NCBI RefSeq assembly: GCF_007991655.1
Contig: NZ_BJYT01000002.1
Location: 186,001 to 250,000, forward strand
Source: Segetibacter aerophilus
GTDB lineage: Bacteria > Bacteroidota > Bacteroidia > Chitinophagales > Chitinophagaceae
DNA length: 64,000 nt
Direction of reading: 5' to 3'
This document shows, piece by piece, positions 1 to 64,000 of the stretch. Numbering within the stretch: position 1 is the first letter of the stretch; every line of letters begins with the position of its first letter. The notes below the pieces were generated by a model. That model was not told the DNA's origin, did no database searches, and saw only the letters and a list, made by a program, of their open reading frames with translations. A program made the position numbers and the translations under genes.

Positions 1-192
1 GCCGCTTACCAGGCTAACACACAAGAGTTTTGGAATTCATGTACTGCTATTTGTGATAAAAGTGACTATCGCCTCGGTGGTTCTTTCTTCGACGGAAAAG
101 GTCAACCGTCACAGGTGAGTGCTGTGTCCCACGGATGTTCGACTACAAGGTTTAATGGGGTGAGCGTCATAAATACGGGAAGGAAGATTTAA
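1..192 (+). CDS. TldD-like metallopeptidase, C-terminal fragment (cut by window edge)
   Basis: An open frame runs from base 1 to a TAA at 190-192 and gives the last 63 residues of a TldD-family protein. By eye about 53 of the 63 residues match the C-terminus of the complete tldD gene that begins at 491, including the stretch DYRLGGSFFDGKGQP and the ending RKI. The two genes are therefore tandem paralogues in the same orientation. The start and the metal-binding motif lie outside the window, so whether this copy is catalytically intact cannot be judged. Confidence 0.9.
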   Translation, partial: AAYQANTQEFWNSCTAICDKSDYRLGGSFFDGKGQPSQVSAVSHGCSTTRFNGVSVINTGRKI

Positions 193-490
193 TCGTTTAT
201 TCTTCTATTTCTGAAAAACAGCAAATTCCCGTCTTAAAGCTTCAAACCTTCGTACGACAGGTAAGAAGTGCCTTTCAACGTAAGAGCTGCGCACGGCTGA
301 ATAAAGAAAATACAAGTACAAGTGAGTGACACAACGATGCTCAATCAGCTTGTTCTGCTTGCTAAAAGAGTGCCTTATCCACTGCCATTTATCCCTTTAT
401 TTTTCCTGCGATAAATTTCCAAAAACTCTTCTGGTGAATTTATTTAACTTACTATCCATATCTTCTTCATAACTCTAAACCAACACAATT
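193..490. other. Intergenic region between the two tldD paralogues
   Basis: About 300 bases without a convincing gene. It holds one copy of the dispersed GYGACRCAAC element (316-339). The rest is AT-rich and presumably carries the promoter of the tldD-tldE pair. No terminator hairpin with a T-run was recognised. Confidence 0.5.
316..339 (+). repeat. Dispersed intergenic element, copy 1 (T/A variant)
   Basis: Contains GTGACACAACGATG preceded by GTACAAGTGA. This is the T/A form of the GYGACRCAAC core found 11 times in the window. It lies 124 bases downstream of the partial tldD gene. Confidence 0.75.
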
Positions 491-2128
491 TTGAAAAGAA
501 GAGAATTCCTTAACCTTGCCGGCCTGGGCATTGGTGGCGCAATGTTTACTAACATCCCTATAATTGGCCACGCTGTTCCGCTCGAAACCCAGTGGAGTCC
601 TGCCGATACTGCGAAGAAAAAACAAATGGCAGATATTGCTTTGAATGCAGCAAAATCAAAGGGTGCTACTTACACCGACGTAAGAATTGGGCGGTATTTA
701 AATCAATACGTTGTTACCAGGGAAGATAAAGTTCAAAACATCGTTAATACCGAGTCTTACGGCATGGGTATAAGAGTCATTGCAAATGGTAGTTGGGGTT
801 TTGCCGCCACCGATAAACTCGATACCGATAACATTGCAAAAACTGCTCAGCAGGCAGTTGATATCGCAAAAGAAAATTCAAGGCTTTTGACGGAGCCGGT
901 AAGACTGGCACCGCAAAAAGGTTACGGCGAAGTTTCGTGGAAATCGCCAATAGAGAAAAATGCATTCGATGTACCAATAAAGGAAAAAGTAGACCTGTTG
1001 CTAGGCGTGAATGATGCGGCGATGAAAGGCGGTGCCAATTATGTGAATTCTATACTCTTCCTCGTAAATGAGCAGAAGTATTTTGCGTCTACAGACGGAT
1101 CTTACATTGACCAGGACATCCACCGTATCTGGCCAACTTTTACCATTACTAAAATTGACGCCACCACTGGCAAGTTTGAAACTCGCAATTCACTTAGTGC
1201 CCCTGTAGGTATGGGGTATGAATATCTCATGCCTCGTGCCCAGGATAAGATACAAGGTGGAGTTACCACACTATACAAAGGTCGTTATGATATGCTCGAG
1301 GATGTAAAAGCCGGCACGGCGCAGGTAACCCAAAAACAAAAAGCCAAATCAGTAGAAGCCGGAAAATATGACCTTGTACTTGACCCAACTAATCTCTGGC
1401 TTACCATACACGAATCTGTCGGTCACCCTTCTGAACTGGATCGTGTACTTGGTTACGAAGCAAATTATGCCGGAACAAGTTTTTTAACCTTGGACAAATG
1501 GGAATCGAAGAAATTCAAATTTGGAAGTGAACAGGTTAACATCGTAGCAGACAAAACGCAAAAAGGCTCGCTGGGTGCAGTTGGATATGACGATGAAGGC
1601 GTGAGTACAAAACAATGGAATATCATAGACAAAGGCATACTTGTAAACTATCAAACCATCAGGGACCAGGCGCACATTCTAGGGCTGAATGAGTCACAGG
1701 GATGTTGTTATGCAGACAACTGGAGCGATGTACAATTTCAGCGAATGCCCAATATCTCTCTAAAACCAGGCAAAGCTGGAACAAGCCCTGCTGACATCAT
1801 TAAGAATGTTGAAAAGGGAATTTATATTGTTGGCGATAGTTCGTATTCTATTGACCAACAGAGATACAACTTCCAGTTTAGCGGCCAGTTGTTCTACGAG
1901 ATAAAAAACGGTAAAATAGCCGGGATGCTAAAAGATGTCGCTTATCAATCGAACACACAAGAGTTTTGGAACTCATGTACTGCAATTGCAGATGAAAGAG
2001 ATTATCGTTTAGGTGGCTCTTTCTTCGATGGAAAGGGACAACCGGGGCAAGTTAGCGCAGTCTCTCATGGTTCTTCCACAGCCCGGTTTAATGGAGTTAA
2101 CGTTATTAATACAGCCCGAAAAATCTAA
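491..2128 (+). CDS. tldD: TldD-family metallopeptidase with twin-arginine leader
   Basis: A 545-residue TldD-type protease. The zinc-binding HExxxH motif is HESVGH, with His307, Glu308 and His312, and the C-terminal TldD domain is complete. The N-terminus KRREFLNLAGLGIGG looks like a Tat signal, which suggests export of the folded enzyme; E. coli TldD is cytosolic. The start is TTG at 491 because an in-frame TAA at 476-478 excludes anything further upstream. The tldE-like partner begins two bases after the stop, consistent with the known TldD/TldE heterodimer, in which TldD carries the metal site and degrades unfolded or peptide substrates. Family assignment is firm; the substrate is unknown. 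Confidence 0.92.
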   Translation: MKRREFLNLAGLGIGGAMFTNIPIIGHAVPLETQWSPADTAKKKQMADIALNAAKSKGATYTDVRIGRYLNQYVVTREDKVQNIVNTESYGMGIRVIANGSWGFAATDKLDTDNIAKTAQQAVDIAKENSRLLTEPVRLAPQKGYGEVSWKSPIEKNAFDVPIKEKVDLLLGVNDAAMKGGANYVNSILFLVNEQKYFASTDGSYIDQDIHRIWPTFTITKIDATTGKFETRNSLSAPVGMGYEYLMPRAQDKIQGGVTTLYKGRYDMLEDVKAGTAQVTQKQKAKSVEAGKYDLVLDPTNLWLTIHESVGHPSELDRVLGYEANYAGTSFLTLDKWESKKFKFGSEQVNIVADKTQKGSLGAVGYDDEGVSTKQWNIIDKGILVNYQTIRDQAHILGLNESQGCCYADNWSDVQFQRMPNISLKPGKAGTSPADIIKNVEKGIYIVGDSSYSIDQQRYNFQFSGQLFYEIKNGKIAGMLKDVAYQSNTQEFWNSCTAIADERDYRLGGSFFDGKGQPGQVSAVSHGSSTARFNGVNVINTARKI

Positions 2129-2130
2129 AT

Positions 2131-3465
2131 ATGCCAATACTAACTAAAGATGAAGCGCAGGCACTCATGAAAAAAGTGATTGCCTTATCAAAAGCTGACG
2201 AAATAGAAGTAAACTTAACTGGTTCCGATGGCGGAAATATTAGGTATGCACGCAATGCAGTTTCTACTAGTGGCGGTGTAAGCCAGAATAACTTAGTAAT
2301 ACAATCTTCCTTTGGAAAAAAGATGGGGACGACTACCATAAACGAATTTGATGATAGTTCACTTGAAAAAGCGGTGAGGCGTTCGGAAGAGGTGGCAAGG
2401 CTGGCACCTGACAATCCTGAGTTTGTTCCAAACCTTGGCCCACAGACTTATCTTGAATCTAAAACCTTCGTACCTGAGACCGCAGCTATCACGCCTAAAC
2501 TCCGTGCAGATGCGGTGGCTCAAAGTCTACAAATTGCAAAGGAAAACAATCTTGTAGCTGCAGGCTTTATGGAAAACAGTGCCGGCTTCTCTTCTATGAT
2601 GAACTCAAGCGGTTTGTTTGCTTATAACACATCGACCAATGTAAATTTTAATGTCACACTACGCACAGCAGACAGCAAAGGCTCCGGCTATGCCTCAAAA
2701 GGATTTAATGATATTACTAAACTGGACGTAGCGGCGGCAACAAAATTTGCTGCACAAAAAGCTTCAGGATCGGCTAATGCAAAAGCAATCGAACCAGGAA
2801 AATACACCGTGATACTAGAACCTTCAGCAGCCATTGTTTTATTGGAATCAATGTTTTTTGCGATGGACGCAAGAAGTGCGGATGAAGGCAGAAGTTTTTT
2901 AAGCAAGCCGGGCGGAAAAACAAAGCTTGGTGAAAAAATGGTGGATGAAAGGGTTACAATTTATTCTGATCCACAACATCCTGACCTGCCAACAAGTACC
3001 TGGAATGGTGATGGTCGACCACAGGAAAAAATTGCATGGATTGAAAAAGGGGTAATGAAGAATTTATATTATTCCCGGTACTGGGCGCAGCAGAAAAAAG
3101 TAAAAGCCGTTCCATCACCTGACGCAGTGATAATGGAAGGTGGAACCGCATCACTTGAAGACTTAATAAAAGGTACCGAAAAAGGAATCCTGGTGACACG
3201 TCTATGGTATATTAGAAATGTGGATCCTCAGACACTTTTGTACACAGGCCTGACTCGGGACGGAACTTTTTATATAGAAAATGGGCAGATTAAATTTCCA
3301 ATTAAGAATTTCCGTTTTAATGAAAGTCCTATCATAATGCTCAATAACCTTGAAGCCTTAGGAAAGCCTGAACGTACAGTAAGCGGAGAGTCGGGTATCC
3401 ATGCTCTAATTCCGCCAATGAAAATCCGTGATTTTACATTTACCTCTTTGTCAGATGCTGTGTAA
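2131..3465 (+). CDS. tldE: TldE/PmbA-like metallopeptidase partner subunit
   Basis: A 444-residue protein of the TldD/PmbA family. It has no HExxxH motif, as expected for the non-catalytic TldE (PmbA) half of the TldD/E complex. The segment RSADEGRSFLSKPGGKTKLGE and the C-terminal ENGQIKFPIKNFRFNESP pattern are typical of the family. The two-base gap to tldD implies translational coupling. Unlike its partner it has no visible Tat or Sec leader, so if TldD is exported through Tat this subunit would have to travel with it or act elsewhere. That is inference. Confidence 0.88.
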   Translation: MPILTKDEAQALMKKVIALSKADEIEVNLTGSDGGNIRYARNAVSTSGGVSQNNLVIQSSFGKKMGTTTINEFDDSSLEKAVRRSEEVARLAPDNPEFVPNLGPQTYLESKTFVPETAAITPKLRADAVAQSLQIAKENNLVAAGFMENSAGFSSMMNSSGLFAYNTSTNVNFNVTLRTADSKGSGYASKGFNDITKLDVAAATKFAAQKASGSANAKAIEPGKYTVILEPSAAIVLLESMFFAMDARSADEGRSFLSKPGGKTKLGEKMVDERVTIYSDPQHPDLPTSTWNGDGRPQEKIAWIEKGVMKNLYYSRYWAQQKKVKAVPSPDAVIMEGGTASLEDLIKGTEKGILVTRLWYIRNVDPQTLLYTGLTRDGTFYIENGQIKFPIKNFRFNESPIIMLNNLEALGKPERTVSGESGIHALIPPMKIRDFTFTSLSDAV

Positions 3466-3589
3466 AAAACGTTTAAAGTAAGGGCGTCATTTTTCTTAAT
3501 CTTGTGGCGGAAATTATAATAACGAAGTAAATACTTAATCGAACTAATTAGGTATTTGCTTTTGTTTTTTGATGCTATTTGTTATAAAA

Positions 3590-3613
3590 GTACAAGAGAG
3601 TGACACAACGATG
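3590..3613 (+). repeat. Dispersed intergenic element, copy 2 (T/A variant)
   Basis: GTACAAGAGAGTGACACAAC followed by GATGATCAGG, in the gap between the convergent tldE and histidine kinase genes. Same T/A core as copy 1. Confidence 0.75.
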
Positions 3614-3669
3614 ATCAGGAGAATTACAAAAGCCAGGGCAAATATCAGGGAATAAAATAGTACGTAAGA

Positions 3670-5580
3670 CTAGGATAAAGTGATAGCCACATCTGAAGGT
3701 TTGGTAGGTAGAATAATTGTAAACGCAGTTCCTTCGCCTGGCTCACTGGTTACGGATATATAGCCGTGGTGGTTGTCAATTATCTTCTTACACAGCGCAA
3801 GGCCTATACCAGTCCCAGGGTATTCCTGCTTACCGTGAAGTCTTTGAAAAACTGTAAATATTTTTTCGGCATACTGCTGTTCGAAACCTATTCCATTGTC
3901 TTTAACAGTCAGTTGAACGTACTTGCCGTTAACATCAAAACCATTTAGTGCTTTCGCTTCCGCGTCATCCATTGGGCGAGATGATATCGAAATCTGGGGA
4001 TTTCTGCTTGAAAACTTGATAGAGTTACTAATAAGATTCATAAACAGCTGAGACAGTTGTAGACGATTGCCATGCAAGACAGGCAGCTTATCAACCTTAA
4101 TGTTTGCTTCTCTTTCAACGATGGTTAATTCTAAGTCGCTTCTTATATTTTCTACCACTTCGTTCAAATCGACTTCTTCAAACTCTCCTTTTTCGTTGGA
4201 TAAGCGGCTATAGTTTAAAACAGCCTTGATTAAATCAGTCATTCTAACAGCAGAGGAAATAATTTTTGACAAGTAGTTTCTGATTGCTTCTTTATCATTC
4301 AGGTTTTTCTCAAGCAGTTGTGAAAAGGTTTGAATTTTTCGCAACGGTTCCTGCAAGTCGTGCGATGCAACGAAAGCAAATTGCTCCAGGTCGAGGTTCG
4401 ATTTCTCGAGCTCTTTATTCACAAGCATTAGTTTCTCATGTGCCTTACTAATTTCAGTAATGTCGTGCCCGATAACTAACACGCGATACACGTTGTGATC
4501 TTTGTCGAGCAGGGGAATAAAATAATTTTGCAATACCCTGTCAGAAATGTTCGAATTGTAGTGATCGTCAAGCAGCATTTCACCTTTTTCGAAGGTATTT
4601 TGTAAATGGCGATACATAACAGAAGTCTTTAGTTGGGGGAAGACTTCGAGTATGTTCTTTCCAATCACATTCTTCTCTTCTAGCCCATAGACTTCTCTGC
4701 CATATTTGTTAAGGGTCACATATCTTAACTCTTTGTCAAATACAGCAATAATATCAACAGAGGAGTCAATTATTGTTTCTTCGAATTCGCTCTTAAGTTT
4801 CAACTCAATATTTGCCTGCTCTAATTCATTTGTACGTTCGTTGACCTTTAATTCCAGTCCTTGATTCAAGAAAGTGATTTCTTCATTTTGCCTTTCTATT
4901 TCGGTGAGCATCTGGTTGAAAGCATCAGTCAACAAACCTAACTCGTCGTTATCAAATTTTTGCGCGCGAACTGTATAGTCGTGCTTCTCTGAAATGTCGC
5001 GGGCTGTACTCGCCAAAGCAAGGATAGGTTTGGCGATTTTTTTTTGTAATTGGCGCGAAAGCAGATAAGCAACGAAAATAGATAAAGCTATCACCAGTAA
5101 AGCAATAAGTCCGTAGCGCTGAAACCTCGTGTAAATAGCATCCATATCCGAGCGGATATATAAGGCACCGAGAACTTTGCCATCCTCTTTTACTGCTACA
5201 AAGCCCTGCAGGAAATCGCCACTATACTTAAAACCAGGCTCTCCCGGACGTATGGGAAGATTATACTTTGGAAATGTTGCCGGGTACCTTGCAAAAAGAT
5301 TCCCTTTTTTATCGTACAAGCTTGCTGCAACAATATGCTTCTCAGCTTTAAGCGCCTCTAAAGTTTGGGCAGCAACTTTAGCATCATCGAAAGCAAGTGG
5401 GGCGGTGCTGTTTGCCGCAACAATCTCACTCAAAGTGGTAAGCCTTTCTCTACTAGCCTCGCGATAGGTAAAAAATTCATAGGCAAAAAAGCCGATACAG
5501 GTCAACAGCAACACTACACCACTCGTTATTAAAACAAGCCGCATCAGCTTCTTCTGTATAGACGAGTAGTTTTCTTTCAT
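3670..5580 (-). CDS. Membrane sensor histidine kinase (CHASE8-like, HAMP, PAS, HisKA, HATPase)
   Basis: A 636-residue sensor kinase. A first membrane segment spans residues ~13-35. A short periplasmic domain with the pattern NSTAPLAFDD...AAQTLEALK is typical of CHASE8-type sensors. A second membrane segment (~150-172) is followed by HAMP (~172-230), a coiled coil, a PAS domain (~265-375), HisKA with phospho-acceptor His407 in ASHDLQEPLRK, and a HATPase with N box NLISNSIKF and G2 box GTGIGLALCKK. The gene starts three bases after the stop of the YfiR-like gene and no response regulator adjoins it. In Pseudomonas, YfiR acts on YfiN, which has a CHASE8 domain fused to GGDEF; here the equivalent sensor is fused to a kinase. 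Confidence 0.88.
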   Translation of the reverse strand: MKENYSSIQKKLMRLVLITSGVVLLLTCIGFFAYEFFTYREASRERLTTLSEIVAANSTAPLAFDDAKVAAQTLEALKAEKHIVAASLYDKKGNLFARYPATFPKYNLPIRPGEPGFKYSGDFLQGFVAVKEDGKVLGALYIRSDMDAIYTRFQRYGLIALLVIALSIFVAYLLSRQLQKKIAKPILALASTARDISEKHDYTVRAQKFDNDELGLLTDAFNQMLTEIERQNEEITFLNQGLELKVNERTNELEQANIELKLKSEFEETIIDSSVDIIAVFDKELRYVTLNKYGREVYGLEEKNVIGKNILEVFPQLKTSVMYRHLQNTFEKGEMLLDDHYNSNISDRVLQNYFIPLLDKDHNVYRVLVIGHDITEISKAHEKLMLVNKELEKSNLDLEQFAFVASHDLQEPLRKIQTFSQLLEKNLNDKEAIRNYLSKIISSAVRMTDLIKAVLNYSRLSNEKGEFEEVDLNEVVENIRSDLELTIVEREANIKVDKLPVLHGNRLQLSQLFMNLISNSIKFSSRNPQISISSRPMDDAEAKALNGFDVNGKYVQLTVKDNGIGFEQQYAEKIFTVFQRLHGKQEYPGTGIGLALCKKIIDNHHGYISVTSEPGEGTAFTIILPTKPSDVAITLS

Positions 5581-5583
5581 ATG

Positions 5584-6153
5584 CTATCTTACAATATCTG
5601 CAACCTGCAACAATTTTGAGCTTATACTTAAATCCGCTTCTTTTGAAGCTGACAAATTTATCTGCAGTTTTACCTTATTCTCTTTTGTCATAAAACGAAT
5701 TATTCCGCCCATTGTTGCGAAATCAGGAATGTCACTTACGGTTAAAATATTTTTGCTTGGCAGCGCAGGTAGTATTTCCTTCAGCTTGTCACTTTCTTTA
5801 TTGCTAATAAAAAGTATGTGGCAGTTCTTAATGTCTTTGACATTTTGATATCGTTGCACAGCAATAGGATGGCCTTTTACTTTTTCTTCAAAAACAACTG
5901 TATCTAATACAGGCCCGAATGGATCTTCTCCTAAAACGCCGATTACAAACGGTGCTTCTGCATTTTGATAAGCGCTTGGCGGCCACTCCACGAACTGGGT
6001 AAAGTTGTACAGAAAAACCGCCTTAGTGTTATAATCACGCGACGTTTGAGACTGGGATGGAGATATAAATATCAACAAGAGAAGCGCGACGAGAGCTGCC
6101 TTAAAAGTCTTTCTTGCGTAAGGGTAGTTGGTATTTATTGGATTACTTTTCAA
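5584..6153 (-). CDS. YfiR-like (DUF4154) periplasmic protein
   Basis: A 189-residue protein with a Sec-type leader (hydrophobic stretch around residues 18-33, then SQSQTS). The mature domain matches the YfiR/DUF4154 pattern: YNTKAVFLYNFTQFVEWP at the start, then IGVLGEDPFG, CHILFIS and ILTVSDIPDFATMGGIIRF. In Pseudomonas YfiR is a periplasmic repressor of the diguanylate cyclase YfiN. The next gene is a CHASE8-like histidine kinase only three bases away, so it is inferred that this protein controls the kinase through its periplasmic domain. Family is clear by pattern; the partner role is by context. Confidence 0.85.
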   Translation of the reverse strand: MKSNPINTNYPYARKTFKAALVALLLLIFISPSQSQTSRDYNTKAVFLYNFTQFVEWPPSAYQNAEAPFVIGVLGEDPFGPVLDTVVFEEKVKGHPIAVQRYQNVKDIKNCHILFISNKESDKLKEILPALPSKNILTVSDIPDFATMGGIIRFMTKENKVKLQINLSASKEADLSISSKLLQVADIVR

Positions 6154-6480
6154 AATTTACTTGTGGGTTTTTCAAACAACGCAAAAAAAATTTCGAGCCC
6201 TATACAATTGTGTGCATGATTAGTGAGAGCAATTATTGATTCTAAAAAGGCAGGCAATGGTATTAGAAAAGATAAAGATAAGAGGTGAAGTATAAAGAAA
6301 AAAGTTCCTTTTCGGAATTGAAAAATGCGGCATATCGGGTTAGTTGTAACATGACTGGTTGGGAATTAATAGAAGGAGTTTTATCCAATCATTATTGCTG
6401 CTATTATGCTTTACTTGCGTCGCACTCTTGTACAGTTTGAAAGATGGCGGCAAAGTCCTTTTCAAACACGCTCACATCGT
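6154..6480. other. Intergenic region upstream of the YfiR-like gene
   Basis: About 330 bases between two minus-strand genes. It holds a degenerate copy of the dispersed element at 6415-6433 and AT-rich sequence that should include the promoter of the YfiR/kinase pair. A short plus-strand open frame here is an antisense shadow. Confidence 0.5.
6415..6433 (-). repeat. Dispersed intergenic element, copy 3 (C/G variant, truncated)
   Basis: On the minus strand it reads GTACAAGAGTGCGACGCAA and then departs from the consensus (no CGATG). It lies just 3' of the SGNH-like gene. Confidence 0.7.
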
Positions 6481-7452
6481 CTAGTGAAAATTACGTGTCA
6501 TATTTTTTGCATTCTGAAGCTGCGAAATATCTTCACCTAATTTCATGCTTACTTGTCTCCCCGAACTTTGATACAAATGATTGCCATCGGAGTAAGCGTA
6601 TTTGTCTGAGTCTTCGATATAATTTATATAAGCTGCTTTTTTCCTTTTTGCCAAATCACTTATCAAAACATCAAAACCAGGAACTAAGTGATCATCCATG
6701 TTTCTAAGACTTTCGTGTATTGGAAGTCTTACGAGGTAAACTGTTCCGTGTTGGCTTAATAGATCAATTGTTTTTTCGAGGTAAGAAAACCGTAACGATG
6801 AAAAATGATAGTAAGGAGCGAAATTTAACTGGTACTCGTTTATCCTTGTTTGCAACCTTGCTTTTGCTGACGCTGAGTCCATATCCACTTTTACTTCAAG
6901 CCATCCGTCTTTGTGTAACAAGGTCGAAGGCTCCCGCAAGACGTTTTTAACCTGGTCAATGTAGATTGAAAAAAGCGGTTTCGCATAAGAGTGGATCAAA
7001 TAATCAACATTCGGATAAGTGCTGTTTATCTTTTTAGTTGTAGCAAGGCAGAGCTTGTTCTCTTCAAAAGCAGCGGAGTCATTAGGATCTTTAGTTTTTG
7101 ATGAAATACTCCATGGGTCAACAGCAATAATATAAATCCCATCTTTTGTCGATTCGTCTAATTTTCTTTTGATTGCTTCAAAGTAAACAGGTCCGAAAGG
7201 GGAGTGGGCCAACGTGAATGCATAATTAAAAAGGCTAGTGCTAAAACCGTTTTGGTGTAGTGCGCTATCAATTACAGTTGGTTGCAATCCTTGTGCAGCG
7301 CGTGAAGTACCGAGGATAAGGTTTGCCTGTTTAGGTGTAGCAAACCGAAGATAGAAAGGATCGGTTGTACCATCAGCAAGAAAGAATGAAAGCACGATTG
7401 AGCATATTGGCAATATTGAAAAAAGCACTGTATTTCTTATAAACCTGCTCAT
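6481..7452 (-). CDS. SGNH/AlgJ-like hydrolase-fold protein paired with MBOAT acyltransferase
   Basis: A 323-residue protein with one N-terminal membrane anchor. The ATG at 7452 is chosen because it follows the MBOAT stop codon by one base; an upstream start would overlap that gene. Two features fit an SGNH-type acyl-transfer/esterase fold: LILGTSRAAQG near the N-terminus (Ser50 in the GDS-like position) and SDGNHLY near the C-terminus, which supplies the D-x-x-H catalytic pair. Companions of this kind work with MBOAT proteins to O-acetylate cell-surface or exported polysaccharides. The family is inferred from motifs and context, and the acceptor is unknown. Confidence 0.7.
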   Translation of the reverse strand: MSRFIRNTVLFSILPICSIVLSFFLADGTTDPFYLRFATPKQANLILGTSRAAQGLQPTVIDSALHQNGFSTSLFNYAFTLAHSPFGPVYFEAIKRKLDESTKDGIYIIAVDPWSISSKTKDPNDSAAFEENKLCLATTKKINSTYPNVDYLIHSYAKPLFSIYIDQVKNVLREPSTLLHKDGWLEVKVDMDSASAKARLQTRINEYQLNFAPYYHFSSLRFSYLEKTIDLLSQHGTVYLVRLPIHESLRNMDDHLVPGFDVLISDLAKRKKAAYINYIEDSDKYAYSDGNHLYQSSGRQVSMKLGEDISQLQNAKNMTRNFH

Positions 7453-7453
7453 G

Positions 7454-8917
7454 CTAAAATTGAAAGTATATGAACTGAGCCTCTTTACCTGTAAAGAGAA
7501 AAATAGCAATTACCAATGCATAATAAAAAGACCACCTGAGCATCTTCGGATATTTGATTCCAACTTTTTCTATGGCATAGTTATGCTCGCGACCTTGCCA
7601 CTCTACGAGTAAGAACAATAGTATTAAAACGGGCAGTGCAAGCCCAACTTTGTATAACAAAAAATTGAAAGTTTCCTCGTAAGCAGATATTGCAAATAAA
7701 CCTCTAAACAAGCTTTTGATATAGCGGAATGCATGAGTGATACTTTCTGCCCTGAAAAAAATCCAGGCAAAAACAGTGAGCGAAAAAGTAAAAAGTATCT
7801 TTCTGAAATCTTTTAGAGAAGGCCATGAACTTCCCTTTGCAACGATCTTTACATGATGCCTGTTTTTGTTGGATAAAATGAGCGGCATTATATACAGCGC
7901 GTTTAAAAATCCCCATGCAAGGAACGTCGAGTTTGCTCCATGCCAAAAGCCACTGACTAAAAAGATAATAAAAGTGTTTACCACTTTTTTCCATGTTCCT
8001 ACTTTGCTACCGCCAAGAGGTATGTATAAATAATCTTTAAACCACGACGACAACGAGATATGCCACCGGCGCCAGAACTCTGCAATGTCGCGTGAGAAGT
8101 AAGGGAAGGCAAAGTTTCGTAATAATTCAAATCCTAACAGTCGTGCAGTACCTAAAGCAATGTCGGAATAACCCGAGAAATCTCCATAAATCTGGAAAGC
8201 AAAAAGGATAGCACCCAGTAATAAAGTTGTACCTGAATAATCGCCGGAATTGTTGAAGATTATATTCGCAAACTCAGCGCAGTTATCTGCAATGACTACT
8301 TTTTTAAACAGTCCCCATAAAATTTGCCGCCAACCATCGACTGCTTTTGAATAGTCGAACTTCCGTTTATTTTCTACCTGCGGCAGAAGATGTGTTGCGC
8401 GTTCAATTGGTCCGGCAACAAGCAGTGGAAAGAAGCTTACGAACAACGAATAGTTCACCCAGTTTCGGGTGGGTATTATTTTACGGTTGTAAATATCAAA
8501 GACATAAGAAAGCCCATGAAAAGTGTAAAAGGAAATTCCAACAGGGAGAATTATCCTGAGGGTTTCAAAGTGGGGTTTGAAACCACCTGCTCGTAAAAGC
8601 GAAGCAAAAGAATTAGTGAAAAAATTATAGTATTTAAAGAAACCTAAAAAGCTAAGGTTGACAATTACACTTATTGCCAGCCACGTTTTTTTCGTTCTTG
8701 CTGATTCTGCCTCATAAATCTTTAAACCTGTCATATAGTCAAGAAAGGTTGAAAACACGAGGAGAAAAAGAAAGCGCCAATCCCAACAACTGTAAAAAAA
8801 GTAACTGGCTATAAGCAGGAATTGATTTTGTAACTGAACCGACCGTTTTGCAACAAACCAATACACAATAAATACTACTGGTAGAAAAATAGCAAAGGGT
8901 ATTGAGTTAAAAAACAT
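7454..8917 (-). CDS. MBOAT family O-acyltransferase (AlgI-like)
   Basis: A 487-residue polytopic membrane protein. It shows the MBOAT signatures GDFSGYSDIALGTARLLGF, WRRWHISLSSWFKDYLYIP and SGFWHGANSTF; His326 in the last is the conserved putative catalytic histidine. Members move acyl groups, usually acetyl, across the membrane to sugars, as AlgI does for alginate. The SGNH-like gene follows after one base, so the two form a transcriptional unit. The gene is divergent from sucA across about 400 bases. Function class is secure; the target polymer cannot be told. Confidence 0.92.
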   Translation of the reverse strand: MFFNSIPFAIFLPVVFIVYWFVAKRSVQLQNQFLLIASYFFYSCWDWRFLFLLVFSTFLDYMTGLKIYEAESARTKKTWLAISVIVNLSFLGFFKYYNFFTNSFASLLRAGGFKPHFETLRIILPVGISFYTFHGLSYVFDIYNRKIIPTRNWVNYSLFVSFFPLLVAGPIERATHLLPQVENKRKFDYSKAVDGWRQILWGLFKKVVIADNCAEFANIIFNNSGDYSGTTLLLGAILFAFQIYGDFSGYSDIALGTARLLGFELLRNFAFPYFSRDIAEFWRRWHISLSSWFKDYLYIPLGGSKVGTWKKVVNTFIIFLVSGFWHGANSTFLAWGFLNALYIMPLILSNKNRHHVKIVAKGSSWPSLKDFRKILFTFSLTVFAWIFFRAESITHAFRYIKSLFRGLFAISAYEETFNFLLYKVGLALPVLILLFLLVEWQGREHNYAIEKVGIKYPKMLRWSFYYALVIAIFLFTGKEAQFIYFQF

Positions 8918-9323
8918 TCCTGTTAGCGTTTCTTATTTTCTTGTTCAATCACGTTTAAAGTACGGTAATAACGATTAAATGCGCGGTAAGGTATAATGCT
9001 TTTGAAATGCGGTTACAATTTAGAGGCAATTCAGTAATAGTTGCTGTGGAGTTAAGGAGCCGGTAACACGTCCCGAACGCGTGTACTTCTCAAAAAGAAT
9101 TGCTTATGAAATGTTGGGGTGATTAGGATGAGTAGCCGCTCAACCGGCAGGTAACTGCTGAAGTGTGCGACGCAACGAATGCTTATTGAAGGGAGATTGC
9201 CCGCAACCAAAACCTTCTCCAGGCAGCTCAATTTTTACCCAAACAATTCACAGCTTTTATCCTTAAAGGACGATATTTGCAGAATTATTAGTACGATTGT
9301 TTTACTGCAAAATATCAATTTAA
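8918..9323. other. Divergent intergenic region MBOAT / sucA
   Basis: About 400 bases with no credible gene. It carries a copy of the dispersed element (9161-9181) and must hold the promoters of the MBOAT and sucA genes. A TATTTGC box about 45 bases before sucA is a near match to the Bacteroidota -7 element but does not have the full TAnnTTTG spacing. Confidence 0.5.
9161..9181 (+). repeat. Dispersed intergenic element, copy 4 (C/G variant)
   Basis: AAGTGTGCGACGCAACGAATG, with one extra base after the core compared with the CGATG form. It lies in the MBOAT/sucA divergent gap. Confidence 0.72.
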
Positions 9324-12077
9324 ATGAAGGACTTTTCATACATCACTAACTCGCATCCGGCATATATCGAGAACTTATACAACGACTTTGTTAACAACCC
9401 TGAAAGTGTTGATCCTGAGATGCGCAAGTTTTTTGAAGGGTTCGACTTTGCTGTGAGTAAGGTTACTCCGGCAACAAATGGCCAGGCGAACGGACAAGCG
9501 CTTAATGGCAAACCAGTGGACACGCAAAGCCTGCAAAAGGAGTTTAGCGTGTTTCAATTAATCAGGGCCTACAGGAAAAAAGGCCATCTGGTTGCGAAAA
9601 CTAACCCAATTCGTGAGCGAAAAGATCGCAGGGCGAACTTACAATTGTCCAACTTTGGTTTAAGTGATGCTGATCTTAATACAACTTTTGAAGCCGGCAA
9701 ATTCATAGGTAAACCTAATGCAGCTTTGAAGGATATTATCGACCATTTACAAAAATCGTATACTGCCTCTGTCGGCGTTGAGTACTCCGGCATGAACGAC
9801 CAGGAAAGGATTGAATGGCTGGGCAACGAGATTGAAAATGAGTTTCATAAGCCGTTTTCTACAGAAGATAAAAAATGCATTCTCGAGAAGCTGAACCAGG
9901 GGGTGATGTTCGAGAAGTTTCTCCATACTAAATATGTTGGACAAAAGAGATTCTCGCTGGAAGGCGGTGAAACAACTATCGCCGCCCTTGACGCAATCAT
10001 TAATACGTCTGCAGAGTTAGGTGTACAGGAAGTCGTAATTGGTATGGCGCATCGTGGACGTTTAAATGTTCTAGCAAATATTCTCGGTAAAACGTACGAA
10101 CAGATTTTTTCTGAGTTTGAAGGAACCTCTACTCCTGATACGACTATGGGGAGTGGTGATGTGAAATACCATATGGGCTACCGCGGAGAGCATACGACCA
10201 AAGAAGGTAAAAAAGTAAACCTTCAGTTGTGTCCCAACCCATCTCACCTTGAGGCAGTTGATCCGGTTGTAGTTGGCTTTGCCAGAAGTAAAGCGGACGT
10301 TATTTATGAAAGTGATTACGACAAAATATTACCAATTCTTATTCATGGCGATGCTTCCGTAGCAGGGCAGGGCATCGTGTATGAGGTTGTTCAGATGAGC
10401 GGCTTGAAAGGTTATTATACAGGTGGTACAATTCACTTTGTAATTAATAACCAGATTGGTTTTACCACCGATTTTGATGATGCCCGTACAGCTGATTATT
10501 CTACTTCGATAGCAGCCATGATACAAGCGCCGGTTTTACATGTAAATGGCGATGATCCCGAGGCAGTGGTGAAGTGCGTAAACATAGCAACGAGGTTTAG
10601 GCAGAAGTTCAACACCGACGTTTTTATCGATATGGTTTGTTATCGCCGTCATGGTCACAACGAAGGTGATGATCCAAAGTACACCCAGCCGAAATTGTAT
10701 GCTTTAATTGAAAAGCATGCAAATCCAAGGGAAGTATATAACCAGAAATTGATTGAGAACGGTTCGATAGATGCGGAACTTGCAAAGGAAATGGAGAAGA
10801 AATTCTGGAGCGACCTGCAGGAGCGACTGGACGATATAAAGCAAAACCCACTTCCATACAAGTACCAGAAACCTGAGCTATGGTGGCAGGATCTGCGGAA
10901 AGCTACAAAAGAAGATTTTGACAAATCGCCTGTAACTGCCATTACCGAAGAACAGTTCAAAACTGTTTTTGATAGTCTGATGAAATGGCCTGAAGGTTTC
11001 CAGCCTTTGCGTAAGGTGGAAAAACTGGTGCAGGATAAAGTGAAGTTATTTGAGAATGAGAACATGGTTGACTGGGCGACAGGGGAGCTGTTGGCATATG
11101 GAAGTCTGTTACTAGATGGAAACGATGTAAGAATGAGCGGGCAGGATGTTAGAAGAGGAACTTTTTCTCACCGACATGCGGTACTAAGAGATGAAAATAC
11201 AGATGAGAGTTATAACAGGTTAAGTAGGATTCCGGGTGCTGAAGGAAAGTTTAGGATCTATAATTCCTTCCTAAGTGAGTTTGGGGTCTTAGGTTTTGAA
11301 TATGGTTACTCGATCGCTAATCCTAATACGCTTGTTTTATGGGAAGGGCAGTTTGGAGACTTCTTCAATACGGCACAACCTATGGTTGATCAGTTCATCT
11401 CAAGCGGCGAAACTAAGTGGAGGCAAATGAGTGGCCTTGTAATGCTGTTACCTCATGGCTACGAAGGCCAGGGACCGGAGCATAGCAGCGGGCGCATGGA
11501 ACGCTTCCTGCAAATGTCAGCCGAGCTAAACTGGATTGTTGCTGATATCACTACGGCAGCAAACTTTTTCCACGCTTTGCGTCGCCAGCTGGCATGGCCG
11601 TTCCGCAAGCCTTTAATTGTATTTACCCCAAAAGCAAACCTTCGCCATCCCGGTAGCTATAGCAAGATGGGCGAGCTGACTAACGGATCATTCAAAGAAG
11701 TTATTGATGACTCTTTTGTGGAAAATGCAGAAGAGGTGAAAAAAGTTCTATTCTGCAGCGGCAAGATTTACTTTGACCTGGCTGAACGCCAACAAAAAGA
11801 AAATCATCGCGATGTAGCAATTGTTCGGCTCGAACAGATCTATCCCTTACCGATGAAGCAACTGGAGCAATTGTATAAGAAATACAACAAAGCGACCTGG
11901 TTCTGGGTGCAGGAAGAACCGATGAACATGGGCGCTGCGAGCTTCTTGCAAATGAATTTGAAAGGTATCAACTACGGCGTTATAAGCAGGCAACCAAGTG
12001 CATCAACCGCAACCGGCTATGCGAAAGTGCACGCACAGGAGCAAAAGGAAATTGTAGATACTGCGTTTTCAATTTAA
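9324..12077 (+). CDS. sucA: 2-oxoglutarate dehydrogenase E1 component
   Basis: A 917-residue thiamine-diphosphate enzyme that decarboxylates 2-oxoglutarate in the TCA cycle and passes the succinyl group to the E2 subunit. The start SYITNSHPAYIENLYNDF matches the E1o N-terminus. The E1 core has GMAHRGRLNVLAN, the ThDP/Mg segment GDASVAGQGIVYE followed by NNQIGFTTD, and YRRHGHNEGDDP; the C-terminal half has LLPHGYEGQGPEHSS and ERFLQM. Length is normal for the family. The E2 gene (sucB) is not adjacent: the next gene is convergent beyond a strong hairpin, so E2 must be encoded elsewhere. Confidence 0.97.
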   Translation: MKDFSYITNSHPAYIENLYNDFVNNPESVDPEMRKFFEGFDFAVSKVTPATNGQANGQALNGKPVDTQSLQKEFSVFQLIRAYRKKGHLVAKTNPIRERKDRRANLQLSNFGLSDADLNTTFEAGKFIGKPNAALKDIIDHLQKSYTASVGVEYSGMNDQERIEWLGNEIENEFHKPFSTEDKKCILEKLNQGVMFEKFLHTKYVGQKRFSLEGGETTIAALDAIINTSAELGVQEVVIGMAHRGRLNVLANILGKTYEQIFSEFEGTSTPDTTMGSGDVKYHMGYRGEHTTKEGKKVNLQLCPNPSHLEAVDPVVVGFARSKADVIYESDYDKILPILIHGDASVAGQGIVYEVVQMSGLKGYYTGGTIHFVINNQIGFTTDFDDARTADYSTSIAAMIQAPVLHVNGDDPEAVVKCVNIATRFRQKFNTDVFIDMVCYRRHGHNEGDDPKYTQPKLYALIEKHANPREVYNQKLIENGSIDAELAKEMEKKFWSDLQERLDDIKQNPLPYKYQKPELWWQDLRKATKEDFDKSPVTAITEEQFKTVFDSLMKWPEGFQPLRKVEKLVQDKVKLFENENMVDWATGELLAYGSLLLDGNDVRMSGQDVRRGTFSHRHAVLRDENTDESYNRLSRIPGAEGKFRIYNSFLSEFGVLGFEYGYSIANPNTLVLWEGQFGDFFNTAQPMVDQFISSGETKWRQMSGLVMLLPHGYEGQGPEHSSGRMERFLQMSAELNWIVADITTAANFFHALRRQLAWPFRKPLIVFTPKANLRHPGSYSKMGELTNGSFKEVIDDSFVENAEEVKKVLFCSGKIYFDLAERQQKENHRDVAIVRLEQIYPLPMKQLEQLYKKYNKATWFWVQEEPMNMGAASFLQMNLKGINYGVISRQPSASTATGYAKVHAQEQKEIVDTAFSI

Positions 12078-12126
12078 GTGCGCAACCGTGGCTACGAAAA
12101 TTTAATTGCGATTAATCTAAATAATG

Positions 12127-12158
12127 AAAAAGGAGACTAAAATATTAGTCTCCTTTTT
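12127..12158. terminator. Bidirectional terminator after sucA
   Basis: A perfect 14-bp stem (12127-12140 with 12145-12158) and a four-base AATA loop, flanked by A and T runs. It lies between convergent sucA and the small membrane-anchored gene. Confidence 0.9.
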
Positions 12159-12221
12159 AGATAAATAGTAAGAAGTTAGTTTTTCAAAAAGTCTGCTTGC
12201 TGAAGCACTGTACAATGTTTT

Positions 12222-12545
12222 TTATAATAGGAGTATCAGTAATAAAATGATGATAATAATTGCTGCAGTTGAAAGATAGATGCCTCCTTTGCCTATCGCC
12301 TTAGCTTCCTGGTTCAAACTTTTTAATTCATTCTTAAGCTCTTTTCTTTCGTCCTTAGTAAGAGAGGATTTATCCATGTTTTTAATTTCCTCTACACGTT
12401 GTTTCATTTCAAGATAACGTGCTTCTTTTTGTTCCGCTGTCATGTTCTCAATAGCTGCAGAAAAAGGCTTTTTGTCTTTTGCACTGGCGTTGAAAGTATT
12501 TAAAGACAATAGCATTACAAGAGCTGCCACAAAAATTTTTTTCAT
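12222..12545 (-). CDS. Small exported coiled-coil protein with C-terminal membrane anchor
   Basis: A 107-residue protein of no family I recognise. The ATG at 12545 is preferred because it begins a clean signal peptide (MKKIFVAALVML ... NASA); the frame extends upstream but only through unlikely sequence. The middle is a charged helix of about 55 residues (MTAEQKEARYLEMKQRVEEI and following) that should form a coiled coil. The end is a run of Ile and Leu residues acting as a membrane segment at the extreme C-terminus. The order signal peptide, helix, tail anchor suggests a periplasmic helix fixed to the inner membrane. Function unknown. Confidence 0.72.
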   Translation of the reverse strand: MKKIFVAALVMLLSLNTFNASAKDKKPFSAAIENMTAEQKEARYLEMKQRVEEIKNMDKSSLTKDERKELKNELKSLNQEAKAIGKGGIYLSTAAIIIIILLLILLL

Positions 12546-12751
12546 AATTAAAGTTTTAAATGAATTAAATAAAGACAATAATGGTATCTCGTTTAATAAT
12601 CGTTTAGGGAAGAAAACAGATACTTCAGCTAATTTGAAATAAGTCATTTTAAAACAGCAAACCTTTAAACCTCAATTGGCTCAACTAAAGTACCCGCTGT
12701 TTTGACTTGACTTACTCCGTTAGCGACTCATAAAAATTTTAGGCCAGCTGG

Positions 12752-13666
12752 TTATTTTCTAATAAAAGCCCCCACATCCTGAAGGTATTTTTGAAAAGTA
12801 TAATAGACCGGCACATTGCTATGGCCTGCACCGGTTATCAGGTGTGCTTCTTTATCATTTGCAGCCCCGCCGTAATTTTTATAAACAAGCTCTCCTTGCG
12901 TTTTTACATTCAGGAAATCATCGTTCGTTCCATGGATCCACATAAAAGGCTGTTTGACGTTTTTGATTAGGTCAGCGTTATTTATTTTTAAGTCGGTGAA
13001 GAATGAACCAGGCAGGGCGAGTGCGGATGCATCCTGTACCAACGCTTCAGAAGATGCTATGGGAGCTTCGAGTACCAGTTTTGAAGGTCTTAGACTGCGA
13101 GGTTCTGCGGCGAGTTTGGTAGCAGGAATACTTCCCATGCTAAATCCGTATATAATTAACCGCTCTCCGGATAAGCCCTTCGATTTCAACCATTGCAACC
13201 CCGCATCTACATCTGTAATCAGGGCGCTTTCTGACGATTTACCTTCTGATAAGCCATAACCTCTGTAGTCAATCATTAATACTCCGTACCTGTTTTTGCT
13301 GCTGGTGTTGGCAAGGAGTTGAGCCCTGGGCCAATAGAAGTCCATATGGTCTTTATTGCCATGGCAATACACGATGACTGTGTCAGAGGAGATTCTAGTT
13401 GTGTCGCCAATATACACGGCGTAAATCTTGGTGCTGCTTGCCTCATCTGCTCCTTTCGATTGCAGGGTAAAAAGGTTAACCCGGTTAGTTGGGATGCTAT
13501 AATTTGCGTCGAGGGTAAAATCGACCTCGCCCTTGTAATTGTTTAGTTGGTAATGATCGATCTTATGCACGTTTGCATTAAACAAGTTGTCGTCGAGGCG
13601 AGCGCAACCGGCGAAGCAAAACGTGACAATTATGACGGAAAGAATAAAAATATTTCTAGAAATCAT
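12752..13666 (-). CDS. Alpha/beta-hydrolase lipoprotein
   Basis: A 304-residue lipoprotein. The lipobox CFAGC places the lipidated cysteine at residue 21. The alpha/beta-hydrolase fold is shown by VIVYCHGNKDHMDFYWP (oxyanion region), MIDYRGYGLSEG, the nucleophile elbow YGFSMGS (Ser176) and a C-terminal GAGHSN that supplies the histidine. These proteins are esterase/peptidase-like relatives of YqiA and BAAT-type hydrolases; the substrate is unknown. It follows the 220-residue lipoprotein gene by three bases, so both form one operon. Confidence 0.85.
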   Translation of the reverse strand: MISRNIFILSVIIVTFCFAGCARLDDNLFNANVHKIDHYQLNNYKGEVDFTLDANYSIPTNRVNLFTLQSKGADEASSTKIYAVYIGDTTRISSDTVIVYCHGNKDHMDFYWPRAQLLANTSSKNRYGVLMIDYRGYGLSEGKSSESALITDVDAGLQWLKSKGLSGERLIIYGFSMGSIPATKLAAEPRSLRPSKLVLEAPIASSEALVQDASALALPGSFFTDLKINNADLIKNVKQPFMWIHGTNDDFLNVKTQGELVYKNYGGAANDKEAHLITGAGHSNVPVYYTFQKYLQDVGAFIRK

Positions 13667-13669
13667 CTG

Positions 13670-14332
13670 CTAAAATTTTCTTGTACAACCTATATAAATT
13701 CCAAAGGCACCATGAGATCCGAAGGGCGTCTTGTAGTCAACAATGCTCGTGTTGTTGGCAATGTTAGGAGCTATCACTTTCAACTCAATATTATAATTCC
13801 ACTTATTGCGAACGAAAGTTTCGCCGATCATTGGGTTAAAAAGCCAGTGATGTTCCTGCTCCTGGTCGTACACTCGTTTTCCTGCTAATTCAAACCAGTT
13901 TGAGATCCCTACATAGAAGAAATTTCTCTTGTTATTATAATCCCAGAAAGCATTGATATCAACTTGCGGATACACTTTTGATGCATCTTTATTTCTGTAG
14001 ATGATATTCGCAACGGGGCTTACGCTAACTCCCGGCCAGACTCCTTTTTGCTGCAGCAGTTGCTTTGTTAAGCCCAACTCGACCTGCGCATTTCCGTATA
14101 CGAGAGAAGTGATATTTAGCGCACCAAACCCGGTAAGGGTACTGTCAATTCCATATCCGTAGGTGGCAGTAACAAAGGGCATTGGTATCGTCAGCTTGCT
14201 ATAACTAATGAGGGCACCCCCAAGTGAGAGATTTACGGCCTGTTGTTTTTTTGCCAGTGGTTTTACAAACCGGGTTGGCGCACAAGAAGTGATTGTTATG
14301 ATAATAAGGCTAGCTAGTATGGTTTCTCGCAT
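13670..14332 (-). CDS. Outer-membrane-type lipoprotein of unknown function
   Basis: A 220-residue protein whose N-terminus ends in ITITSCAP, a lipobox with Cys at about residue 17. The rest alternates hydrophobic and polar residues in strand-length stretches rich in Tyr, Asn and Gly, and ends in IYIGCTRKF, as in outer-membrane barrel-like proteins. I do not recognise a named family. It is the first gene of a two-gene unit with the alpha/beta hydrolase three bases downstream, so a joint role at the cell envelope is likely. Confidence 0.72.
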   Translation of the reverse strand: MRETILASLIIITITSCAPTRFVKPLAKKQQAVNLSLGGALISYSKLTIPMPFVTATYGYGIDSTLTGFGALNITSLVYGNAQVELGLTKQLLQQKGVWPGVSVSPVANIIYRNKDASKVYPQVDINAFWDYNNKRNFFYVGISNWFELAGKRVYDQEQEHHWLFNPMIGETFVRNKWNYNIELKVIAPNIANNTSIVDYKTPFGSHGAFGIYIGCTRKF

Positions 14333-14576
14333 AAATTGGAGTGAAGTTTTTTAGGAACTAAAGGCAGGAAGGATGGCTGTAGACAGACGCATATTTCTTT
14401 ATAGTTTCAATGTTATTACAAGATATATATTAATTGGAAAATAACATTTTCTCGTTTTGACCTCCCCAGAAATTGTAATAGATGGGATTGAACGATAAAG
14501 TAGAACAAATGCTTTTTTAGCAGAAGTAGCAAAAAGGGCAAAAAAAGCTTAATAGTAGTGGATTAGATGAACGTAT

Positions 14577-14591
14577 TGCGACGCAACAATG
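14577..14591 (+). repeat. Dispersed intergenic element, copy 5 (C/G variant)
   Basis: TGCGACGCAACAATG, the core plus the AATG form of the tail, between two minus-strand genes. The upstream GTACAAG part is absent. Confidence 0.7.
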
Positions 14592-14618
14592 TATCATGGG
14601 AGATATACTGTTTGTAAC

Positions 14619-15623
14619 CTAAAAACCAATAGAAGTAGTGCGATGGGTAGGAGTAGTTGAAATTGCAGCAAGCGTATTTATTGCTCCGTTAATCTCAAAC
14701 GTTGCGCCTTCCTCAAAACCTTTAAAGTCAGGCGTAAGGCGGATAGATATTAATTTCAGTTTGTCCCCTTCCCGCTGAACCGACAGATAGTGAAACAGGG
14801 GTTTATAGTTGGCCGAGAGGTCGGCAAGCAAGCCTTGCCCTTGCTTAAGCGGTTGATGCAATCCACCGCCGCCGCCGATTACGAAAAAGTCTTTCCCCTG
14901 TTGTTGAAAATGCTCGAAGTTGTGACTGTGGCCAGAAAGAAATAACCGGCTCTTGCGGGACTGCATAAAAAAAGGAACGAACTTTTCCCTGACAGAAATG
15001 GAGGAACTAACAATTTTGCTGTTGGTATACGGCGAGTGGTGACAACCGGTGATGATGAAACGTATAGAAGGATCTTCGTCTAATTTTTCCAGGGTCTGTT
15101 TATACCAACCCATCTGATCTGCATCTTCTGCGGTAGTTAACGAGTTGAAGTTGGAGTTAAGCAAGATGACAGCAACGGAGTCCGTAATGTCGAGCGAACC
15201 GGTTTTGTTGTGCTTAGGGAATCTTACCTGGAACTTCTTCTGTCCCTTACCTGACTGGCCCAACACTTCGTGGTTGCCTAACGCAGCGTTTACTTTTATG
15301 CCCTTACTGCGTAGTCTTTTAAGATAGGCATCCATCGGTTTCCATTGCCTATTACTCGAGCCTAAAGACACCACATCGCCTAGCAGGTAAACAGCAGCGG
15401 GGTTGCGGGTTACCATGTTATTAAAAATGTTCTTTGTTGCTGCACGATTGTTATTCGACCTAAGCACAAGCGTTTCTATCCACATAGGAGCTTGCGTGTC
15501 ACTTGCAAAAACAATTTCTTTGCTAACGTTTGCTGTATCTGTTTCCTGCGCCCATATCGACATCGAAAGCAAGCAGGTGAAAATTGATATGATGGACTTA
15601 AACAGCATTTTTTGAGGGATCAT
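14619..15623 (-). CDS. Secreted calcineurin-type metallophosphoesterase
   Basis: A protein of about 334 residues with a Sec leader (MLFKSIISIFTCLLSMSIWAQ). The metallophosphoesterase blocks appear in order: FASDTQAP (Asp with Gln in place of the usual DxH histidine), LLGDVVS, ALGNHEV, GCHHSP and LSGHSHNFEH. It should hydrolyse phosphate esters in the periplasm or outside the cell. Two ATGs fit: 15623, used here, and 15608, which begins directly at the signal peptide and may be the true start. It lies alone between two gaps of 90-290 bases. Confidence 0.87.
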   Translation of the reverse strand: MIPQKMLFKSIISIFTCLLSMSIWAQETDTANVSKEIVFASDTQAPMWIETLVLRSNNNRAATKNIFNNMVTRNPAAVYLLGDVVSLGSSNRQWKPMDAYLKRLRSKGIKVNAALGNHEVLGQSGKGQKKFQVRFPKHNKTGSLDITDSVAVILLNSNFNSLTTAEDADQMGWYKQTLEKLDEDPSIRFIITGCHHSPYTNSKIVSSSISVREKFVPFFMQSRKSRLFLSGHSHNFEHFQQQGKDFFVIGGGGGLHQPLKQGQGLLADLSANYKPLFHYLSVQREGDKLKLISIRLTPDFKGFEEGATFEINGAINTLAAISTTPTHRTTSIGF

Positions 15624-15715
15624 CAATGCATGAAGTGAGCTAAATGCTAATGCCCGTTGTATTTATGATTTTTTGATTTAAGATTTATTCTATTGATTTC
15701 ATCAAAAGTAAAAAG

Positions 15716-16330
15716 CTACCATTTCAGAAACTTCCATGACGCTTGCAACTGCAAACCAAATGATCCTCGTATTGTTTCCGCCGCATACAACCACTTCGCC
15801 TCAGCCCCTAAAGAAATTGCTTTTGAAAGGGGTGCTGTATATGCAGCAGCTGCCATCCAACCTGTACTTACCTTATTTGATTCTGCGGTACCGGCATAAT
15901 TCAAATTAGATTTAAGAATGTAAAAACCTGGTCCTGCAAAAAGATTAAAATGTTTTTTTACCGACACAGAAAACTCTAACAAAAGAGGAATAGCATCAAG
16001 CGACACTTTGCCCATATTGCCATTAGCATCCGTGAGTTGATAAGAGTAAAAAGTCATATAACCTGATTCAAATCCAGCTTTTAAACGATGGTCTGGTTTC
16101 CACATTATTCTTGCAGTAGTTACAGGGTTAATCCTGGCGAGTTTTGGTTTGAGATAAGCAGGAGCACCGGTGTTCGAAGGGAAGTAACCAGCACCACCAC
16201 TGAGATATAAAATAAAGGAATACTTTTTCGTTCTACCTGTTTGTGAAGTTACCTCATCTTCCTGCCCGAAGCTTTTGAAGCATGTTAAAAACAGTAAAAA
16301 ATAGAGCAGTAGTATTTTATTGTTTAGCAT
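15716..16330 (-). CDS. Outer-membrane beta-barrel protein
   Basis: A 204-residue protein with a signal peptide (MLNNKILLLYFLLFLTCFKSFGQ) and a body of about eight amphipathic strands: GAGYFPSNTG, AGFESGYMTFYSY, FNLFAGPGFYILKSNLNY, and a terminal LQLQASWKFLKW ending in an aromatic/charged signature. This is the pattern of small OmpA/OmpW-like barrels. The ATG at 16330 overlaps the GDPD gene by 14 bases and is preferred over longer frames because it starts the signal peptide. Last gene of a three-gene operon. Confidence 0.8.
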   Translation of the reverse strand: MLNNKILLLYFLLFLTCFKSFGQEDEVTSQTGRTKKYSFILYLSGGAGYFPSNTGAPAYLKPKLARINPVTTARIMWKPDHRLKAGFESGYMTFYSYQLTDANGNMGKVSLDAIPLLLEFSVSVKKHFNLFAGPGFYILKSNLNYAGTAESNKVSTGWMAAAAYTAPLSKAISLGAEAKWLYAAETIRGSFGLQLQASWKFLKW

Positions 16331-17588
16331 AATAATAGTAGGCAACTGAGGATGGATAATTAGATAAAATGCCGTCGAACTTTCCCTGCAAAAAATATTT
16401 GTTGATGTTATCAGGAACGTCAAGTGTCCAAACAAAAGCTTTTCGCCCAGCGGCGTGAACTCTTTCGACCTCTTCATTTTGCAATCCTAAAGTCCATCTT
16501 GGAGCCCATATTCGTGCATTTGTTGTAGCGACATCCTGGGGAGTTAGTTCAACCACAGAAGGTATGTTTTGATAACCGGGTAGCTTCAGGAAATTTTTCA
16601 ATACTTCCTCATCCGGTATTCCTATTGTGATGGAAAGATTGCGACCAACGGCAGCGGCTTTCTGAAGATATTCGACCTGTATATCACGCTCTTTCTGCAT
16701 TGATCCTGTAAACTTGGTGTCGAGCCACACATACCTTAAAGAGGTATTATACACGACAGCATCTAAAGCCTCCCGGAGAGTTGGTATTCGTTCACCTTTT
16801 ATTAGCCTCACTAACCCGTTTAACTGCGCATAACTGTAATTTTCTATTGGCCCTATCATGCCATTCTTTTGGATCAATCTTTCGTTTATAGTAGCATCGT
16901 GATATAAAACCGGAACGCCATCACTTGTAAATCTCACGTCTATTTCAATACCTGTTGCCCCAAACCTCGACGCCATTTTAATGATTTCGACTGTGTTTTC
17001 TGACGCAGGCAATAAATCAGACGTACGGCCGCCCCCACGGTGAGCAACTATCTCTAGTGGAGTGGCTTTATATAATGGTCGCTTGTACTGCAGGGTAATT
17101 GTTCGGTCAGGAGCAACGTCGCCTGTTCCAAACGTACCGGTTATAGTAGTTTCGGGGTTGGTACCCGGGGTTGAAGAATTTAATAGATATTCAACACCAC
17201 TACTTTTATTAATTGTAAATCTTGCTACGCCCGTTTCGGTGTTAAGCATGTTACGCCAATATCCGTTTAACAAGATTGTGCTATCGAGACGCTTTCCCTC
17301 GCAAATAATATAGACTACCTGCTTTTCACAAAACATTGATAGGTGATAAGTTGTATCTCTGCCATTTGCAGTGTAACTCCATTTTAAAGCAGTTGATGGA
17401 CCAAACACATCTGTTGCGTCGGCGATAGAATAAACGCCTTCCAACTTGTTGCGGGTATTGTTGTTTAAAGAAGTTCCATTGGGTGAGTTAAACAGATCCC
17501 ATTTGGTATCGGGAACAGGGGCGTCGTAGTTCTTCTTGCATGAAAAAATAAGAATGCACAACAGGACGGTAAAACACGGTTTTATCAT
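16317..17588 (-). CDS. Glycerophosphodiester phosphodiesterase lipoprotein
   Basis: A 423-residue lipoprotein (lipobox LIFSC, Cys17). Residues ~25-170 form a lipocalin-like or unknown domain. The GDPD domain begins at EIVAHRGGG and has the catalytic/metal residues in HRGG, PASENT, GIEIDVRFTSDGVPVLYHD and VWLDTKF. It should release sn-glycerol-3-phosphate from glycerophosphodiesters in the periplasm or at the surface. Its start overlaps the upstream barrel gene by four bases (ATGA-type) and its 3' end overlaps the next barrel gene by 14, so the three genes are translationally coupled. Confidence 0.9.
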   Translation of the reverse strand: MIKPCFTVLLCILIFSCKKNYDAPVPDTKWDLFNSPNGTSLNNNTRNKLEGVYSIADATDVFGPSTALKWSYTANGRDTTYHLSMFCEKQVVYIICEGKRLDSTILLNGYWRNMLNTETGVARFTINKSSGVEYLLNSSTPGTNPETTITGTFGTGDVAPDRTITLQYKRPLYKATPLEIVAHRGGGRTSDLLPASENTVEIIKMASRFGATGIEIDVRFTSDGVPVLYHDATINERLIQKNGMIGPIENYSYAQLNGLVRLIKGERIPTLREALDAVVYNTSLRYVWLDTKFTGSMQKERDIQVEYLQKAAAVGRNLSITIGIPDEEVLKNFLKLPGYQNIPSVVELTPQDVATTNARIWAPRWTLGLQNEEVERVHAAGRKAFVWTLDVPDNINKYFLQGKFDGILSNYPSSVAYYYYAKQ

Positions 17589-18322
17589 AGAATAAGGCCG
17601 ATTATTAATTGAGGGAAAAAAATGTTACGATCAAAACTTTCAAATGCTGGCCAGGTTTGCCAGAAGAAGTCTGTGTAAAGGGCCCTGAAACCAAGGGTAA
17701 GATTTCGTTTGCCGTAAAAGGGTTGTTCGAGTGCAATAGTATAAGATGAACCACTGAAAACCCGGTAGTCAGTTGTTACCCGCTCATTGCCTGCATACGT
17801 CTTTATATTAAAATTCATGATCGCATCAGCTCTTAGAGAAAGCAGCACTTGCTTATTAAATCTATAACCAATGGCAACGTTTGGTATGTTTTGCCAACCA
17901 CTGCCTCTTGACTTAAATCCAGCAAAATTTACAAACCCAAACCAGTAGCCCACATCGTTCCCCGCGCCCACAGAAACCCTGTTATTAAGTTCTGTAGTCC
18001 ATCTCGCACCCACCGTTGCCAGGTTTTGCAATACCTGGAAAGACAACCTTCCATCAAGATTTACTTTGTTGCCTATTTTTCTGATCACATGTAAATCACC
18101 GGCAGGAACCCGGTAATGTAATTCCTCTGTGATATCGTAGGGCAAAGTCGTAGCCGTAACACCAATGGAAGTTGTCCATTTATTGTTCATGGGATGCGGA
18201 AAATAAATGAACTTTTGCTGGTCAATGGGAAGGTCCTGTGCTTTTGCGTTCGGTTTAAAAACACACAAACAAACAATTGTATAAAGTGCGACAGGTGTTT
18301 TTTTTCGTAGAAAGGTTATCAT
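17585..18322 (-). CDS. Outer-membrane beta-barrel protein, first gene of the GDPD operon
   Basis: A 245-residue protein with an N-terminal leader ending near NAKAQ. The body is made of alternating strands typical of an outer-membrane barrel: VGARWTTELNNRVSVGAGND, SLRADAIMNFNI, LGFRALYTDFFWQTW, and it ends in PQLIIGLIL. I cannot assign a named family. The ATG at 18322 is preferred over the TTG one codon before. Coupling to the GDPD gene suggests the barrels assist uptake or anchoring in lipid-headgroup scavenging; that is inference. Confidence 0.75.
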   Translation of the reverse strand: MITFLRKKTPVALYTIVCLCVFKPNAKAQDLPIDQQKFIYFPHPMNNKWTTSIGVTATTLPYDITEELHYRVPAGDLHVIRKIGNKVNLDGRLSFQVLQNLATVGARWTTELNNRVSVGAGNDVGYWFGFVNFAGFKSRGSGWQNIPNVAIGYRFNKQVLLSLRADAIMNFNIKTYAGNERVTTDYRVFSGSSYTIALEQPFYGKRNLTLGFRALYTDFFWQTWPAFESFDRNIFFPQLIIGLIL

Positions 18323-18489
18323 CAAAATACTAACGCTTATTTAAGATCAATTGATATAAGGAAAGCAACCTACACATAAAGCAATTAGATTATGTCGCTG
18401 CTATATTGTAGAAATAAACTGCACTTTCCTCAAGCTTAATGTTTTATGCAAAAAATAAGCCTTGCTACATAAACGCAACAATAGGTAGA

Positions 18490-18528
18490 ATGCAAAAGGC
18501 CTGATCACGATGACCAGGCCTTTTGCAT
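18490..18528 (-). terminator. Terminator after the TIM-barrel gene
   Basis: A perfect 14-bp stem (18490-18503 with 18515-18528) around an 11-base loop, containing AAAAGG/CCTTTT. It lies just 3' of the minus-strand gene that ends at 18544. Confidence 0.85.
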
Positions 18529-18543
18529 TGGGACTACTCTTTT

Positions 18544-19458
18544 TTAAACTTTTATTTTTAGAGACTCCAGGTATGTCTTTGTTATGTTACCGCATTGCAC
18601 AGGTGTCTTCTCTTTATCAGGAACTGCGTCTAACTCAACTACACCCCATCCCTTAAACTTTAATTTGTCTAAAGCTTTAAAGAAAGCGGGCAGGTCAACT
18701 TTACCCTGGCCTAACTCTACAAATGTGTAGGCTCGGGAATCACCGGCAGCAGCAGGGTGCACATCTTTTAGGTGGAGCGTATGAATGCGATCGTGATAAG
18801 TATTGAACGCCGTTACAGGATCCCCGCCACCCTGGAAATAGTGAGCGATATCGAGCAAGAAGAGTACGTTTTTGTTGTCACAATTATCAAGGATGATTTT
18901 CACCTCCTCCGGCTTTTGGCCCAGTTGGCCCATATGGTTGTGATAGTTGGTTTGCACCCCGATATCCTGTGTACGTTTTCCAATTTCATTTATCAACTTT
19001 CCAAACTTCACGAGGTCTTCTGTAGTTGGGTCTCCCACTTTTGGTCTTGACGAATTGGTGACCTGTATATTAGAACCACCGAGGGCTTTTACAAATGTAG
19101 CATTGGCGACATGACTGTCTATAACGGCCTGGTCGTTGCCTGTATTGATATTGGCATTGCCGCTCGAAAACATAGGTAAATTCAATTTATACTGTTCAAG
19201 TAAAGCCTTGATTTCACCAGGTTTCGTTCCGTAGTCTTTCACTACATTCGACCTTAGTTGTATGCCTTTAAATCCTAAACCTGAAATGTCTTTAATAGCC
19301 TGCACATCGTTGCCGCCCCAGGTAATTGCAGAATACGCAAGCTTCATATCAGGAACCAGGTTTGCAAAGTCGCTTGCAGTAAAAAAGGAGGAAACAGATA
19401 GCCCGCCAACAGCTAAACCAACATTTGAAATAAATTTTCTACGTGACAAGTGTGACAT
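18544..19458 (-). CDS. Tat-exported sugar phosphate isomerase/epimerase-like TIM-barrel protein
   Basis: A 304-residue protein with a clear twin-arginine signal (SRRKFISNVGLAVGGLSVSS). The mature part is an AP-endonuclease-2/xylose-isomerase-like TIM barrel with the usual order of motifs: GFKGIQLRSN, NYHNHMGQ, LFLLDIAHYFQGGGDP, HTLHLKDVHP, ELGQGKVDLPAF and GWGVVELD. Metal ligands are the Glu, Asp and His residues in those segments. Many Bacteroidota encode secreted members of this family near carbohydrate genes; the substrate is unknown. It stands alone, with its own terminator. Confidence 0.87.
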   Translation of the reverse strand: MSHLSRRKFISNVGLAVGGLSVSSFFTASDFANLVPDMKLAYSAITWGGNDVQAIKDISGLGFKGIQLRSNVVKDYGTKPGEIKALLEQYKLNLPMFSSGNANINTGNDQAVIDSHVANATFVKALGGSNIQVTNSSRPKVGDPTTEDLVKFGKLINEIGKRTQDIGVQTNYHNHMGQLGQKPEEVKIILDNCDNKNVLFLLDIAHYFQGGGDPVTAFNTYHDRIHTLHLKDVHPAAAGDSRAYTFVELGQGKVDLPAFFKALDKLKFKGWGVVELDAVPDKEKTPVQCGNITKTYLESLKIKV

Positions 19459-19743
19459 CGTTATTCTACTTTTAAACGTGTAATTAAAAATGATTTCTTA
19501 CAAATAGGGATTGAAAAATACAGCTATTTTCTTAGGTTATTACACTGCAGAAAAAAATGTGAAAGAGGTTTGAACGATTATAAAGGCGTTTTTAGAAAAC
19601 GCTATAATATTGGTAAGAGAAAATATTAAACAGTGGAAAGGGAGTAGCTACTAACGGTGGCGAAACATTTCAAATAAGGTTATGCAAATTGAAATGTACA
19701 TTGGCGTAGGGCAAGTTTAAATGTTTTTAAAGAAGAAATGGTT

Positions 19744-19965
19744 CTAATGCAAAGAGTAATCATTGAAATCATCACCCCACATTACTTTTAGCAGCTTTTC
19801 ACCTTTTTCGGCGGCTGTCTTTTGCTTTTGAAGTTCCAGCTCCAGCTCTAAAATTCTTTCTCTCAATTTCTCTACTATATCTTGTTTCGGGCCCTCAAAA
19901 CTGTTTGTATCATTTTTTGAATAGCTGTTAGAAACAGGCTGGTCACGCTCAACGCTTAGTTCCAT
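19744..19965 (-). CDS. Small helical protein of unknown function
   Basis: A 73-residue protein with an ATG start. Residues 30-60 (DIVEKLRERILELELELQKQ and following) form a leucine-heptad coiled coil; the C-terminus has the pattern KVMWGDDFNDYSLH. No signal peptide or membrane segment. I do not recognise a family. The coiled-coil periodicity and the sensible start make it a likely real gene; it could be a structural or regulatory adaptor. Confidence 0.55.
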   Translation of the reverse strand: MELSVERDQPVSNSYSKNDTNSFEGPKQDIVEKLRERILELELELQKQKTAAEKGEKLLKVMWGDDFNDYSLH

Positions 19966-20361
19966 TTTTCCTTTTTATTTGGCAATCGTTAACTTAAAGT
20001 ACGGCATGAAAAACAATCCCTTCCAATTTCTTCTTTTAGCACAAATGTTACCTAAAATCTATTATAATTAATCTTAATGTTCTAGAAATCAAATATTTGC
20101 AATAATAGTAGATTTCATTCTTACTCTCTAAAAAATATAAAAAAAGGGTTTCTGCACCAGAGGAAGACTAAGAACCAGCACCTCAGGTTGCACGCGTTAG
20201 GGTAAGCGAGTGAAAATGAAAAACATGAATACCAGTTCTAATAGCATTAGAAGCACTGGAATTTCATGGAAATGAAATAGTAGTATTTTCGTTTAGGATA
20301 AACCTTTATTGAAATATTCTGTTTCTTATCGCTAGTTTATATACCTTTTAAAAAAAATTGA
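19966..20361. other. Divergent intergenic region upstream of the DUF2911 gene
   Basis: About 400 AT-rich bases between the divergent small coiled-coil gene and the DUF2911 gene. No gene, repeat or riboswitch was recognised. Promoters for both neighbours must lie here. Confidence 0.45.
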
Positions 20362-20367
20362 ATGATT

Positions 20368-20889
20368 ATGAAAAAGATTTTGTTTGTTTCACTTGTTGCT
20401 ACGACTCTTCTGACAAGTGTAAATGGTTTTTCACAAGACGATAAATCAAAAAGACCTAGTCCGCCAGCGACAGCTACAGCAACTACTGCAACCGGAAATA
20501 GAATTGCAATAAATTATAGTCAGCCGAGTGTTAAAGGAAGAACAGTTGGAAAGGATATTGCGCCTTATGGAAAGGTTTGGAGGACAGGAGCAAATGAGGC
20601 AACTGTCTTTGAAATATCTAAGGATGCTAAAATTGAGGGTAAATATCCTTTAAAGGCAGGAAAGTATGGCTTGTATAGTTTGCCAGGTGAAAAAAAGTGG
20701 ACAGTTATTTTTAATAAAACATGGAACCAGTGGGGTACGGTTTATTCAGAAGCGGAGGATGCGCTCCGTGTTGAGCTAGACACAAAAAAAGCTCCCCAGT
20801 TTACAGAAAAAATGACCTTTCAGGTAGGTAAAGATGGAACCGTCAACTTGATGTGGGGAGATAAAGCAGTTAGTTTTACAGTTAAGTAG
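20368..20889 (+). CDS. DUF2911 domain protein, exported
   Basis: A protein of about 173 residues with a signal peptide (MKKILFVSLVATTLLTSVNGFSQ). The mature domain shows the DUF2911 pattern: INYSQPSVKGRTVGKDIAPY, GKVWRTGANEATVFE, LKAGKYGLYSLPGE, WTVIFNKTWNQWG and VNLMWGDKAVSF. The biochemical role of the domain is not established; it is common in Bacteroidota, often in envelope proteins. An ATG two codons upstream (20362) is also possible. Transcription ends at a strong hairpin at 20906-20936. Confidence 0.88.
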   Translation: MKKILFVSLVATTLLTSVNGFSQDDKSKRPSPPATATATTATGNRIAINYSQPSVKGRTVGKDIAPYGKVWRTGANEATVFEISKDAKIEGKYPLKAGKYGLYSLPGEKKWTVIFNKTWNQWGTVYSEAEDALRVELDTKKAPQFTEKMTFQVGKDGTVNLMWGDKAVSFTVK

Positions 20890-20905
20890 ATTTCTAAAAG
20901 AAAAT

Positions 20906-20936
20906 AAAAAGCTCCGTAAAAACTACGGAGCTTTTT
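20906..20936. terminator. Bidirectional terminator between DUF2911 and UbiD genes
   Basis: A 13-bp perfect stem (20906-20918 with 20924-20936), five-base loop, A run on the left and T run on the right. Serves convergent genes. Confidence 0.92.
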
Positions 20937-20976
20937 TATATATGGAATATCTCTTCAGGCCTTTCCATCCATTAAA

Positions 20977-22812
20977 TTAAGGTGTATACAAGCTTCCTCC
21001 TTTTGCAAATAAGCGATCTATCTTTCTTTCTATCGCCGGATCTTTTTCAACAGCCGGAGCATGATGAGGTTTTATCCGTGCATCGATGATCAAAGGCCCG
21101 TAGCAACCCCAGTGTTTATTAGTCGAAAATTCATTAAAGCCATAAATATCATGCGAAGGATTGCATCGTGTGTAAGCAACCCAAAGATAATTATTGAGCG
21201 TTGCTGAAACAAAGTTGCTATCATCACAAACTACAAGAAACGGCGCCTGAGACAGCTCAGTTGCTTTATCAGTCAATTGATCTTTTAACAACTGCATTTC
21301 CTGCTGGGCACTTTCATAAGTTGAAAACTTGGTTGTTTGGATGGAAACAACTCCCGGCATACAGAGCTGTGGATTTTGAAAGCTTTGGAGATTTTGTAAT
21401 ACATCCGGCACTTCTTTACAAAGTTCTCTTTTGATCTCCCCATAAGCAGCAAAAACTACTTTGCTTCCACTGTTTAAACCTGTTCCGGAATAATCTAAAG
21501 TATCAATAGTGGTGTTGGTGTAGAAATGAACATCACGGCTGAGGTCAATTCGTTGAAGCAAGTACTCCATAAATTCCTTTATATGGTGTGTCTTTAACTG
21601 GTTCGAATCGTCCCCAGTAATAAATAGAAACTTTGCCAGACTGAGTTGGCCGGTACCGAGAATGTGATTGGCAATCGTAAGAATTTCAGCTGGCTGTTTT
21701 GCCGGCATATAAGGAGTATATCTCTCACTGCCTATCGCAAGCAATAAAGGATGAACTCCGGCAGCATCCACAGCATGCACTTCTTTAAGCCCTGGTATTT
21801 CATTCGGAATTGCATCTCCTGTTATCTCATGTATAAGTTGTCCAAAACTGGTGTCTTCTTGCGGAGGACGACCCACGACGGTAAAGGGCCAAATAGCATT
21901 TTTCCTTGCGTACACCTTTCGTACACGCATCAAAGGGAATGAATGGGTAAGGCTATAATAACCGAGATGGTCACCAAAAGGTCCTTCCGGTTTGTTTTCG
22001 TTCGGATACACTTCCCCGGTGATAACAAAATCGGCGTCGGTGCTTATGCAAAATCCATTAACGTAAGAATACCTGAAACGTCTAGCCCCCAGTACACCGG
22101 CAAAAGTCATTTCGCTGATTCCTTCGGGTAGAGGCATAACGGCAGATAGGGTGTGGGAGGGAGGTCCGCCTACAAAGCAGCTCACTTTAAGTGGAAGTCC
22201 TTTTTTATTTGCCTTAGTTTGATGAATGCCAATCCCCCTGTGCAACTGGTAATGAAGGCCAATTTCTTTATTCAGTTCATATTCATTCCCTGTCAATTGA
22301 ATGCGGTACATTCCAAGATTTGCATTCATAATGCCCGGCTTATCCAGATCTTCTGTATACACTTGGGGCAAGGTCACAAACGCACCACCATCTTTTGGCC
22401 AGTGTTGAATGAGGGGCAAGTCAGAGATGTGTATCTCTTCGCCAAGAACCGGCTTTACCAGCGGATTTTTTAATGGCAGCGCTTTTAACGCTGCTAATCC
22501 TGTCTTTATATTTTTAAACGGCTGCCTGATTGCTTTTATCGGGTCGTTCTTTAACTCAACCAGCTTTTGAACAGAAGCGAGCGTATCCCTGAAAATGAAT
22601 TTGCTCCTTTCCAGGGTTCCAAAAATATTTGATGCAGCCCTGAATTTTGATCCTTTCACCCTTTCAAACAACAAAGCAGGTCCACCTGCTTCGTGTACCC
22701 GTAAATGAATTGCTGCCATTTCAAGATGTGGATCTACTTCTTCTTTAATCCTTGCCAGGTGATTGTTTTTCTCGAGGTCAACCAGACATTGTTCTAGAGA
22801 GCGATAGGTCAT
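20977..22812 (-). CDS. UbiD-family decarboxylase (menaquinone biosynthesis type)
   Basis: A 611-residue UbiD-family enzyme that would use prenylated FMN to decarboxylate an aromatic or unsaturated acid. The signature PEGPFGDHLGYY, with its preceding acidic residues, is the hallmark of the active site, and GIGIHQTKANKKG, VGGPPSHTLSAVMPLP and GRPPQEDTSFGQLIHE are typical of the long (~600 residue) form annotated as menaquinone biosynthesis decarboxylase in futalosine-pathway Bacteroidota. The ATG at 22812 is chosen; a TTG three codons upstream is less likely. No other mqn gene lies in the window, so the pathway assignment rests on family resemblance. Confidence 0.85.
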   Translation of the reverse strand: MTYRSLEQCLVDLEKNNHLARIKEEVDPHLEMAAIHLRVHEAGGPALLFERVKGSKFRAASNIFGTLERSKFIFRDTLASVQKLVELKNDPIKAIRQPFKNIKTGLAALKALPLKNPLVKPVLGEEIHISDLPLIQHWPKDGGAFVTLPQVYTEDLDKPGIMNANLGMYRIQLTGNEYELNKEIGLHYQLHRGIGIHQTKANKKGLPLKVSCFVGGPPSHTLSAVMPLPEGISEMTFAGVLGARRFRYSYVNGFCISTDADFVITGEVYPNENKPEGPFGDHLGYYSLTHSFPLMRVRKVYARKNAIWPFTVVGRPPQEDTSFGQLIHEITGDAIPNEIPGLKEVHAVDAAGVHPLLLAIGSERYTPYMPAKQPAEILTIANHILGTGQLSLAKFLFITGDDSNQLKTHHIKEFMEYLLQRIDLSRDVHFYTNTTIDTLDYSGTGLNSGSKVVFAAYGEIKRELCKEVPDVLQNLQSFQNPQLCMPGVVSIQTTKFSTYESAQQEMQLLKDQLTDKATELSQAPFLVVCDDSNFVSATLNNYLWVAYTRCNPSHDIYGFNEFSTNKHWGCYGPLIIDARIKPHHAPAVEKDPAIERKIDRLFAKGGSLYTP

Positions 22813-22872
22813 AGCATGCAAAGGTAAGCTGCAAAGATTAGTCGGTTGCTGTGGTATTGGATGCCGGTGAAA

Positions 22873-22978
22873 AGCTTCAAGCTATAAGCTATAAGCTGCA
22901 AGCCACAAGTTTCAAGCAGCAAGTAGCTGAAACAACAGAACATAGTGACTCATAGCTCGCAGCTATCAGCTCGCGGCT
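22873..22978. repeat. AGCT-rich intergenic repeat cluster upstream of pdxJ
   Basis: Repeated units of the form AGCTATAAGCTATAAGCTGCAAGC (given in pieces: AAGCTATAAGCT, ATAAGCTGCAAGC) are followed by a second block with TAGCTCGCAGCTATC and CAGCTCGCGGCTTTC. Both strands carry the AGCT core, so the region is part direct, part inverted repeat. It lies between the divergent UbiD and pdxJ genes. Confidence 0.6.
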
Positions 22979-22986
22979 TTCTTCCC

Positions 22987-22994
22987 TACCTTTG
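22987..22994 (+). promoter_or_regulatory. Bacteroidota -7 promoter box ahead of pdxJ
   Basis: TACCTTTG matches the TAnnTTTG -7 consensus of Bacteroidota sigma-ABfr. It ends four bases before the pdxJ ATG at 22999, so the transcript would be leaderless or nearly so. No clear -33 TTG is present in the repeat-rich sequence upstream. Confidence 0.5.
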
Positions 22995-22998
22995 CAGT

Positions 22999-23715
22999 AT
23001 GACAAAACTTAGTGTAAACATCAACAAATTTGCGACGTTACGCAACAGTCGTGGGGGTGATAATCCTAATGTCTTGAAGGCGGCACTTGATGCGGAAAGG
23101 TTTGGAGCGGATGGCGTAACTGTTCATCCCAGGCCAGATGAAAGGCACATTCGGTATAGTGATGTGCGGGAGATAAAAAAGGCCATTAAAACTGAGTTTA
23201 ATATTGAAGGAAATCCTCAGGAGCAAAAGTTCGTTGACCTCGTTCTCGAAGTGCGTCCGCACCAGGTGACGCTTGTACCGGATGCGCTTGTGCAGATCAC
23301 CTCTAATCATGGGTGGGACACTATTGCTAATAAAGATTATTTGGTGAACATTATTTCTGTATTTAAGAATGCAGGTATTCGCACTTCCATTTTTGTTGAT
23401 CCGGATGTAGCTATGATTGAAGGCGCAAAAGCAAGTGGAACAGATAGAATTGAACTGTATACGGAGGGGTATGCAAAACACTTTTTTGAAGATAAAGAAG
23501 CGGCCATTAGGCCATACGTCGAAGCTGCAAAAGTGGCAAATGAATTAGGTTTAGGGATGAATGCGGGGCATGACCTCGACTTGCAAAACCTGCGTTATTT
23601 TGTTCAACACATCCCCGGTCTGCTAGAAGTCTCTATCGGCCACGCCCTTGTTTGTGACGCTATTTACCTTGGATATGAAAACGCGGTGCAGATGTATAAA
23701 AGGCAATTGCAATAG
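22999..23715 (+). CDS. pdxJ: Pyridoxine 5'-phosphate synthase
   Basis: A 238-residue TIM-barrel enzyme that condenses 3-amino-1-hydroxyacetone phosphate with 1-deoxy-xylulose-5-phosphate in DXP-dependent vitamin B6 synthesis. PdxJ landmarks are present: [41 protein letters not shown] with the catalytic Glu, [26 protein letters not shown] with the catalytic His, and VSIGHALV. The ATG at 22999 gives the standard length; the frame is open 54 bases further upstream but through the repeat cluster and the promoter box. Confidence 0.96.
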
Positions 23716-23914
23716 CCTTTGAATAATTATAGAGAGTGGCAAATTTCTCTACTTACTGTCAGGTCACATTTGTCCATGCTGATTTTTTTACCCGGGTTCG
23801 AGAACGTTGTTGATCATTGAACGAAAAATTTCGATTAAATACTTTCACAAATCTAAAATGCACGGTTATTGTATAAAACATTTTTGATATATAATACTAA
23901 TTAAAAAATCAAAA

Positions 23915-24429
23915 ATGAAGAAAGCAATTTACACAGCATTTTTGCTGACAGGAGTGGTTTTAGGGTGTAGTAAAAGTGATACGGAACTTAATAACACCGA
24001 TCGGACATTTGCCATGCAGGCCAGCATAAGTAACAGCGCGGAAGTAGACGCCGGAACGCTTGCAGCAACAAAGCAACAAATGCAGAGGTGAAGAAATTTG
24101 CGCAGTTTATGGTGGCTGAACACACTTTAGCTCAGACCGATTTGAAGAACTTAGGCACTAGCGTTGGGATTGCTGTGAAAGACACAATTGATCCGCCTCA
24201 CGTCGCTTTAAAAAGTTTATTGGTGAGTACACCTGCCGGACGTGCTTTTGATTCAATCTATATTTATTCTCAGGTGGCAGATCATGATGCGACGATAGCA
24301 AATTTTCAAACAGAGCAGAGCAACGGAAGTCATCGTGATGTGGTGAGTTATGCCAACAATTATCTTCCGCATATTCAAATGCACCGTCAAAGTGCTGACA
24401 GTATTTCGAGAGGTTTCTTTAGACGATAA
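23915..24429 (+). pseudogene. Frameshifted DUF4142 lipoprotein gene
   Basis: The ATG at 23915 opens a lipoprotein leader (TGVVLGC lipobox) followed by the start of a DUF4142 domain (DRTFAMQASISNSAEVDAGT), but the frame ends in TGA at 24089-24091. The rest of the domain (AEVKKFAQFMVAEHTLAQTD to the C-terminus) continues in another frame to the stop at 24429. Restoring one G near 24073 joins the halves as LAATKATNAEVKKF, the usual DUF4142 sequence, and gives about 171 residues. The lesion is therefore one deleted base: a real pseudogene, a sequencing error, or less likely a programmed frameshift (no classic slippery heptamer seen). Confidence 0.8.
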
Positions 24430-24447
24430 TTTCTATTAACCTAAAGA

Positions 24448-24478
24448 AATGCTGGGAAGTAGTATGCTTTCCAGCATT
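24448..24478 (+). terminator. Terminator after the DUF4142 pseudogene
   Basis: AATGCTGG at 24448-24455 pairs with CCAGCATT at 24471-24478, extended inside by three more pairs, and is followed by a T-rich tract. Confidence 0.75.
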
Positions 24479-24608
24479 TTTATTTCCATACTTTTCCCTC
24501 GGTGAATTCCTATAAAGTCATCTTCGGCTGTCTAAAACTCCGGCTCAAATGGAACAAAATTTGCGTTTTTGTCCTCGGAAATTGTTTTACGAGTTAAACT
24601 AAATCTAT

Positions 24609-25244
24609 ATGAAAAAGATGAATAGTAAACTGAGGAACATTCTTCTGGCAAATGCAGTTTTGCTTGCGTTCAATCCATCTATCGCCCAAACTTCTAAGGA
24701 TACTGTGAAAGCTGGTCATGCCGGTGACGGGATGGTTGTGAACCCCGGCAAGGTAGACGACGGAATGGCTGTAAAACCGGCTAGTCCGCACGATGGAATG
24801 TCTGTATTGTCTGATACAGCTTTCTTAAGTAAAAATATTATGGACAACAGGATGGAAATAAGGCTGTCGAAATTGGGTCAGGCAAAGGGCACTTCTCCTG
24901 CCGTTAAAAAAGCTGCGTCTGTAATGATTACCGATCATACGGCTATACTGAATGATTTAATGAAAGTAGCCTCGGCGGGAGGCGTAAGTGGAAAAGAAAA
25001 TCAGAACGAGATGACAATGCCTAGTCTACCCGAAGGAAAAGAATTTGATGCAAACTGGGCAGGACAGATGTTATTGATGCACGAAGCTAAAATTGCAGAA
25101 CTGGAAAGTTTTATCGGGTTAACAAAAAATGCCACATTAAAAGCAGTAGTAATGAGGGCCATCCCGAAAATAAAATCGCATAGAGAACTATTGCTAAAAA
25201 TTCCAGGAGCGAAGGAAAAATCAAAAGTGACGAACACTGTTTAA
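24609..25244 (+). CDS. DUF4142 protein with an 11-residue N-terminal repeat
   Basis: A 211-residue exported protein. A signal peptide (residues ~1-26) is followed by three 11-residue repeats built on DGM (Asp40, Asp51 and Asp62 start equivalent positions: DGMVV, DGMAV, DGMSV), then a DUF4142 helical domain with the pattern MEIRLSKLGQAKGTSPAVKK, MITDHTAIL, MLLMHEAKIAELESFI and IPKIKSHRELL. DUF4142 is a ferritin-like helical bundle of unsettled function common in Bacteroidota. It is a paralogue of the frameshifted gene 180 bases upstream, which lacks the DGM repeats. Confidence 0.85.
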   Translation: MKKMNSKLRNILLANAVLLAFNPSIAQTSKDTVKAGHAGDGMVVNPGKVDDGMAVKPASPHDGMSVLSDTAFLSKNIMDNRMEIRLSKLGQAKGTSPAVKKAASVMITDHTAILNDLMKVASAGGVSGKENQNEMTMPSLPEGKEFDANWAGQMLLMHEAKIAELESFIGLTKNATLKAVVMRAIPKIKSHRELLLKIPGAKEKSKVTNTV

Positions 25245-25274
25245 AGATCAATAATGCTTAGATACGTACAATGT

Positions 25275-25302
25275 AAAAGGGGCTGATCAAACAGCCCCTT
25301 TT
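25275..25302. terminator. Bidirectional terminator between DUF4142 and J-domain genes
   Basis: AAAAGGGGCTG (25275-25285) pairs with CAGCCCCTTTT (25292-25302) around a six-base loop. Flanking bases extend the pairing imperfectly on both sides. Confidence 0.9.
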
Positions 25303-25345
25303 GCATTGTACGATATTTATAAAATAGCTCTTAAAATGCTTAAAC

Positions 25346-25792
25346 CTACACTTCTGCTGTAGCCTTACTCACTTCCCTGTAGACAAAGGAACCGCAAACA
25401 TGGCGACGTGCAAACCTGCCGGGTGTATCTGCATTCACCAGCTTTATGTAGAGTGCTCTTGGAACATCAAAGTATTCGTAGCAGTTTCCTTCGGCATAAG
25501 TAATGTTGAGGTTACCGCCTTTATAATTCAGATCAACGATGGTAGATGAAGTGATAATGTTGGTATAGCTTTCTAGAGCTTCGGCATGTGTTTCGGGAGA
25601 AATGCTTACCAAAAAATGATACGCCTCAATCACCTTTTTACTTTTTTCCTGGGCTTCTTCCTGCTCACTTCCCTCCTGGAATTTATCGGGATGGCATTCT
25701 TTCATTGCATTCCTGTAAACCTGCTTTAACTCTTTTAGACCTGCTTTTTCGTCAACCCCTAATAATTTTCTATAGCCAAGAATCTTCTTCAA
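25346..25792 (-). CDS. J-domain protein fused to a KTSC domain
   Basis: A 148-residue cytoplasmic protein. Residues 1-65 form a J domain with the HPD tripeptide in KECHPDKF, which would stimulate a DnaK-type ATPase. Residues ~80-140 match the KTSC domain pattern: STIVDLNYKGGNLNITYAEG, YEYFDVPRALY and TPGRFARRHV. KTSC domains are often fused to or encoded near RNA or translation-associated proteins; the role is unclear. The start is TTG at 25792, because an in-frame stop lies two codons upstream and no ATG fits. A co-chaperone targeting role is inference. Confidence 0.82.
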   Translation of the reverse strand: MKKILGYRKLLGVDEKAGLKELKQVYRNAMKECHPDKFQEGSEQEEAQEKSKKVIEAYHFLVSISPETHAEALESYTNIITSSTIVDLNYKGGNLNITYAEGNCYEYFDVPRALYIKLVNADTPGRFARRHVCGSFVYREVSKATAEV

Positions 25793-26152
25793 TTTTCAAA
25801 ATTTTTGCAATGGTACAACCTTTTAGCGGCTAAACTCTAATTACTGCTCCTTATAACAATATCATAGCAATTCTTCTGTAGTTGACAACAGTACCAGGTA
25901 GGATTGTGCTAGAAAGTTGAGAGAAGTACTGCCAGTTGAACGGTGTGACACAACGATGTCCAGTAGAGTTATATGGCCGGTTCAAGAAAAGGATACTTAT
26001 TGATCATTAAGAAGCAGCCGCAGTTACGTTTATATTTTTCTTAAAACATCCTGATTGAAATTATAGCTGCAGGAATAAGCGTTTACTTTGCGAAATTTTG
26101 AAGGCGTTTATTGCCACGCTCTTTCATCTGTTGTACCAATAAATTTGAATTC
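25793..26152. other. Divergent intergenic region J-domain / radical SAM
   Basis: About 360 bases with no supported gene. Holds a T/A-type copy of the dispersed element (25942-25958). A TTTACTTTGC box at 26082-26091, about 60 bases before the radical SAM start, resembles a -7 promoter element but is one base short in spacing. Confidence 0.45.
25942..25958 (+). repeat. Dispersed intergenic element, copy 6 (T/A variant)
   Basis: GGTGTGACACAACGATG followed by TCCAGTAGAG. The core here is the nine-base dyad TGTGACACA. Confidence 0.75.
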
Positions 26153-27451
26153 ATGCTTACACAATCGCCTTATATTTTATATTCAGATGGAGAGGGAAAT
26201 ATTTTTGAAGACACGTCTTTATATGTAACTGGAAGAACCGGTTGGGACGCGATGCCGGTACCGGAAGACGAATGGATGGAACTGCCTGAAGGAGGCCAGT
26301 TGTATGAATTGCCCGGACGACGTGGTATTGGTATCGATGTAAAAACGGGCGAAATGCGTTTGTGCCAAAAGGGTTGGGCTGTGGCAGCATTTATTCCACC
26401 GGCTCACACAGGTTTTTATCTGGCCGCGTACGAAACTGCGCCTGACGCTCCAACACTTCCCCTTTTTTGTTATACCGCGGCCGGTTGGTTGGATGAAAAA
26501 TTTTTTGTTCCCTGCATTCGTATTGAGCAAGACATCAGGCAGGATTGCAAAGGGTATGATGAGGTGGTGGTAGAGCAGGGCGTAAAGAAAGCGCTTGAAG
26601 CTTACCCTCATAATCGTCTCGTTGAGCATCTTGCCAACAACTGTGCGCTTACTTATAAATGTCCTGCTGCAAGAAATTATTTTCTTGGTCGCTGGGAATG
26701 CCCCATACCATCTTCCCCCGCGTGTAATGCCAATTGTGTCGGGTGTATTTCATTTCAGCCTGAAGATGAGACAATTGTTTCTACGCAGGATCGCTTAACG
26801 TTTAAGCCTTCGGCTGAGGAAATTGTAGAATACACAGTGCCTCACCTCGAAAGTGCGCCTTACCCAATAGTCAGCTTCGGACAGGGTTGTGAGGGAGAGC
26901 CGTTGCTGATGTGGCAGACGATACGTGAAGCGATTATTGAAATCAGGAAGCATACTTCAAGGGGTAGTATTAACATCAATACAAATGGATCTAAACCTGA
27001 TGCCGTTCGTGAGCTTTGTAAAGTGGGCCTAGATAGCATTCGGGTTAGTTTAAACAGTGTGCGTAAACATATTTACGAGCCGTACTATTGCCCTAATAAC
27101 TATGCTTTTGAAGATATCATTGAAAGCCTAAAAGTGGTAAACGGCTTCGGTGGCTGGACGAGCATTAATTACTTTGTTTTCCCTGGGATGACAGATAGTG
27201 TAGACGAATATGAAGCGCTTAGAAAAGTGATCAGGGAGACGGGTCTTAAAATGATACAGTGGCGCAATTTCAACATTGATCCTGACTGGTACCTTGGAAA
27301 AATAAACGTTGCAGACACAGGCGAATTCTTAGGTGTAAAGCAACTGCTCGAGTTGATACAGGAAGAATTTCCTGATTTAAAATACGGTTATTTCAACCCG
27401 CCAATAGAACGCATCAAGGGAAACTTTACAATGGACTTTGCGCATAAATAA
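26153..27451 (+). CDS. Radical SAM protein of unknown specificity
   Basis: A 432-residue radical SAM enzyme. The 4Fe-4S motif CxxxCxxC is CNANCVGC (Cys191, 195, 198), unusually far from the N-terminus, after a ~180-residue domain containing its own acidic and Cys-bearing segments. GQGCEGEPLL follows as the SAM-binding GGE-like motif, then SININTNGSKPD and SIRVSLNSVRKHIYEPYY. The late position of the cluster and the N-terminal domain do not match a pathway I can name. The ATG at 26153 is chosen; a longer frame exists upstream without support. Followed by the AATAATG repeat and a permease gene. Confidence 0.85.
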   Translation: MLTQSPYILYSDGEGNIFEDTSLYVTGRTGWDAMPVPEDEWMELPEGGQLYELPGRRGIGIDVKTGEMRLCQKGWAVAAFIPPAHTGFYLAAYETAPDAPTLPLFCYTAAGWLDEKFFVPCIRIEQDIRQDCKGYDEVVVEQGVKKALEAYPHNRLVEHLANNCALTYKCPAARNYFLGRWECPIPSSPACNANCVGCISFQPEDETIVSTQDRLTFKPSAEEIVEYTVPHLESAPYPIVSFGQGCEGEPLLMWQTIREAIIEIRKHTSRGSININTNGSKPDAVRELCKVGLDSIRVSLNSVRKHIYEPYYCPNNYAFEDIIESLKVVNGFGGWTSINYFVFPGMTDSVDEYEALRKVIRETGLKMIQWRNFNIDPDWYLGKINVADTGEFLGVKQLLELIQEEFPDLKYGYFNPPIERIKGNFTMDFAHK

Positions 27452-27454
27452 GCA

Positions 27455-27537
27455 AATAATGAATAATGAATAATGAATAATGAATAGTGAAAAATAAGTC
27501 GCCCTAATTATTAATTATTCATTATTCATTCTTCATT
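27455..27537. repeat. AATAATG tandem repeat with inverted partner
   Basis: Four exact copies of AATAATG (27455-27482) are followed after a 25-base spacer by a region rich in the complement (CATTATT, 27507-27537). The whole can fold into a long AT hairpin. It fills the gap between the radical SAM gene and the permease gene. Confidence 0.8.
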
Positions 27538-27545
27538 GCCCTACC

Positions 27546-28316
27546 ATGACTACTACACTCATCCTTCTTTGCCTTGCAGCTTTTTCGGCCGGCTTTATTG
27601 ATGCGATAGTCGGCGGGGGTGGATTGGTGCAAACGCCGGCCGGTTTGGTGTTGCTGCCTTTACTTCCTGTTTCTACTGTAATCGGCACTTTAAAAATTCC
27701 CGCCTTTAGTGGAACCTTCCTGGCCGCTATCCAGTATTTGCAAAAGGTGAAAATCAATTGGAAATTGGTCGTTACTATGGTTGTTTTGGCTTTCTGTTCG
27801 GCAATGGCTGGCTCTTATTGTTTAACTAAAGTTGACAATTATTTCATGAAGCCATTACTGCTTGTAATTTTGGTATTTGTCGCCGCCTACACCTACACCA
27901 AAAAGAACTTTGGCATACACGCTGAAAAAGATCACTCTTTCAATCAACAATTATTCTATTCTATCGCCACCAGCGTCGTACTTGGTTTTTACGATGGCTT
28001 TGTTGGTCCGGGCACGGGTAGTTTTTTAGTGCTTGCTTTTATCACCTTACTAGGTTTTGATTTTCTTAAGTCAAGCGCTCATGCGAAGATGGTTAACCTG
28101 GCTACCAACTTTGGATCAATATTATTTTTTGCGGGCAGCGGTCGCATCATTTTCGCCATTGCTATTCCTATGGCTATCTGCAACGCACTCGGCGGAGCAC
28201 TTGGTGCAAGGCTGGCCATTGTAAAAGGCAATAAGTTTATCCGCGTATTCTTTCTTGTCATCGTTGTCGGAACCATCCTGCGTTTTGCCTATGATGTGTT
28301 TTTTAAGCGAACGTAG
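27546..28316 (+). CDS. TauE/SafE (TSUP) family membrane permease
   Basis: A 256-residue integral membrane protein with about eight hydrophobic segments. The TSUP repeats are visible as AGFIDAIVGGGGLVQTP near the N-terminus and GFYDGFVGPGTGSFLVLAF in the second half. The family exports or takes up small anions, notably sulfite, sulfoacetate and similar organosulfur compounds. No sulfur-metabolism gene adjoins it, so the substrate is open. The start lies eight bases after the AATAATG repeat region. Confidence 0.9.
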   Translation: MTTTLILLCLAAFSAGFIDAIVGGGGLVQTPAGLVLLPLLPVSTVIGTLKIPAFSGTFLAAIQYLQKVKINWKLVVTMVVLAFCSAMAGSYCLTKVDNYFMKPLLLVILVFVAAYTYTKKNFGIHAEKDHSFNQQLFYSIATSVVLGFYDGFVGPGTGSFLVLAFITLLGFDFLKSSAHAKMVNLATNFGSILFFAGSGRIIFAIAIPMAICNALGGALGARLAIVKGNKFIRVFFLVIVVGTILRFAYDVFFKRT

Positions 28317-28691
28317 CTTTCACTCTTTTTACTTGCAATTACAAAAAATGTCTTAATCCCCGCTGTAGCTAGCTTGGGATGTTTTTGCGAGTATTATTTG
28401 AATCCTGTAAAAAGAAAAATTATTTCTCCAGCATTTGCTCCCTCTGAATCTTTTGTTGCGTCGCACACTTGTACCCAGGAATTTCACTGAACAACATCAG
28501 CGTAACAAATACGTTTTAACGATATTGGCTTTCGTTAATCGATTAAGATTTGTATTGTTCAACCATGCTTTCAATGAAAAAAGACCTGTTTGTTTCAAAA
28601 AGAAAAAATTGAAATCGGCATGAAATTTATAATCTTACAACTGCGAAATATAAAAGTCTAAAAAGATCTGTCACTGAGAAAAAATATAACT
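28317..28691. other. Intergenic region TSUP / TerB-like
   Basis: About 375 bases with no supported gene. Contains a minus-strand copy of the dispersed element (28455-28474). A short open frame starting within that copy is judged spurious. Confidence 0.45.
28455..28474 (-). repeat. Dispersed intergenic element, copy 7 (C/G variant)
   Basis: On the minus strand GTACAAGTGTGCGACGCAAC, a perfect match to the extended consensus, downstream of the permease gene. Confidence 0.75.
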
Positions 28692-29141
28692 ATGGGATTA
28701 TTTGATACTATGTTTAACGATGTTCCGCAAGAAAAAAAGTATGAGCCGCAAGACGTACGCGAGGCGTATGCAGTAGTCCTTTACTGTTGTGCAAATGCCG
28801 AAGGAAATATAGGTGACGAAGAAGTAGTGTTTATAGATTCTTTATTTTTAACGATGAGTATTTTCCAGGAGCATGATGGCGCCGACTACTTGCAGATTGC
28901 AGAAAAGGTGTATAGTAGTTATACTGTAGATCAACTTTTGGAAGGCAGTTTCCTTTTCATTAAAGATGAGCAACATGCGCAGCTCTTTTGTTATTGCTGC
29001 GACGTCTTTTTAGCCGACGGAGTAGTAACCGACGATGAGAAGAAAATTCTTGAAAAAATTGCTTCACTGGCAAAAATCGACGAGGAGACATCGAAAAAGA
29101 TAGTTGAAGTAGCAATTATCAGAAACGTAAAAGACACCTAG
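28692..29141 (+). CDS. TerB-like helical protein
   Basis: A 149-residue cytoplasmic, all-helical acidic protein. It has two DjlA/TerB-like halves: YCCANAEGNIGDEEVVFI and CDVFLADGVVTDDEKKIL, each with the small-residue/Asp-Gly turn and a following acidic helix that in TerB binds metal. The family is linked to tellurite resistance and stress sensing, but single TerB-like proteins are widespread without a known role. It ends 12 bases from the convergent hydroxylase gene with no terminator hairpin visible between. Confidence 0.75.
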   Translation: MGLFDTMFNDVPQEKKYEPQDVREAYAVVLYCCANAEGNIGDEEVVFIDSLFLTMSIFQEHDGADYLQIAEKVYSSYTVDQLLEGSFLFIKDEQHAQLFCYCCDVFLADGVVTDDEKKILEKIASLAKIDEETSKKIVEVAIIRNVKDT

Positions 29142-29153
29142 ATTTGTTCGAAC

Positions 29154-29951
29154 CTACTTATCAAATTTAATAAAAGGGCTTTTCATAAGAAACCAGAAGG
29201 TTTGCTTCTTTTCTTCATCAAATTCTTTTAATCCATAAACTATCGGTTGGGGAGGATAAGCCTTATAAGTTCCAAACATTCTATCCCAAATAATAAAAAT
29301 GTCTGCAAAATTTGAGTCAGTATAAAACTGCTCTTGTGCATGATGCAGCTTGTGAAAGTTGGGAGTAACTATCAATTTTCCAAGAATACTATCTATCGCT
29401 TTGGGAAAACTAACGTTGGTATGTTGAGCAATCATACATGGTGTTAGAATGATATAATAAAAGCCAAGTGTAATTGTATCGATTCCAAAAACAGCTGTGG
29501 CTACAATAACCCAGGTAGCTCCAACAAAAACATCAAGAGGATGATGTCTGAAGTAGGTAGACGCATCCAGGTGTGTGTCACTATGATGCACCCGATGCAG
29601 ACGCCACAACAATGCAGATCGATGAGAGAGCCGGTGAGACCAATACAAGGTGAAGTCGATACAAAAAACTCCAAGAACTATTTTCGCCCCAAAAGGAATG
29701 TTGAATTGATTCAATAAACCAATATAATGGCTGTTTATCCAATTAACCGAATAAACCTGTAGCAGGGCAACACAGTAACTTGCACCAATCAAAAGAAGGT
29801 AACACAGAACATTATTAAAAAGGTGATCGAGTCGGTTAGTGGCTTTATTAGCGGTAGTTTGAAAGTTTTCTATAATGTAGAAAAAAGCAATTAAAGCAAT
29901 GATGATATAGTTGAAAGGAAGGGCAATAAGCTTCTGTATGAATTGTTCCAT
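29154..29951 (-). CDS. Fatty acid hydroxylase / sterol desaturase family membrane enzyme
   Basis: A 265-residue di-iron membrane protein with four or so membrane helices. The histidine clusters of the family are all present: HRLSH, RLHRVHHSD, YFRHHPLD and FHKLHHAQE, followed by NFADIFIIWDRMFGTY. Members hydroxylate or desaturate lipids using O2. It is the last gene on the minus strand after an exosortase (48 bases upstream), but whether it belongs functionally to the sorting system is not clear. Confidence 0.9.
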   Translation of the reverse strand: MEQFIQKLIALPFNYIIIALIAFFYIIENFQTTANKATNRLDHLFNNVLCYLLLIGASYCVALLQVYSVNWINSHYIGLLNQFNIPFGAKIVLGVFCIDFTLYWSHRLSHRSALLWRLHRVHHSDTHLDASTYFRHHPLDVFVGATWVIVATAVFGIDTITLGFYYIILTPCMIAQHTNVSFPKAIDSILGKLIVTPNFHKLHHAQEQFYTDSNFADIFIIWDRMFGTYKAYPPQPIVYGLKEFDEEKKQTFWFLMKSPFIKFDK

Positions 29952-29999
29952 AAATGCGACGGGCCTTACGATTAGGAGAATTTATTACGTCAATATTTT

Positions 30000-30617
30000 T
30001 TAAACAACGGCGCAGTATGAAGCAGGCTTCTCCACTTTGGTCGCACTAAAATTTACCCGCTTGTCTTCCCGGTTATACAAATAGATCAACAAGAGTATAA
30101 GCAGGTAGGCAGCGACATTAAACATGTCGTGATGATCCATGTGTGTGCTTTGAGGCCACTTATTCTGAAGAGCTAACATTAGGATTGCAATTCTACAACA
30201 GTTGATAACCCAAATAAGAATCACTCCCGCAAAACACCACAAAAATTTTCTCTTTAAAGAGCTTCGGTCAGCGACTATGAAAGCTATCCAAAAACTCATA
30301 ACTCCAAAACCCAAACATTCATAAGAAAGAAAAACGCTCGCCCCCTTAGGTGCAAAAATGTTATTACCCGTTATGCTTGCTTTTACGCCAAATACGCTAT
30401 CAATGAAACTAGCCGCTTTTAAGATAGAAGTTGTTAGCCACGAGATGTAGTTTAAATACTTATCGAAAAAAGGAACGTAAAAGTTTTTGGGATCAGTAAG
30501 TCCCCAGTATATCAGGTTGAAGTAATACAGGGACAACAATAAAACAAGAAACTTAACAAAGTAGGAGAGATCGAAATAGCCGGAAACTTGTTTACCTAAC
30601 GGTCTAAAAGAATTCAT
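30000..30617 (-). CDS. Exosortase/archaeosortase family transpeptidase-like protein
   Basis: A 205-residue integral membrane protein. The catalytic triad of exosortases is visible: Cys101 in SYECLGFG, Arg142 in NCCRIAILM and a histidine in DHHDMFNVAAY (162/163). These enzymes are thought to cleave a C-terminal tripartite sorting signal and attach or release the protein. The gene lies 100 bases downstream of a 73-residue protein that carries such a signal, so the pair is probably a dedicated system. A strong hairpin lies between them. Confidence 0.87.
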   Translation of the reverse strand: MNSFRPLGKQVSGYFDLSYFVKFLVLLLSLYYFNLIYWGLTDPKNFYVPFFDKYLNYISWLTTSILKAASFIDSVFGVKASITGNNIFAPKGASVFLSYECLGFGVMSFWIAFIVADRSSLKRKFLWCFAGVILIWVINCCRIAILMLALQNKWPQSTHMDHHDMFNVAAYLLILLLIYLYNREDKRVNFSATKVEKPASYCAVV

Positions 30618-30638
30618 TGTATTGGATTTATTAGAATT

Positions 30639-30696
30639 TAAAGCCTGCTAGAAATAATGTGAACGTTTAAATTAATCATTACAATAGCAGGCTTTA
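30639..30696 (-). terminator. Inverted repeat between the sorting-signal gene and the exosortase gene
   Basis: TAAAGCCTGCTA (30639-30650) and TAGCAGGCTTTA (30685-30696) are exact complements, 12 bp, with a 34-base AT-rich loop. It follows the small substrate gene on the minus strand and precedes the exosortase start, so it may end most transcripts or protect the short upstream message. Confidence 0.6.
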
Positions 30697-30717
30697 TAAA
30701 TGGCAAGCGGCCCTAAA

Positions 30718-30939
30718 TTATTTTACATCCTCGGCTTGCATCTTATCATTCTTTCTTTTTTGATAAGCTTTTTTAGATGCATAGCCTATCCCTGCAGCAA
30801 CAAGCAAAGAAAGTCCGCCATCAAAGGGAGCATTAACTGGTGGCTCACGAACAATAATATCACCTGCTATACTAAGAAAAGGGATGCAGGCAACACAAAC
30901 AAAAGTGAACGCAAGAAACAAAAATCTGGATTTCATCAT
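30718..30939 (-). CDS. Small protein with exosortase sorting tail (PID-CTERM-like)
   Basis: A 73-residue protein that is little more than two targeting signals. Residues 1-25 are a Sec leader (FLFLAFTFVCVACIPFLSIA). After about 12 residues comes NAPFDGG (PFDGG at 38-42), a hydrophobic stretch LSLLVAAGIGYA and a basic end KKAYQKRK. This is the tripartite arrangement of exosortase substrates and resembles the P-[IF]-D-G-G type seen in Bacteroidota. The exosortase gene is next on the same strand. Only 10-12 residues would be left between the processed leader and the sorting motif. Confidence 0.8.
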   Translation of the reverse strand: MMKSRFLFLAFTFVCVACIPFLSIAGDIIVREPPVNAPFDGGLSLLVAAGIGYASKKAYQKRKNDKMQAEDVK

Positions 30940-31231
30940 TGTAGTTTTGGTTAAGAAATAGTATTTCGATTTAGAGAATAAGTAAGTTCAAGATTAGCGT
31001 CATAGAAGCTGGATAAAGAATGTTTTATGTAGTAGGACTATCTTTATTAGCACCGAAAAGGAATTAAGACAGTTGTACACGCCGTTTGTTAGACGTAGCT
31101 GTTTTTTTGGAGGTTGCAGCTAAACACAAAGAAACCCTTAGACGCGAATCAGCATACTTTTGATAAGTGGGAAAAGCGCTTAAAAAATAAAGAAGAATTT
31201 GTAGACCTTTAATATTCTAACATTAACGCAA

Positions 31232-31567
31232 ATGATTTCGCCGGAACAATTTAAAGAATTAGCTCTTTCGTTCCCTGACACAGCCGCGGCGCCACACTTT
31301 GACCGCACAGCGTTTAAAATAATTGGCAAACGAATATTTACCACGTTACATGAAAGAAGCCACACAGCTAATTTCAAGTTCTCACCTGCCGATCAATCTG
31401 TCTATACTTTAATTGATAAAAATGCAATTTATCCTGTTAACAATAAGTGGGGATTGCAAGGTTGGACAACTTTCGAATTAGATAAAATAGATAGTCAACT
31501 TGCATTGGAGGCTTTAGCAACAGCCTATGAAGAAGCACTGCAAAGTTCTTCAAAAAGAAAGTCTTGA
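31232..31567 (+). CDS. MmcQ/YjbR family protein
   Basis: A 111-residue cytoplasmic protein of the MmcQ/YjbR family (CyaY-like fold). The pattern is typical: FKELALSFPDTAAAPHFDRT, AFKIIGKRIFTTLHE, FKFSPADQ, and PVNNKWGLQGWTTFELD. The molecular role of the family is unsettled; some members bind DNA. It stands alone, divergent from the sorting-signal gene. Confidence 0.88.
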   Translation: MISPEQFKELALSFPDTAAAPHFDRTAFKIIGKRIFTTLHERSHTANFKFSPADQSVYTLIDKNAIYPVNNKWGLQGWTTFELDKIDSQLALEALATAYEEALQSSSKRKS

Positions 31568-31787
31568 TAAAGTATCTATTAAGGCGAGAGAGCATACAAT
31601 TCATCTTGCCTGAGGAGATTTTAATCAATAATTTCCCTTTCGTGCAAAAAGCTTGTTCGACAAAACGGTCAAAAGGGGAGAGCAGGCTAAAATGGGAGTG
31701 GGGGTAGGAATTTATACAGATGGAGTAATAGCGGCAGGATCATTTCAAGAAGTAATCTATTTATTAAATGGCCCTGCCTTACATATA

Positions 31788-31964
31788 CTATCGCATCCTT
31801 GTTAACTGGTTCAATAGACGCAGCTTTTCTTTCACCTGCTTCAATTCATACCTAAGCTCACTAAATTTATCTAGTGTACAATCGCTTAATAATTTTTCGC
31901 AAGTATTCTTCCTCTGTAATAGCTGTTCGCGGTCATCATGGCGGTCCTGAGATTGTTCGTTCAT
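31788..31964 (-). CDS. Small coiled-coil protein of unknown function
   Basis: A 58-residue frame with an ATG at 31964 and a TAG at 31788-31790. The product is highly charged and helical (MNEQSQDRHDDREQLLQRKN at the start, then KFSELRYELKQVKEKLRLL), with heptad leucines as in a coiled coil. There is no signal peptide and no family I know. A loosely paired hairpin (31733-31744 with 31768-31779, about 10 of 12 matching) lies just after the stop and could be a terminator. Real-gene status is moderately likely. Confidence 0.45.
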   Translation of the reverse strand: MNEQSQDRHDDREQLLQRKNTCEKLLSDCTLDKFSELRYELKQVKEKLRLLNQLTRMR

Positions 31965-32200
31965 AGTTTGTTTATTTTTTTATGCTATTTTTTCAAATAA
32001 ATCTACACAATACAACAAAGCGAATTTAGTTATAATATTTAGTTTCTGGCCTTCGCTTCAGATATAGTTTTCTTTATCTATAACTAAAAAAATGTTATTT
32101 TATTTTCCGTTTTCGAATATGAGGCAAAAGAAACAGGAAAGCTTCTATTAACGGGCAGTTGAATGGTCTCGAAAGCTGCTTTTTTTAGTATTGCTTTTAC

Positions 32201-34723
32201 CTATCCTTTCGTTATTGTAATCCTTTGATTAGTGGTAGATGAGAGATGATCAAAAGTGAGAGATCCGCGCGTATTGCTCTTGATAACCGGCCTTTGTTTT
32301 GGGTCGATGGTAACTGTATAAAAAGAATTAGGTGCTAATTGATTTATGGTATAGGTAATGTTACTTTTCTTCTTTCCAGGTGTGTTCTGTATCCAATCCA
32401 TCTCGTCAGCGCTCCATGTTTTTAATTCAACTTTAAGTTCGCCTCCGGTTTTTGCAATAAAAGAAGGGGCAGACGTATTACCATTAAAATAAAAAAGCTG
32501 ATTGCCAAGGCTGGAAAAACCAAAGTCTTTATCACTCGTAATCTTAAATCTACCGTTTGAAACCGTATACTTTTTTAGGTCAAGGTCTATCAATAATTTC
32601 TGGCCTTGGTAGTTATATTTCAGTTGTGTTCCGGCAAGTTGACTGGTAATATGAGGATTTAGGTAGAACCTGTTATACAAAGGATTTATACCATAAATTG
32701 CGTGGTACAACCCAACAACAGAAAGACTATTTCCGGAAAGGATATCATCTCCTAAGCCATCTTGTTTTTTGCGGCCGTACCGCTGGTAAGCAAGTCCATC
32801 TTTAGCGTACCTGTCCATTACATTAGTTACATATTTCAATGCCAGTTCAGGTTTGTAATCTGCGTAAGCTTTTACACCGACAGCTCCCCAGGACAAAAAC
32901 AGGTCGCCATTTTCGTAAGAAGGAAAAGGGTATTGCGTCTCTCTGCCTTCGCCGTCCGCATAGCTCGACATTGTTAGCGGCCAGAAGAAAAGATTTTCTT
33001 TTTTCATCTGTGTCTCGATATCGTCGAGGATTGTTTTAACTCTAGCATCATCGTCACAAATACCATAAGCAATAGCCATAAAATTCACGGGAGTAACCAT
33101 GTTTCTACCATGAACGCTTTTGTCTTTATCTAACCAGTGCACGTAGCATTTCTTCTCATCATCCCAAAAACCTCCTTCTGTTGTTGACTTATTAAAACTT
33201 GTTTTCAGCTTTGCTGCAAAGTCCTGGTATTGTTGGGCTTTTACTGTATTTCCAAGTTCGCGTTCTACGATTGTCCATTTAGTAAGAGCATGATACAACT
33301 TGGCGTTTACAAAGGCGTTTTCATAAGCGGCCCAAATAATGTCGATCCAATCGCTGCCTCTTTTTTCTTTGTAACTATCGGTCATCATTTCCACCAAGCC
33401 ATCTTTGTCGCTGTCCCTGTTGATGATCCAATCCAAAGCTTTTTCGCAAGAACGTTGATGTGTCTTTACCCAGGCCCTGTCACCAGTCTGGTCGAACAAG
33501 TCAGCGACATTCGTAACCAGGTCCGGATTTGAGTCCATTAAAAATCCCCACTGTGCTTCATAAAATCCTTTGTCCGTCACTTGCCCGGGCATAATGTCAA
33601 CATTGTTGTAAGCCCACCGTGCCCAGACCCGACCGTCACGCTTTATAGCGTTGTCGCGATAGTAATCGAGACATTCTTTATAGCCTTGCAAATATGTGTT
33701 GTCATTAATGGCGAGACCCATTTGAGCGATGTACTGCTCATGTAAACAGATCGGCCCATAGGGTGTGTGCCAACTGTTTCCCCCAAAATGTTTTGCGTCA
33801 ATTACACCAATTCTTGCAACGGTATTTAAAACTGAACTTACCTGTTCACCGTTTACTCCTACGAATTTTCCGCGATCGAATTCTTTATTAAAATCAAAAT
33901 AAGAAAGTGTTACACATTGAGATGTTTTGCCCGCGGCAATATTGAAAGCAGACCAAACATCGGTTCTTTGTCGAATAAATCTTTTGCGGTTAGTGCCACT
34001 GTCAAACCGGGGAATCATCTCTCCATCGGAGACGGTAATTGCATACTTCAAATGGTCGTCATTTGTTCTGCTATACTTCATTGCAACTTGCTTTCCCGCG
34101 GCATCAACTGACACCTTTAGACCGTTACCTGTTTTACTATTCCAAAATCTTGACGAGTTCGTATGCACGCCGTACGTACAAAGCTTTTCGTTAAAAAGGT
34201 AAAACCAAGCTAATCCACCATAACCCTGGTAAGCACCTTCCCATGTATTGATATTATTGAAATTGAAAGAAGGCAGTGCTACTTCTTCTACCAGTGCAGG
34301 CTTTGAGAAAGTTCTCTCAACATCCATCTTAATGTCGTTGTCCCTAATAATAAACTTCCAGGTTTCGCTAATTATCAGGTCATTATTTCCATATGAAACA
34401 TTGCTAACTCTTACCGTATTTTCTGTAACAGCTAGTGCAGGCGATGAATTTGTATGGAGGGAAGAATAAGTAGTCGAAGCAGTTCTCACTTCAGAATAAA
34501 TACCTGCATTTCCATCTATTACTTTTTGACCGTTAACTTCTAAAGCTGAGACATTTGCTTTTTGATTGTAATCAAGTGTGAGTTTTATTTTTCGGTTTCC
34601 AAACGTGATCGTTTTGTTTTTAGCACTATTGACTATTACGGTTTGAGCAAAATTGATGTTCAAAACATGCAAACTAACAACACACAGAAAAATTCTAAAA
34701 GCAAGTGTCCTCCTTATAAGCAT
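32201..34723 (-). CDS. Secreted six-hairpin (alpha/alpha)6 glycosidase-like protein
   Basis: An 840-residue secreted protein (leader ends near NINFAQ). Residues ~27-280 are a beta-rich N-terminal domain; ~300-690 form an (alpha/alpha)6-barrel with glycosidase-type features such as CLHEQYIAQMGLAI, GRVWARWAYNN, GFYEAQWGFLMDSNPD, RDSDKDGLVEM, GSDWIDIIWAAYENAF and PFPSYENGDLFLSWGA; a C-terminal beta domain follows. This order is that of GH78/GH95/GH63-like enzymes, but the exact GH family cannot be fixed by eye. Acidic residues in those segments are catalytic candidates. The PhyH gene lies 27 bases upstream on the same strand. Confidence 0.75.
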   Translation of the reverse strand: MLIRRTLAFRIFLCVVSLHVLNINFAQTVIVNSAKNKTITFGNRKIKLTLDYNQKANVSALEVNGQKVIDGNAGIYSEVRTASTTYSSLHTNSSPALAVTENTVRVSNVSYGNNDLIISETWKFIIRDNDIKMDVERTFSKPALVEEVALPSFNFNNINTWEGAYQGYGGLAWFYLFNEKLCTYGVHTNSSRFWNSKTGNGLKVSVDAAGKQVAMKYSRTNDDHLKYAITVSDGEMIPRFDSGTNRKRFIRQRTDVWSAFNIAAGKTSQCVTLSYFDFNKEFDRGKFVGVNGEQVSSVLNTVARIGVIDAKHFGGNSWHTPYGPICLHEQYIAQMGLAINDNTYLQGYKECLDYYRDNAIKRDGRVWARWAYNNVDIMPGQVTDKGFYEAQWGFLMDSNPDLVTNVADLFDQTGDRAWVKTHQRSCEKALDWIINRDSDKDGLVEMMTDSYKEKRGSDWIDIIWAAYENAFVNAKLYHALTKWTIVERELGNTVKAQQYQDFAAKLKTSFNKSTTEGGFWDDEKKCYVHWLDKDKSVHGRNMVTPVNFMAIAYGICDDDARVKTILDDIETQMKKENLFFWPLTMSSYADGEGRETQYPFPSYENGDLFLSWGAVGVKAYADYKPELALKYVTNVMDRYAKDGLAYQRYGRKKQDGLGDDILSGNSLSVVGLYHAIYGINPLYNRFYLNPHITSQLAGTQLKYNYQGQKLLIDLDLKKYTVSNGRFKITSDKDFGFSSLGNQLFYFNGNTSAPSFIAKTGGELKVELKTWSADEMDWIQNTPGKKKSNITYTINQLAPNSFYTVTIDPKQRPVIKSNTRGSLTFDHLSSTTNQRITITKG

Positions 34724-34750
34724 CTTGGCAAATAGTTTTAAAATCGTCTA

Positions 34751-35569
34751 TTATTTTTTGACAGCGCTGTAAATAAGAGGATTTTGTTTCTCGTCGTTTA
34801 ATGGATCGCCAATCTTGAGGTTTGCGATCTGTTCGTCACTTAAAATGTTTTGTGTTCCATTATAAGTATTGCCATCGGGCATGTAGGCGCAAGTCATAGC
34901 GCGACGAAGACCAGGGGTCATATTTGCATGCGCACCGTGAATGGTTAAACCATTGTGAAAAGAACAGCTACCCGCTTTCATAGGTGCGGCAACCGACTTA
35001 CTTTTTCTAAACTCAGGATATGTCGTAAAGATCGCTCCCATGTTTTTGCCAATTCCGCGGTTATCAAAAGTCGTTTTTTGATAAGAACCAGGTATAAAAA
35101 AGAGGCATCCATTTTCATAAGTAGCATCATCGAGAGCCACCCAAATAGACAACGCCTTCCTATCGCTGAAGGACCAATATGGCGTATCAAGGTGCCACGA
35201 AGTTGGGTTTGCCCAAGGCTTTTTTATCAGCGCCTGGTCATGCCAAATTCGTATTCCATCCACTCCAGCCAATTGCGCGGCCATCTTACCAAGCCTTTCA
35301 TCCAACATCAACGTTGCCATCTTTTCATTATCCTGCCACAGGTTGATCAATTGGTCAAACACATTATCGTAGTAGCTCTTGTCGGCGTCGTCGCCTTTGC
35401 CATATACTTCTTTACGATCAGGCATTTTGTTGCCGTTTCTTTTTGCAACAGCTTCATCTAAAGCCGTACGCCAAAATGCTAGTTCTTCGGGAGATAGAAA
35501 GTCTTCAATAACTACAAAACCATCGTTTTGGTATTTCGCAATCTGCTCTTGTGAAAGCTCACTTTTCAT
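34751..35569 (-). CDS. Phytanoyl-CoA dioxygenase (PhyH) family protein
   Basis: A 272-residue Fe(II)/2-oxoglutarate-dependent dioxygenase. The iron ligands are the HxD in TSWHLDTPYWSF and the distal His in SFHNGLTIHGAHAN; PGLRRAMTCAYMPDG supplies the 2-oxoglutarate-binding Arg. FVVIEDFLSPEELAFW at the N-terminus is typical. The family hydroxylates small molecules. It lies 27 bases upstream of the glycosidase gene and probably forms an operon with it, suggesting a joint role in degrading a glycoside; the substrate is unknown. Confidence 0.88.
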   Translation of the reverse strand: MKSELSQEQIAKYQNDGFVVIEDFLSPEELAFWRTALDEAVAKRNGNKMPDRKEVYGKGDDADKSYYDNVFDQLINLWQDNEKMATLMLDERLGKMAAQLAGVDGIRIWHDQALIKKPWANPTSWHLDTPYWSFSDRKALSIWVALDDATYENGCLFFIPGSYQKTTFDNRGIGKNMGAIFTTYPEFRKSKSVAAPMKAGSCSFHNGLTIHGAHANMTPGLRRAMTCAYMPDGNTYNGTQNILSDEQIANLKIGDPLNDEKQNPLIYSAVKK

Positions 35570-35775
35570 ACAGCAATTTTATCGTTAGAATTAGTTAACC
35601 ACTTCAAATCTAGTAGATAATCTTGTTGAAGCCCTGGGGAAAATGAAATTAGTTTTTCCTCTTTTTTCAAATAGGTGCAAATAGTAAACAAAGTACTAAC
35701 TGCTCTTTTCTGCTGCGAAAGCACTGTTAATTTGAGAAGATAATTTTTCTAATGTCAAAAATGTTAATACTTTTG

Positions 35776-35788
35776 CTAACACTGTTAG
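35776..35788. promoter_or_regulatory. TetR operator upstream of the regulator gene
   Basis: CTAACACTGTTAG, a 13-bp palindrome with a single central base, 20 bases before the regulator ATG at 35809. The same palindrome in reverse orientation lies ahead of the nitroreductase gene, and the flanking bases (TTTT on one side, GG-AA on the other) also agree. Confidence 0.75.
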
Positions 35789-35808
35789 GAAAACGATTAA
35801 AGAAGATA

Positions 35809-36411
35809 ATGGGAATTACTGAAAGAAAAATAAGGCAAAAAGAAGTGGTTCGCTCATCCATATTAAAGGCTGCATGGCAGCTCGTAATAGAGGAAGGATG
35901 GCAAGCCTTATCTATTCGCAAAATTGCCGAGGCCATTGAATACAGTGTTCCTGTTATCTATGATCATTTCGCAAATAAGGAAGCAATTTTGCTTGAGCTA
36001 ACCAAGCAGGGTTTCCAGATTTTAAATAATGAATTGGTCAAAGCTAAAAAACGGTCAACAGATCCGGAGAAGCAAATTGAAGCTATGGCTTATTCTTACT
36101 GGGAGTTTGCCTTCGACCATAAGGCTTATTACCAGGTAATGTACGGGCTCGGCATGCCTTCGTGCGAAACAGTACACCAGATAAGCGAGCTAAGCACTTT
36201 TACTGAACTAGTTATGCAACCTATTAAAGATCTCATCGCGGGAAGCAAGACGCCAAATGCAGACGCTTTTTTAAAACTTCATACATTCTGGTCAATGCTG
36301 CATGGTCTGATCTCAATTAACATGATGACTAATGATAACAGTAAAGAGAAACTGAACCAGATGGTGTTGCAAGATTTTATTGCCGGCTTTATCTCAGGAA
36401 TAAAAGGTTAG
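35809..36411 (+). CDS. TetR/AcrR family transcriptional regulator
   Basis: A 200-residue regulator. The N-terminal helix-turn-helix is clear: VVRSSILKAAWQLVIEEGW, ALSIRKIAEAIEYSVPVIYD and HFANKEAILLELT. The C-terminal ligand-binding part (EKQIEAMAYSYWEFAFDHK and following) is of the TetR_C type. The ATG at 35809 is preferred over an open frame beginning 57 bases earlier because the operator palindrome lies inside that stretch. It probably represses itself and the nitroreductase gene 67 bases downstream, and perhaps the following redox genes. Confidence 0.88.
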   Translation: MGITERKIRQKEVVRSSILKAAWQLVIEEGWQALSIRKIAEAIEYSVPVIYDHFANKEAILLELTKQGFQILNNELVKAKKRSTDPEKQIEAMAYSYWEFAFDHKAYYQVMYGLGMPSCETVHQISELSTFTELVMQPIKDLIAGSKTPNADAFLKLHTFWSMLHGLISINMMTNDNSKEKLNQMVLQDFIAGFISGIKG

Positions 36412-36432
36412 GCATTTTTTTTGCCTAGTTAC

Positions 36433-36445
36433 CTAACAGTGTTAG
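36433..36445. promoter_or_regulatory. TetR operator upstream of the nitroreductase gene
   Basis: CTAACAGTGTTAG, the reverse complement of the operator at 35776-35788. It lies between the regulator stop and the nitroreductase ATG at 36479, where it would cover a promoter. Confidence 0.78.
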
Positions 36446-36478
36446 TAAAAATAGTAGTAATAGAAAAAACAGAAATAT

Positions 36479-37111
36479 ATGAAACTGATAGATGCCTTAA
36501 ACTGGCGTTATGCCACGAAAAGAATGAATGGAGAAAAAGTACCGCAGGAAAAAATTGACCGGATACTGGAAGCGACGAGCTTATCAGCTTCTTCAATGGG
36601 GCTGCAGCCGTATACCATTCTTTCAATTACAAACGAAGACGTAAAAAAGAAAATTCAACCCGCTGCCTATAATCAACCTCAAATTGTTGAAAGCTCTCAC
36701 TTGCTTGTTTTTGCTGCCTGGAACGATGTAACCGAAGCACAGGTGGACGAGTATCTGAGAAACATCGCCACAACAAGAAGTGTAAGTGAAGAAAGCCTTG
36801 CAGGATTTAGAGCCTCTTTAATGAATATCGTAAATGGTAGAAGTAAAGAGCAGAAATATGAGTGGGCAGCGCGACAAGCATATGTCGCTTTTGGCACTGC
36901 TATAACTGCTGCCGCCATTGAAGAGGTGGATGCAACACCAATGGAAGGTTTTCAACCTGAATTGGTTGACGAAATTCTTGGCCTGAAAGAAAAAGGTTTG
37001 CGCAGTGTAACCATTCTTGCCATCGGTTATCGCGATACCAATAACGATTTGCTTGCAAGTGCTAAAAAGGTTCGTAGGAACATTGATCAGCTGATTTTGA
37101 AAGTGGCGTAA
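36479..37111 (+). CDS. NAD(P)H-dependent nitroreductase (NfsB-like)
   Basis: A 210-residue FMN oxidoreductase of the nitroreductase family. It starts LIDALNWRYATKRMNGEKVP (FMN-binding Arg/Lys residues), continues SLSASSMGLQPYTIL and YEWAARQAYVAFGTAITAAA, and ends with ILAIGYRDTNND and the KVRR motif. Such enzymes reduce quinones and nitroaromatics. The TetR palindrome is 33 bases ahead, so it is the main predicted target of that regulator. Confidence 0.9.
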   Translation: MKLIDALNWRYATKRMNGEKVPQEKIDRILEATSLSASSMGLQPYTILSITNEDVKKKIQPAAYNQPQIVESSHLLVFAAWNDVTEAQVDEYLRNIATTRSVSEESLAGFRASLMNIVNGRSKEQKYEWAARQAYVAFGTAITAAAIEEVDATPMEGFQPELVDEILGLKEKGLRSVTILAIGYRDTNNDLLASAKKVRRNIDQLILKVA

Positions 37112-37158
37112 ACAGATGTAAAAACATTCGTAATTAAAATAAAACAACTAACATTATT

Positions 37159-37707
37159 ATGGCAACAACAAAATGGTCGCTAGACCCAACACACAGCGAA
37201 ATTGGTTTTAAGATTAAGCATTTGATGATTTCAAATGTTTCGGGCAACTTCAACAAATTTGATGTGCAGGTAGAAACAAATGGCGACAATTTCGAGAACG
37301 CAAATGTCACCGCAAATATTGACGTCGCATCAATCAACACAAATAATGAGCAGCGTGATGCACACCTTCGCAATGCTGATTTTTTTGAAGTTGAGAAACA
37401 TCCCGAGATAACGTTTACATCTACCAAAGTAGAAAGAGTAGACGATGATACTTTTAACCTTTATGGCAATCTAATAATAAAAGAAACAACTAAACCGGTG
37501 AAGCTTTCAGTAGAATACAGCGGCGTTGCTAAGGACCCATGGGGGAATGTAAAAGCCGGCTTTACTATCAATGGTAAAATTAACCGCAAAGATTTTGGCA
37601 TTAACTATAATGCGGTTTTAGAAACAGGTGGTGTTATGCTAGGCGAAGAATTGAAAGTGAATGGTGAAATTCAATTGGTAAAACAAGCGGAACTTCAACC
37701 TGCTTAG
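37159..37707 (+). CDS. YceI family protein, cytoplasmic form
   Basis: A 182-residue YceI-fold protein, a lipocalin-like barrel that binds isoprenoid or fatty-acid-type lipids. It begins TTKWSLDPTHSEIGFKIKHL and has TANIDVASINTNNEQRDAHL, EKHPEITFTST and KINRKDFGINYNAVLE, all typical. Most YceI proteins are exported; here the domain begins at residue 2 with no signal peptide. The gene lies 47 bases after the nitroreductase gene, probably in the same TetR-controlled unit. Confidence 0.92.
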   Translation: MATTKWSLDPTHSEIGFKIKHLMISNVSGNFNKFDVQVETNGDNFENANVTANIDVASINTNNEQRDAHLRNADFFEVEKHPEITFTSTKVERVDDDTFNLYGNLIIKETTKPVKLSVEYSGVAKDPWGNVKAGFTINGKINRKDFGINYNAVLETGGVMLGEELKVNGEIQLVKQAELQPA

Positions 37708-37804
37708 TTTGTAAAACAACAACCAGGATTTCGATCAAGAGAAATTATTAGTTGAGTTGTAAGAACCATTTAGCAGTAGGAACCATCCTACTAAAAAGAT
37801 TATT

Positions 37805-38500
37805 ATGAAAGTAGAAATATGGTCAGATGTTGTTTGTCCCTTTTGCTACATAGGCAAACGAAAATTTGAGAAAGCCCTTGAAGGATTTGATGCAAAAGAG
37901 CAGGTAGAAATTGTATGGCGAAGCTTTCAACTTGATCCTGAAATGGAACCTGTACCAGGACAATCGGTACATGAATATTTGGGAAAACGAAAAGGCGTCA
38001 CCGCAAAAGAAGGTAAGCAAATGAATGATTCTATGGCAGCAATGGCCAAAGAGGTAGGGCTTGAGTACAACTTTGATCAAGCCGTTATTACAAATACTTT
38101 AGACGCACATCGCTTGCTTCATTTTGCAAAAACCAAAGGGGTTCAAAACGAAATGAAAGAACGTTTGTTCAAGGCCTATTATACGGAAGGTGAAAATATT
38201 GGGGATCTTAAAGCACTCGTGCGACTAGGTGAGGATGTAGGATTAAATCCAAACGATGTTAGGGAGGTTTTGAAAAGCGGTGCGTATGCGGTAGATGTCA
38301 GGCATGACCAATATGAAGCAAACCAGGTAGGTGCACGAGGTGTTCCCTTCTTTGTCTTTAATAATAGGTATGCAGTTTCTGGCGCCCAACCCTCTCATGT
38401 TTTTTCACAAGTCCTGGACAAAGTTTGGGAGGAAGAAAAGCCGCTTGTATTAAGCGCAGAAGGAGAAGGCTTTTGCACCGTTGATGGCGTGTGCAGCTAA
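37805..38500 (+). CDS. DsbA family oxidoreductase (FrnE-like)
   Basis: A 231-residue cytosolic DsbA-like protein with thioredoxin-fold active site CPFC (Cys11-Cys14 in DVVCPFCYIGKRKFE). The helical insert and the cis-Pro loop GARGVPFFVFNNRYAVSGAQ are those of FrnE and 2-hydroxychromene-2-carboxylate isomerase relatives. FrnE is linked to oxidative stress resistance in Deinococcus. The gene follows YceI by 97 bases and may share the TetR unit. Cysteines near the C-terminus (FCTVDGVCS) could form a second redox pair. Confidence 0.9.
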   Translation: MKVEIWSDVVCPFCYIGKRKFEKALEGFDAKEQVEIVWRSFQLDPEMEPVPGQSVHEYLGKRKGVTAKEGKQMNDSMAAMAKEVGLEYNFDQAVITNTLDAHRLLHFAKTKGVQNEMKERLFKAYYTEGENIGDLKALVRLGEDVGLNPNDVREVLKSGAYAVDVRHDQYEANQVGARGVPFFVFNNRYAVSGAQPSHVFSQVLDKVWEEEKPLVLSAEGEGFCTVDGVCS

Positions 38501-38650
38501 CAAATTGTAAGAAAAGGTTGACAAGTGCTGCAAGTGTTTACAGGTAGATATAAGATTCAAATAATTGGAAAAAAGAAAATAGGCTGTAAAAACATTAAAA
38601 GCTGATACTATCATTTGAAAGAAGAATTGTAATAGAGTAAACAATCAGTA

Positions 38651-38827
38651 TGGAAACACGTGCGTAAGCACAACATTCTTGTTACAGCGCTTGCACCTAG
38701 TACGGTGGTAACAGATCTTGCATATAGCGCTGATCTTATAAAAGGTGATCCGGAACGAGTGATGCATGCTGAAGATTTTGATGAATTAATTATTGCTCAA
38801 CTGAAATTAAATTGCAGGTATTTGTGA
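38651..38827 (+). pseudogene. Remnant of a short-chain dehydrogenase gene (C-terminal part)
   Basis: A frame of 58 codons without a start, ending in TGA at 38825-38827, reads like the C-terminus of a classical SDR: KHNILVTALAPSTVVTDLA, followed by DPERVMHAEDFDELIIAQLK and LN. In intact SDRs this lies after the YxxxK active site; here an in-frame stop sits just upstream and nothing resembling the first ~170 residues is visible. It is a truncated fossil between the FrnE-like gene and an intact, different SDR gene. Confidence 0.7.
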
Positions 38828-38867
38828 AAGAGGCTAGATATTTTCGACTAATCCATAAAACAAAAAA

Positions 38868-39488
38868 ATGAAAATTGTAGTAATTGGTGCTTCGGGCACT
38901 ATTGGAAAAGCGGTAGTGCAGTTGCTGAAAGAAAAAGGCCACGAAGTTGTAGGGGCATCGAGGTCTTCTGAGCCTTCAGTTGATTTTACAGATAGTTCAT
39001 CAATTGATCGTTTTTACGAAACTATTGGTGAAGTAGATGCCATTGTAACTGCAGCCGGTGATGCGGCGTTTGTTGCATTAGAAAAATTGGATGATGCACA
39101 GATACAGTTATCACTACACAGCAAGTTGATGGGCCAAATTAATATGGTTCGTAAAGGACTGTCAAAGCTTCGTCCTAATGGAGCATTTGTAATTACCGGT
39201 GGTATACTTGCTTATACGCCCTGGCCCCAAACTTCTATGATTACAATGGTTAACCTGGGTTTGGAAGGATTTGCTAAAGCAGCCGCACTGGACTTAACTG
39301 AAGGTCGAAGAATAGTAGTTGTTCATCCGCCGTGGGTAGCTGAAACGGCAACCGCTTTAGGTATGGATGCTACACCTTGGCCTAATGCAGCGAAAGTAGC
39401 TGAAGCTTACCTTGCTGCAGTCGAAGGAAATCAAAACGGAGTTCCCGTTTTTGTAGAAGGATATGATCCAACGCAGGCGGTTCAATAA
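38868..39488 (+). CDS. Short-chain dehydrogenase/reductase family protein
   Basis: A 206-residue Rossmann-fold SDR. The NAD(P)-binding motif is GASGTIG (residues 7-13), DFTDSSSID marks the acidic second segment, and VTAAGDAAF corresponds to the NNAG region. GAFVITGGILAYTPWP follows, but the canonical catalytic YxxxK is not evident: the equivalent region reads MITMVNLGLEGFAK. It is thus an atypical SDR. It may be the last member of the TetR-linked redox group, although the fossil SDR separates it from the rest. Confidence 0.85.
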   Translation: MKIVVIGASGTIGKAVVQLLKEKGHEVVGASRSSEPSVDFTDSSSIDRFYETIGEVDAIVTAAGDAAFVALEKLDDAQIQLSLHSKLMGQINMVRKGLSKLRPNGAFVITGGILAYTPWPQTSMITMVNLGLEGFAKAAALDLTEGRRIVVVHPPWVAETATALGMDATPWPNAAKVAEAYLAAVEGNQNGVPVFVEGYDPTQAVQ

Positions 39489-39580
39489 TCTACGCTCTTC
39501 CTAAAATAATTCGTCGGGCAGTTCGAATGATCGTATAGGCTTCAACTGCGAAGCTGAAGCATCTCAATGATATTCAGACG

Positions 39581-39610
39581 AAGTGATTGCGACGCAACAA
39601 TGATCAATAG
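39581..39610 (+). repeat. Dispersed intergenic element, copy 8 (C/G variant)
   Basis: AAGTGATTGCGACGCAACAA then TGATCAATAG. Core plus the AATG-type tail and the TCAATAG extension, 93 bases after the SDR stop. Confidence 0.75.
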
Positions 39611-39638
39611 AAAACCTAAGCTGGTATTTATAAATTTC

Positions 39639-39682
39639 AAGGCGGGATAAAAATTGAATACACTTCATTTTTATCCCGCCTT
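39639..39682 (+). terminator. Terminator after the SDR gene
   Basis: AAGGCGGGATAAAAAT (39639-39654) pairs perfectly with ATTTTTATCCCGCCTT (39667-39682), a 16-bp stem with a 12-base loop, followed by a T-rich tract. Confidence 0.88.
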
Positions 39683-39734
39683 AATTTTTATATAGAAAAA
39701 TCTTCGGTTCTATCATTTCCCTCGGTAAGCCATT

Positions 39735-39742
39735 TACATTTG
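39735..39742 (+). promoter_or_regulatory. Bacteroidota -7 promoter box ahead of the GNAT gene
   Basis: TACATTTG matches the TAnnTTTG consensus 39 bases before the ATG at 39782. No convincing -33 element was found. Confidence 0.45.
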
Positions 39743-39781
39743 CACCATTAGGCCTCATACGGGTTATTTCAAGAAACATAC

Positions 39782-40285
39782 ATGCAAGAACTTCAATACC
39801 GCGATGCAGCAATACAAGACTTACCGGTTATTGTAGACATTTACAATTCGACGATTGCATCGAGGATGGTTACTGCGGATGTAGAGCCTGTGACGGTTGA
39901 AAGCAGGGTAGCATGGTTTGAAAAACACACACCAGGTGCAAGGCCTCTTTGGATAATTGAAGACGGCAGCAATTCAGTTGTTGGATGGGCAGGCTTTCAA
40001 TCTTTTTATGGCAGATCTGCTTATAATGCAACTGTAGAGATCAGCATTTATCTTGCACCTGCTCAGAGAGGAAAAGGGTTGGGAAGGCAGGTGCTACAAC
40101 ATTGCATAAAAGTTTCGCCTGCGTACGGCGTTAAAACACTTCTTGGTTTTATTTTCGCCCACAATCAGCCAAGTTTAAAATTATTCTACAGCGAGGGATT
40201 TAAAGATTGGGGCACCCTGCCAAATGTAGCGATCCTTGATGGAGTTGAACGGACGCTAAAGATCCTCGGTAAACGTGTTGGCTAA
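39782..40285 (+). CDS. GNAT N-acetyltransferase (phosphinothricin acetyltransferase-like)
   Basis: A 167-residue acetyltransferase. The acetyl-CoA pyrophosphate loop is QRGKGLG, preceded by VEISIYLAP. The N-terminus YRDAAIQDLPVIVDIYNSTI and WAGFQSFYGRSAY are characteristic of the PAT branch, which acetylates phosphinothricin-like amines, methionine sulfone and similar compounds. A similar but distinct GNAT lies in the ars operon 3.5 kb downstream. Alone between a terminator and a 460-base gap. Confidence 0.87.
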   Translation: MQELQYRDAAIQDLPVIVDIYNSTIASRMVTADVEPVTVESRVAWFEKHTPGARPLWIIEDGSNSVVGWAGFQSFYGRSAYNATVEISIYLAPAQRGKGLGRQVLQHCIKVSPAYGVKTLLGFIFAHNQPSLKLFYSEGFKDWGTLPNVAILDGVERTLKILGKRVG

Positions 40286-40747
40286 GCTTTTTTTCCAAAT
40301 CTCTCCCGTTATATCTCCTCAATTCACTATCTCTGACTCGCTCGATTTCCACCTCTGGAGGTTTCAATGTTTTTCTTACCTTTTTTATATACTTCCATAC
40401 AATAATTCATGCAGATTATAGTTTCTTAAAGTAGTGTTAGAAAAGCTGAAATTTTTATGTAAAGATGTCTAGACATATTTTTTTGCAGGAACTTTGCGAA
40501 ATAAATTCCACAATAAAATAAGCAAAAAGGATTAAAAAGGACCAGATAGGATTTAAAGCTGTAGTAGAAATGAAAATAAAATCGTGCCAGAAGTAGAAGT
40601 GATAGACAGGTTGCAAAAATTTTTTTCAAGCTTTTATTTGTTAACGACCGCCTCTATATACTAAAATCTAGTAGAAGAATAACCAATTTTACATACCCGA
40701 TTACTGCACTTAATCCAATCCACCTTAGAATTACTATTACCAAAACT
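40286..40747. other. Long AT-rich intergenic region before the MFS gene
   Basis: About 460 bases without a supported gene. A minus-strand frame of 67 codons here is Phe/Leu/Tyr-rich and looks like a translated AT-rich spacer. A short palindrome ACCTCTGGAGGT (40351-40362) is the only structured feature noticed. Confidence 0.45.
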
Positions 40748-42253
40748 ATGAAACTTCGTCCCACAACATCGTTAAGTGACCAGCAGGTGCAATCCGGTTT
40801 AAACTATTTTATTCACGAAGGCCTGGCAGCCGAAGCAATGGCTACTTTCACAGGAGGAACTTTCCTGGTGGCAATGGCTGTTCTATTGAAAGCCTCGAAT
40901 TTCCAAATAGGTTTGCTCGCAGCTTTACCTACACTTACAAACGTTTTTCAGTTACTCTCCATATGGCTCGTGCAGAAATATAAAAACCGCCGGGCGATAA
41001 GCGTCATTTGTTCTTTCTTCGCCAGAGTACCTTTATTTATTATCGGCTTTCTGCCTTTGTTGTTTTCGCATGGTACCAGCATCAGCGCGCTGTTGTTCTT
41101 TTTATTTTTTCATTACTTCTTCACTTCTGTGTCAGGAGCAAGTTGGAACTCATGGATAAAAGACCTGGTGCCTGAAAAAATACTTGGGAGCTATTTCTCA
41201 AGAAAAGCAAGAATTACTCAAATTTTAAATGTAACGCTCAGCCTTGCTGTAGCAATGTTTATCGACTATATAAAGTCTCACTTCCCCCAGTTTGAATTAA
41301 CTGCATATGCAGGAATGTTCATTGTAGGCGGGGTGATGGGAATGATTGGGGTATATTTTTTATCCCGAGCGCCGGAACCAAAAACAACCCTTCAGGATCA
41401 AAAGTTATTTGATCTTTTGAGCAAGCCGCTAAAAGATGTGAACTTTAGAAACCTGCTTACGTTTCATTCGTTTTATGCTTTTGCTACAAGCCTTGCACTT
41501 CCATTTTTTGTAGTGTACATGATGAAGACCGTCGGGTTGTCTTTTGCATGGATCATTTTTCTTGGGCTGGTTGCTAAGTTTGGAAGCATCTTCTCATTGA
41601 AATTTTGGGGCACGTTCTCGGATAAGTATAGCAACAAAACTATTATTAGTATTTGCGCGCCTACGTTTATTACGTGCATCCTTAGCTGGACGTTCGTTGC
41701 AATGACTTCAAACCACGTCGTATCTATCGCGCTTTTGTTTGTTATTCATCTGGTCAGTGGAATTTCGGCCGCAGGTATTGACCTTGCAATAGGCAACCTC
41801 GCAATGAAACTTGCGCCAAAAAACGAAGCGATTTCATACATATCAGCAAGGAATATTGTAGTGGCATTATTTGCTGCTGCGGGACCAATTGCCGGTGGTT
41901 TAATGGCAGACTTTTTTGCTACTCACCACCTTACCTGGAACATTGAATGGCAAGGACCAGCAGGCATATCGACGTTTAATCTCCTTGAATTACAGAATTG
42001 GAACTTCTTTTTTGTGATCAGTGCTATACTTGCTTTGCTATCTATGCGGCTTGTTAAAAGAATTAAGGAGCAAGGCGAAGTACAAAAAGAAATGGTTACC
42101 ATTGTCATGAGAAAAAGTGTAACAAGAGGCCTTCGTAAAAACATGAGTGGTGAAGCTATAAAAGATCGAATCAACAACCCCATCATCATTCCGGCTATTA
42201 AAAAACGTATGTTAACATATAAGCTTTGGAGAGAGGTTAAAAATACTGCATAA
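40748..42253 (+). CDS. Major facilitator superfamily transporter
   Basis: A 501-residue membrane protein with about 12 hydrophobic segments. MFS features include the cytoplasmic loop VQKYKNRRAI after helix 2, GTFSDKYSNKTII in the central loop and many Gly/Ala-rich helices. The C-terminus carries a long positively charged tail (residues ~440-501). Substrate unknown. It ends 240 bases before arsR but does not share the ArsR-type operator, so a role in arsenic export is not supported by sequence. Confidence 0.85.
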   Translation: MKLRPTTSLSDQQVQSGLNYFIHEGLAAEAMATFTGGTFLVAMAVLLKASNFQIGLLAALPTLTNVFQLLSIWLVQKYKNRRAISVICSFFARVPLFIIGFLPLLFSHGTSISALLFFLFFHYFFTSVSGASWNSWIKDLVPEKILGSYFSRKARITQILNVTLSLAVAMFIDYIKSHFPQFELTAYAGMFIVGGVMGMIGVYFLSRAPEPKTTLQDQKLFDLLSKPLKDVNFRNLLTFHSFYAFATSLALPFFVVYMMKTVGLSFAWIIFLGLVAKFGSIFSLKFWGTFSDKYSNKTIISICAPTFITCILSWTFVAMTSNHVVSIALLFVIHLVSGISAAGIDLAIGNLAMKLAPKNEAISYISARNIVVALFAAAGPIAGGLMADFFATHHLTWNIEWQGPAGISTFNLLELQNWNFFFVISAILALLSMRLVKRIKEQGEVQKEMVTIVMRKSVTRGLRKNMSGEAIKDRINNPIIIPAIKKRMLTYKLWREVKNTA

Positions 42254-42349
42254 CCCTTGCAAAAGGGATGTGATCAACAAGACGAGTGGCAGAAATGTCA
42301 CTCGTTTTCTTTTGTTAGATTTTGATGCTAGCTGACAACGTGCACCCAA

Positions 42350-42381
42350 CATTGTTGTGTCACTCACTTTTACTTATGTAC
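42350..42381 (-). repeat. Dispersed intergenic element, copy 9 (T/A variant)
   Basis: On the minus strand GTGAGTGACACAACAATG with GTAC about 13 bases upstream of it, so the 5' part is stretched by an insertion compared with other copies. Lies between the MFS gene and arsR. Confidence 0.7.
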
Positions 42382-42471
42382 TTTTTTTTGCGCGATAAAA
42401 ACTCAAGCCATTTGCTGGAACAAGCTCCTAGCCAACTCCAATTAAAAAAAGTTTGCAGAGGAAAAAAATTA

Positions 42472-42487
42472 ATCGTAATATCACGAT
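42472..42487. promoter_or_regulatory. ArsR-type operator upstream of arsR
   Basis: ATCGTAATATCACGAT, an inverted repeat (ATCGT/ACGAT, six-base spacer) that ends six bases before the arsR ATG. A related 16-base site lies ahead of arsM. Confidence 0.65.
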
Positions 42488-42493
42488 ATAATT

Positions 42494-42823
42494 ATGGGAG
42501 TAACAAAATCGCACGAGTTTGGAGTTAAAGAAAATCAGCTTGCAAAATATGCTAAGGCATTAGCACATCCTGCCCGTGTGGCTATCTTGAACCTTCTTGC
42601 AAAAAGAAAAGCCTGCATCTGTGGCGACATAGTAGATGAGTTGCCTTTGTCTCAAAGTACTGTTTCGCAACACTTGAAAGAACTGAAAGAGGCGGGCCTT
42701 ATAAAAGGTGATATCGAAGGAGCTAAAGTTTGTTATTGCATTGATGAAAAAGAATGGAAGGCGGCGCAGGTGCAGCTTAACAAGTTCTTTGACAATTTGC
42801 AATCAGGCGCTAAATGTTGCTGA
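42494..42823 (+). CDS. arsR: ArsR-family arsenic-responsive repressor
   Basis: A 109-residue winged-helix repressor. The recognition region is [20 protein letters not shown], preceded by [19 protein letters not shown]. The Cys pair C41-x-C43 in ACICGDIV is the classical ArsR metalloid site (ELCVCDL-like), and further cysteines lie at VCYC and the CC end. It should release DNA on binding arsenite or antimonite. It heads the arsR-arsM-GNAT-arsC cluster and has palindromic operators ahead of itself and of arsM. Confidence 0.92.
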
Positions 42824-42841
42824 TTTTTTTTGGCTTAATTG

Positions 42842-42857
42842 ATCGCATTTTTACGAT
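42842..42857. promoter_or_regulatory. Second ArsR-type operator upstream of arsM
   Basis: ATCGCATTTTTACGAT agrees with the site before arsR at 12 of 16 positions and keeps the ATCG...CGAT arms at the same spacing. It lies between the arsR stop and arsM. Confidence 0.55.
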
Positions 42858-42926
42858 AAGTACTAAAACCCAAATGAACACAGATTTCACAAACCTGAAA
42901 AGTAATTAACAATAAAACTATCTATC

Positions 42927-43775
42927 ATGAACACACAAGACAATGTAAAAGAACTGGTACGGCAGAAGTATTCAGAGATTGCTTTGCAAGACAAGGAGAC
43001 AAATGAGTCTTCCTGCTGTGGGTCAGGATGTTGCAGTACCGAGGTTTACAACATAATGGCAGATGATTATACAAACCTGGAGGGTTACAATGCCGCTGCT
43101 GATTTAGGTTTGGGATGCGGGTTGCCGACGCAATTTGCGAAAATTAAAAAGGGGGATGTTGTAATTGATTTAGGTAGCGGTGCAGGTAACGATGTTTTTA
43201 TTGCAAGAAATGAAACTGGCGAAACGGGCAAACTTATCGGGATAGATTTTACACCAGCGATGATAGAAAGAGCAAGAACAAACGCCGAAGCTAGAGGCGT
43301 TCATAACGCTGAGTTCAGGCAGGGAGATATTGAGAAAATACCCGTTACTTCAAACATTGCAGATGTTATTGTCAGTAATTGCGTGCTTAATCTTGTGCCT
43401 AACAAAGACGGAGTCTTTAAAGAAATATTCAGAGTATTAAAACCTGGAGGACATTTTAGTATTTCGGATGTTGTGTTGGAAGGCGAGTTGCCAAAGGAAA
43501 TAAAAGATGCTGCAGAAATGTATGCAGGGTGTATAGCAGGCGCGATTCAAAAACAAGACTACCTGAACTTAATTGCAGCAAATGGATTTGTAAACATTAC
43601 TGTTCAGAAAGACAAGGCGATTGTTGTTCCTGATGATATTTTAAGCAGTTATTTGTCTACCAGGCAAATTGAAGAATTCAAGCAAACGAGAACAGGTATT
43701 CGAAGTGTTACTGTGTATGCAGAGAAACCTGCAGCGGAAAAAGAAGCTTGTTGCGGTCCTTCATGTTGTAATTAA
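42927..43775 (+). CDS. arsM: Arsenite S-adenosylmethionine methyltransferase
   Basis: A 282-residue SAM-dependent methyltransferase that methylates arsenite to volatile or less toxic products. The SAM motif is VVIDLGSGAGNDVFIA. The three conserved ArsM cysteines are present: Cys64 in LGLGCGLP, Cys152 in VSNCVLNL and Cys202 in YAGCIAGA. Extra Cys pairs flank the enzyme at both ends (SSCCGSGCC near residue 30 and ACCGPSCCN at the C-terminus), which may bind or deliver As(III). It follows arsR and the second ArsR operator. Confidence 0.94.
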   Translation: MNTQDNVKELVRQKYSEIALQDKETNESSCCGSGCCSTEVYNIMADDYTNLEGYNAAADLGLGCGLPTQFAKIKKGDVVIDLGSGAGNDVFIARNETGETGKLIGIDFTPAMIERARTNAEARGVHNAEFRQGDIEKIPVTSNIADVIVSNCVLNLVPNKDGVFKEIFRVLKPGGHFSISDVVLEGELPKEIKDAAEMYAGCIAGAIQKQDYLNLIAANGFVNITVQKDKAIVVPDDILSSYLSTRQIEEFKQTRTGIRSVTVYAEKPAAEKEACCGPSCCN

Positions 43776-43787
43776 TGTTTTATTATC

Positions 43788-44282
43788 ATGATCACTTTTA
43801 AGAACATGCTTCCTGCTGATTGGTTTGCTGTGAAAGAAATATATGAAGAAGGAATTGCAACGGGAGATGCTACATTTCAACAATTAGCACCACTGTGGGA
43901 AGAGTGGAATTCGAATCATTTGCAGCATAGCAGGATAGTCGCGATAGAAGAAGGCGTCGTGGTGGGATGGGTAGCACTTACACCGGTATCAGGCAGGCAA
44001 GTATATGCAGGCGTTGCAGAAGTAAGCGTGTATGTAAGCGACAAAGCAAGAGGTAAAGGAATCGGAAAACAGTTGTTACAAAAACTTGTGGATGAAAGCG
44101 AGGCAAATAATATCTGGACGCTGCAGGCAAGTATTTTTAGAGAAAATATTGCAAGCATAAAAATGCACCAAGCCTGTGGATTTAAGATTATTGGCTACAG
44201 GGAACGAATAGGGCAAATGAAAGGTGTTTGGCGCGATACTATTTTATTTGAAAGAAGGAGCAAGAAAGTAGGCGTTAACTAA
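43788..44282 (+). CDS. GNAT acetyltransferase of the ars cluster (ArsN1-like)
   Basis: A 164-residue acetyltransferase 12 bases after arsM. Acetyl-CoA loop KARGKGIGKQLL, preceded by AGVAEVSVYVSD; the start EEGIATGDATFQ and the YRERIGQMKGVWRDTILFE end are those of the phosphinothricin-acetyltransferase branch. Relatives in ars operons (ArsN1) acetylate arsinothricin, an organoarsenical antibiotic. The position inside the ars operon supports that role, but sequence alone cannot separate it from other PAT-type enzymes. Confidence 0.75.
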   Translation: MITFKNMLPADWFAVKEIYEEGIATGDATFQQLAPLWEEWNSNHLQHSRIVAIEEGVVVGWVALTPVSGRQVYAGVAEVSVYVSDKARGKGIGKQLLQKLVDESEANNIWTLQASIFRENIASIKMHQACGFKIIGYRERIGQMKGVWRDTILFERRSKKVGVN

Positions 44283-44292
44283 CGACAAGTTA

Positions 44293-44328
44293 TTTTACCA
44301 GGAAATCTATTTCCGCTAAATGGTAAAA
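44293..44328 (+). other. Compound hairpin between the GNAT and arsC genes
   Basis: TTTTACCA (44293-44300) pairs exactly with TGGTAAAA (44321-44328), and inside it GGAAA (44301-44305) pairs with TTTCC (44310-44314) around a four-base loop. Could be an RNA structure affecting arsC expression or a protein-binding site; no T-run follows. Confidence 0.45.
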
Positions 44329-44350
44329 GACATCATTTACTGTTTAAAGT

Positions 44351-44770
44351 ATGAAGAGAATTTTAGTGTTGTGCATAGGTAACAGTTGCCGCAGCCAGAT
44401 AGCAGAAGGTTATTTACGATATTTCGCGAAAGGCAGAGCCGAAGTTTTTAGTGCAGGTGTAGAGACTCACGGAGTTAATCCGAGAGCTGTTGCTACGATG
44501 AAAGAAGATGGCATTGAGATTTCTCATCATACCTCAAACAATGTAGAAGAATACAAGCGTATACCTTTCGATTATATCATTACTGTTTGCAACAATGCAA
44601 AAGAGCGGTGTCCCTTTTTTCCGTCAAATGCACAAAAGTTTCATCGGGATTTTCCTGATCCTGCTAAAGCAATTGGAACGGAGGATGAAATCTCAAGCGA
44701 GTTTAGAAGGGTAAGGGAGATGATAAAAGATTATTGTAGAAAGTTCGTCGAGGATAATCTCGATATCTGA
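44351..44770 (+). CDS. arsC: Thioredoxin-coupled arsenate reductase
   Basis: A 139-residue arsenate reductase of the low-molecular-weight phosphatase fold. The active-site loop is CIGNSCRS (Cys8 nucleophile), and the redox relay cysteines are Cys80 and Cys87 in TVCNNAKERCP, as in the S. aureus pI258 type that uses thioredoxin. DPAKAIGTEDE supplies the general acid. It reduces arsenate to arsenite, the substrate of ArsM in the same cluster. No arsenite efflux gene is present around it. Confidence 0.94.
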   Translation: MKRILVLCIGNSCRSQIAEGYLRYFAKGRAEVFSAGVETHGVNPRAVATMKEDGIEISHHTSNNVEEYKRIPFDYIITVCNNAKERCPFFPSNAQKFHRDFPDPAKAIGTEDEISSEFRRVREMIKDYCRKFVEDNLDI

Positions 44771-44815
44771 TGTTGTGGCAACCGGCTTTAGTGACTGCTC
44801 CTTATTGAATTGTCT

Positions 44816-44839
44816 GTACAAGAGTGCGACGCAACGATG
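44816..44839 (+). repeat. Dispersed intergenic element, copy 10 (C/G variant, most complete)
   Basis: GTACAAGAGTGCGACGCAAC followed by GATGTTTAATAGAA. Shows all parts of the extended consensus. 46 bases after arsC. Confidence 0.8.
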
Positions 44840-45000
44840 TTTAATAGAATTTTGAAGTTTGGCAAATAATCCTGCAAAACATTGATAGTACTGCGTTATA
44901 AATATCAGGAATTACAGTGACGATGTTGTGAGGCCTACTTTTTATAAACTTAGTAAATGATAATTCATAATTTGCAATCCAATTTTAAAAATTCTTAATA

Positions 45001-46068
45001 ATGAAAAAGTACAAAGCCGGGGTAGTTTTCGGTGAAGAACTCGAAGCTCTTTTGAAAGATGCGAAGGAAAATCAATTTGCCCTGCCAGCAGTAAATTGCA
45101 TCGGCACAAATTCGATTAATGCTACACTTGAAACAGCGGCTAAAGTTAATTCTCCTGTTATTATTCAATTTTCAAATAGCGGTGCCCAATTTATAGCCGG
45201 TAAAGGGATGCCCAACGACAACCTGCAGGCAAACATATCCGGTGCTATTTCTGGTGCATTGCACATTCACAATGTTGCTAAGTACTATGGTGTTCCTGTA
45301 GTGGTTCATACGGACCATGCTGCAAAAAAATGGCTTCCATGGATCAGCGGTTTGATTGATGCCGGCGAACAATTTCATAAAGAAAAAGGCCAGCCAATGT
45401 TCAGCTCTCACATGCTCGATTTGTCAGAGGAACCATTGGAAGAAAATATTGAGACATCGGTTCAGTTTTTTAAGAGAATGGCGCCATTGGGAATGGCTAT
45501 AGAAATTGAATTGGGTGTTACAGGTGGTGAAGAAGATGGCGTTGATAACAGTGATGTTGAAAATGAAAAACTATATACACAGCCAAGAGAAGTGGCTCAT
45601 GCTTTCCAGGAACTTCGCGAAGTAGGTAGCCTATTTACTGTGGCAGCAGCTTTTGGTAACGTGCACGGTGTGTATAGCCCGGGTAACGTAGAGCTAAGGC
45701 CTGAGATTTTGAGGAACAGTCAGCAATACATCCAGGAACATTTCAATACCCAGGAAAAGCCTGTATTCTTCGTATTTCATGGTGGAAGTGGCTCGCCTCA
45801 AAACCAGATTCGTGAAGCGATTAGTTATGGCGCGATCAAGATGAACATTGATACCGACATGCAGTGGGCTTTTTGGGAAGGTGTTTTAAATAATTACAAA
45901 AAGAATGAAGGCTATTTGCAAGGCCAGTTGGGTAATGCAGAGGGAGCAGATAAACCGAACAAAAAATATTACGACCCTCGCGTGTGGTTACGTAAAGGTG
46001 AAGAAACATTCATTAAAAGGCTTGAAGTAGCTTTTGATGATTTGAATTGCATTAATAGAAATGCGTAA
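45001..46068 (+). CDS. fbaA: Class II fructose-bisphosphate aldolase
   Basis: A 355-residue zinc-dependent aldolase of glycolysis and gluconeogenesis (E. coli FbaA type, long form). HTDHAAKK has His103, Asp105 and the zinc ligand His106; AIEIELGVTGGEEDGVDNSD, FGNVHGVYSPG and VFHGGSGSP supply the other metal and phosphate-binding residues. Length fits the class IIA family. It is followed by a ROK sugar kinase and a branching enzyme, a small carbohydrate-metabolism group. Confidence 0.97.
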   Translation: MKKYKAGVVFGEELEALLKDAKENQFALPAVNCIGTNSINATLETAAKVNSPVIIQFSNSGAQFIAGKGMPNDNLQANISGAISGALHIHNVAKYYGVPVVVHTDHAAKKWLPWISGLIDAGEQFHKEKGQPMFSSHMLDLSEEPLEENIETSVQFFKRMAPLGMAIEIELGVTGGEEDGVDNSDVENEKLYTQPREVAHAFQELREVGSLFTVAAAFGNVHGVYSPGNVELRPEILRNSQQYIQEHFNTQEKPVFFVFHGGSGSPQNQIREAISYGAIKMNIDTDMQWAFWEGVLNNYKKNEGYLQGQLGNAEGADKPNKKYYDPRVWLRKGEETFIKRLEVAFDDLNCINRNA

Positions 46069-46085
46069 AGAAGTTTAAGGTTTTG

Positions 46086-46149
46086 AGTTTAAAGTTTGCC
46101 GTTTCGGTTTTGATGAACTTTAAACTTTAAACTTTAGACTTTAAACTTT
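46086..46149. repeat. ACTTTAA tandem repeat with inverted copy
   Basis: AAACTTTAAACTTTAAACTT (within 46116-46149) is a run of seven-base ACTTTAA units. An inverted copy AGTTTAAAGTTT lies at 46086-46097, so the region can form a hairpin. It fills the gap between fbaA and the ROK kinase gene. Confidence 0.7.
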
Positions 46150-46180
46150 TCAACTATTTTCAGATTTAAAACTTTTGCTA

Positions 46181-47155
46181 ATGCCAAATAGGGTCGATCA
46201 ATACGCTATTGGAATTGATATTGGTGGAACGGGTACTAAGTATGGTTTGGTAAACCATCGTGGTGATATTTCATACAGGGGAAGTAATATTCGCACCAAC
46301 GAATATGACGATGTGAATGATTTTGTGGATGATTTGTATAAAGAGCTAAAGCCTTCAATTGATGCCGTTGGAATAGAAAATATTAAAGGCATTGGAGTTG
46401 GTGCGCCTAACGGAAACGTGTATACAGGTACGATTGACTTTGCTCCTAATCTACCCTGGCGGGGAGTTATTCCGCTGGCAAAAATGATATCGGATAAATT
46501 CGGTCTACCTTGTTCACTAACCAACGATGCTAACGCAGCTGCAGTTGGAGAAATGATGTACGGCGCGGCGCGTGGGATGAGAGATTTTATTGTCATTACG
46601 CTCGGTACCGGTGTTGGAAGCGGTATTGTTTCTAATGGAATGTTGATTTACGGTCATGATGGTTTTGCCGGTGAACTGGGGCATACGATTATAAGACCTG
46701 GTGGACGTAAACACGAAGGCACCGGTGCTCACGGATCTTTAGAAAGTTATGCTTCTGCGACCGGTATAGTTTTAACGGCGAAGGAAATGTTGCAGCAAAC
46801 AGATAAACCTACTCTACTTCGCAATTACCCTCTTGAGCAAATTGACTCGAAGCTAGTGTATGAATGCGCAATGCAGGGAGATGAAATTGCGCAGGAAGTG
46901 TACCGTTTTACAGGGCAAATTTTAGGAGAGTCGCTTGCTAATTTTATAATGTTTTCTTCACCTGAAGCCATTATTTTATTTGGGGGAGTCATAAAAGCAG
47001 GCAGTCTTATTTTGGATCCTACAAAGGAGCACATGGAAAAAAACCTGCTCAATATTTTTCAGAACAAAGTAAAACTTGTTTTAAGTGAGTTGAAGGAAGC
47101 AGATGCTGCTATTTTAGGTGCTAGCGCATTAGTGTGGGAAAAAAGAGAAGTGTAA
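46181..47155 (+). CDS. ROK family sugar kinase lacking the zinc-binding cysteines
   Basis: A 324-residue ROK kinase, probably a glucokinase or N-acetylhexosamine kinase. Phosphate loop DIGGTGTK (13-20), catalytic Asp116 in TNDANAAA and LGTGVGSGIV are as expected. The zinc motif normally reads CxCGxxGCxE; here the aligned stretch (residues ~176-188) is RKHEGTGAHGSLE, with all three cysteines replaced, although the first ligand His168 in GELGHT remains. The ATG at 46181 is preferred over a TTG two codons earlier. It follows fbaA and precedes glgB. Confidence 0.88.
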   Translation: MPNRVDQYAIGIDIGGTGTKYGLVNHRGDISYRGSNIRTNEYDDVNDFVDDLYKELKPSIDAVGIENIKGIGVGAPNGNVYTGTIDFAPNLPWRGVIPLAKMISDKFGLPCSLTNDANAAAVGEMMYGAARGMRDFIVITLGTGVGSGIVSNGMLIYGHDGFAGELGHTIIRPGGRKHEGTGAHGSLESYASATGIVLTAKEMLQQTDKPTLLRNYPLEQIDSKLVYECAMQGDEIAQEVYRFTGQILGESLANFIMFSSPEAIILFGGVIKAGSLILDPTKEHMEKNLLNIFQNKVKLVLSELKEADAAILGASALVWEKREV

Positions 47156-47195
47156 GAGTATTTTAGAAAAGCGGAAAATTAGTTTGATAATACTT

Positions 47196-47224
47196 AAGGG
47201 CAGAGGATAACATCTTCTGCCCTT
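47196..47224 (+). terminator. Terminator after the ROK kinase gene
   Basis: AAGGGCAGAGG (47196-47206) pairs with CTTCTGCCCTT (47214-47224), 11 bp with one G-U pair and a seven-base loop. The following tract is AT-rich but not a pure T-run. Confidence 0.65.
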
Positions 47225-47331
47225 ATCATTTATATAAGTACCTCCAAACTTTTTAGACCCGAAATGAAAGGCGTTTTTCACACTACAGCACAACAAGCGT
47301 TTCTTTATCTTTATAAAAATTAAAAAATATT

Positions 47332-49359
47332 ATGGCCGCTAATAATACTAACGATTTTAATGAAAAGGCCTCTGCCATCACCACCGCTAATATTGACAAA
47401 TCTATACCAGCTTCAACGCAGTTAAAGTACGAAGAGATACACTTCGTTGACACTACAAAGTCCGTCTGGAACTATTCTTTATTTTCTGAAGATGATATAA
47501 AAAACTTTCAAAGTGGCACTCACTATTCTGCTTACAATAAGTTTGGAAACAAGCAATTAGAGGTCCTGCAAAAAACAGGAACTTACTTTGCCGTTTGGGC
47601 GCCTAATGCCACATTCATATCTGTTATAGGGCACTTCAATAATTGGGATAAAAGATCACACCCTCTTTTTGTGCGGTTGGATAAGTCGGGCATCTGGGAA
47701 GGCTTCATTCCCGGTGTTCTTGAGGGTGAAGCTTACAAGTACCACATACATGGTTTCAATGGAGCTATTTTAGACAAGGGCGATCCTTATGCGCACTACT
47801 GGGAAAAACGTCCTTACACTGCATCTATTACTAGAAACGTCGAATACAAATGGACAGATGAAAAGTGGATGAAGAAGAGAGCCCGTCATAACGCGTTAAC
47901 TTCTGCATGGTCGGTGTATGAAGTGCATCTCGCGAGTTGGATGCGGCCTTCCAAATATGATGAGGAGAGTTATAACACGTATGCACAGATAACCGAGCGC
48001 CTTGTTCCATATGTAAAGGAGATGGGTTTTACGCATGTGGAGTTGATGCCGGTAATGGAGCATCCGTTTGACGGTAGCTGGGGTTACCAGGGAACGGGAT
48101 ACTACGCACCAACTAGTCGCTTCGGTACTCCGCAGGATTTTGCAGCAATGGTAGATGCGTTTCATCATGCAGGTATCGGTGTTATTTTAGATTGGGTTCC
48201 CTCGCATTTTCCTTATGACTCACACGGCTTGTACATGTTCGATGGTACACATACTTATGAGTATGCAGACCGCCGTAAAGGATTTCACCCGGACTGGAAC
48301 TCATACATTTTCAACTACAAAAGGGGAGAGGTAAAATCGTTTTTAATAAGTAACGCACGGTTTTGGTTTGAGAAATTTCATATCGACGGAATAAGAGTCG
48401 ATGCTGTTTCCTCTATGTTAAGGCTCGACTACAGTCGCAAAGAAGGAGAGTGGGAGCCCAACGAGTTTGGCGGAAATGGAAATCTTGAGGCTATTGCTTT
48501 TATCAAAGATTTGAATGAAACTATTTATCGTGATTTTCCGGACGTACAAACAATTGCTGAAGAATCAACCGATTGGCCTGGTATATCAAGACCCACCTTT
48601 GCAGGTGGAATTGGGTTTGGAATGAAATGGATGATGGGCTGGATGCATGATACCTTAAACTATTTCAAGCGCGATCAGTTTGGTAGGCCTTACCACCAGG
48701 ACCAGATTACTTTTAGCATGGCTTATTTCTACGACGAAAACTTCATGTTACCGATTAGCCACGATGAAGTGGTGCACGGCAAAAGTCCAATGATTTATAA
48801 AATGCCGGGAGATGAATGGCAGAAGTTTGCAAACCTTCGGTTGTTGTACACCTACATGTACACTCACCCGGGGGCAAAATTACTCTTCATGGGGAGCGAG
48901 TTTGGCCAGACAAAAGAGTGGGATTATAAGAGCGAATTGCAGTGGGACCTGCTAAGCCACGAACCTCATCGTCTGCTACAGCACTGCGTGAGAGATCTAA
49001 ACCTTTTATACAGTAAGGAGCCGTCTCTGCACGAGAAGCAATTCGAAGTAGGCGGATTTGAATGGGTTGATTTAAACCATCGGAATGAGTGCATTATTGT
49101 TTATAGGAGAATCGGTTTGAACCCGAAAGACGAAATAATTGTATTCTTAAACATGCTTCCACAGCCCCGCTTGGATTTTGAGGTGACCGTAAAGGGCAAA
49201 AAGAGCTGGGAAGAGGTGTTTAACAGCGATGCAACGAAATATTATGGAACCGGGGACGTTTATAATCCTAAAGTAAGAACTGAGATTATAAGCAAAGAAG
49301 ACGACACACTCAAACTCACGCTAAACTTACCCCCACTTGCGGGAATTGTTTTGCGGTAA
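47332..49359 (+). CDS. glgB: 1,4-alpha-glucan branching enzyme
   Basis: A 675-residue GH13 branching enzyme that makes alpha-1,6 branches in glycogen. After an N-terminal CBM48-like domain (YFAVWAPNATFISVIGHFNNW) comes the barrel: ELMPVMEHPFDGSWGYQ, GIGVILDWVPSHF, the nucleophile Asp357 in DGIRVDAVSSML, the acid Glu410 in IAEESTDWP and the third acidic residue in LPISHDEVVHG. Length and domain order are standard. It shares the carbohydrate group with fbaA and the ROK kinase, separated from the latter by a terminator. Confidence 0.96.
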   Translation: MAANNTNDFNEKASAITTANIDKSIPASTQLKYEEIHFVDTTKSVWNYSLFSEDDIKNFQSGTHYSAYNKFGNKQLEVLQKTGTYFAVWAPNATFISVIGHFNNWDKRSHPLFVRLDKSGIWEGFIPGVLEGEAYKYHIHGFNGAILDKGDPYAHYWEKRPYTASITRNVEYKWTDEKWMKKRARHNALTSAWSVYEVHLASWMRPSKYDEESYNTYAQITERLVPYVKEMGFTHVELMPVMEHPFDGSWGYQGTGYYAPTSRFGTPQDFAAMVDAFHHAGIGVILDWVPSHFPYDSHGLYMFDGTHTYEYADRRKGFHPDWNSYIFNYKRGEVKSFLISNARFWFEKFHIDGIRVDAVSSMLRLDYSRKEGEWEPNEFGGNGNLEAIAFIKDLNETIYRDFPDVQTIAEESTDWPGISRPTFAGGIGFGMKWMMGWMHDTLNYFKRDQFGRPYHQDQITFSMAYFYDENFMLPISHDEVVHGKSPMIYKMPGDEWQKFANLRLLYTYMYTHPGAKLLFMGSEFGQTKEWDYKSELQWDLLSHEPHRLLQHCVRDLNLLYSKEPSLHEKQFEVGGFEWVDLNHRNECIIVYRRIGLNPKDEIIVFLNMLPQPRLDFEVTVKGKKSWEEVFNSDATKYYGTGDVYNPKVRTEIISKEDDTLKLTLNLPPLAGIVLR

Positions 49360-49363
49360 GGTG

Positions 49364-49379
49364 AAAAGAGCTCTTTTTT
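49364..49379 (+). terminator. Possible weak terminator after glgB
   Basis: AAAAGAGCTCTTTTTT: a self-complementary AAAAG/CTTTT stem with a four-base AGCT loop, running into T residues. Only five pairs, so it may be weak. Confidence 0.35.
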
Positions 49380-49437
49380 AGGAAATTTCTGGGCTTGCCT
49401 TTTTGACATTTTAAACCATATTCCAAGTATTTCTAAC

Positions 49438-50460
49438 ATGAAGAAAATTTTTATTACAGCTTTATTTGTTGGATACTCGCTAGCAGGTTTTTGTTTTAAT
49501 GTTGACGATAGTGCTACATTTTACGTGAAAAAGGCAATTGAATTAAACCGGGCGCATAAAGTTTGGGAAGCTGATAAGAGCTTTCAAAAGGCTGTTAGTT
49601 TTGATCCTGCTAACGTAGAAACCCGTATGGAATACGGCAATTATTTAGTAGAGCAGCGCAAATACTTTCCCGCAATAGAGCAGTTCGCCAAAGTGCTTGA
49701 AGCAAACATCAATAATCCTCTCGCTCTTCAGAAGATGACAGAGTTAAGCTTTCAACTAAACCGCTGGAATGATGCGGTGATGTATGGAAAAAAAATGTCA
49801 CAAAATGGTAACAGCAAAGATTTAAAATACATAATTGGCAAAAGCTATTATGAGCTTGAGAACTACGGACAGGCACAGTCTTATTTAAACCTGGCGCTGG
49901 CCGAAAATCAGCGCGATTTGAAATCGGTAAGTTTGTTAGGCAAGGTTTTAATTGAGTTAAGCAATTATAAAGAGGCAGTTGCGGTGTACAATAAAACGCT
50001 TGATATTGATCCTAACAATAGTAACCTGTTGTATGAGTTGGGGTTGCTGTACTACACGATGAATGAAGAGAAAACTGCAGTTACCTATTTTGAAAAAGCT
50101 GCGGAAAAAGGATACAAACTAGATCTCGATTATTATGAAAATTTAGGTCTTGCTTATCTTGATAATGATTTAAGCAAAGGCGTTGAAACGCTAAGCAAAG
50201 TTTTGGAAAGTAAGCCCGGTAATCCTGAAATTTTGTTCCAAATTGCACAAGCCTACTATAAAGTTCAAAAGTACCAGGATGCGGCCGAAACCTATTATAA
50301 GGTTTACCAAAACGACCCTACAAACAGCCGTGCTTTGTACATGACCGGTGTTGCATTTCAGAAAAAAGGTGATAAGACAAGAGGAATAGAATTGTGCGAG
50401 AAGGCTATACAAATGGATCCAAACCTGGCGCAATTAAAATCGCAGAAGTTCGCATTTTAG
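49438..50460 (+). CDS. Exported TPR repeat protein
   Basis: A 340-residue protein with a signal peptide (MKKIFITALFVGYSLAGFCF) and about eight TPR units through the rest. Clear ones are SFQKAVSFDPANVETRMEYG, EAVAVYNKTLDIDPNNSNLL, AVTYFEKAAEKGYKLDLDYY and ELCEKAIQMDPNLAQLKSQK. TPR proteins serve as scaffolds; this one would lie in the periplasm. No partner is indicated by the neighbours. Ends before a terminator at 50484-50513. Confidence 0.85.
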   Translation: MKKIFITALFVGYSLAGFCFNVDDSATFYVKKAIELNRAHKVWEADKSFQKAVSFDPANVETRMEYGNYLVEQRKYFPAIEQFAKVLEANINNPLALQKMTELSFQLNRWNDAVMYGKKMSQNGNSKDLKYIIGKSYYELENYGQAQSYLNLALAENQRDLKSVSLLGKVLIELSNYKEAVAVYNKTLDIDPNNSNLLYELGLLYYTMNEEKTAVTYFEKAAEKGYKLDLDYYENLGLAYLDNDLSKGVETLSKVLESKPGNPEILFQIAQAYYKVQKYQDAAETYYKVYQNDPTNSRALYMTGVAFQKKGDKTRGIELCEKAIQMDPNLAQLKSQKFAF

Positions 50461-50483
50461 CATAACGAACAATAAATTTTTAG

Positions 50484-50513
50484 AAAGAGCAGTTGATATG
50501 TCAGCTGCTCTTT
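50484..50513. terminator. Bidirectional terminator between TPR and PolX genes
   Basis: AAAGAGCAGTTGA (50484-50496) pairs with TCAGCTGCTCTTT (50501-50513), 13 bp with one G-U pair and a four-base loop, followed by more T residues. Confidence 0.85.
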
Positions 50514-50551
50514 TTTGTTTTTTTGACAAAGGTTGCCTCGCCAAAAAGAAG

Positions 50552-52225
50552 TTAACGTCTCTTCGTCCTTTGCTTTTCAAGGAAGGCTTCGAACTCAGGT
50601 AGAGTAAAACTGCTTAGATTATTTTTTGCTGTTAGTCCTGCCTTTTGAGCAACCAGTACACCATACTTAATATCTTCAAAAGCATCTACTGCATGTGCAT
50701 CCGGATCAATAGATATCAGCACACCCTTCGCTAAGGCGTTTGGTATTTGTCGCCAATCCATATCAAGTCGGCGAGAGTGGGCATTAAGCTCAATCACTAC
50801 ATTACGTTCCGCACAAGCGGCTATTATTTTATCATGGTTAACGGGGTAACCGTTCCGGCTTAATAACAGACGGCCAGTCATGTGTCCTAAAATGGTTGTG
50901 TACGGATTTGAGATAGCCTTTAAAAGCCTCGCCATTGCTTTCTCTTCCGTCATCTTAAGATTTGAGTGTACCGAAGTTATCACAAGGTCGAACGAGGACA
51001 GGACGTCCTCAGGATAATCCAGGTTTCCGTCATTGAGGATATCCGACTCTATGCTTTTAAATATCTTGAACGGCTTATATTTTTCGTTGAGTTCGTCTAT
51101 CAGTTGATGCTGCGCTTTTATGCGGTTAGGGTAAAGGCCGTTGGCATAAAAAGCAGATTGAGAATGGTCGCTAATGACGAGGTATTCAATGCCTTTTGCA
51201 ATTGCTCCTTTGGCCATGGCCTCTATAGTATCTCCTCCATCGCTCCAGTCGCTATGGGTATGAATGATGCCCCGAATATCTCCAGGTTGGATAACATCAG
51301 GCAAATTGTTATTCTCCGCCAATTCAAGTATTGAACTCGTCTCACGTAAGAATGGAGGAATAAACGGCAAGCTGTTTTTTTCAAATAGTTGATCTTCCTG
51401 TGTAAGACCTCCATCTAAGGGTAGCCCGTACTTTTCTTTCCAGGCAGCGAAAAATTCAGGCGAACTGTTTCTTTCAAAAAGTGTGGGAACAAAAGTTTTT
51501 TCATCTGTTTGATGAAATTCCATCGTCACGTTTTCAGCGCCTTTTGCCCATAAAATTTCACCTGTTATGTTGGTTTCGTATTCTTCTTCTTTGAAGAAAG
51601 TTTCTAGTTTTTCAAGTGGTGCATCAGTAACCCATTCAAGTTTGTGTATCACTTCTGCATGCCTTTTTAAATCTCCTGTTATTTCAAACCTTGTTCCCTC
51701 AAAATCTCTTTTTAACCGTTCCGTAAATTGTGCAGCAAAAGGTTCAATCTGGCTGTACAGGTAACTTCCCTTGCATGCCATTAAAAACTGAATTGCTTCC
51801 TGAATATTTTGCTGGCTCTTCGCTCCAAAGCCTTTGTAGAGCAACAGCCTGTTTTCTTCACAAGCGTATAGCAATTCACCCATGCTTTCAATACCTAATT
51901 CTTTCCAAATCGTGGCAATCTTTTTTGGTCCGAGGCCTTTTATTTTGAGTAATTCAAATATGCCTGCCGGCGTTTTTAGAATGTATTCATCCAACGCTGA
52001 AAGTCTTCCCGTTTGCAGTTGCTCAAGAATCTTTTTCCCGGTAGCCTGTCCAATTCCTTTTAGGGCAAACATCTTTTCCTCGGGCAAACCCGACAATTGC
52101 ATTGGAAGTTTATCGATAGTAAACGCAGCAGAAGAGTACGATTTTGCTTTAAAGCTATCGTCGCCATGAATATCTATTAGTTTAGCAAGTAGTGAGAAGT
52201 TATCGGCAATTGCGCTATTATCCAT
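50552..52225 (-). CDS. polX: PolX-family protein with PHP domain, polymerase aspartates absent
   Basis: A 557-residue PolX-type protein. The N-terminal helix-hairpin-helix region (ALKGIGQATGKKI, LKIKGLGPKKIATIW, YKGFGAKSQQNI) is complete. The palm motif normally reads GSxRRxxxxxxDxD; here residues 182-199 read ITGDLKRHAEVIHKLEWV, so the metal-binding DxD is missing. The C-terminal PHP domain is intact: IIHTHSDWSDGG (His322, His324), VISDHSQS, ESDIL, TSVHSNLK, HMTGRLLL and SIDPDAHAV. The likely activity is PHP-type 3'-5' exonuclease or phosphoesterase rather than gap filling. Similar divergence occurs in other Bacteroidota PolX as I recall. Confidence 0.87.
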   Translation of the reverse strand: MDNSAIADNFSLLAKLIDIHGDDSFKAKSYSSAAFTIDKLPMQLSGLPEEKMFALKGIGQATGKKILEQLQTGRLSALDEYILKTPAGIFELLKIKGLGPKKIATIWKELGIESMGELLYACEENRLLLYKGFGAKSQQNIQEAIQFLMACKGSYLYSQIEPFAAQFTERLKRDFEGTRFEITGDLKRHAEVIHKLEWVTDAPLEKLETFFKEEEYETNITGEILWAKGAENVTMEFHQTDEKTFVPTLFERNSSPEFFAAWKEKYGLPLDGGLTQEDQLFEKNSLPFIPPFLRETSSILELAENNNLPDVIQPGDIRGIIHTHSDWSDGGDTIEAMAKGAIAKGIEYLVISDHSQSAFYANGLYPNRIKAQHQLIDELNEKYKPFKIFKSIESDILNDGNLDYPEDVLSSFDLVITSVHSNLKMTEEKAMARLLKAISNPYTTILGHMTGRLLLSRNGYPVNHDKIIAACAERNVVIELNAHSRRLDMDWRQIPNALAKGVLISIDPDAHAVDAFEDIKYGVLVAQKAGLTAKNNLSSFTLPEFEAFLEKQRTKRR

Positions 52226-52258
52226 ATTGTCTTTTTATCACGGGCTAAGTTAAAAAAG

Positions 52259-52282
52259 CAAACCCCCGAAAAGGAGGGTTTG
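52259..52282 (-). terminator. Terminator after the phosphorelay operon
   Basis: CAAACCC (52259-52265) and GGGTTTG (52276-52282) pair with further C/G pairing inside; the hairpin lies 26 bases after the last response regulator gene on the minus strand. Confidence 0.65.
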
Positions 52283-52307
52283 TATATAATTTATTGTAAT
52301 GAAAACT

Positions 52308-52733
52308 TTAGAAGAAGTCCTTTAATTGATCATGTTGCATCAGGTCGTCAAGGCCTTCTGTAGTCAAGGGCTTATTGATAAAGTCTATCACAATCTCGTA
52401 CCTGTTGGCTCTTGAAAAGTCTTCCGGATTTACTGTTGAAGAAATAATCACCACTTTAGTGTCAGGTAACCGGTCCGCATATTTCATCAGGTAATCTTCC
52501 AGGAAATCCCACCCGTTCATAACGGGCATGTTCAGATCGAGAAAAATAAGTTGAGGAGGATCCTGCTTTTCAGATTTATTGGTTTTAGAAAAATAGGCTG
52601 AAAACCATGCTAACCCTTCCCTCCCATTTTTAGCTGTAAAAACTTCTGCAGCGAAACCTGCTTTCTTTATTACCATCTCGCACAATACAAGCGTAATCTG
52701 GTCATCATCTATACACAAAACCTTATTTATCAT
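52308..52733 (-). CDS. Single-domain response regulator
   Basis: A 141-residue receiver domain only. Acidic pocket CIDDDQ (Asp9-Asp11), phospho-acceptor Asp66 in IFLDLNMPVMNGW, switch Ser in VIISST and Lys in INKPL. No output domain, so it acts by protein contact or as a phosphate shuttle. Last of four co-oriented genes with gaps of one to six bases: a PAS kinase, a receiver, a receiver-PAS-kinase and this receiver. Confidence 0.93.
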   Translation of the reverse strand: MINKVLCIDDDQITLVLCEMVIKKAGFAAEVFTAKNGREGLAWFSAYFSKTNKSEKQDPPQLIFLDLNMPVMNGWDFLEDYLMKYADRLPDTKVVIISSTVNPEDFSRANRYEIVIDFINKPLTTEGLDDLMQHDQLKDFF

Positions 52734-52737
52734 TCAA

Positions 52738-54564
52738 CTAGTTTTTAAAGGTGATGATGAATGTAGTTCCCTTGTCAACCTCACTTTCAACATTTATTTC
52801 CCCTCCCATAACGCGGATTTGTGAGTTCACAATATATAGACCCAAACCCTTGCTGTCAGCATGATCGTGAAACCGTTGGTAAAGCCCAAATATACGGTCC
52901 TTATACCTATGCAGGTCGATGCCAAGTCCATTGTCGGAAAAATATAGAATCACCTCATCTGCTGTTTTTTTTGTTCTGACTTTTATTTCAAGGGGCCGAT
53001 CAGGAGAGCTATACTTAACTGCATTTGTAACAAGATTCAAGAGAATGCTTTCAAGGTAAGTTTTGTTGAAAAGGACTTCGTAAGCCTCGTCGAAATCAGT
53101 AATTACTGTTGTCTGTTTTTTCTCTATCGCGGTTTGAACAGAATGAAGAACTCTTTCAAAAACCTTCCTAATGTCGAGCTCTTCTTTTTTTGCGTTTACA
53201 TTATTTTTTATAATGAGAACATTTAGAAGATCATTCACTGTTTCATTTAACTGAAGCGTGCATTCCTCGAAGTTTTGCAGTAACAAAAGGTTCATAGGAT
53301 CAGTAATTAATGACGTATCTAGCAGCTTAATGATGCCTAACAAATTTGAAAGCGGGGCTCTTAAATTGTGAGAGGTGATATAAGAAAATTGCCGCAGGTC
53401 GCTGTTGTTTTGTGTTAGTTCCTCTATCAACATTTCTTTCTCCATCTCATTCCTCTTCTGCGCAGTGATGTTTTGAGAGGCAATCAAAATCTTATTTATA
53501 CTTCCCGAAGTTTCGTACAAGGGCACCGCACTAATCATGTAACTCAGGTCTTCATAACTTGTTTCGAACACTGCGTTTTCTCCATTAAAAACCTTTATAA
53601 GATGGTCTCTTACTTTTTCTTTTATGGGAGAATGGAAGTGAGAGGTGTAGTCGGTGTTTTCGAAGTACGACGCCTCTACATTTTTTATATGGAATTCTTT
53701 TCCTGCGGTGTAGAGGATAGTGAAATCTTTGTCTAAAATAGCTACTGCACCATTAGGAAAGTTTTCTGAAATCGTGCGAAACATTTGTTCACTTTCCCTT
53801 AGTTGCTCCTTTGCCCTGTTTGTTTCTGTAACATCGTGTATGACTGCAAGACACGCTCTTTTCCCCTCAATTAAAATTTCATGGGTGCGCATCTCAATGT
53901 CAATAATTTCCTCGTTCTTTTTCTGGTGCTGAATATCTAAAATGAGGTTACGACTTTTCCTGACGGTGGGAGAAAAATCAATAGTAGGTTCACGACGAGG
54001 TCTTAAATCGTGTATGGTCATACTAAGAAATTCTCTTTCGCTATAGCCATAATGTTCTATAGCCGCCTCATTAACCATTAAAATTCTATCCCCATCAATC
54101 TCATAAGCACAAATCGGTAATGGATTATTATTGAAAAGAAACTTATACTGTTCTTCCGATTTTTTCAAGTGCTCGTGAATCTTACTTCGCTCTATTCCAT
54201 AGTTGATACTCTTGGCCAACACTGCAGGATTGCTATCATCTTTCACAATAAAATCCTGGGCACCGACTTTTAAAATTTCAAGCGCCACTTCTGTATCGCC
54301 AAGGCCGGTTAAAATGATAACAGGCACCTGTGGGAACCTGGAGTTAATCGTGTGAAAAGAACTAATGCCCATTCCATCGGGTAGAGTAAGGTCTAGTAGA
54401 ATAACATCAATGTTTTCTTTTTCTAAAAAACCAATTCCTTTCTTTAAAGTATCACCATGGAAAATGTGTGCTGTAGGAAATGATTCTTCAAGGTATTCGC
54501 TAACCAGGAGGTAATCTCCCGGGTTATCTTCTATTACAAGTATTTGAAGTGCTGATTGTCGCAT
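52738..54564 (-). CDS. Receiver-PAS-PAS-histidine kinase hybrid
   Basis: A 608-residue cytoplasmic hybrid. Receiver at ~6-125 with Asp58 in ILLDLTLPDGMG; two PAS domains (~135-255, with EEQYKFLFNNNPLPICAYEI, and ~258-375); HisKA with His399 in ITSHNLRAPLSNLLG; HATPase with NLVTNAVKYSS, DNGLGIDL and SKGLGLYIVNSQ. The receiver at the N-terminus allows the kinase to be driven by phosphorylation from another kinase. It starts one base after the upstream receiver gene, so the two are translationally coupled. Confidence 0.92.
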   Translation of the reverse strand: MRQSALQILVIEDNPGDYLLVSEYLEESFPTAHIFHGDTLKKGIGFLEKENIDVILLDLTLPDGMGISSFHTINSRFPQVPVIILTGLGDTEVALEILKVGAQDFIVKDDSNPAVLAKSINYGIERSKIHEHLKKSEEQYKFLFNNNPLPICAYEIDGDRILMVNEAAIEHYGYSEREFLSMTIHDLRPRREPTIDFSPTVRKSRNLILDIQHQKKNEEIIDIEMRTHEILIEGKRACLAVIHDVTETNRAKEQLRESEQMFRTISENFPNGAVAILDKDFTILYTAGKEFHIKNVEASYFENTDYTSHFHSPIKEKVRDHLIKVFNGENAVFETSYEDLSYMISAVPLYETSGSINKILIASQNITAQKRNEMEKEMLIEELTQNNSDLRQFSYITSHNLRAPLSNLLGIIKLLDTSLITDPMNLLLLQNFEECTLQLNETVNDLLNVLIIKNNVNAKKEELDIRKVFERVLHSVQTAIEKKQTTVITDFDEAYEVLFNKTYLESILLNLVTNAVKYSSPDRPLEIKVRTKKTADEVILYFSDNGLGIDLHRYKDRIFGLYQRFHDHADSKGLGLYIVNSQIRVMGGEINVESEVDKGTTFIITFKN

Positions 54565-54565
54565 T

Positions 54566-54994
54566 TTAATCTTTTGTTGGTAGTTTGACTATAGTTATCC
54601 AGAAATCCTCGATCATTCGTACAACTTCAAAAAACTTATTAAAGTCAACAGGCTTTGTAATAAAGCAATTAGCATAATTATTATAAGAGTCTACAACATC
54701 TAGCTCAGAAGAAGAGGTGGTAAGCATTACCACGGGGATTTTCTTTAAAAGAGGATTGTTCTTTAAATAGTGTAAAACTTCCTTTCCGTCAACTTTAGGT
54801 AAATTAATATCTAGCAGTATCAGGTCCGGAAGAATGTCTTCATCATCGAGACCTGCATTTACAAAGCGGATTGCTTCTTCGCCATCCTTAGCAACCGAAA
54901 CTTTGTTTTTTATTTTAGCATCTGAGAGTGCTTCTTTTGTAAGAACAATGTCTCCTTCATTGTCCTCAACAAGTAAAATATGAATGTCTTTCAT
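54566..54994 (-). CDS. Single-domain response regulator (Rcp1-like)
   Basis: A 142-residue receiver domain. Acidic pocket LLVEDNEGD, phospho-acceptor Asp62 in LILLDINLPKVDG, Thr in VVMLTTSSSE and Lys in FITKPVDFNKF. Such Rcp1-like receivers commonly follow PAS/phytochrome-type kinases in Bacteroidota and cyanobacteria. It lies between the multi-PAS kinase (six bases) and the receiver-kinase hybrid (one base). Confidence 0.93.
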   Translation of the reverse strand: MKDIHILLVEDNEGDIVLTKEALSDAKIKNKVSVAKDGEEAIRFVNAGLDDEDILPDLILLDINLPKVDGKEVLHYLKNNPLLKKIPVVMLTTSSSELDVVDSYNNYANCFITKPVDFNKFFEVVRMIEDFWITIVKLPTKD

Positions 54995-55000
54995 AGACAG

Positions 55001-57607
55001 TTATTTGGATTTTGGTAAAGTAAAATAAAATGTGCTTCCCTCGCCCATTGTAGATGCTACCCAAATTTTTCCACCATGTTTGTCAACGATTTTTTTACAA
55101 ATTGCTAATCCTATTCCTGTTCCTGAATACTCGTCACGGTTGTGAAGCCTTTGAAATATGATAAAAATTTTATGAAAAAATCTAGGATCAATTCCAATCC
55201 CATTATCACTTATGGCAAATTTATAGAATGATTGTTCTTCCTCGTAAGAAATGTCAATAACAGGCGGGGTTTCGTTTTTCCGGTATTTGCATGCGTTGCC
55301 TACAAGGTTCTGAAACAGTTGTAGAATTTGAGTCTTATTGCCTTTTATAACGGGCAAGGTTTGAGCCTTTATTGTGCCATTTGTCTCGTGCAGCAGATTT
55401 TTATACGTGACCATCAAATCATTCAATACCTCGTTCAGATCAACTTCTTCTACCTCTGCTTTACTTGAGTTAACGCGGGAGTATTCAAGCAAATCCAGGA
55501 TCAGGCGCTTCATTCTCTCTGCACCGTCTACTGCGTAGTTGATATACTCGTGGGCCTTGTTATCAAGTTTGTCTTTGTATCTTTTTTCAAGTAACTGCAG
55601 AAAGCTGCTTACCATTCTTAATGGTTCTTGCAGATCGTGAGATGCTACGTAAGCAAATCTTTCTAACTCGGTATTTGACTCTGCCAGTTCCGTTGCTCTT
55701 TTTTCAAGCGAGTTATTCAGATTCTGAAGCATTATTTCGTGAGACTTTCGTTCGGTGAGATCCTGCATGGCACCGATCATTCTCACAGGTTTATTTTGCT
55801 CGTTGAAAATAATATAACCACGGTCATTGATATACTTATAAGTATTACCTGCCCTCATTCGATATTCATCCTCCCATCTTGGAATGAGGTTTTCTAAATG
55901 ATAGCTGATCTTTTGCTCCACCCTTTCTTTGTCTTCAGGATGAAGATTACTGGACCACCAGTTGAATTTCGTTGCCTCGGCCGGATCTGCTAAATCGAAC
56001 ATCTTCGACACTCCCTCGTTCCAGGTAATTTTATTCGTTTGCAGATCCCAGTCCCAGATAGCATCAAAAGTTGCCTGGCTTAAAAAAGTAATTCTCTCAT
56101 TGCTTTTTCTTAATTCTTGTTCTGCGATTGTTTGTTCTGTTCGGTCAATCGATAAAACGAGTTTAGCCTGTTTGCCCAGGTATTCAATTCGGTTAGAACT
56201 TATCTCGGCATAAAAACTTTCTCCATTTTTCTTTTTATGTATCCATAGTTCTTTTGGAAGTTGTTCAGGAAAATCTTCCTGCGCTAAAGAGTCGCTGTCT
56301 CTATCAGTTTCTTCATCAGCAAGGATATCTTTAAAGTTCATCGTTAAAAACTCGTCGCGCGTGTAGCCGTACTGCCGAATCGCTGCATCATTTACTTCAA
56401 GGAACATCAAAGACTCGGTGTCATATATATAGATCGGAACGGAGTGATGGTAAAAGAGAATTTTATATTTTTCTTCCGACGCTATTAGGTTGGCCTCACT
56501 CAGTTTTTTCTCGGTAGCATCTCTTGCGATACTATAAAATCTCTTATCCGTTTCTTCCCATTTTGAGGACCATACCAGGTGGGCAATAGAACCATCTTTA
56601 CGGTAAAAGCGATTTTCGAAGTTTGTTGTTCCTATACCGTTTTTAATATTGATAGATGCACTCGTAGAGCTTTCCGCGTCTTCTTCATGCACATAGTCCA
56701 GAAAGCTTTTACCAATAAACTCCTTTGCGCTAAAACCTAAAATCTCTTTGCACGCAGCACTTACATAAGTAAATTTTCCATTCTCATCTATGGCGCAAAT
56801 CATATCCAGCGAAGAGTCAAGTATTTTTTTAAGCCTTCCAAGAATAAGATTAAGCCTTCTTTCATCTCTGCTAAATGGCTTTTCAGTTTGAACCTTTACC
56901 GATGGTTTTTTAACGTAGGCGTTAACACCAACAAAAGTTCCATTTTCTATTCGGGGTGTGTTCACAATTTTAACAGCTACTTTTCTGCCTTTTTTGTCTA
57001 GTAATCCAAATTTATATTCGAGAGACTTTCCAGCCAAGGCATCAGCAGCAAGGCTTTTTAAAGCGGGGACATCTGTGTCAATTGCATATGAAAGTAAAGA
57101 GGTACCGGCCAAATCTTCGCAGGTGTAAGAGAGCAAATCTGCGAATGCCTTATTTGCATTTGTCAAATTACCACTAAGGTCGAAGGAAAAAAAAGGTTGA
57201 GAAGTATTCTCAAATAAAGACTTAGGGCTTTCTCCATCCGACTCACTTTCTTTTGGTGACAGTTTGGATTGAATACCCAACAGTTCCATGCCTTGCAATG
57301 TCTCATCTTCATCCCTGATACAACAGACGCTCCATTTAATGGTAATAATGTCTTTTTCTAGTTCGATTGGGGCCGTAACTACTGTAACACAGTCTATTTC
57401 TTTTTGCGCTGAAGCAAAAGCCAGGGCAAGTTTTTCCTGGTATTTTTCGCTGAAATAGTTTGTAAACAAAGTTCCGGGTTGGAATGCAAGAGAGGCAATG
57501 TGGGAGTATTTGCTGTTAGCTGTTTTTACCTTTAATCCATCGTCTAAAAGAATAAAAAAGCAGTTAAGACTCTTTAAAAGTTTGTCAGAGACACTAAAGC
57601 GATTCAT
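55001..57607 (-). CDS. Multi-PAS histidine kinase
   Basis: An 868-residue soluble kinase with four or five PAS domains before the kinase core. PAS-like blocks start near residues 10, 130 (LFENTSQPFFSFDLSGN), 260 (ILDSSLDMICAIDENGKFTY), 385 (ILFYHHSVPIYIYDTES) and 510 (FLSQATFDAIWDWDLQTNK, with a PAC motif WEDEYRM). HisKA has His657 in YVASHDLQEPLRMVSSF; HATPase has QNLVGNACKYR and YSGTGIGLAICKKIVDKHGG. No membrane segment, so it senses an internal signal. It heads the phosphorelay operon, 166 bases downstream of eboF. Confidence 0.92.
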   Translation of the reverse strand: MNRFSVSDKLLKSLNCFFILLDDGLKVKTANSKYSHIASLAFQPGTLFTNYFSEKYQEKLALAFASAQKEIDCVTVVTAPIELEKDIITIKWSVCCIRDEDETLQGMELLGIQSKLSPKESESDGESPKSLFENTSQPFFSFDLSGNLTNANKAFADLLSYTCEDLAGTSLLSYAIDTDVPALKSLAADALAGKSLEYKFGLLDKKGRKVAVKIVNTPRIENGTFVGVNAYVKKPSVKVQTEKPFSRDERRLNLILGRLKKILDSSLDMICAIDENGKFTYVSAACKEILGFSAKEFIGKSFLDYVHEEDAESSTSASINIKNGIGTTNFENRFYRKDGSIAHLVWSSKWEETDKRFYSIARDATEKKLSEANLIASEEKYKILFYHHSVPIYIYDTESLMFLEVNDAAIRQYGYTRDEFLTMNFKDILADEETDRDSDSLAQEDFPEQLPKELWIHKKKNGESFYAEISSNRIEYLGKQAKLVLSIDRTEQTIAEQELRKSNERITFLSQATFDAIWDWDLQTNKITWNEGVSKMFDLADPAEATKFNWWSSNLHPEDKERVEQKISYHLENLIPRWEDEYRMRAGNTYKYINDRGYIIFNEQNKPVRMIGAMQDLTERKSHEIMLQNLNNSLEKRATELAESNTELERFAYVASHDLQEPLRMVSSFLQLLEKRYKDKLDNKAHEYINYAVDGAERMKRLILDLLEYSRVNSSKAEVEEVDLNEVLNDLMVTYKNLLHETNGTIKAQTLPVIKGNKTQILQLFQNLVGNACKYRKNETPPVIDISYEEEQSFYKFAISDNGIGIDPRFFHKIFIIFQRLHNRDEYSGTGIGLAICKKIVDKHGGKIWVASTMGEGSTFYFTLPKSK

Positions 57608-57773
57608 AGAATTGTGATATGCATGAAGGTAGGTATTACTTTATGATTGTTTAACCCATCCTTTATTTCTTTCCGAACTAATAGTTGTATTCTTCAGGTT
57701 TACACTCTATGAACCAATGATGCTCTAAAAACACGCGCAATAATTGATTCAAGTAGGTTAAATCAGGAAGTCT

Positions 57774-59129
57774 CTACTTTTTTAAATGATCCCAAATTAC
57801 CTGGTAAACCTCTGTAGCATTAACCGTCTTGTTAAGGCCGAATGCTGGATTTGTAATTAAGACTGGATGAAAATCAACCGGTACTTGTATGTTTCCATGT
57901 GAACCCTTTATCAGCGTTGCATCCAGCGGAATTACATCCATTACGTACCTAAATCCTGCTTTTTTGCGAAGTAGTTTATATCCTGCTCGTGCCTTTGAAG
58001 TCATAAACATTTCCACCGGATCATAACCTGGTTTTTTATGGATGTCAACTACACGTGCATAATCAGGTGCTACTGCATCATCAAGCCAGAAGTAATAAGT
58101 GAACCAACTTTTTTCAGCTGCCATCAATACAAACTCACCTGCCCTTTCGTGGTTAATATGGTAATCTGCCTGCGCTTGCCTGTCAAGTACGAGCGATATT
58201 CCCGGAACTTTTTCAAGGAGTTTTTTAACCTTTTCTGTAACCGAAGGATCGTTTATATAAACGTGCGCAACCTGGTGGTCTGCTACGACAAAAGCTTTTG
58301 ACGCTCCTGGATCCAACAATTCGAGTCCTCTTTCAATGCGAATTTGTAAAAGGTCATTTTCTCTGAATAACCTGTTTAAATGTATTGGAGTAGTTACCGG
58401 AGCTATGCCATATTCAGACAACAGAATAATAGAGGCATTTTTCTTCTCATAAAAAGTAACCAGCTTCTCAACGACGCTGTCAATCTCCTGTAATTCTTTA
58501 CTGATTTTAGAAAAGTCAGGACCGAACTTTTGAAGACAATAATCTAAATGAGGCAAGTATATTAAAGTGAGGGTAGGATCGTACTTATCATCTGTTAGTA
58601 TAGATGCATCTGCAATCCATTCTGTTGATTTGATATTAGCCCCCGGTCCCCAGAATTGAAATAAAGGGAACTGTCCTAGTTTCTGCTGCAATTCGTCTCT
58701 TAGCTCGGCAGGGTGGGAGTAGCAATCCGGCATCTTGCGTCCGTCAGCAAGATAGTTAGGTCGTGGCGTAACGGAATAGTCAGAAGATGTGTACATATTG
58801 TACCACCAGAACATAGTTGAGCAAGTAAAATTTGGATCTTCTTTTTTTGCCCGTTCCCAAATTTTTTCTGCATGAACCAATTTGTTTGATTGCTTCCAAA
58901 ACTTAACCTCGCAATCTTCACGGTCGTACCAACCGTTTCCTACTATTCCATGTTCTGAGGGCCACTTGCCTGTGAGATAGGTACATTGAACCGTAGTAGT
59001 TACTGCAGGTAAAACCGGATCAATCGTTGTTAGCTGCTGTTTTGAAATGTATTGTTTTATGAACGGCGTAAACTCTCCAATCACACTAGAGGACAAGCCT
59101 ACAATATCGATGACAACAGTTTTATTCAT
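57774..59129 (-). CDS. eboF: EboF: alkaline-phosphatase-superfamily enzyme of the ebo cluster
   Basis: A 451-residue protein of the type I phosphodiesterase/nucleotide pyrophosphatase group. Metal site at the start VIDIVGLSS (Asp8); nucleophile region PAVTTTVQCTYLTGKWPSEHG; metal ligands in IYLPHLDYCLQKFGPD, LLSEYGIAPV, VADHQVAHVY and KGSHGNIQVP. This is the last gene of the ebo series. It should hydrolyse a phosphodiester or phosphate in the pathway's product or intermediate. It begins 12 bases after eboE. Assignment rests on family plus gene order; the substrate is unknown. Confidence 0.88.
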   Translation of the reverse strand: MNKTVVIDIVGLSSSVIGEFTPFIKQYISKQQLTTIDPVLPAVTTTVQCTYLTGKWPSEHGIVGNGWYDREDCEVKFWKQSNKLVHAEKIWERAKKEDPNFTCSTMFWWYNMYTSSDYSVTPRPNYLADGRKMPDCYSHPAELRDELQQKLGQFPLFQFWGPGANIKSTEWIADASILTDDKYDPTLTLIYLPHLDYCLQKFGPDFSKISKELQEIDSVVEKLVTFYEKKNASIILLSEYGIAPVTTPIHLNRLFRENDLLQIRIERGLELLDPGASKAFVVADHQVAHVYINDPSVTEKVKKLLEKVPGISLVLDRQAQADYHINHERAGEFVLMAAEKSWFTYYFWLDDAVAPDYARVVDIHKKPGYDPVEMFMTSKARAGYKLLRKKAGFRYVMDVIPLDATLIKGSHGNIQVPVDFHPVLITNPAFGLNKTVNATEVYQVIWDHLKK

Positions 59130-59141
59130 ATGCTACTAATG

Positions 59142-60353
59142 TTACAGCGAAAGTTGGTTACTTACCCACTTTAGCTCTCTTATAATAGATTGATCAATTG
59201 GTAATTTTAAAGACTCCGGAAGTACTTCCCATGTATAAGTCTCAACCTCGAGATGATTGGTAAAGGGATTAGATTTCTGAATTTCAAGAACCTGAACAAT
59301 ATCACTTTGAGTTGAGGCTAACAATCCAAATTCTTGTAGAAAAACCGGTACGTGAAAATGAGCCCGCCATTCATTCACGGTAGAATTTTCTGCATCCGCT
59401 AAAGCCTCGGGAAGATCGCGATAGCGAACGAAGCCGCCCTCTTTTTTGTGAGCAATAACCTGGTGTAAATAAGTTGCTTCGTTGAAAGTTGAAAAGGCTT
59501 CTTTAATTTTTGAACGCTCTGGAATATCATCACTCATCCCTGCTTTTAATGCGGCGCTTATTTGGATTTTGCCTACATGAATTCCTTCGGCTGTCAATTG
59601 CTTTATTATTTCTGCATGGGGCTCGTAGCCGATTGCGAAATGACAAACATCGTAGCACAAACAGATATGCTTCTTTATCATTTTTTCTGCCTCATCATGG
59701 GATACGTTATATTTTAATGCAATCCTTTTAATGCCCGCATTCAGCAAATAATTTTGAAACCACTCAAAAAATTCTTTGCCTGTTTCCAGGATACCATCGG
59801 GTTCAGGTTCTATATCAAGATGTAAAGTTTTTCCGGTGGAGTTGTGAATATTAATTAAGTGTTCTGCAATTTCAAGAATATGGTTTGTTGCCAGTTCTTT
59901 AGCCAAACCCAAAGCATCATCAGATGGGAACCAGTAGCGGTAACTAAGGGGAGAGGTAGAAACACCACCGTCAAGATCTTCAGGAAGCAATTCTGCAAGG
60001 ATATCAAAAAGGCGCTTAGTATAATCGAGACGATCGGTGGTAGTCCAATCTGGCGCATGCACATGGTCCTTAACAACGGTATGATGAAAGCCACCAAACG
60101 GGAAACCATTCATCGTAAAAACATACGCATTGTTCTGCAGTAACCATTCTTTGAAAATTGCTAATTCTTCTTTTTGCGAAAGCTCAACACTAGCGACGTT
60201 TGACAATCTTAATCCGATACCTAAAGGAGCTTCAGGGGAAAGCTCGCTTTTAATTTTTGGGAAATTTTGTTTTAAGGCAGCAAAATGATCAAACCAGTTT
60301 TCTCCTGCATGTATGTTTGTGCAATAAGTTAAATGACCGCCGATCGTTTTCAT
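59142..60353 (-). CDS. eboE: EboE: TIM-barrel isomerase-like protein of the ebo cluster
   Basis: A 403-residue xylose-isomerase-like TIM-barrel protein. The N-terminus GHLTYCTNIHAGENWFDHF is the hallmark of EboE. Further motifs are LGIGLRLSN, TMNGFPFGGFHHTVVKDHVH, TLHLDIEPEPDGILE and LCYDVCHFAIGYEPHAEII, whose Glu, Asp and His residues fit a divalent metal site. Thirty-seven bases separate it from eboD. A sugar-phosphate type isomerisation or epimerisation is inferred from fold alone. Confidence 0.9.
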   Translation of the reverse strand: MKTIGGHLTYCTNIHAGENWFDHFAALKQNFPKIKSELSPEAPLGIGLRLSNVASVELSQKEELAIFKEWLLQNNAYVFTMNGFPFGGFHHTVVKDHVHAPDWTTTDRLDYTKRLFDILAELLPEDLDGGVSTSPLSYRYWFPSDDALGLAKELATNHILEIAEHLINIHNSTGKTLHLDIEPEPDGILETGKEFFEWFQNYLLNAGIKRIALKYNVSHDEAEKMIKKHICLCYDVCHFAIGYEPHAEIIKQLTAEGIHVGKIQISAALKAGMSDDIPERSKIKEAFSTFNEATYLHQVIAHKKEGGFVRYRDLPEALADAENSTVNEWRAHFHVPVFLQEFGLLASTQSDIVQVLEIQKSNPFTNHLEVETYTWEVLPESLKLPIDQSIIRELKWVSNQLSL

Positions 60354-60390
60354 ATTTTGCCTGGCAACTTTTACTTGTTGTTTCTAAGAA

Positions 60391-61554
60391 TTAAGCCTTT
60401 TCGAGGTTGAGCGCTTTTAATTGTTCCGAAGCTTTTTTCACCAAATGCCAATCCATTTCATTTACCTCTTTTCCTTTTCCGATAGCTGTAAGCAAAGTAA
60501 TTGTAAGACGGCCGCCCAGATGTTCACGAAATTCGTCCAGGCCAAGTAATAAGGGACTATTTTCTTCATGCACTTCCATCATCGGGTGAGTTATATCGAA
60601 GCCTAGATTGATAAGTAAATTAATAATTCGTCTTACCTCATCTGCAGAAATGTCTCCTTTAAGTCCTGAATAAACGCTGTCTAATGCGATGCCCATTGCC
60701 ACGGCCTCACCGTGCATTACTTCGAAGTTTGTTAACTGCTCTAGTTTGTGAGCACTCCAATGGCCAAAGTCTAAGGGCCGGGCAGAGCCGGTTTCAAAAG
60801 GATCTCCACTGCGAATGTGTTGAAGATGAAGTTCAGCACAGCGCTTAATGAGATAATTCATTGTAGGAAGATCTCTCTTTGAAAGATCGAAAGCATGCAG
60901 TTCGAGCCAATTAAAAAACTCAGCATCTTTTATCAAAGCCACTTTTACTGCTTCAGACATACCTGACCGCCAATCACGATCAGTGAGTGTTGTTAGAAAC
61001 TGGTCATCATTAAAGACAGCTACCGGTGGAGCAAATGTGCCCATGAAGTTTTTCTTGTTTTTGAAATTCACTCCATTTTTCACTCCAACCCCGGAGTCAT
61101 TTTGAGACAATACAGTGGTAGGTATCCTAATGTGTTTTACACCTCTATGAGCCACAGCTGCCGACAAGCCCGCCATGTCAAGCACCGAACCTCCGCCAAT
61201 TGCGGCCAGGTAGGAATGACGGTCGATACCGAAATCATTTACAGTATTTATCAGGAACTCGTTGTAGTATGAATGATTTTTTACCTTTTCTCCCCCGGGA
61301 ACTAAAACAATGTTTTCAGCAAGCTTTACAGTTTTGAAATGATCAAAATAAGCATTGATTTTATCTACAAGACCCGGATGACTTTGCGCAACTCCTTCAT
61401 CAAGCACGAACAGTATTTTCTGTTGCATGCCTTCAATTTGTCTTTCCTTGAAAAAGTCCTCTAAAAGGGTGTTAGTAGTATCGAATAGTCCACTGGTAAA
61501 ATGTACTCTGTATTCAAATTTGACTGAAAACGACTGTTCTAAATAATCATGCAT
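60391..61554 (-). CDS. eboD: EboD: 3-dehydroquinate synthase-like enzyme of the ebo cluster
   Basis: A 387-residue sugar phosphate cyclase relative. NAD-binding GGGSVLDMAG (120-129), RIPTTVLSQNDSGVGVKNGV, NFMGTFAPP, the metal-ligand region SEAVKVALIKD (Glu201), LDFGHWSAHKLEQL and MHGEAVAMG are all in the right order. DHQ synthases cyclise a heptulosonate; EboD branches apart from AroB and probably cyclises another C7-like sugar phosphate. It starts 98 bases after eboC. The true aroB should exist elsewhere; no other shikimate genes are here. Confidence 0.9.
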   Translation of the reverse strand: MHDYLEQSFSVKFEYRVHFTSGLFDTTNTLLEDFFKERQIEGMQQKILFVLDEGVAQSHPGLVDKINAYFDHFKTVKLAENIVLVPGGEKVKNHSYYNEFLINTVNDFGIDRHSYLAAIGGGSVLDMAGLSAAVAHRGVKHIRIPTTVLSQNDSGVGVKNGVNFKNKKNFMGTFAPPVAVFNDDQFLTTLTDRDWRSGMSEAVKVALIKDAEFFNWLELHAFDLSKRDLPTMNYLIKRCAELHLQHIRSGDPFETGSARPLDFGHWSAHKLEQLTNFEVMHGEAVAMGIALDSVYSGLKGDISADEVRRIINLLINLGFDITHPMMEVHEENSPLLLGLDEFREHLGGRLTITLLTAIGKGKEVNEMDWHLVKKASEQLKALNLEKA

Positions 61555-61652
61555 GATGCAATGTAGTCTGCCGGTTAATGGCTTTTTAAATTTGTTGGGG
61601 TAATACTTATAAGCAAAGGTATATAAGCATTGATTTTAAGGATGCAAATATA

Positions 61653-62543
61653 TCAGGTAACTGCAAATAGTCGTCCCAGTTTTAGCGACAGGGGTAATAA
61701 AATAACAATTACAATAGCAAGATAAAGGGCTCCGAAAGCTGCAGCCCAGGCGGCGTTCATAAGTATTAAAGCTAAAACGCCTGCTTTTACAGCTTTGCCT
61801 ATGTTTCTTCCGACAGGTTCTTTAATAGCAGTTAGCAAAGGTTTGAAAATCATCCAGGCAAAGGGCAAAACAAAAACAAGGGTGAACAGTAGGTTGCCTT
61901 TCAGAAAGGAGTAGTTTAGGATGGCAGTTAAAACAATAGCGTATAAAAGTGCGGCGGTATAGAGGGTGGCTTTACTTCCACCGTGCACTTCGCCTCTGCT
62001 AATCATTGTTATGGATGCGATATAAATGATAGGGATAATGGCTAAAAGCCAATGGCCCTGTAGTGCAAGTGGAATGATGCTTATTCCTAATAAAAGATTT
62101 AAACCTCTGCATAGTCCCATGTTGACCGGCCCTAGCAGCCGATGATGTTTTCCTAATTTGTCGTATACAAGCGCTGACACCGTAATGCAAAAAGCCAGTA
62201 AGCCGGCGATAACGCTAACAAGAAAAGCAAGGATAATACCTGCAGCCAGTAAAACAATTCCCAGAGTGGCTGCTTCTTTTTTTGTAATAAGTCCGCTGGG
62301 AATTGGACGTTCGGGGCGTTCAACCCTGTCTAGTTCAGCATCAAAAACGTCATTGAAAACTACACCACCTCCGTATAAACCAATGGTGGACAGACACAAC
62401 AAGACAACAGGAACGAGGTTTTGAAGTTGATTGGTTTGATGTAGAAAATAGCCTGAAATAGCAACACCAGCTAAGACATCGGCAATGGATGTAACAATGT
62501 TAGCAGGTCGCATTAACCGTAAATAGCCTGATGTTTTGTTCAC
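61653..62543 (-). CDS. eboC: EboC: UbiA-type prenyltransferase of the ebo cluster
   Basis: A 296-residue membrane protein with eight or nine hydrophobic helices. The prenyl-diphosphate motif NDxxDxxxD is NDVFDAELD (64-72), preceded by LYGGGVVF and followed by RVERPERPIPSG. A second aspartate region is YDKLGKHHRLLGP. It would join a prenyl chain to the ebo pathway intermediate. The start is GTG at 62543 (MNKTSGYLRLMRPANIV, a normal UbiA N-terminus). A 135-base gap containing a dispersed-element copy separates it from eboB. Confidence 0.9.
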   Translation of the reverse strand: MNKTSGYLRLMRPANIVTSIADVLAGVAISGYFLHQTNQLQNLVPVVLLCLSTIGLYGGGVVFNDVFDAELDRVERPERPIPSGLITKKEAATLGIVLLAAGIILAFLVSVIAGLLAFCITVSALVYDKLGKHHRLLGPVNMGLCRGLNLLLGISIIPLALQGHWLLAIIPIIYIASITMISRGEVHGGSKATLYTAALLYAIVLTAILNYSFLKGNLLFTLVFVLPFAWMIFKPLLTAIKEPVGRNIGKAVKAGVLALILMNAAWAAAFGALYLAIVIVILLPLSLKLGRLFAVT

Positions 62544-62623
62544 TATAGTTGAAAGCTGTTTGGAATAAGAAAAGCGCTTTTAATATTCAGACTGAAGCTG
62601 CTTGAGGCGTTGCCGATAAACGG

Positions 62624-62640
62624 AATGCGACGCAACGATG
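62624..62640 (+). repeat. Dispersed intergenic element, copy 11 (C/G variant), inside the ebo operon
   Basis: AATGCGACGCAACGATG in the eboB-eboC gap, in the strand opposite to the operon. Core matches the C/G class; the GTACAAG part is missing. Confidence 0.75.
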
Positions 62641-62678
62641 CAGGTGTAAGAACGAATGTTTGTAACCAACATTTTCTC

Positions 62679-63665
62679 TTAACTGATAATGATAGATGCC
62701 TTGTCAATGCGTGGCTGTTGACCTCCACGTAACACCGTGTTGCCTTCGAACTTCACTGACTGGTCGATATTCTTAATTGACACAAAATCTTCCTCATTTA
62801 TCTGCCCGCTCTTACCGAAAGCCGTGATGGCATTTTGGTAGGTAACCAAATGAATGTCGTGATTGCTGATGCCACGTTGCTTCATTAAGGCGGCAGTTTT
62901 GGGGACCGCAAGTGGGTCGCTGATGCCCCAGTCTGCAGCGGAGTTAATCATGATTCGTTCTGAGCCGTATTGTTTTACAATCTCAACCATCCGCTCGTTA
63001 CCCATTTTTGTGAAAGGGTAGATGGTGAAGGCCGTCCAAAAACCGCGATCAAGGACTTCTTTTACTGTTTCTTCGTTGTTGTGGTCAACCACAACCATAT
63101 CAGGACTTAATCCATGCTCAATAGCAATGTCCATGCTTCTGCGCGTGCCCCTTTTCTTGTCTCTATGAGGCGTATGAATTTGGACGGGAAGTCCTGCATC
63201 TTTCGCCAGTTCCAATTGCTGGCGGTAATATTTTTCTTCGGCTGCGGTCTGGTCGTCAAAGCCAATTTCACCTATACCCACGACGCCTTCTTTCATTATA
63301 AATAACGGAAGGATTTCCATTACCTGCTCTGCAAGAGTTTCGTTATTTGCTTCGCGAGAGTTGAGGCCTATTGTGCAATAATGTTTTATGCCAAATTGAG
63401 ATGAGCGAAATCTTTCCCAGCCGATAAGGCTGCTATAATAATCGCGGAAACTATCGATTCCTGTTCTTGGCTGCCCGAGCCAAAAAGCCGGCTCTATCAG
63501 TGCGACTACGCCTGCATCGTACATCGCCTGGTAATCGTCGGTAGTACGCGAGGTCATGTGCACGTGTGGGTCAAAAAAACGCATTCCTTTGATACCTTCT
63601 AAATCAACAGGCGTTGAGGCATCTGTCGAATTTCTGTTCTCACCGTCATTAGAACTGCAACACAT
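62679..63665 (-). CDS. eboB: EboB: TatD-like metal-dependent hydrolase of the ebo cluster
   Basis: A 328-residue amidohydrolase-fold protein related to TatD nucleases. Metal residues: DPHVHM (His34, His36), GIGEIGFDD, QIHTPHRDK and VVVDHNNEE; SRTTDDYQAMYDAGVVAL at the start and INSAADWGISDPLAVPK near the end are typical of EboB. The first 27 residues (to EGIKG) are an extra, Cys- and Asn-rich N-terminal extension; an inner start at MRFFDPHV is possible. It begins 32 bases after eboA. Confidence 0.9.
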   Translation of the reverse strand: MCCSSNDGENRNSTDASTPVDLEGIKGMRFFDPHVHMTSRTTDDYQAMYDAGVVALIEPAFWLGQPRTGIDSFRDYYSSLIGWERFRSSQFGIKHYCTIGLNSREANNETLAEQVMEILPLFIMKEGVVGIGEIGFDDQTAAEEKYYRQQLELAKDAGLPVQIHTPHRDKKRGTRRSMDIAIEHGLSPDMVVVDHNNEETVKEVLDRGFWTAFTIYPFTKMGNERMVEIVKQYGSERIMINSAADWGISDPLAVPKTAALMKQRGISNHDIHLVTYQNAITAFGKSGQINEEDFVSIKNIDQSVKFEGNTVLRGGQQPRIDKASIIIS

Positions 63666-63697
63666 ATGGCAGAGATAAATAAGTTAATAAATGGGAA

Positions 63698-64000
63698 CTA
63701 TAAAGTGTTCCAGTTAAGTGTATTTTCTGTTATAGCCTTTTTCAAATCCGGTTCTTTTTCAACCAACTGCTTTGCGGGCTTGTAAGCACTGAAATAACAA
63801 GCAAGTGCGGCTGCCTTTCTCTCAGAGGTTTCACTGTTTTTGAAAGCTTTTTCCAGGTTACTGAAATTACTTTCATTTATAAAAGGTGATACGAGCCGCC
63901 ACAACTGGGGGTTAACCAGGCGGTGCGCAGCCCAGCGCTCATTGGCATAATCAATTAAGATAGATGCCAATTCTTCATTTGCTCTTTCGTCTAAACCAAT
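63698..64000 (-). CDS. eboA: EboA, C-terminal part (cut by window edge)
   Basis: The frame is open to the end of the window and encodes at least the last 100 residues of a helical protein: YANERWAAHRLVNPQLWRLV, FINESNFSNLEKAFK and KAAALACYFSAYKPAKQL. NPQLWRLVSPFI near the middle and the position as first gene before eboB identify it as EboA, whose biochemical role is unknown. The start lies outside; a TTG at 63970 is only an internal codon. Confidence 0.82.
   Translation of the reverse strand: MGLDERANEELASILIDYANERWAAHRLVNPQLWRLVSPFINESNFSNLEKAFKNSETSERKAAALACYFSAYKPAKQLVEKEPDLKKAITENTLNWNTL

Follow-up and report, generated by a model that had tools for sequence, protein, structure and literature searches.

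The locus studied here raises the question of what use an exosortase can have for a protein of 73 amino acids that is nearly all targeting signal. Both genes lie on the minus strand of a 64,000-nucleotide stretch of Segetibacter aerophilus DNA (the window), the micro-gene first (30718..30939) and the exosortase gene 100 bp later (30000..30617).

The gene pair in the window

The 73-amino-acid protein matches the NCBIfam model PID_CTERM (NF046080) at residues 38-61 with 38.7 bits (E 6.3e-10), above the membership cut-off of 26, and the open reading frame (ORF) is therefore not a chance reading. It starts with a probable signal peptide of approximately residues 1-26 (30862..30939, minus strand), whose cleavage site was judged by eye. 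Next come a probable mature stretch of about 11 amino acids, DIIVREPPVNA (residues 27-37; 30829..30861, minus strand), read by eye from the ORF, and the PID-CTERM sorting signal (residues 38-61; 30757..30828, minus strand) with PFDGG, a short hydrophobic helix and basic residues rich in Lys and Arg. The Pro-Glu-Pro that defines a PEP-CTERM tail is replaced by P-F-D-G-G, and the protein lacks the [AGST]Q start found after the signal peptide in many of its relatives. A Cys near the signal peptide would allow a lipoprotein reading; judged by eye, most PID-CTERM relatives have no Cys at that place. The type IX secretion system (T9SS) type A domain TIGR04183 was absent among the matches to the protein in a profile search with E up to 10, although few matches above about 0.1 pass its filters.

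The exosortase of 205 amino acids matches the exosortase/archaeosortase signature TIGR04178 (47.6 bits, cut-off 23) and Pfam PF09721 (33.7 bits, cut-off 25.7). Its best subfamily is XrtY (NF046083) with 133.5 bits, short of the cut-off of 160, and it is called XrtY-like here only by this best match and by its position in the tree. The EpsH-type model TIGR02602 gives 19.5 bits with a cut-off of 105.55. The conserved Cys/Arg/His residues of an exosortase are present: C101 and R142 are invariant in all 19 aligned exosortases adjacent to a PID-CTERM gene, and H162 is nearly so, the His standing one position later in one locus (L172). The sequence-only reading had described a small protein of signal peptide, short mature part, PFDGG, helix and basic tail, followed on the same strand by an exosortase with a Cys-Arg-His triad, and both descriptions agree with the profile matches and the alignment.

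A stable hairpin, terminator- or attenuator-like, lies between the two genes (30639..30696, minus strand; arms AAAGCCTGCTA / TAGCAGGCTTT) with a fold z of -3.81, and one of 200 shuffles was as stable. Judged by simple shuffles, hairpins with z below -2 occur in the 90 bases behind 50 of 84 PID-CTERM genes and in the 90 bases before 14 of 79; one exception to the pattern is G002:C130 (z -0.37). A hairpin behind the small gene fits a small gene that is made in excess over the exosortase.

Downstream of the pair and on the same strand there is a fatty-acid hydroxylase family gene (29154..29951; PF04116, 97.3 bits), the one neighbour that was profile-scanned, which probably stands outside the exosortase system. 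No gene of an exopolysaccharide locus was recognised by eye around the exosortase within 26000-35600. When nine window genes were compared by tblastn with ten loci holding a PID-CTERM gene and an exosortase (nine distinct, two being on the same contig), matches were limited to the exosortase and the small gene. A conserved wider operon was rejected, as all seven other genes, the fatty-acid hydroxylase included, were without a match in those ten loci.

The exosortase tree

A tree of 47 exosortase rows places all ten XrtY rows adjacent to a PID-CTERM gene inside one supported clade of 12 rows (96/90). Of the remaining two rows, one is identical to a PID-adjacent row and one is a long branch. The window exosortase groups with the XrtY-like rows, apart from three rows labelled XrtX by eye, while the XrtY-like paralogue on contig C1 of its own genome is in a different clade. 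It is 48% identical to the exosortase of G009, a genome of the same genus; Segetibacter koreensis DSM 18137 has an exosortase identical to that of G007, another genome of the genus. The tree left out L225 (same contig as G009:C67) and G005C130, and four rows labelled non-adjacent (L227, L235, L237 and L246) come from contigs that end too close upstream to judge. One exosortase that groups with those of Bacteroidota (L244) belongs to a metagenome-assembled genome titled Streptomyces griseus, which is probably a mislabelled bin. No close relative of the window exosortase was found in viral contigs.

The PID-CTERM proteins

Among 99 relatives, the window's own genome included, 36 genomes contain 84 PID-CTERM ORFs of 47-125 amino acids (median 71.5), some of which are shortened by contig ends. 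This set omits one ORF over the cut-off (G056:C98:9190-9267) and includes one below it (G002:C280, 25.2 bits with a cut-off of 26); counts out of 85 include the window gene. Frames over the cut-off reach at most 139 codons in the relatives and 183 codons in a sample of 148 genomes from the phylum, and neither set contains a larger protein with a PID tail over the cut-off. Candidates with frames of 860, 307 and 193 amino acids all score below the NF046080 cut-off. To consist of nearly all targeting signals is the rule across the PID-CTERM family and no oddity of the window gene.

Behind the signal peptide, 60 of the 85 proteins have an [AGST]Q start, with 8-61 residues before the motif (median 14); the mature parts of these 60 are rich in Gly, Pro and Asp. 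Conservation is higher in the helix and the basic tail than in the mature part, which is unconserved among the partners of PID-adjacent XrtY enzymes and varies in sequence and in length even between the closest pairs of PID-CTERM gene and exosortase. One fixed peptide function is disfavoured because of this lack of conservation.

Small genes of the same build with variant motifs were found behind large T9SS cargo genes in 4 of 20 stretches around cargo of the A3 type (described below), mostly in genomes without a PID match. In these four genes PITG, PISG, PIHF or PIDEH stands in place of the PID motif (genomes G143, G238, G147 and G187; loci L251, L255, L256 and L260). Our own PID model gives E values of 0.0023, 3e-5 and 0.024 for three of them and does not match that of G187. 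The family is therefore probably wider than the NCBIfam model can detect.

Some PID-CTERM genes look decayed or are incomplete. In G000, a stretch resembling the end of a decayed PID-CTERM gene (C8:125636-125671) is located upstream of a second exosortase (C8:124837-125088; L014), which is XrtX-like by eye. The end of contig C40 and the start of C53 in the same genome (L141 and L142) carry two similar PID-CTERM genes shortened by the contig ends, and the three PID copies in G053 are likewise alike and close to contig ends. The genes on C40 and C53 and those in G053 may lie in repeats.

Conservation of the pair

The small gene is found within 3 kb of an exosortase in 22 of the 85 cases, and 20 of the 85 lie directly upstream on the same strand at less than 1 kb. 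These 20 precede 19 of the 67 retained exosortase hits, a set without three further long-frame hits and the majority of those below the cut-off, though it keeps that of G008, which is below it. Among named genomes 26 XrtY loci were found, only five of which have a small gene directly upstream, and in four of the 26 the contig ends too close to tell. The sequence-only reading had named two findings that would count against it, many larger proteins with the same tail and a small gene that is not conserved beside the exosortase in relatives. Neither was found, since all PID-CTERM frames over the cut-off have 183 codons or fewer and 20 genes keep the position directly upstream. Its proposal that processing would leave a short peptide at most is supported at the level of sequence, as is a dedicated pair of exosortase and substrate.

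Exosortases and PID-CTERM genes also occur in the same genomes. Of the relatives, 32 of the 36 that have PID-CTERM also have an exosortase, compared with 8 of the 63 others (12 of 63 when XrtN-like genomes are counted); taking a single genome from each genus gives 23 of 26 and 8 of 57. The phylum sample gives 31 of 31 and 32 of 117, or 28 of 28 and 31 of 113 without the seven genomes shared with the relatives. Four genomes (G015, G024, G032 and G094) were set aside because their best exosortase-like hit is in a frame of 437-481 amino acids; judged by frame length, these are presumably XrtN-like. Four genomes with PID-CTERM (G001, G026, G033 and G055) have no exosortase match at E 0.01. One of these, G033, has three PID-CTERM genes over the cut-off, and its completeness is scored 100%.

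Type IX secretion cargo beside the small genes

Many PID-CTERM genes are located behind genes for T9SS cargo. A same-strand upstream neighbour within 450 bp is found for 58 of the 85 genes; nine are at contig ends where the upstream gene is not visible, and 18, including the window gene, have another arrangement. Of the 58 neighbours, 46 (behind which lie 46 of the 85 PID-CTERM genes) carry TIGR04183 at E 0.01 or better, a threshold laxer than the curated cut-off of 23 bits. A row-by-row check of nine upstream genes gave eight matches, three of them below 23 bits; the ninth gene, before the pair in G085:C21, has an A3 region and no TIGR04183 match. At the same threshold a whole genome contains only 39-89 TIGR04183 domains (five genomes counted). 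According to our own model of the T9SS tail, 41 of 62 upstream frames carry it, and these have a median of 1272 codons and a maximum of 4920.

The order cargo gene, small gene, exosortase gene is found in G022, G072, G069, G029, G003, G013 and twice in G002, and in G207 an A3 region is followed by a PID-CTERM gene and an exosortase. The G013 locus (L157) contains, upstream of the exosortase, two cargo genes whose products end in identical residues and which have near-identical PID-CTERM genes behind them; one of the small-gene copies has a broken frame. There is no cargo gene beside the window pair, and a partner would therefore be encoded elsewhere in the genome.

The A3 region

Many cargo proteins have in common a region of about 280 residues upstream of the sorting domain (VERYIPA ... 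LVGNPYASP ... GQAFFVQ), here called A3. It was aligned from 13 rows, taken from 27 aligned cargo proteins and coming from 10 genomes, and none of the 13 rows has a Pfam or NCBIfam match at E 0.01. An AlphaFold model of A3 from three sequences gave no usable fold (mean pLDDT 44.7). The region is present in 35 of 62 upstream frames, a partly circular count.

A3 occurs in 38 of the 99 relatives, namely in 32 of 36 genomes with PID-CTERM compared with 6 of 63 without. The difference remains when each genus is represented by a single genome (22 of 26 versus 6 of 57) and when the ten donor genomes are left out (22 of 26 versus 6 of 63). The figures for the phylum sample are 28 of 31 versus 11 of 117, or 25 of 28 versus 11 of 113 without the seven shared genomes; T9SS was counted in the relatives only, and genomes lacking it may raise the contrast in the phylum. 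Fisher p values that ignore kinship are 1e-15 for the relatives, 5e-18 for the phylum and 1e-11 without the donors. Since T9SS is present in 98 of the 99 relatives, its presence cannot explain the PID pattern there. The overlap is incomplete in both directions: A3 is found without a PID match in 6 relatives and 11 phylum genomes, and PID-CTERM without A3 in 4 relatives and 3 phylum genomes.

The two are often neighbours as well. The PID motif is found 771-1341 bp behind A3 on the same strand for at least 29 of the 78 PID-CTERM genes in the phylum sample, in a list of adjacent genes that mostly leaves out the A3 hits of genomes without PID-CTERM. The window itself contains no A3 match; its genome has A3 cargo on contigs C10 (two), C8 (two) and C15, with small genes beside both on C10.

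Possible function of the micro-substrate

The explanation that we tentatively favour, though with slightly less than even confidence, is that the window exosortase cleaves and anchors a dedicated micro-substrate and that such anchored short peptides serve T9SS adhesins as surface partners. The sequence features, the small size throughout the family, the gene pair, the neighbourhood of T9SS cargo and the co-occurrence with A3 are what this proposal starts from, and from them we infer the following course of events. The Sec pathway would export the 73-amino-acid protein, whose signal peptide would then be removed while the C-terminal helix would keep it in the inner membrane. By analogy with PEP-CTERM and GlyGly-CTERM proteins (PMC1569441 and PMC7468200), the exosortase would cut at or beside P-F-D-G-G. 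By the same analogy, a peptide of about 11-16 residues would be joined through its new C-terminus to an acceptor, probably a glycan or a lipid on its way to the cell surface.

Numerous genes across Bacteroidota would yield micro-substrates of this kind. About half of these genes lie right behind genes for large adhesin-like T9SS cargo, and the anchored peptides would most likely be a tether, docking point or spacer for those cargo proteins. Removal of the sorting domain should leave the A3 side of the cargo near the membrane, where the partner would sit. A partnership of peptide and cargo is suggested because PID-CTERM genes keep company with T9SS cargo; neighbourhood and co-occurrence do not prove contact between the two. 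In a more specific version, surface display would have two parts, with micro-peptide conjugates made by exosortases, many encoded behind their own T9SS adhesin, and with A3 docking on the peptide and holding the cargo at the surface. This is possible, although we consider it rather unlikely in that form.

A plain sorting pair, in which exopolysaccharide or lipid would be the partner of the peptide and the T9SS neighbours would simply belong to the same surface regulon, is unlikely, though the most probable of the alternatives. Exopolysaccharide is the classic association of exosortases (PMC1569441). The XrtY-like paralogue on C1 is surrounded by genes that by eye resemble those for glycosyltransferases, and in L229 a pair of PID-CTERM gene and exosortase stands inside a same-strand cluster resembling polysaccharide synthesis genes, again by eye. 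A shared regulon alone would, however, not need adjacency, and T9SS-type genes are 46 of the 58 same-strand upstream neighbours; among the relatives, 98 of 99 of which have T9SS, A3 moreover varies together with PID-CTERM. It is less probable still that the small protein stays uncleaved as a helper for assembly or export of large cargo in the inner membrane, its resemblance to a sorting signal being incidental. The better conservation of helix and tail and the four PID-CTERM genomes without a detected exosortase would agree with such a helper, but an exosortase is present in all 31 PID genomes of the phylum sample and the gene order is fixed, with 20 of the 22 PID-CTERM genes within 3 kb lying in front of the exosortase.

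Release of the peptide as a signal or pheromone is very improbable. The predicted mature part has a suitable size in the 60 proteins with an [AGST]Q start (8-61 residues, median 14), but a pheromone would be hard to reconcile with mature parts that differ in sequence and length between the closest pairs. Least credible is the decoy or regulator proposed by the sequence-only reading, a small protein that would keep the exosortase busy. It took its appeal from a product that is nearly all targeting signal, but a search for this tail type found no larger PID-tail protein over the cut-off in 99 relatives or 148 phylum genomes. A decoy is unlikely because all proteins over the cut-off with the tail are tiny and no larger substrate with it is left to compete.

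If the PID-CTERM micro-genes are exosortase substrates that serve T9SS adhesins, as we favour, two surface systems that have been treated apart become one testable system, with A3 as a candidate region and many natural gene pairs for testing.

Comparison with known systems

The PID tail and the exosortase are already represented in NCBIfam, and the pair is therefore of a known kind. The window protein has the C-terminal signal of PID-CTERM (NF046080) above the curated cut-off; that entry was compared by name and description, and the small size of its members and their T9SS neighbourhood come from the present analysis. Among the papers listed from a search of the open literature, none deals with PID-CTERM, XrtX or XrtY. 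What we would call new is the set of substrates that are all tiny, the position of their genes after those for T9SS cargo and their co-occurrence with A3. Among the exosortase models Exosortase Y (NF046083) is the best match of the window enzyme, but the score remains below its cut-off; what sets the enzyme apart from Exosortase Y and X (NF046083 and NF046081) in general is its place in a subclade whose members have the substrate gene immediately upstream.

The PEP-CTERM/EpsH system (PMC1569441) is alike in its signal peptide, motif, helix and basic tail and in a membrane enzyme with a proposed catalytic triad. It differs in the motif, which is PEP instead of P-F-D-G-G, and all PID-CTERM proteins found here are tiny. 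According to that paper, PEP-CTERM genes are mostly single-gene operons after large intergenic regions, whereas about half of the PID-CTERM genes follow T9SS cargo genes.

XrtF of Flavobacterium johnsoniae is likewise an exosortase from Bacteroidota; the window enzyme scores 45 bits with the XrtF model, which has a cut-off of 90. Deletion of XrtF abolished zorbs and lowered biofilm formation and sand colonization in a 2024 study, and T9SS deletions (porV, porU or sprA) gave like defects (PMC10936215). That study leaves the substrates of XrtF to future research.

Two systems may serve as models of how the window pair works, although the accounts used here mention no tiny substrates. Archaeosortases cut a C-terminal signal and the new end is joined to a lipid (PMC7157517). 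In the rhombosortase/GlyGly-CTERM system the new end is joined to a moiety deduced to hold glycerophosphoethanolamine (PMC7468200), and here the enzyme belongs to another family than the exosortases.
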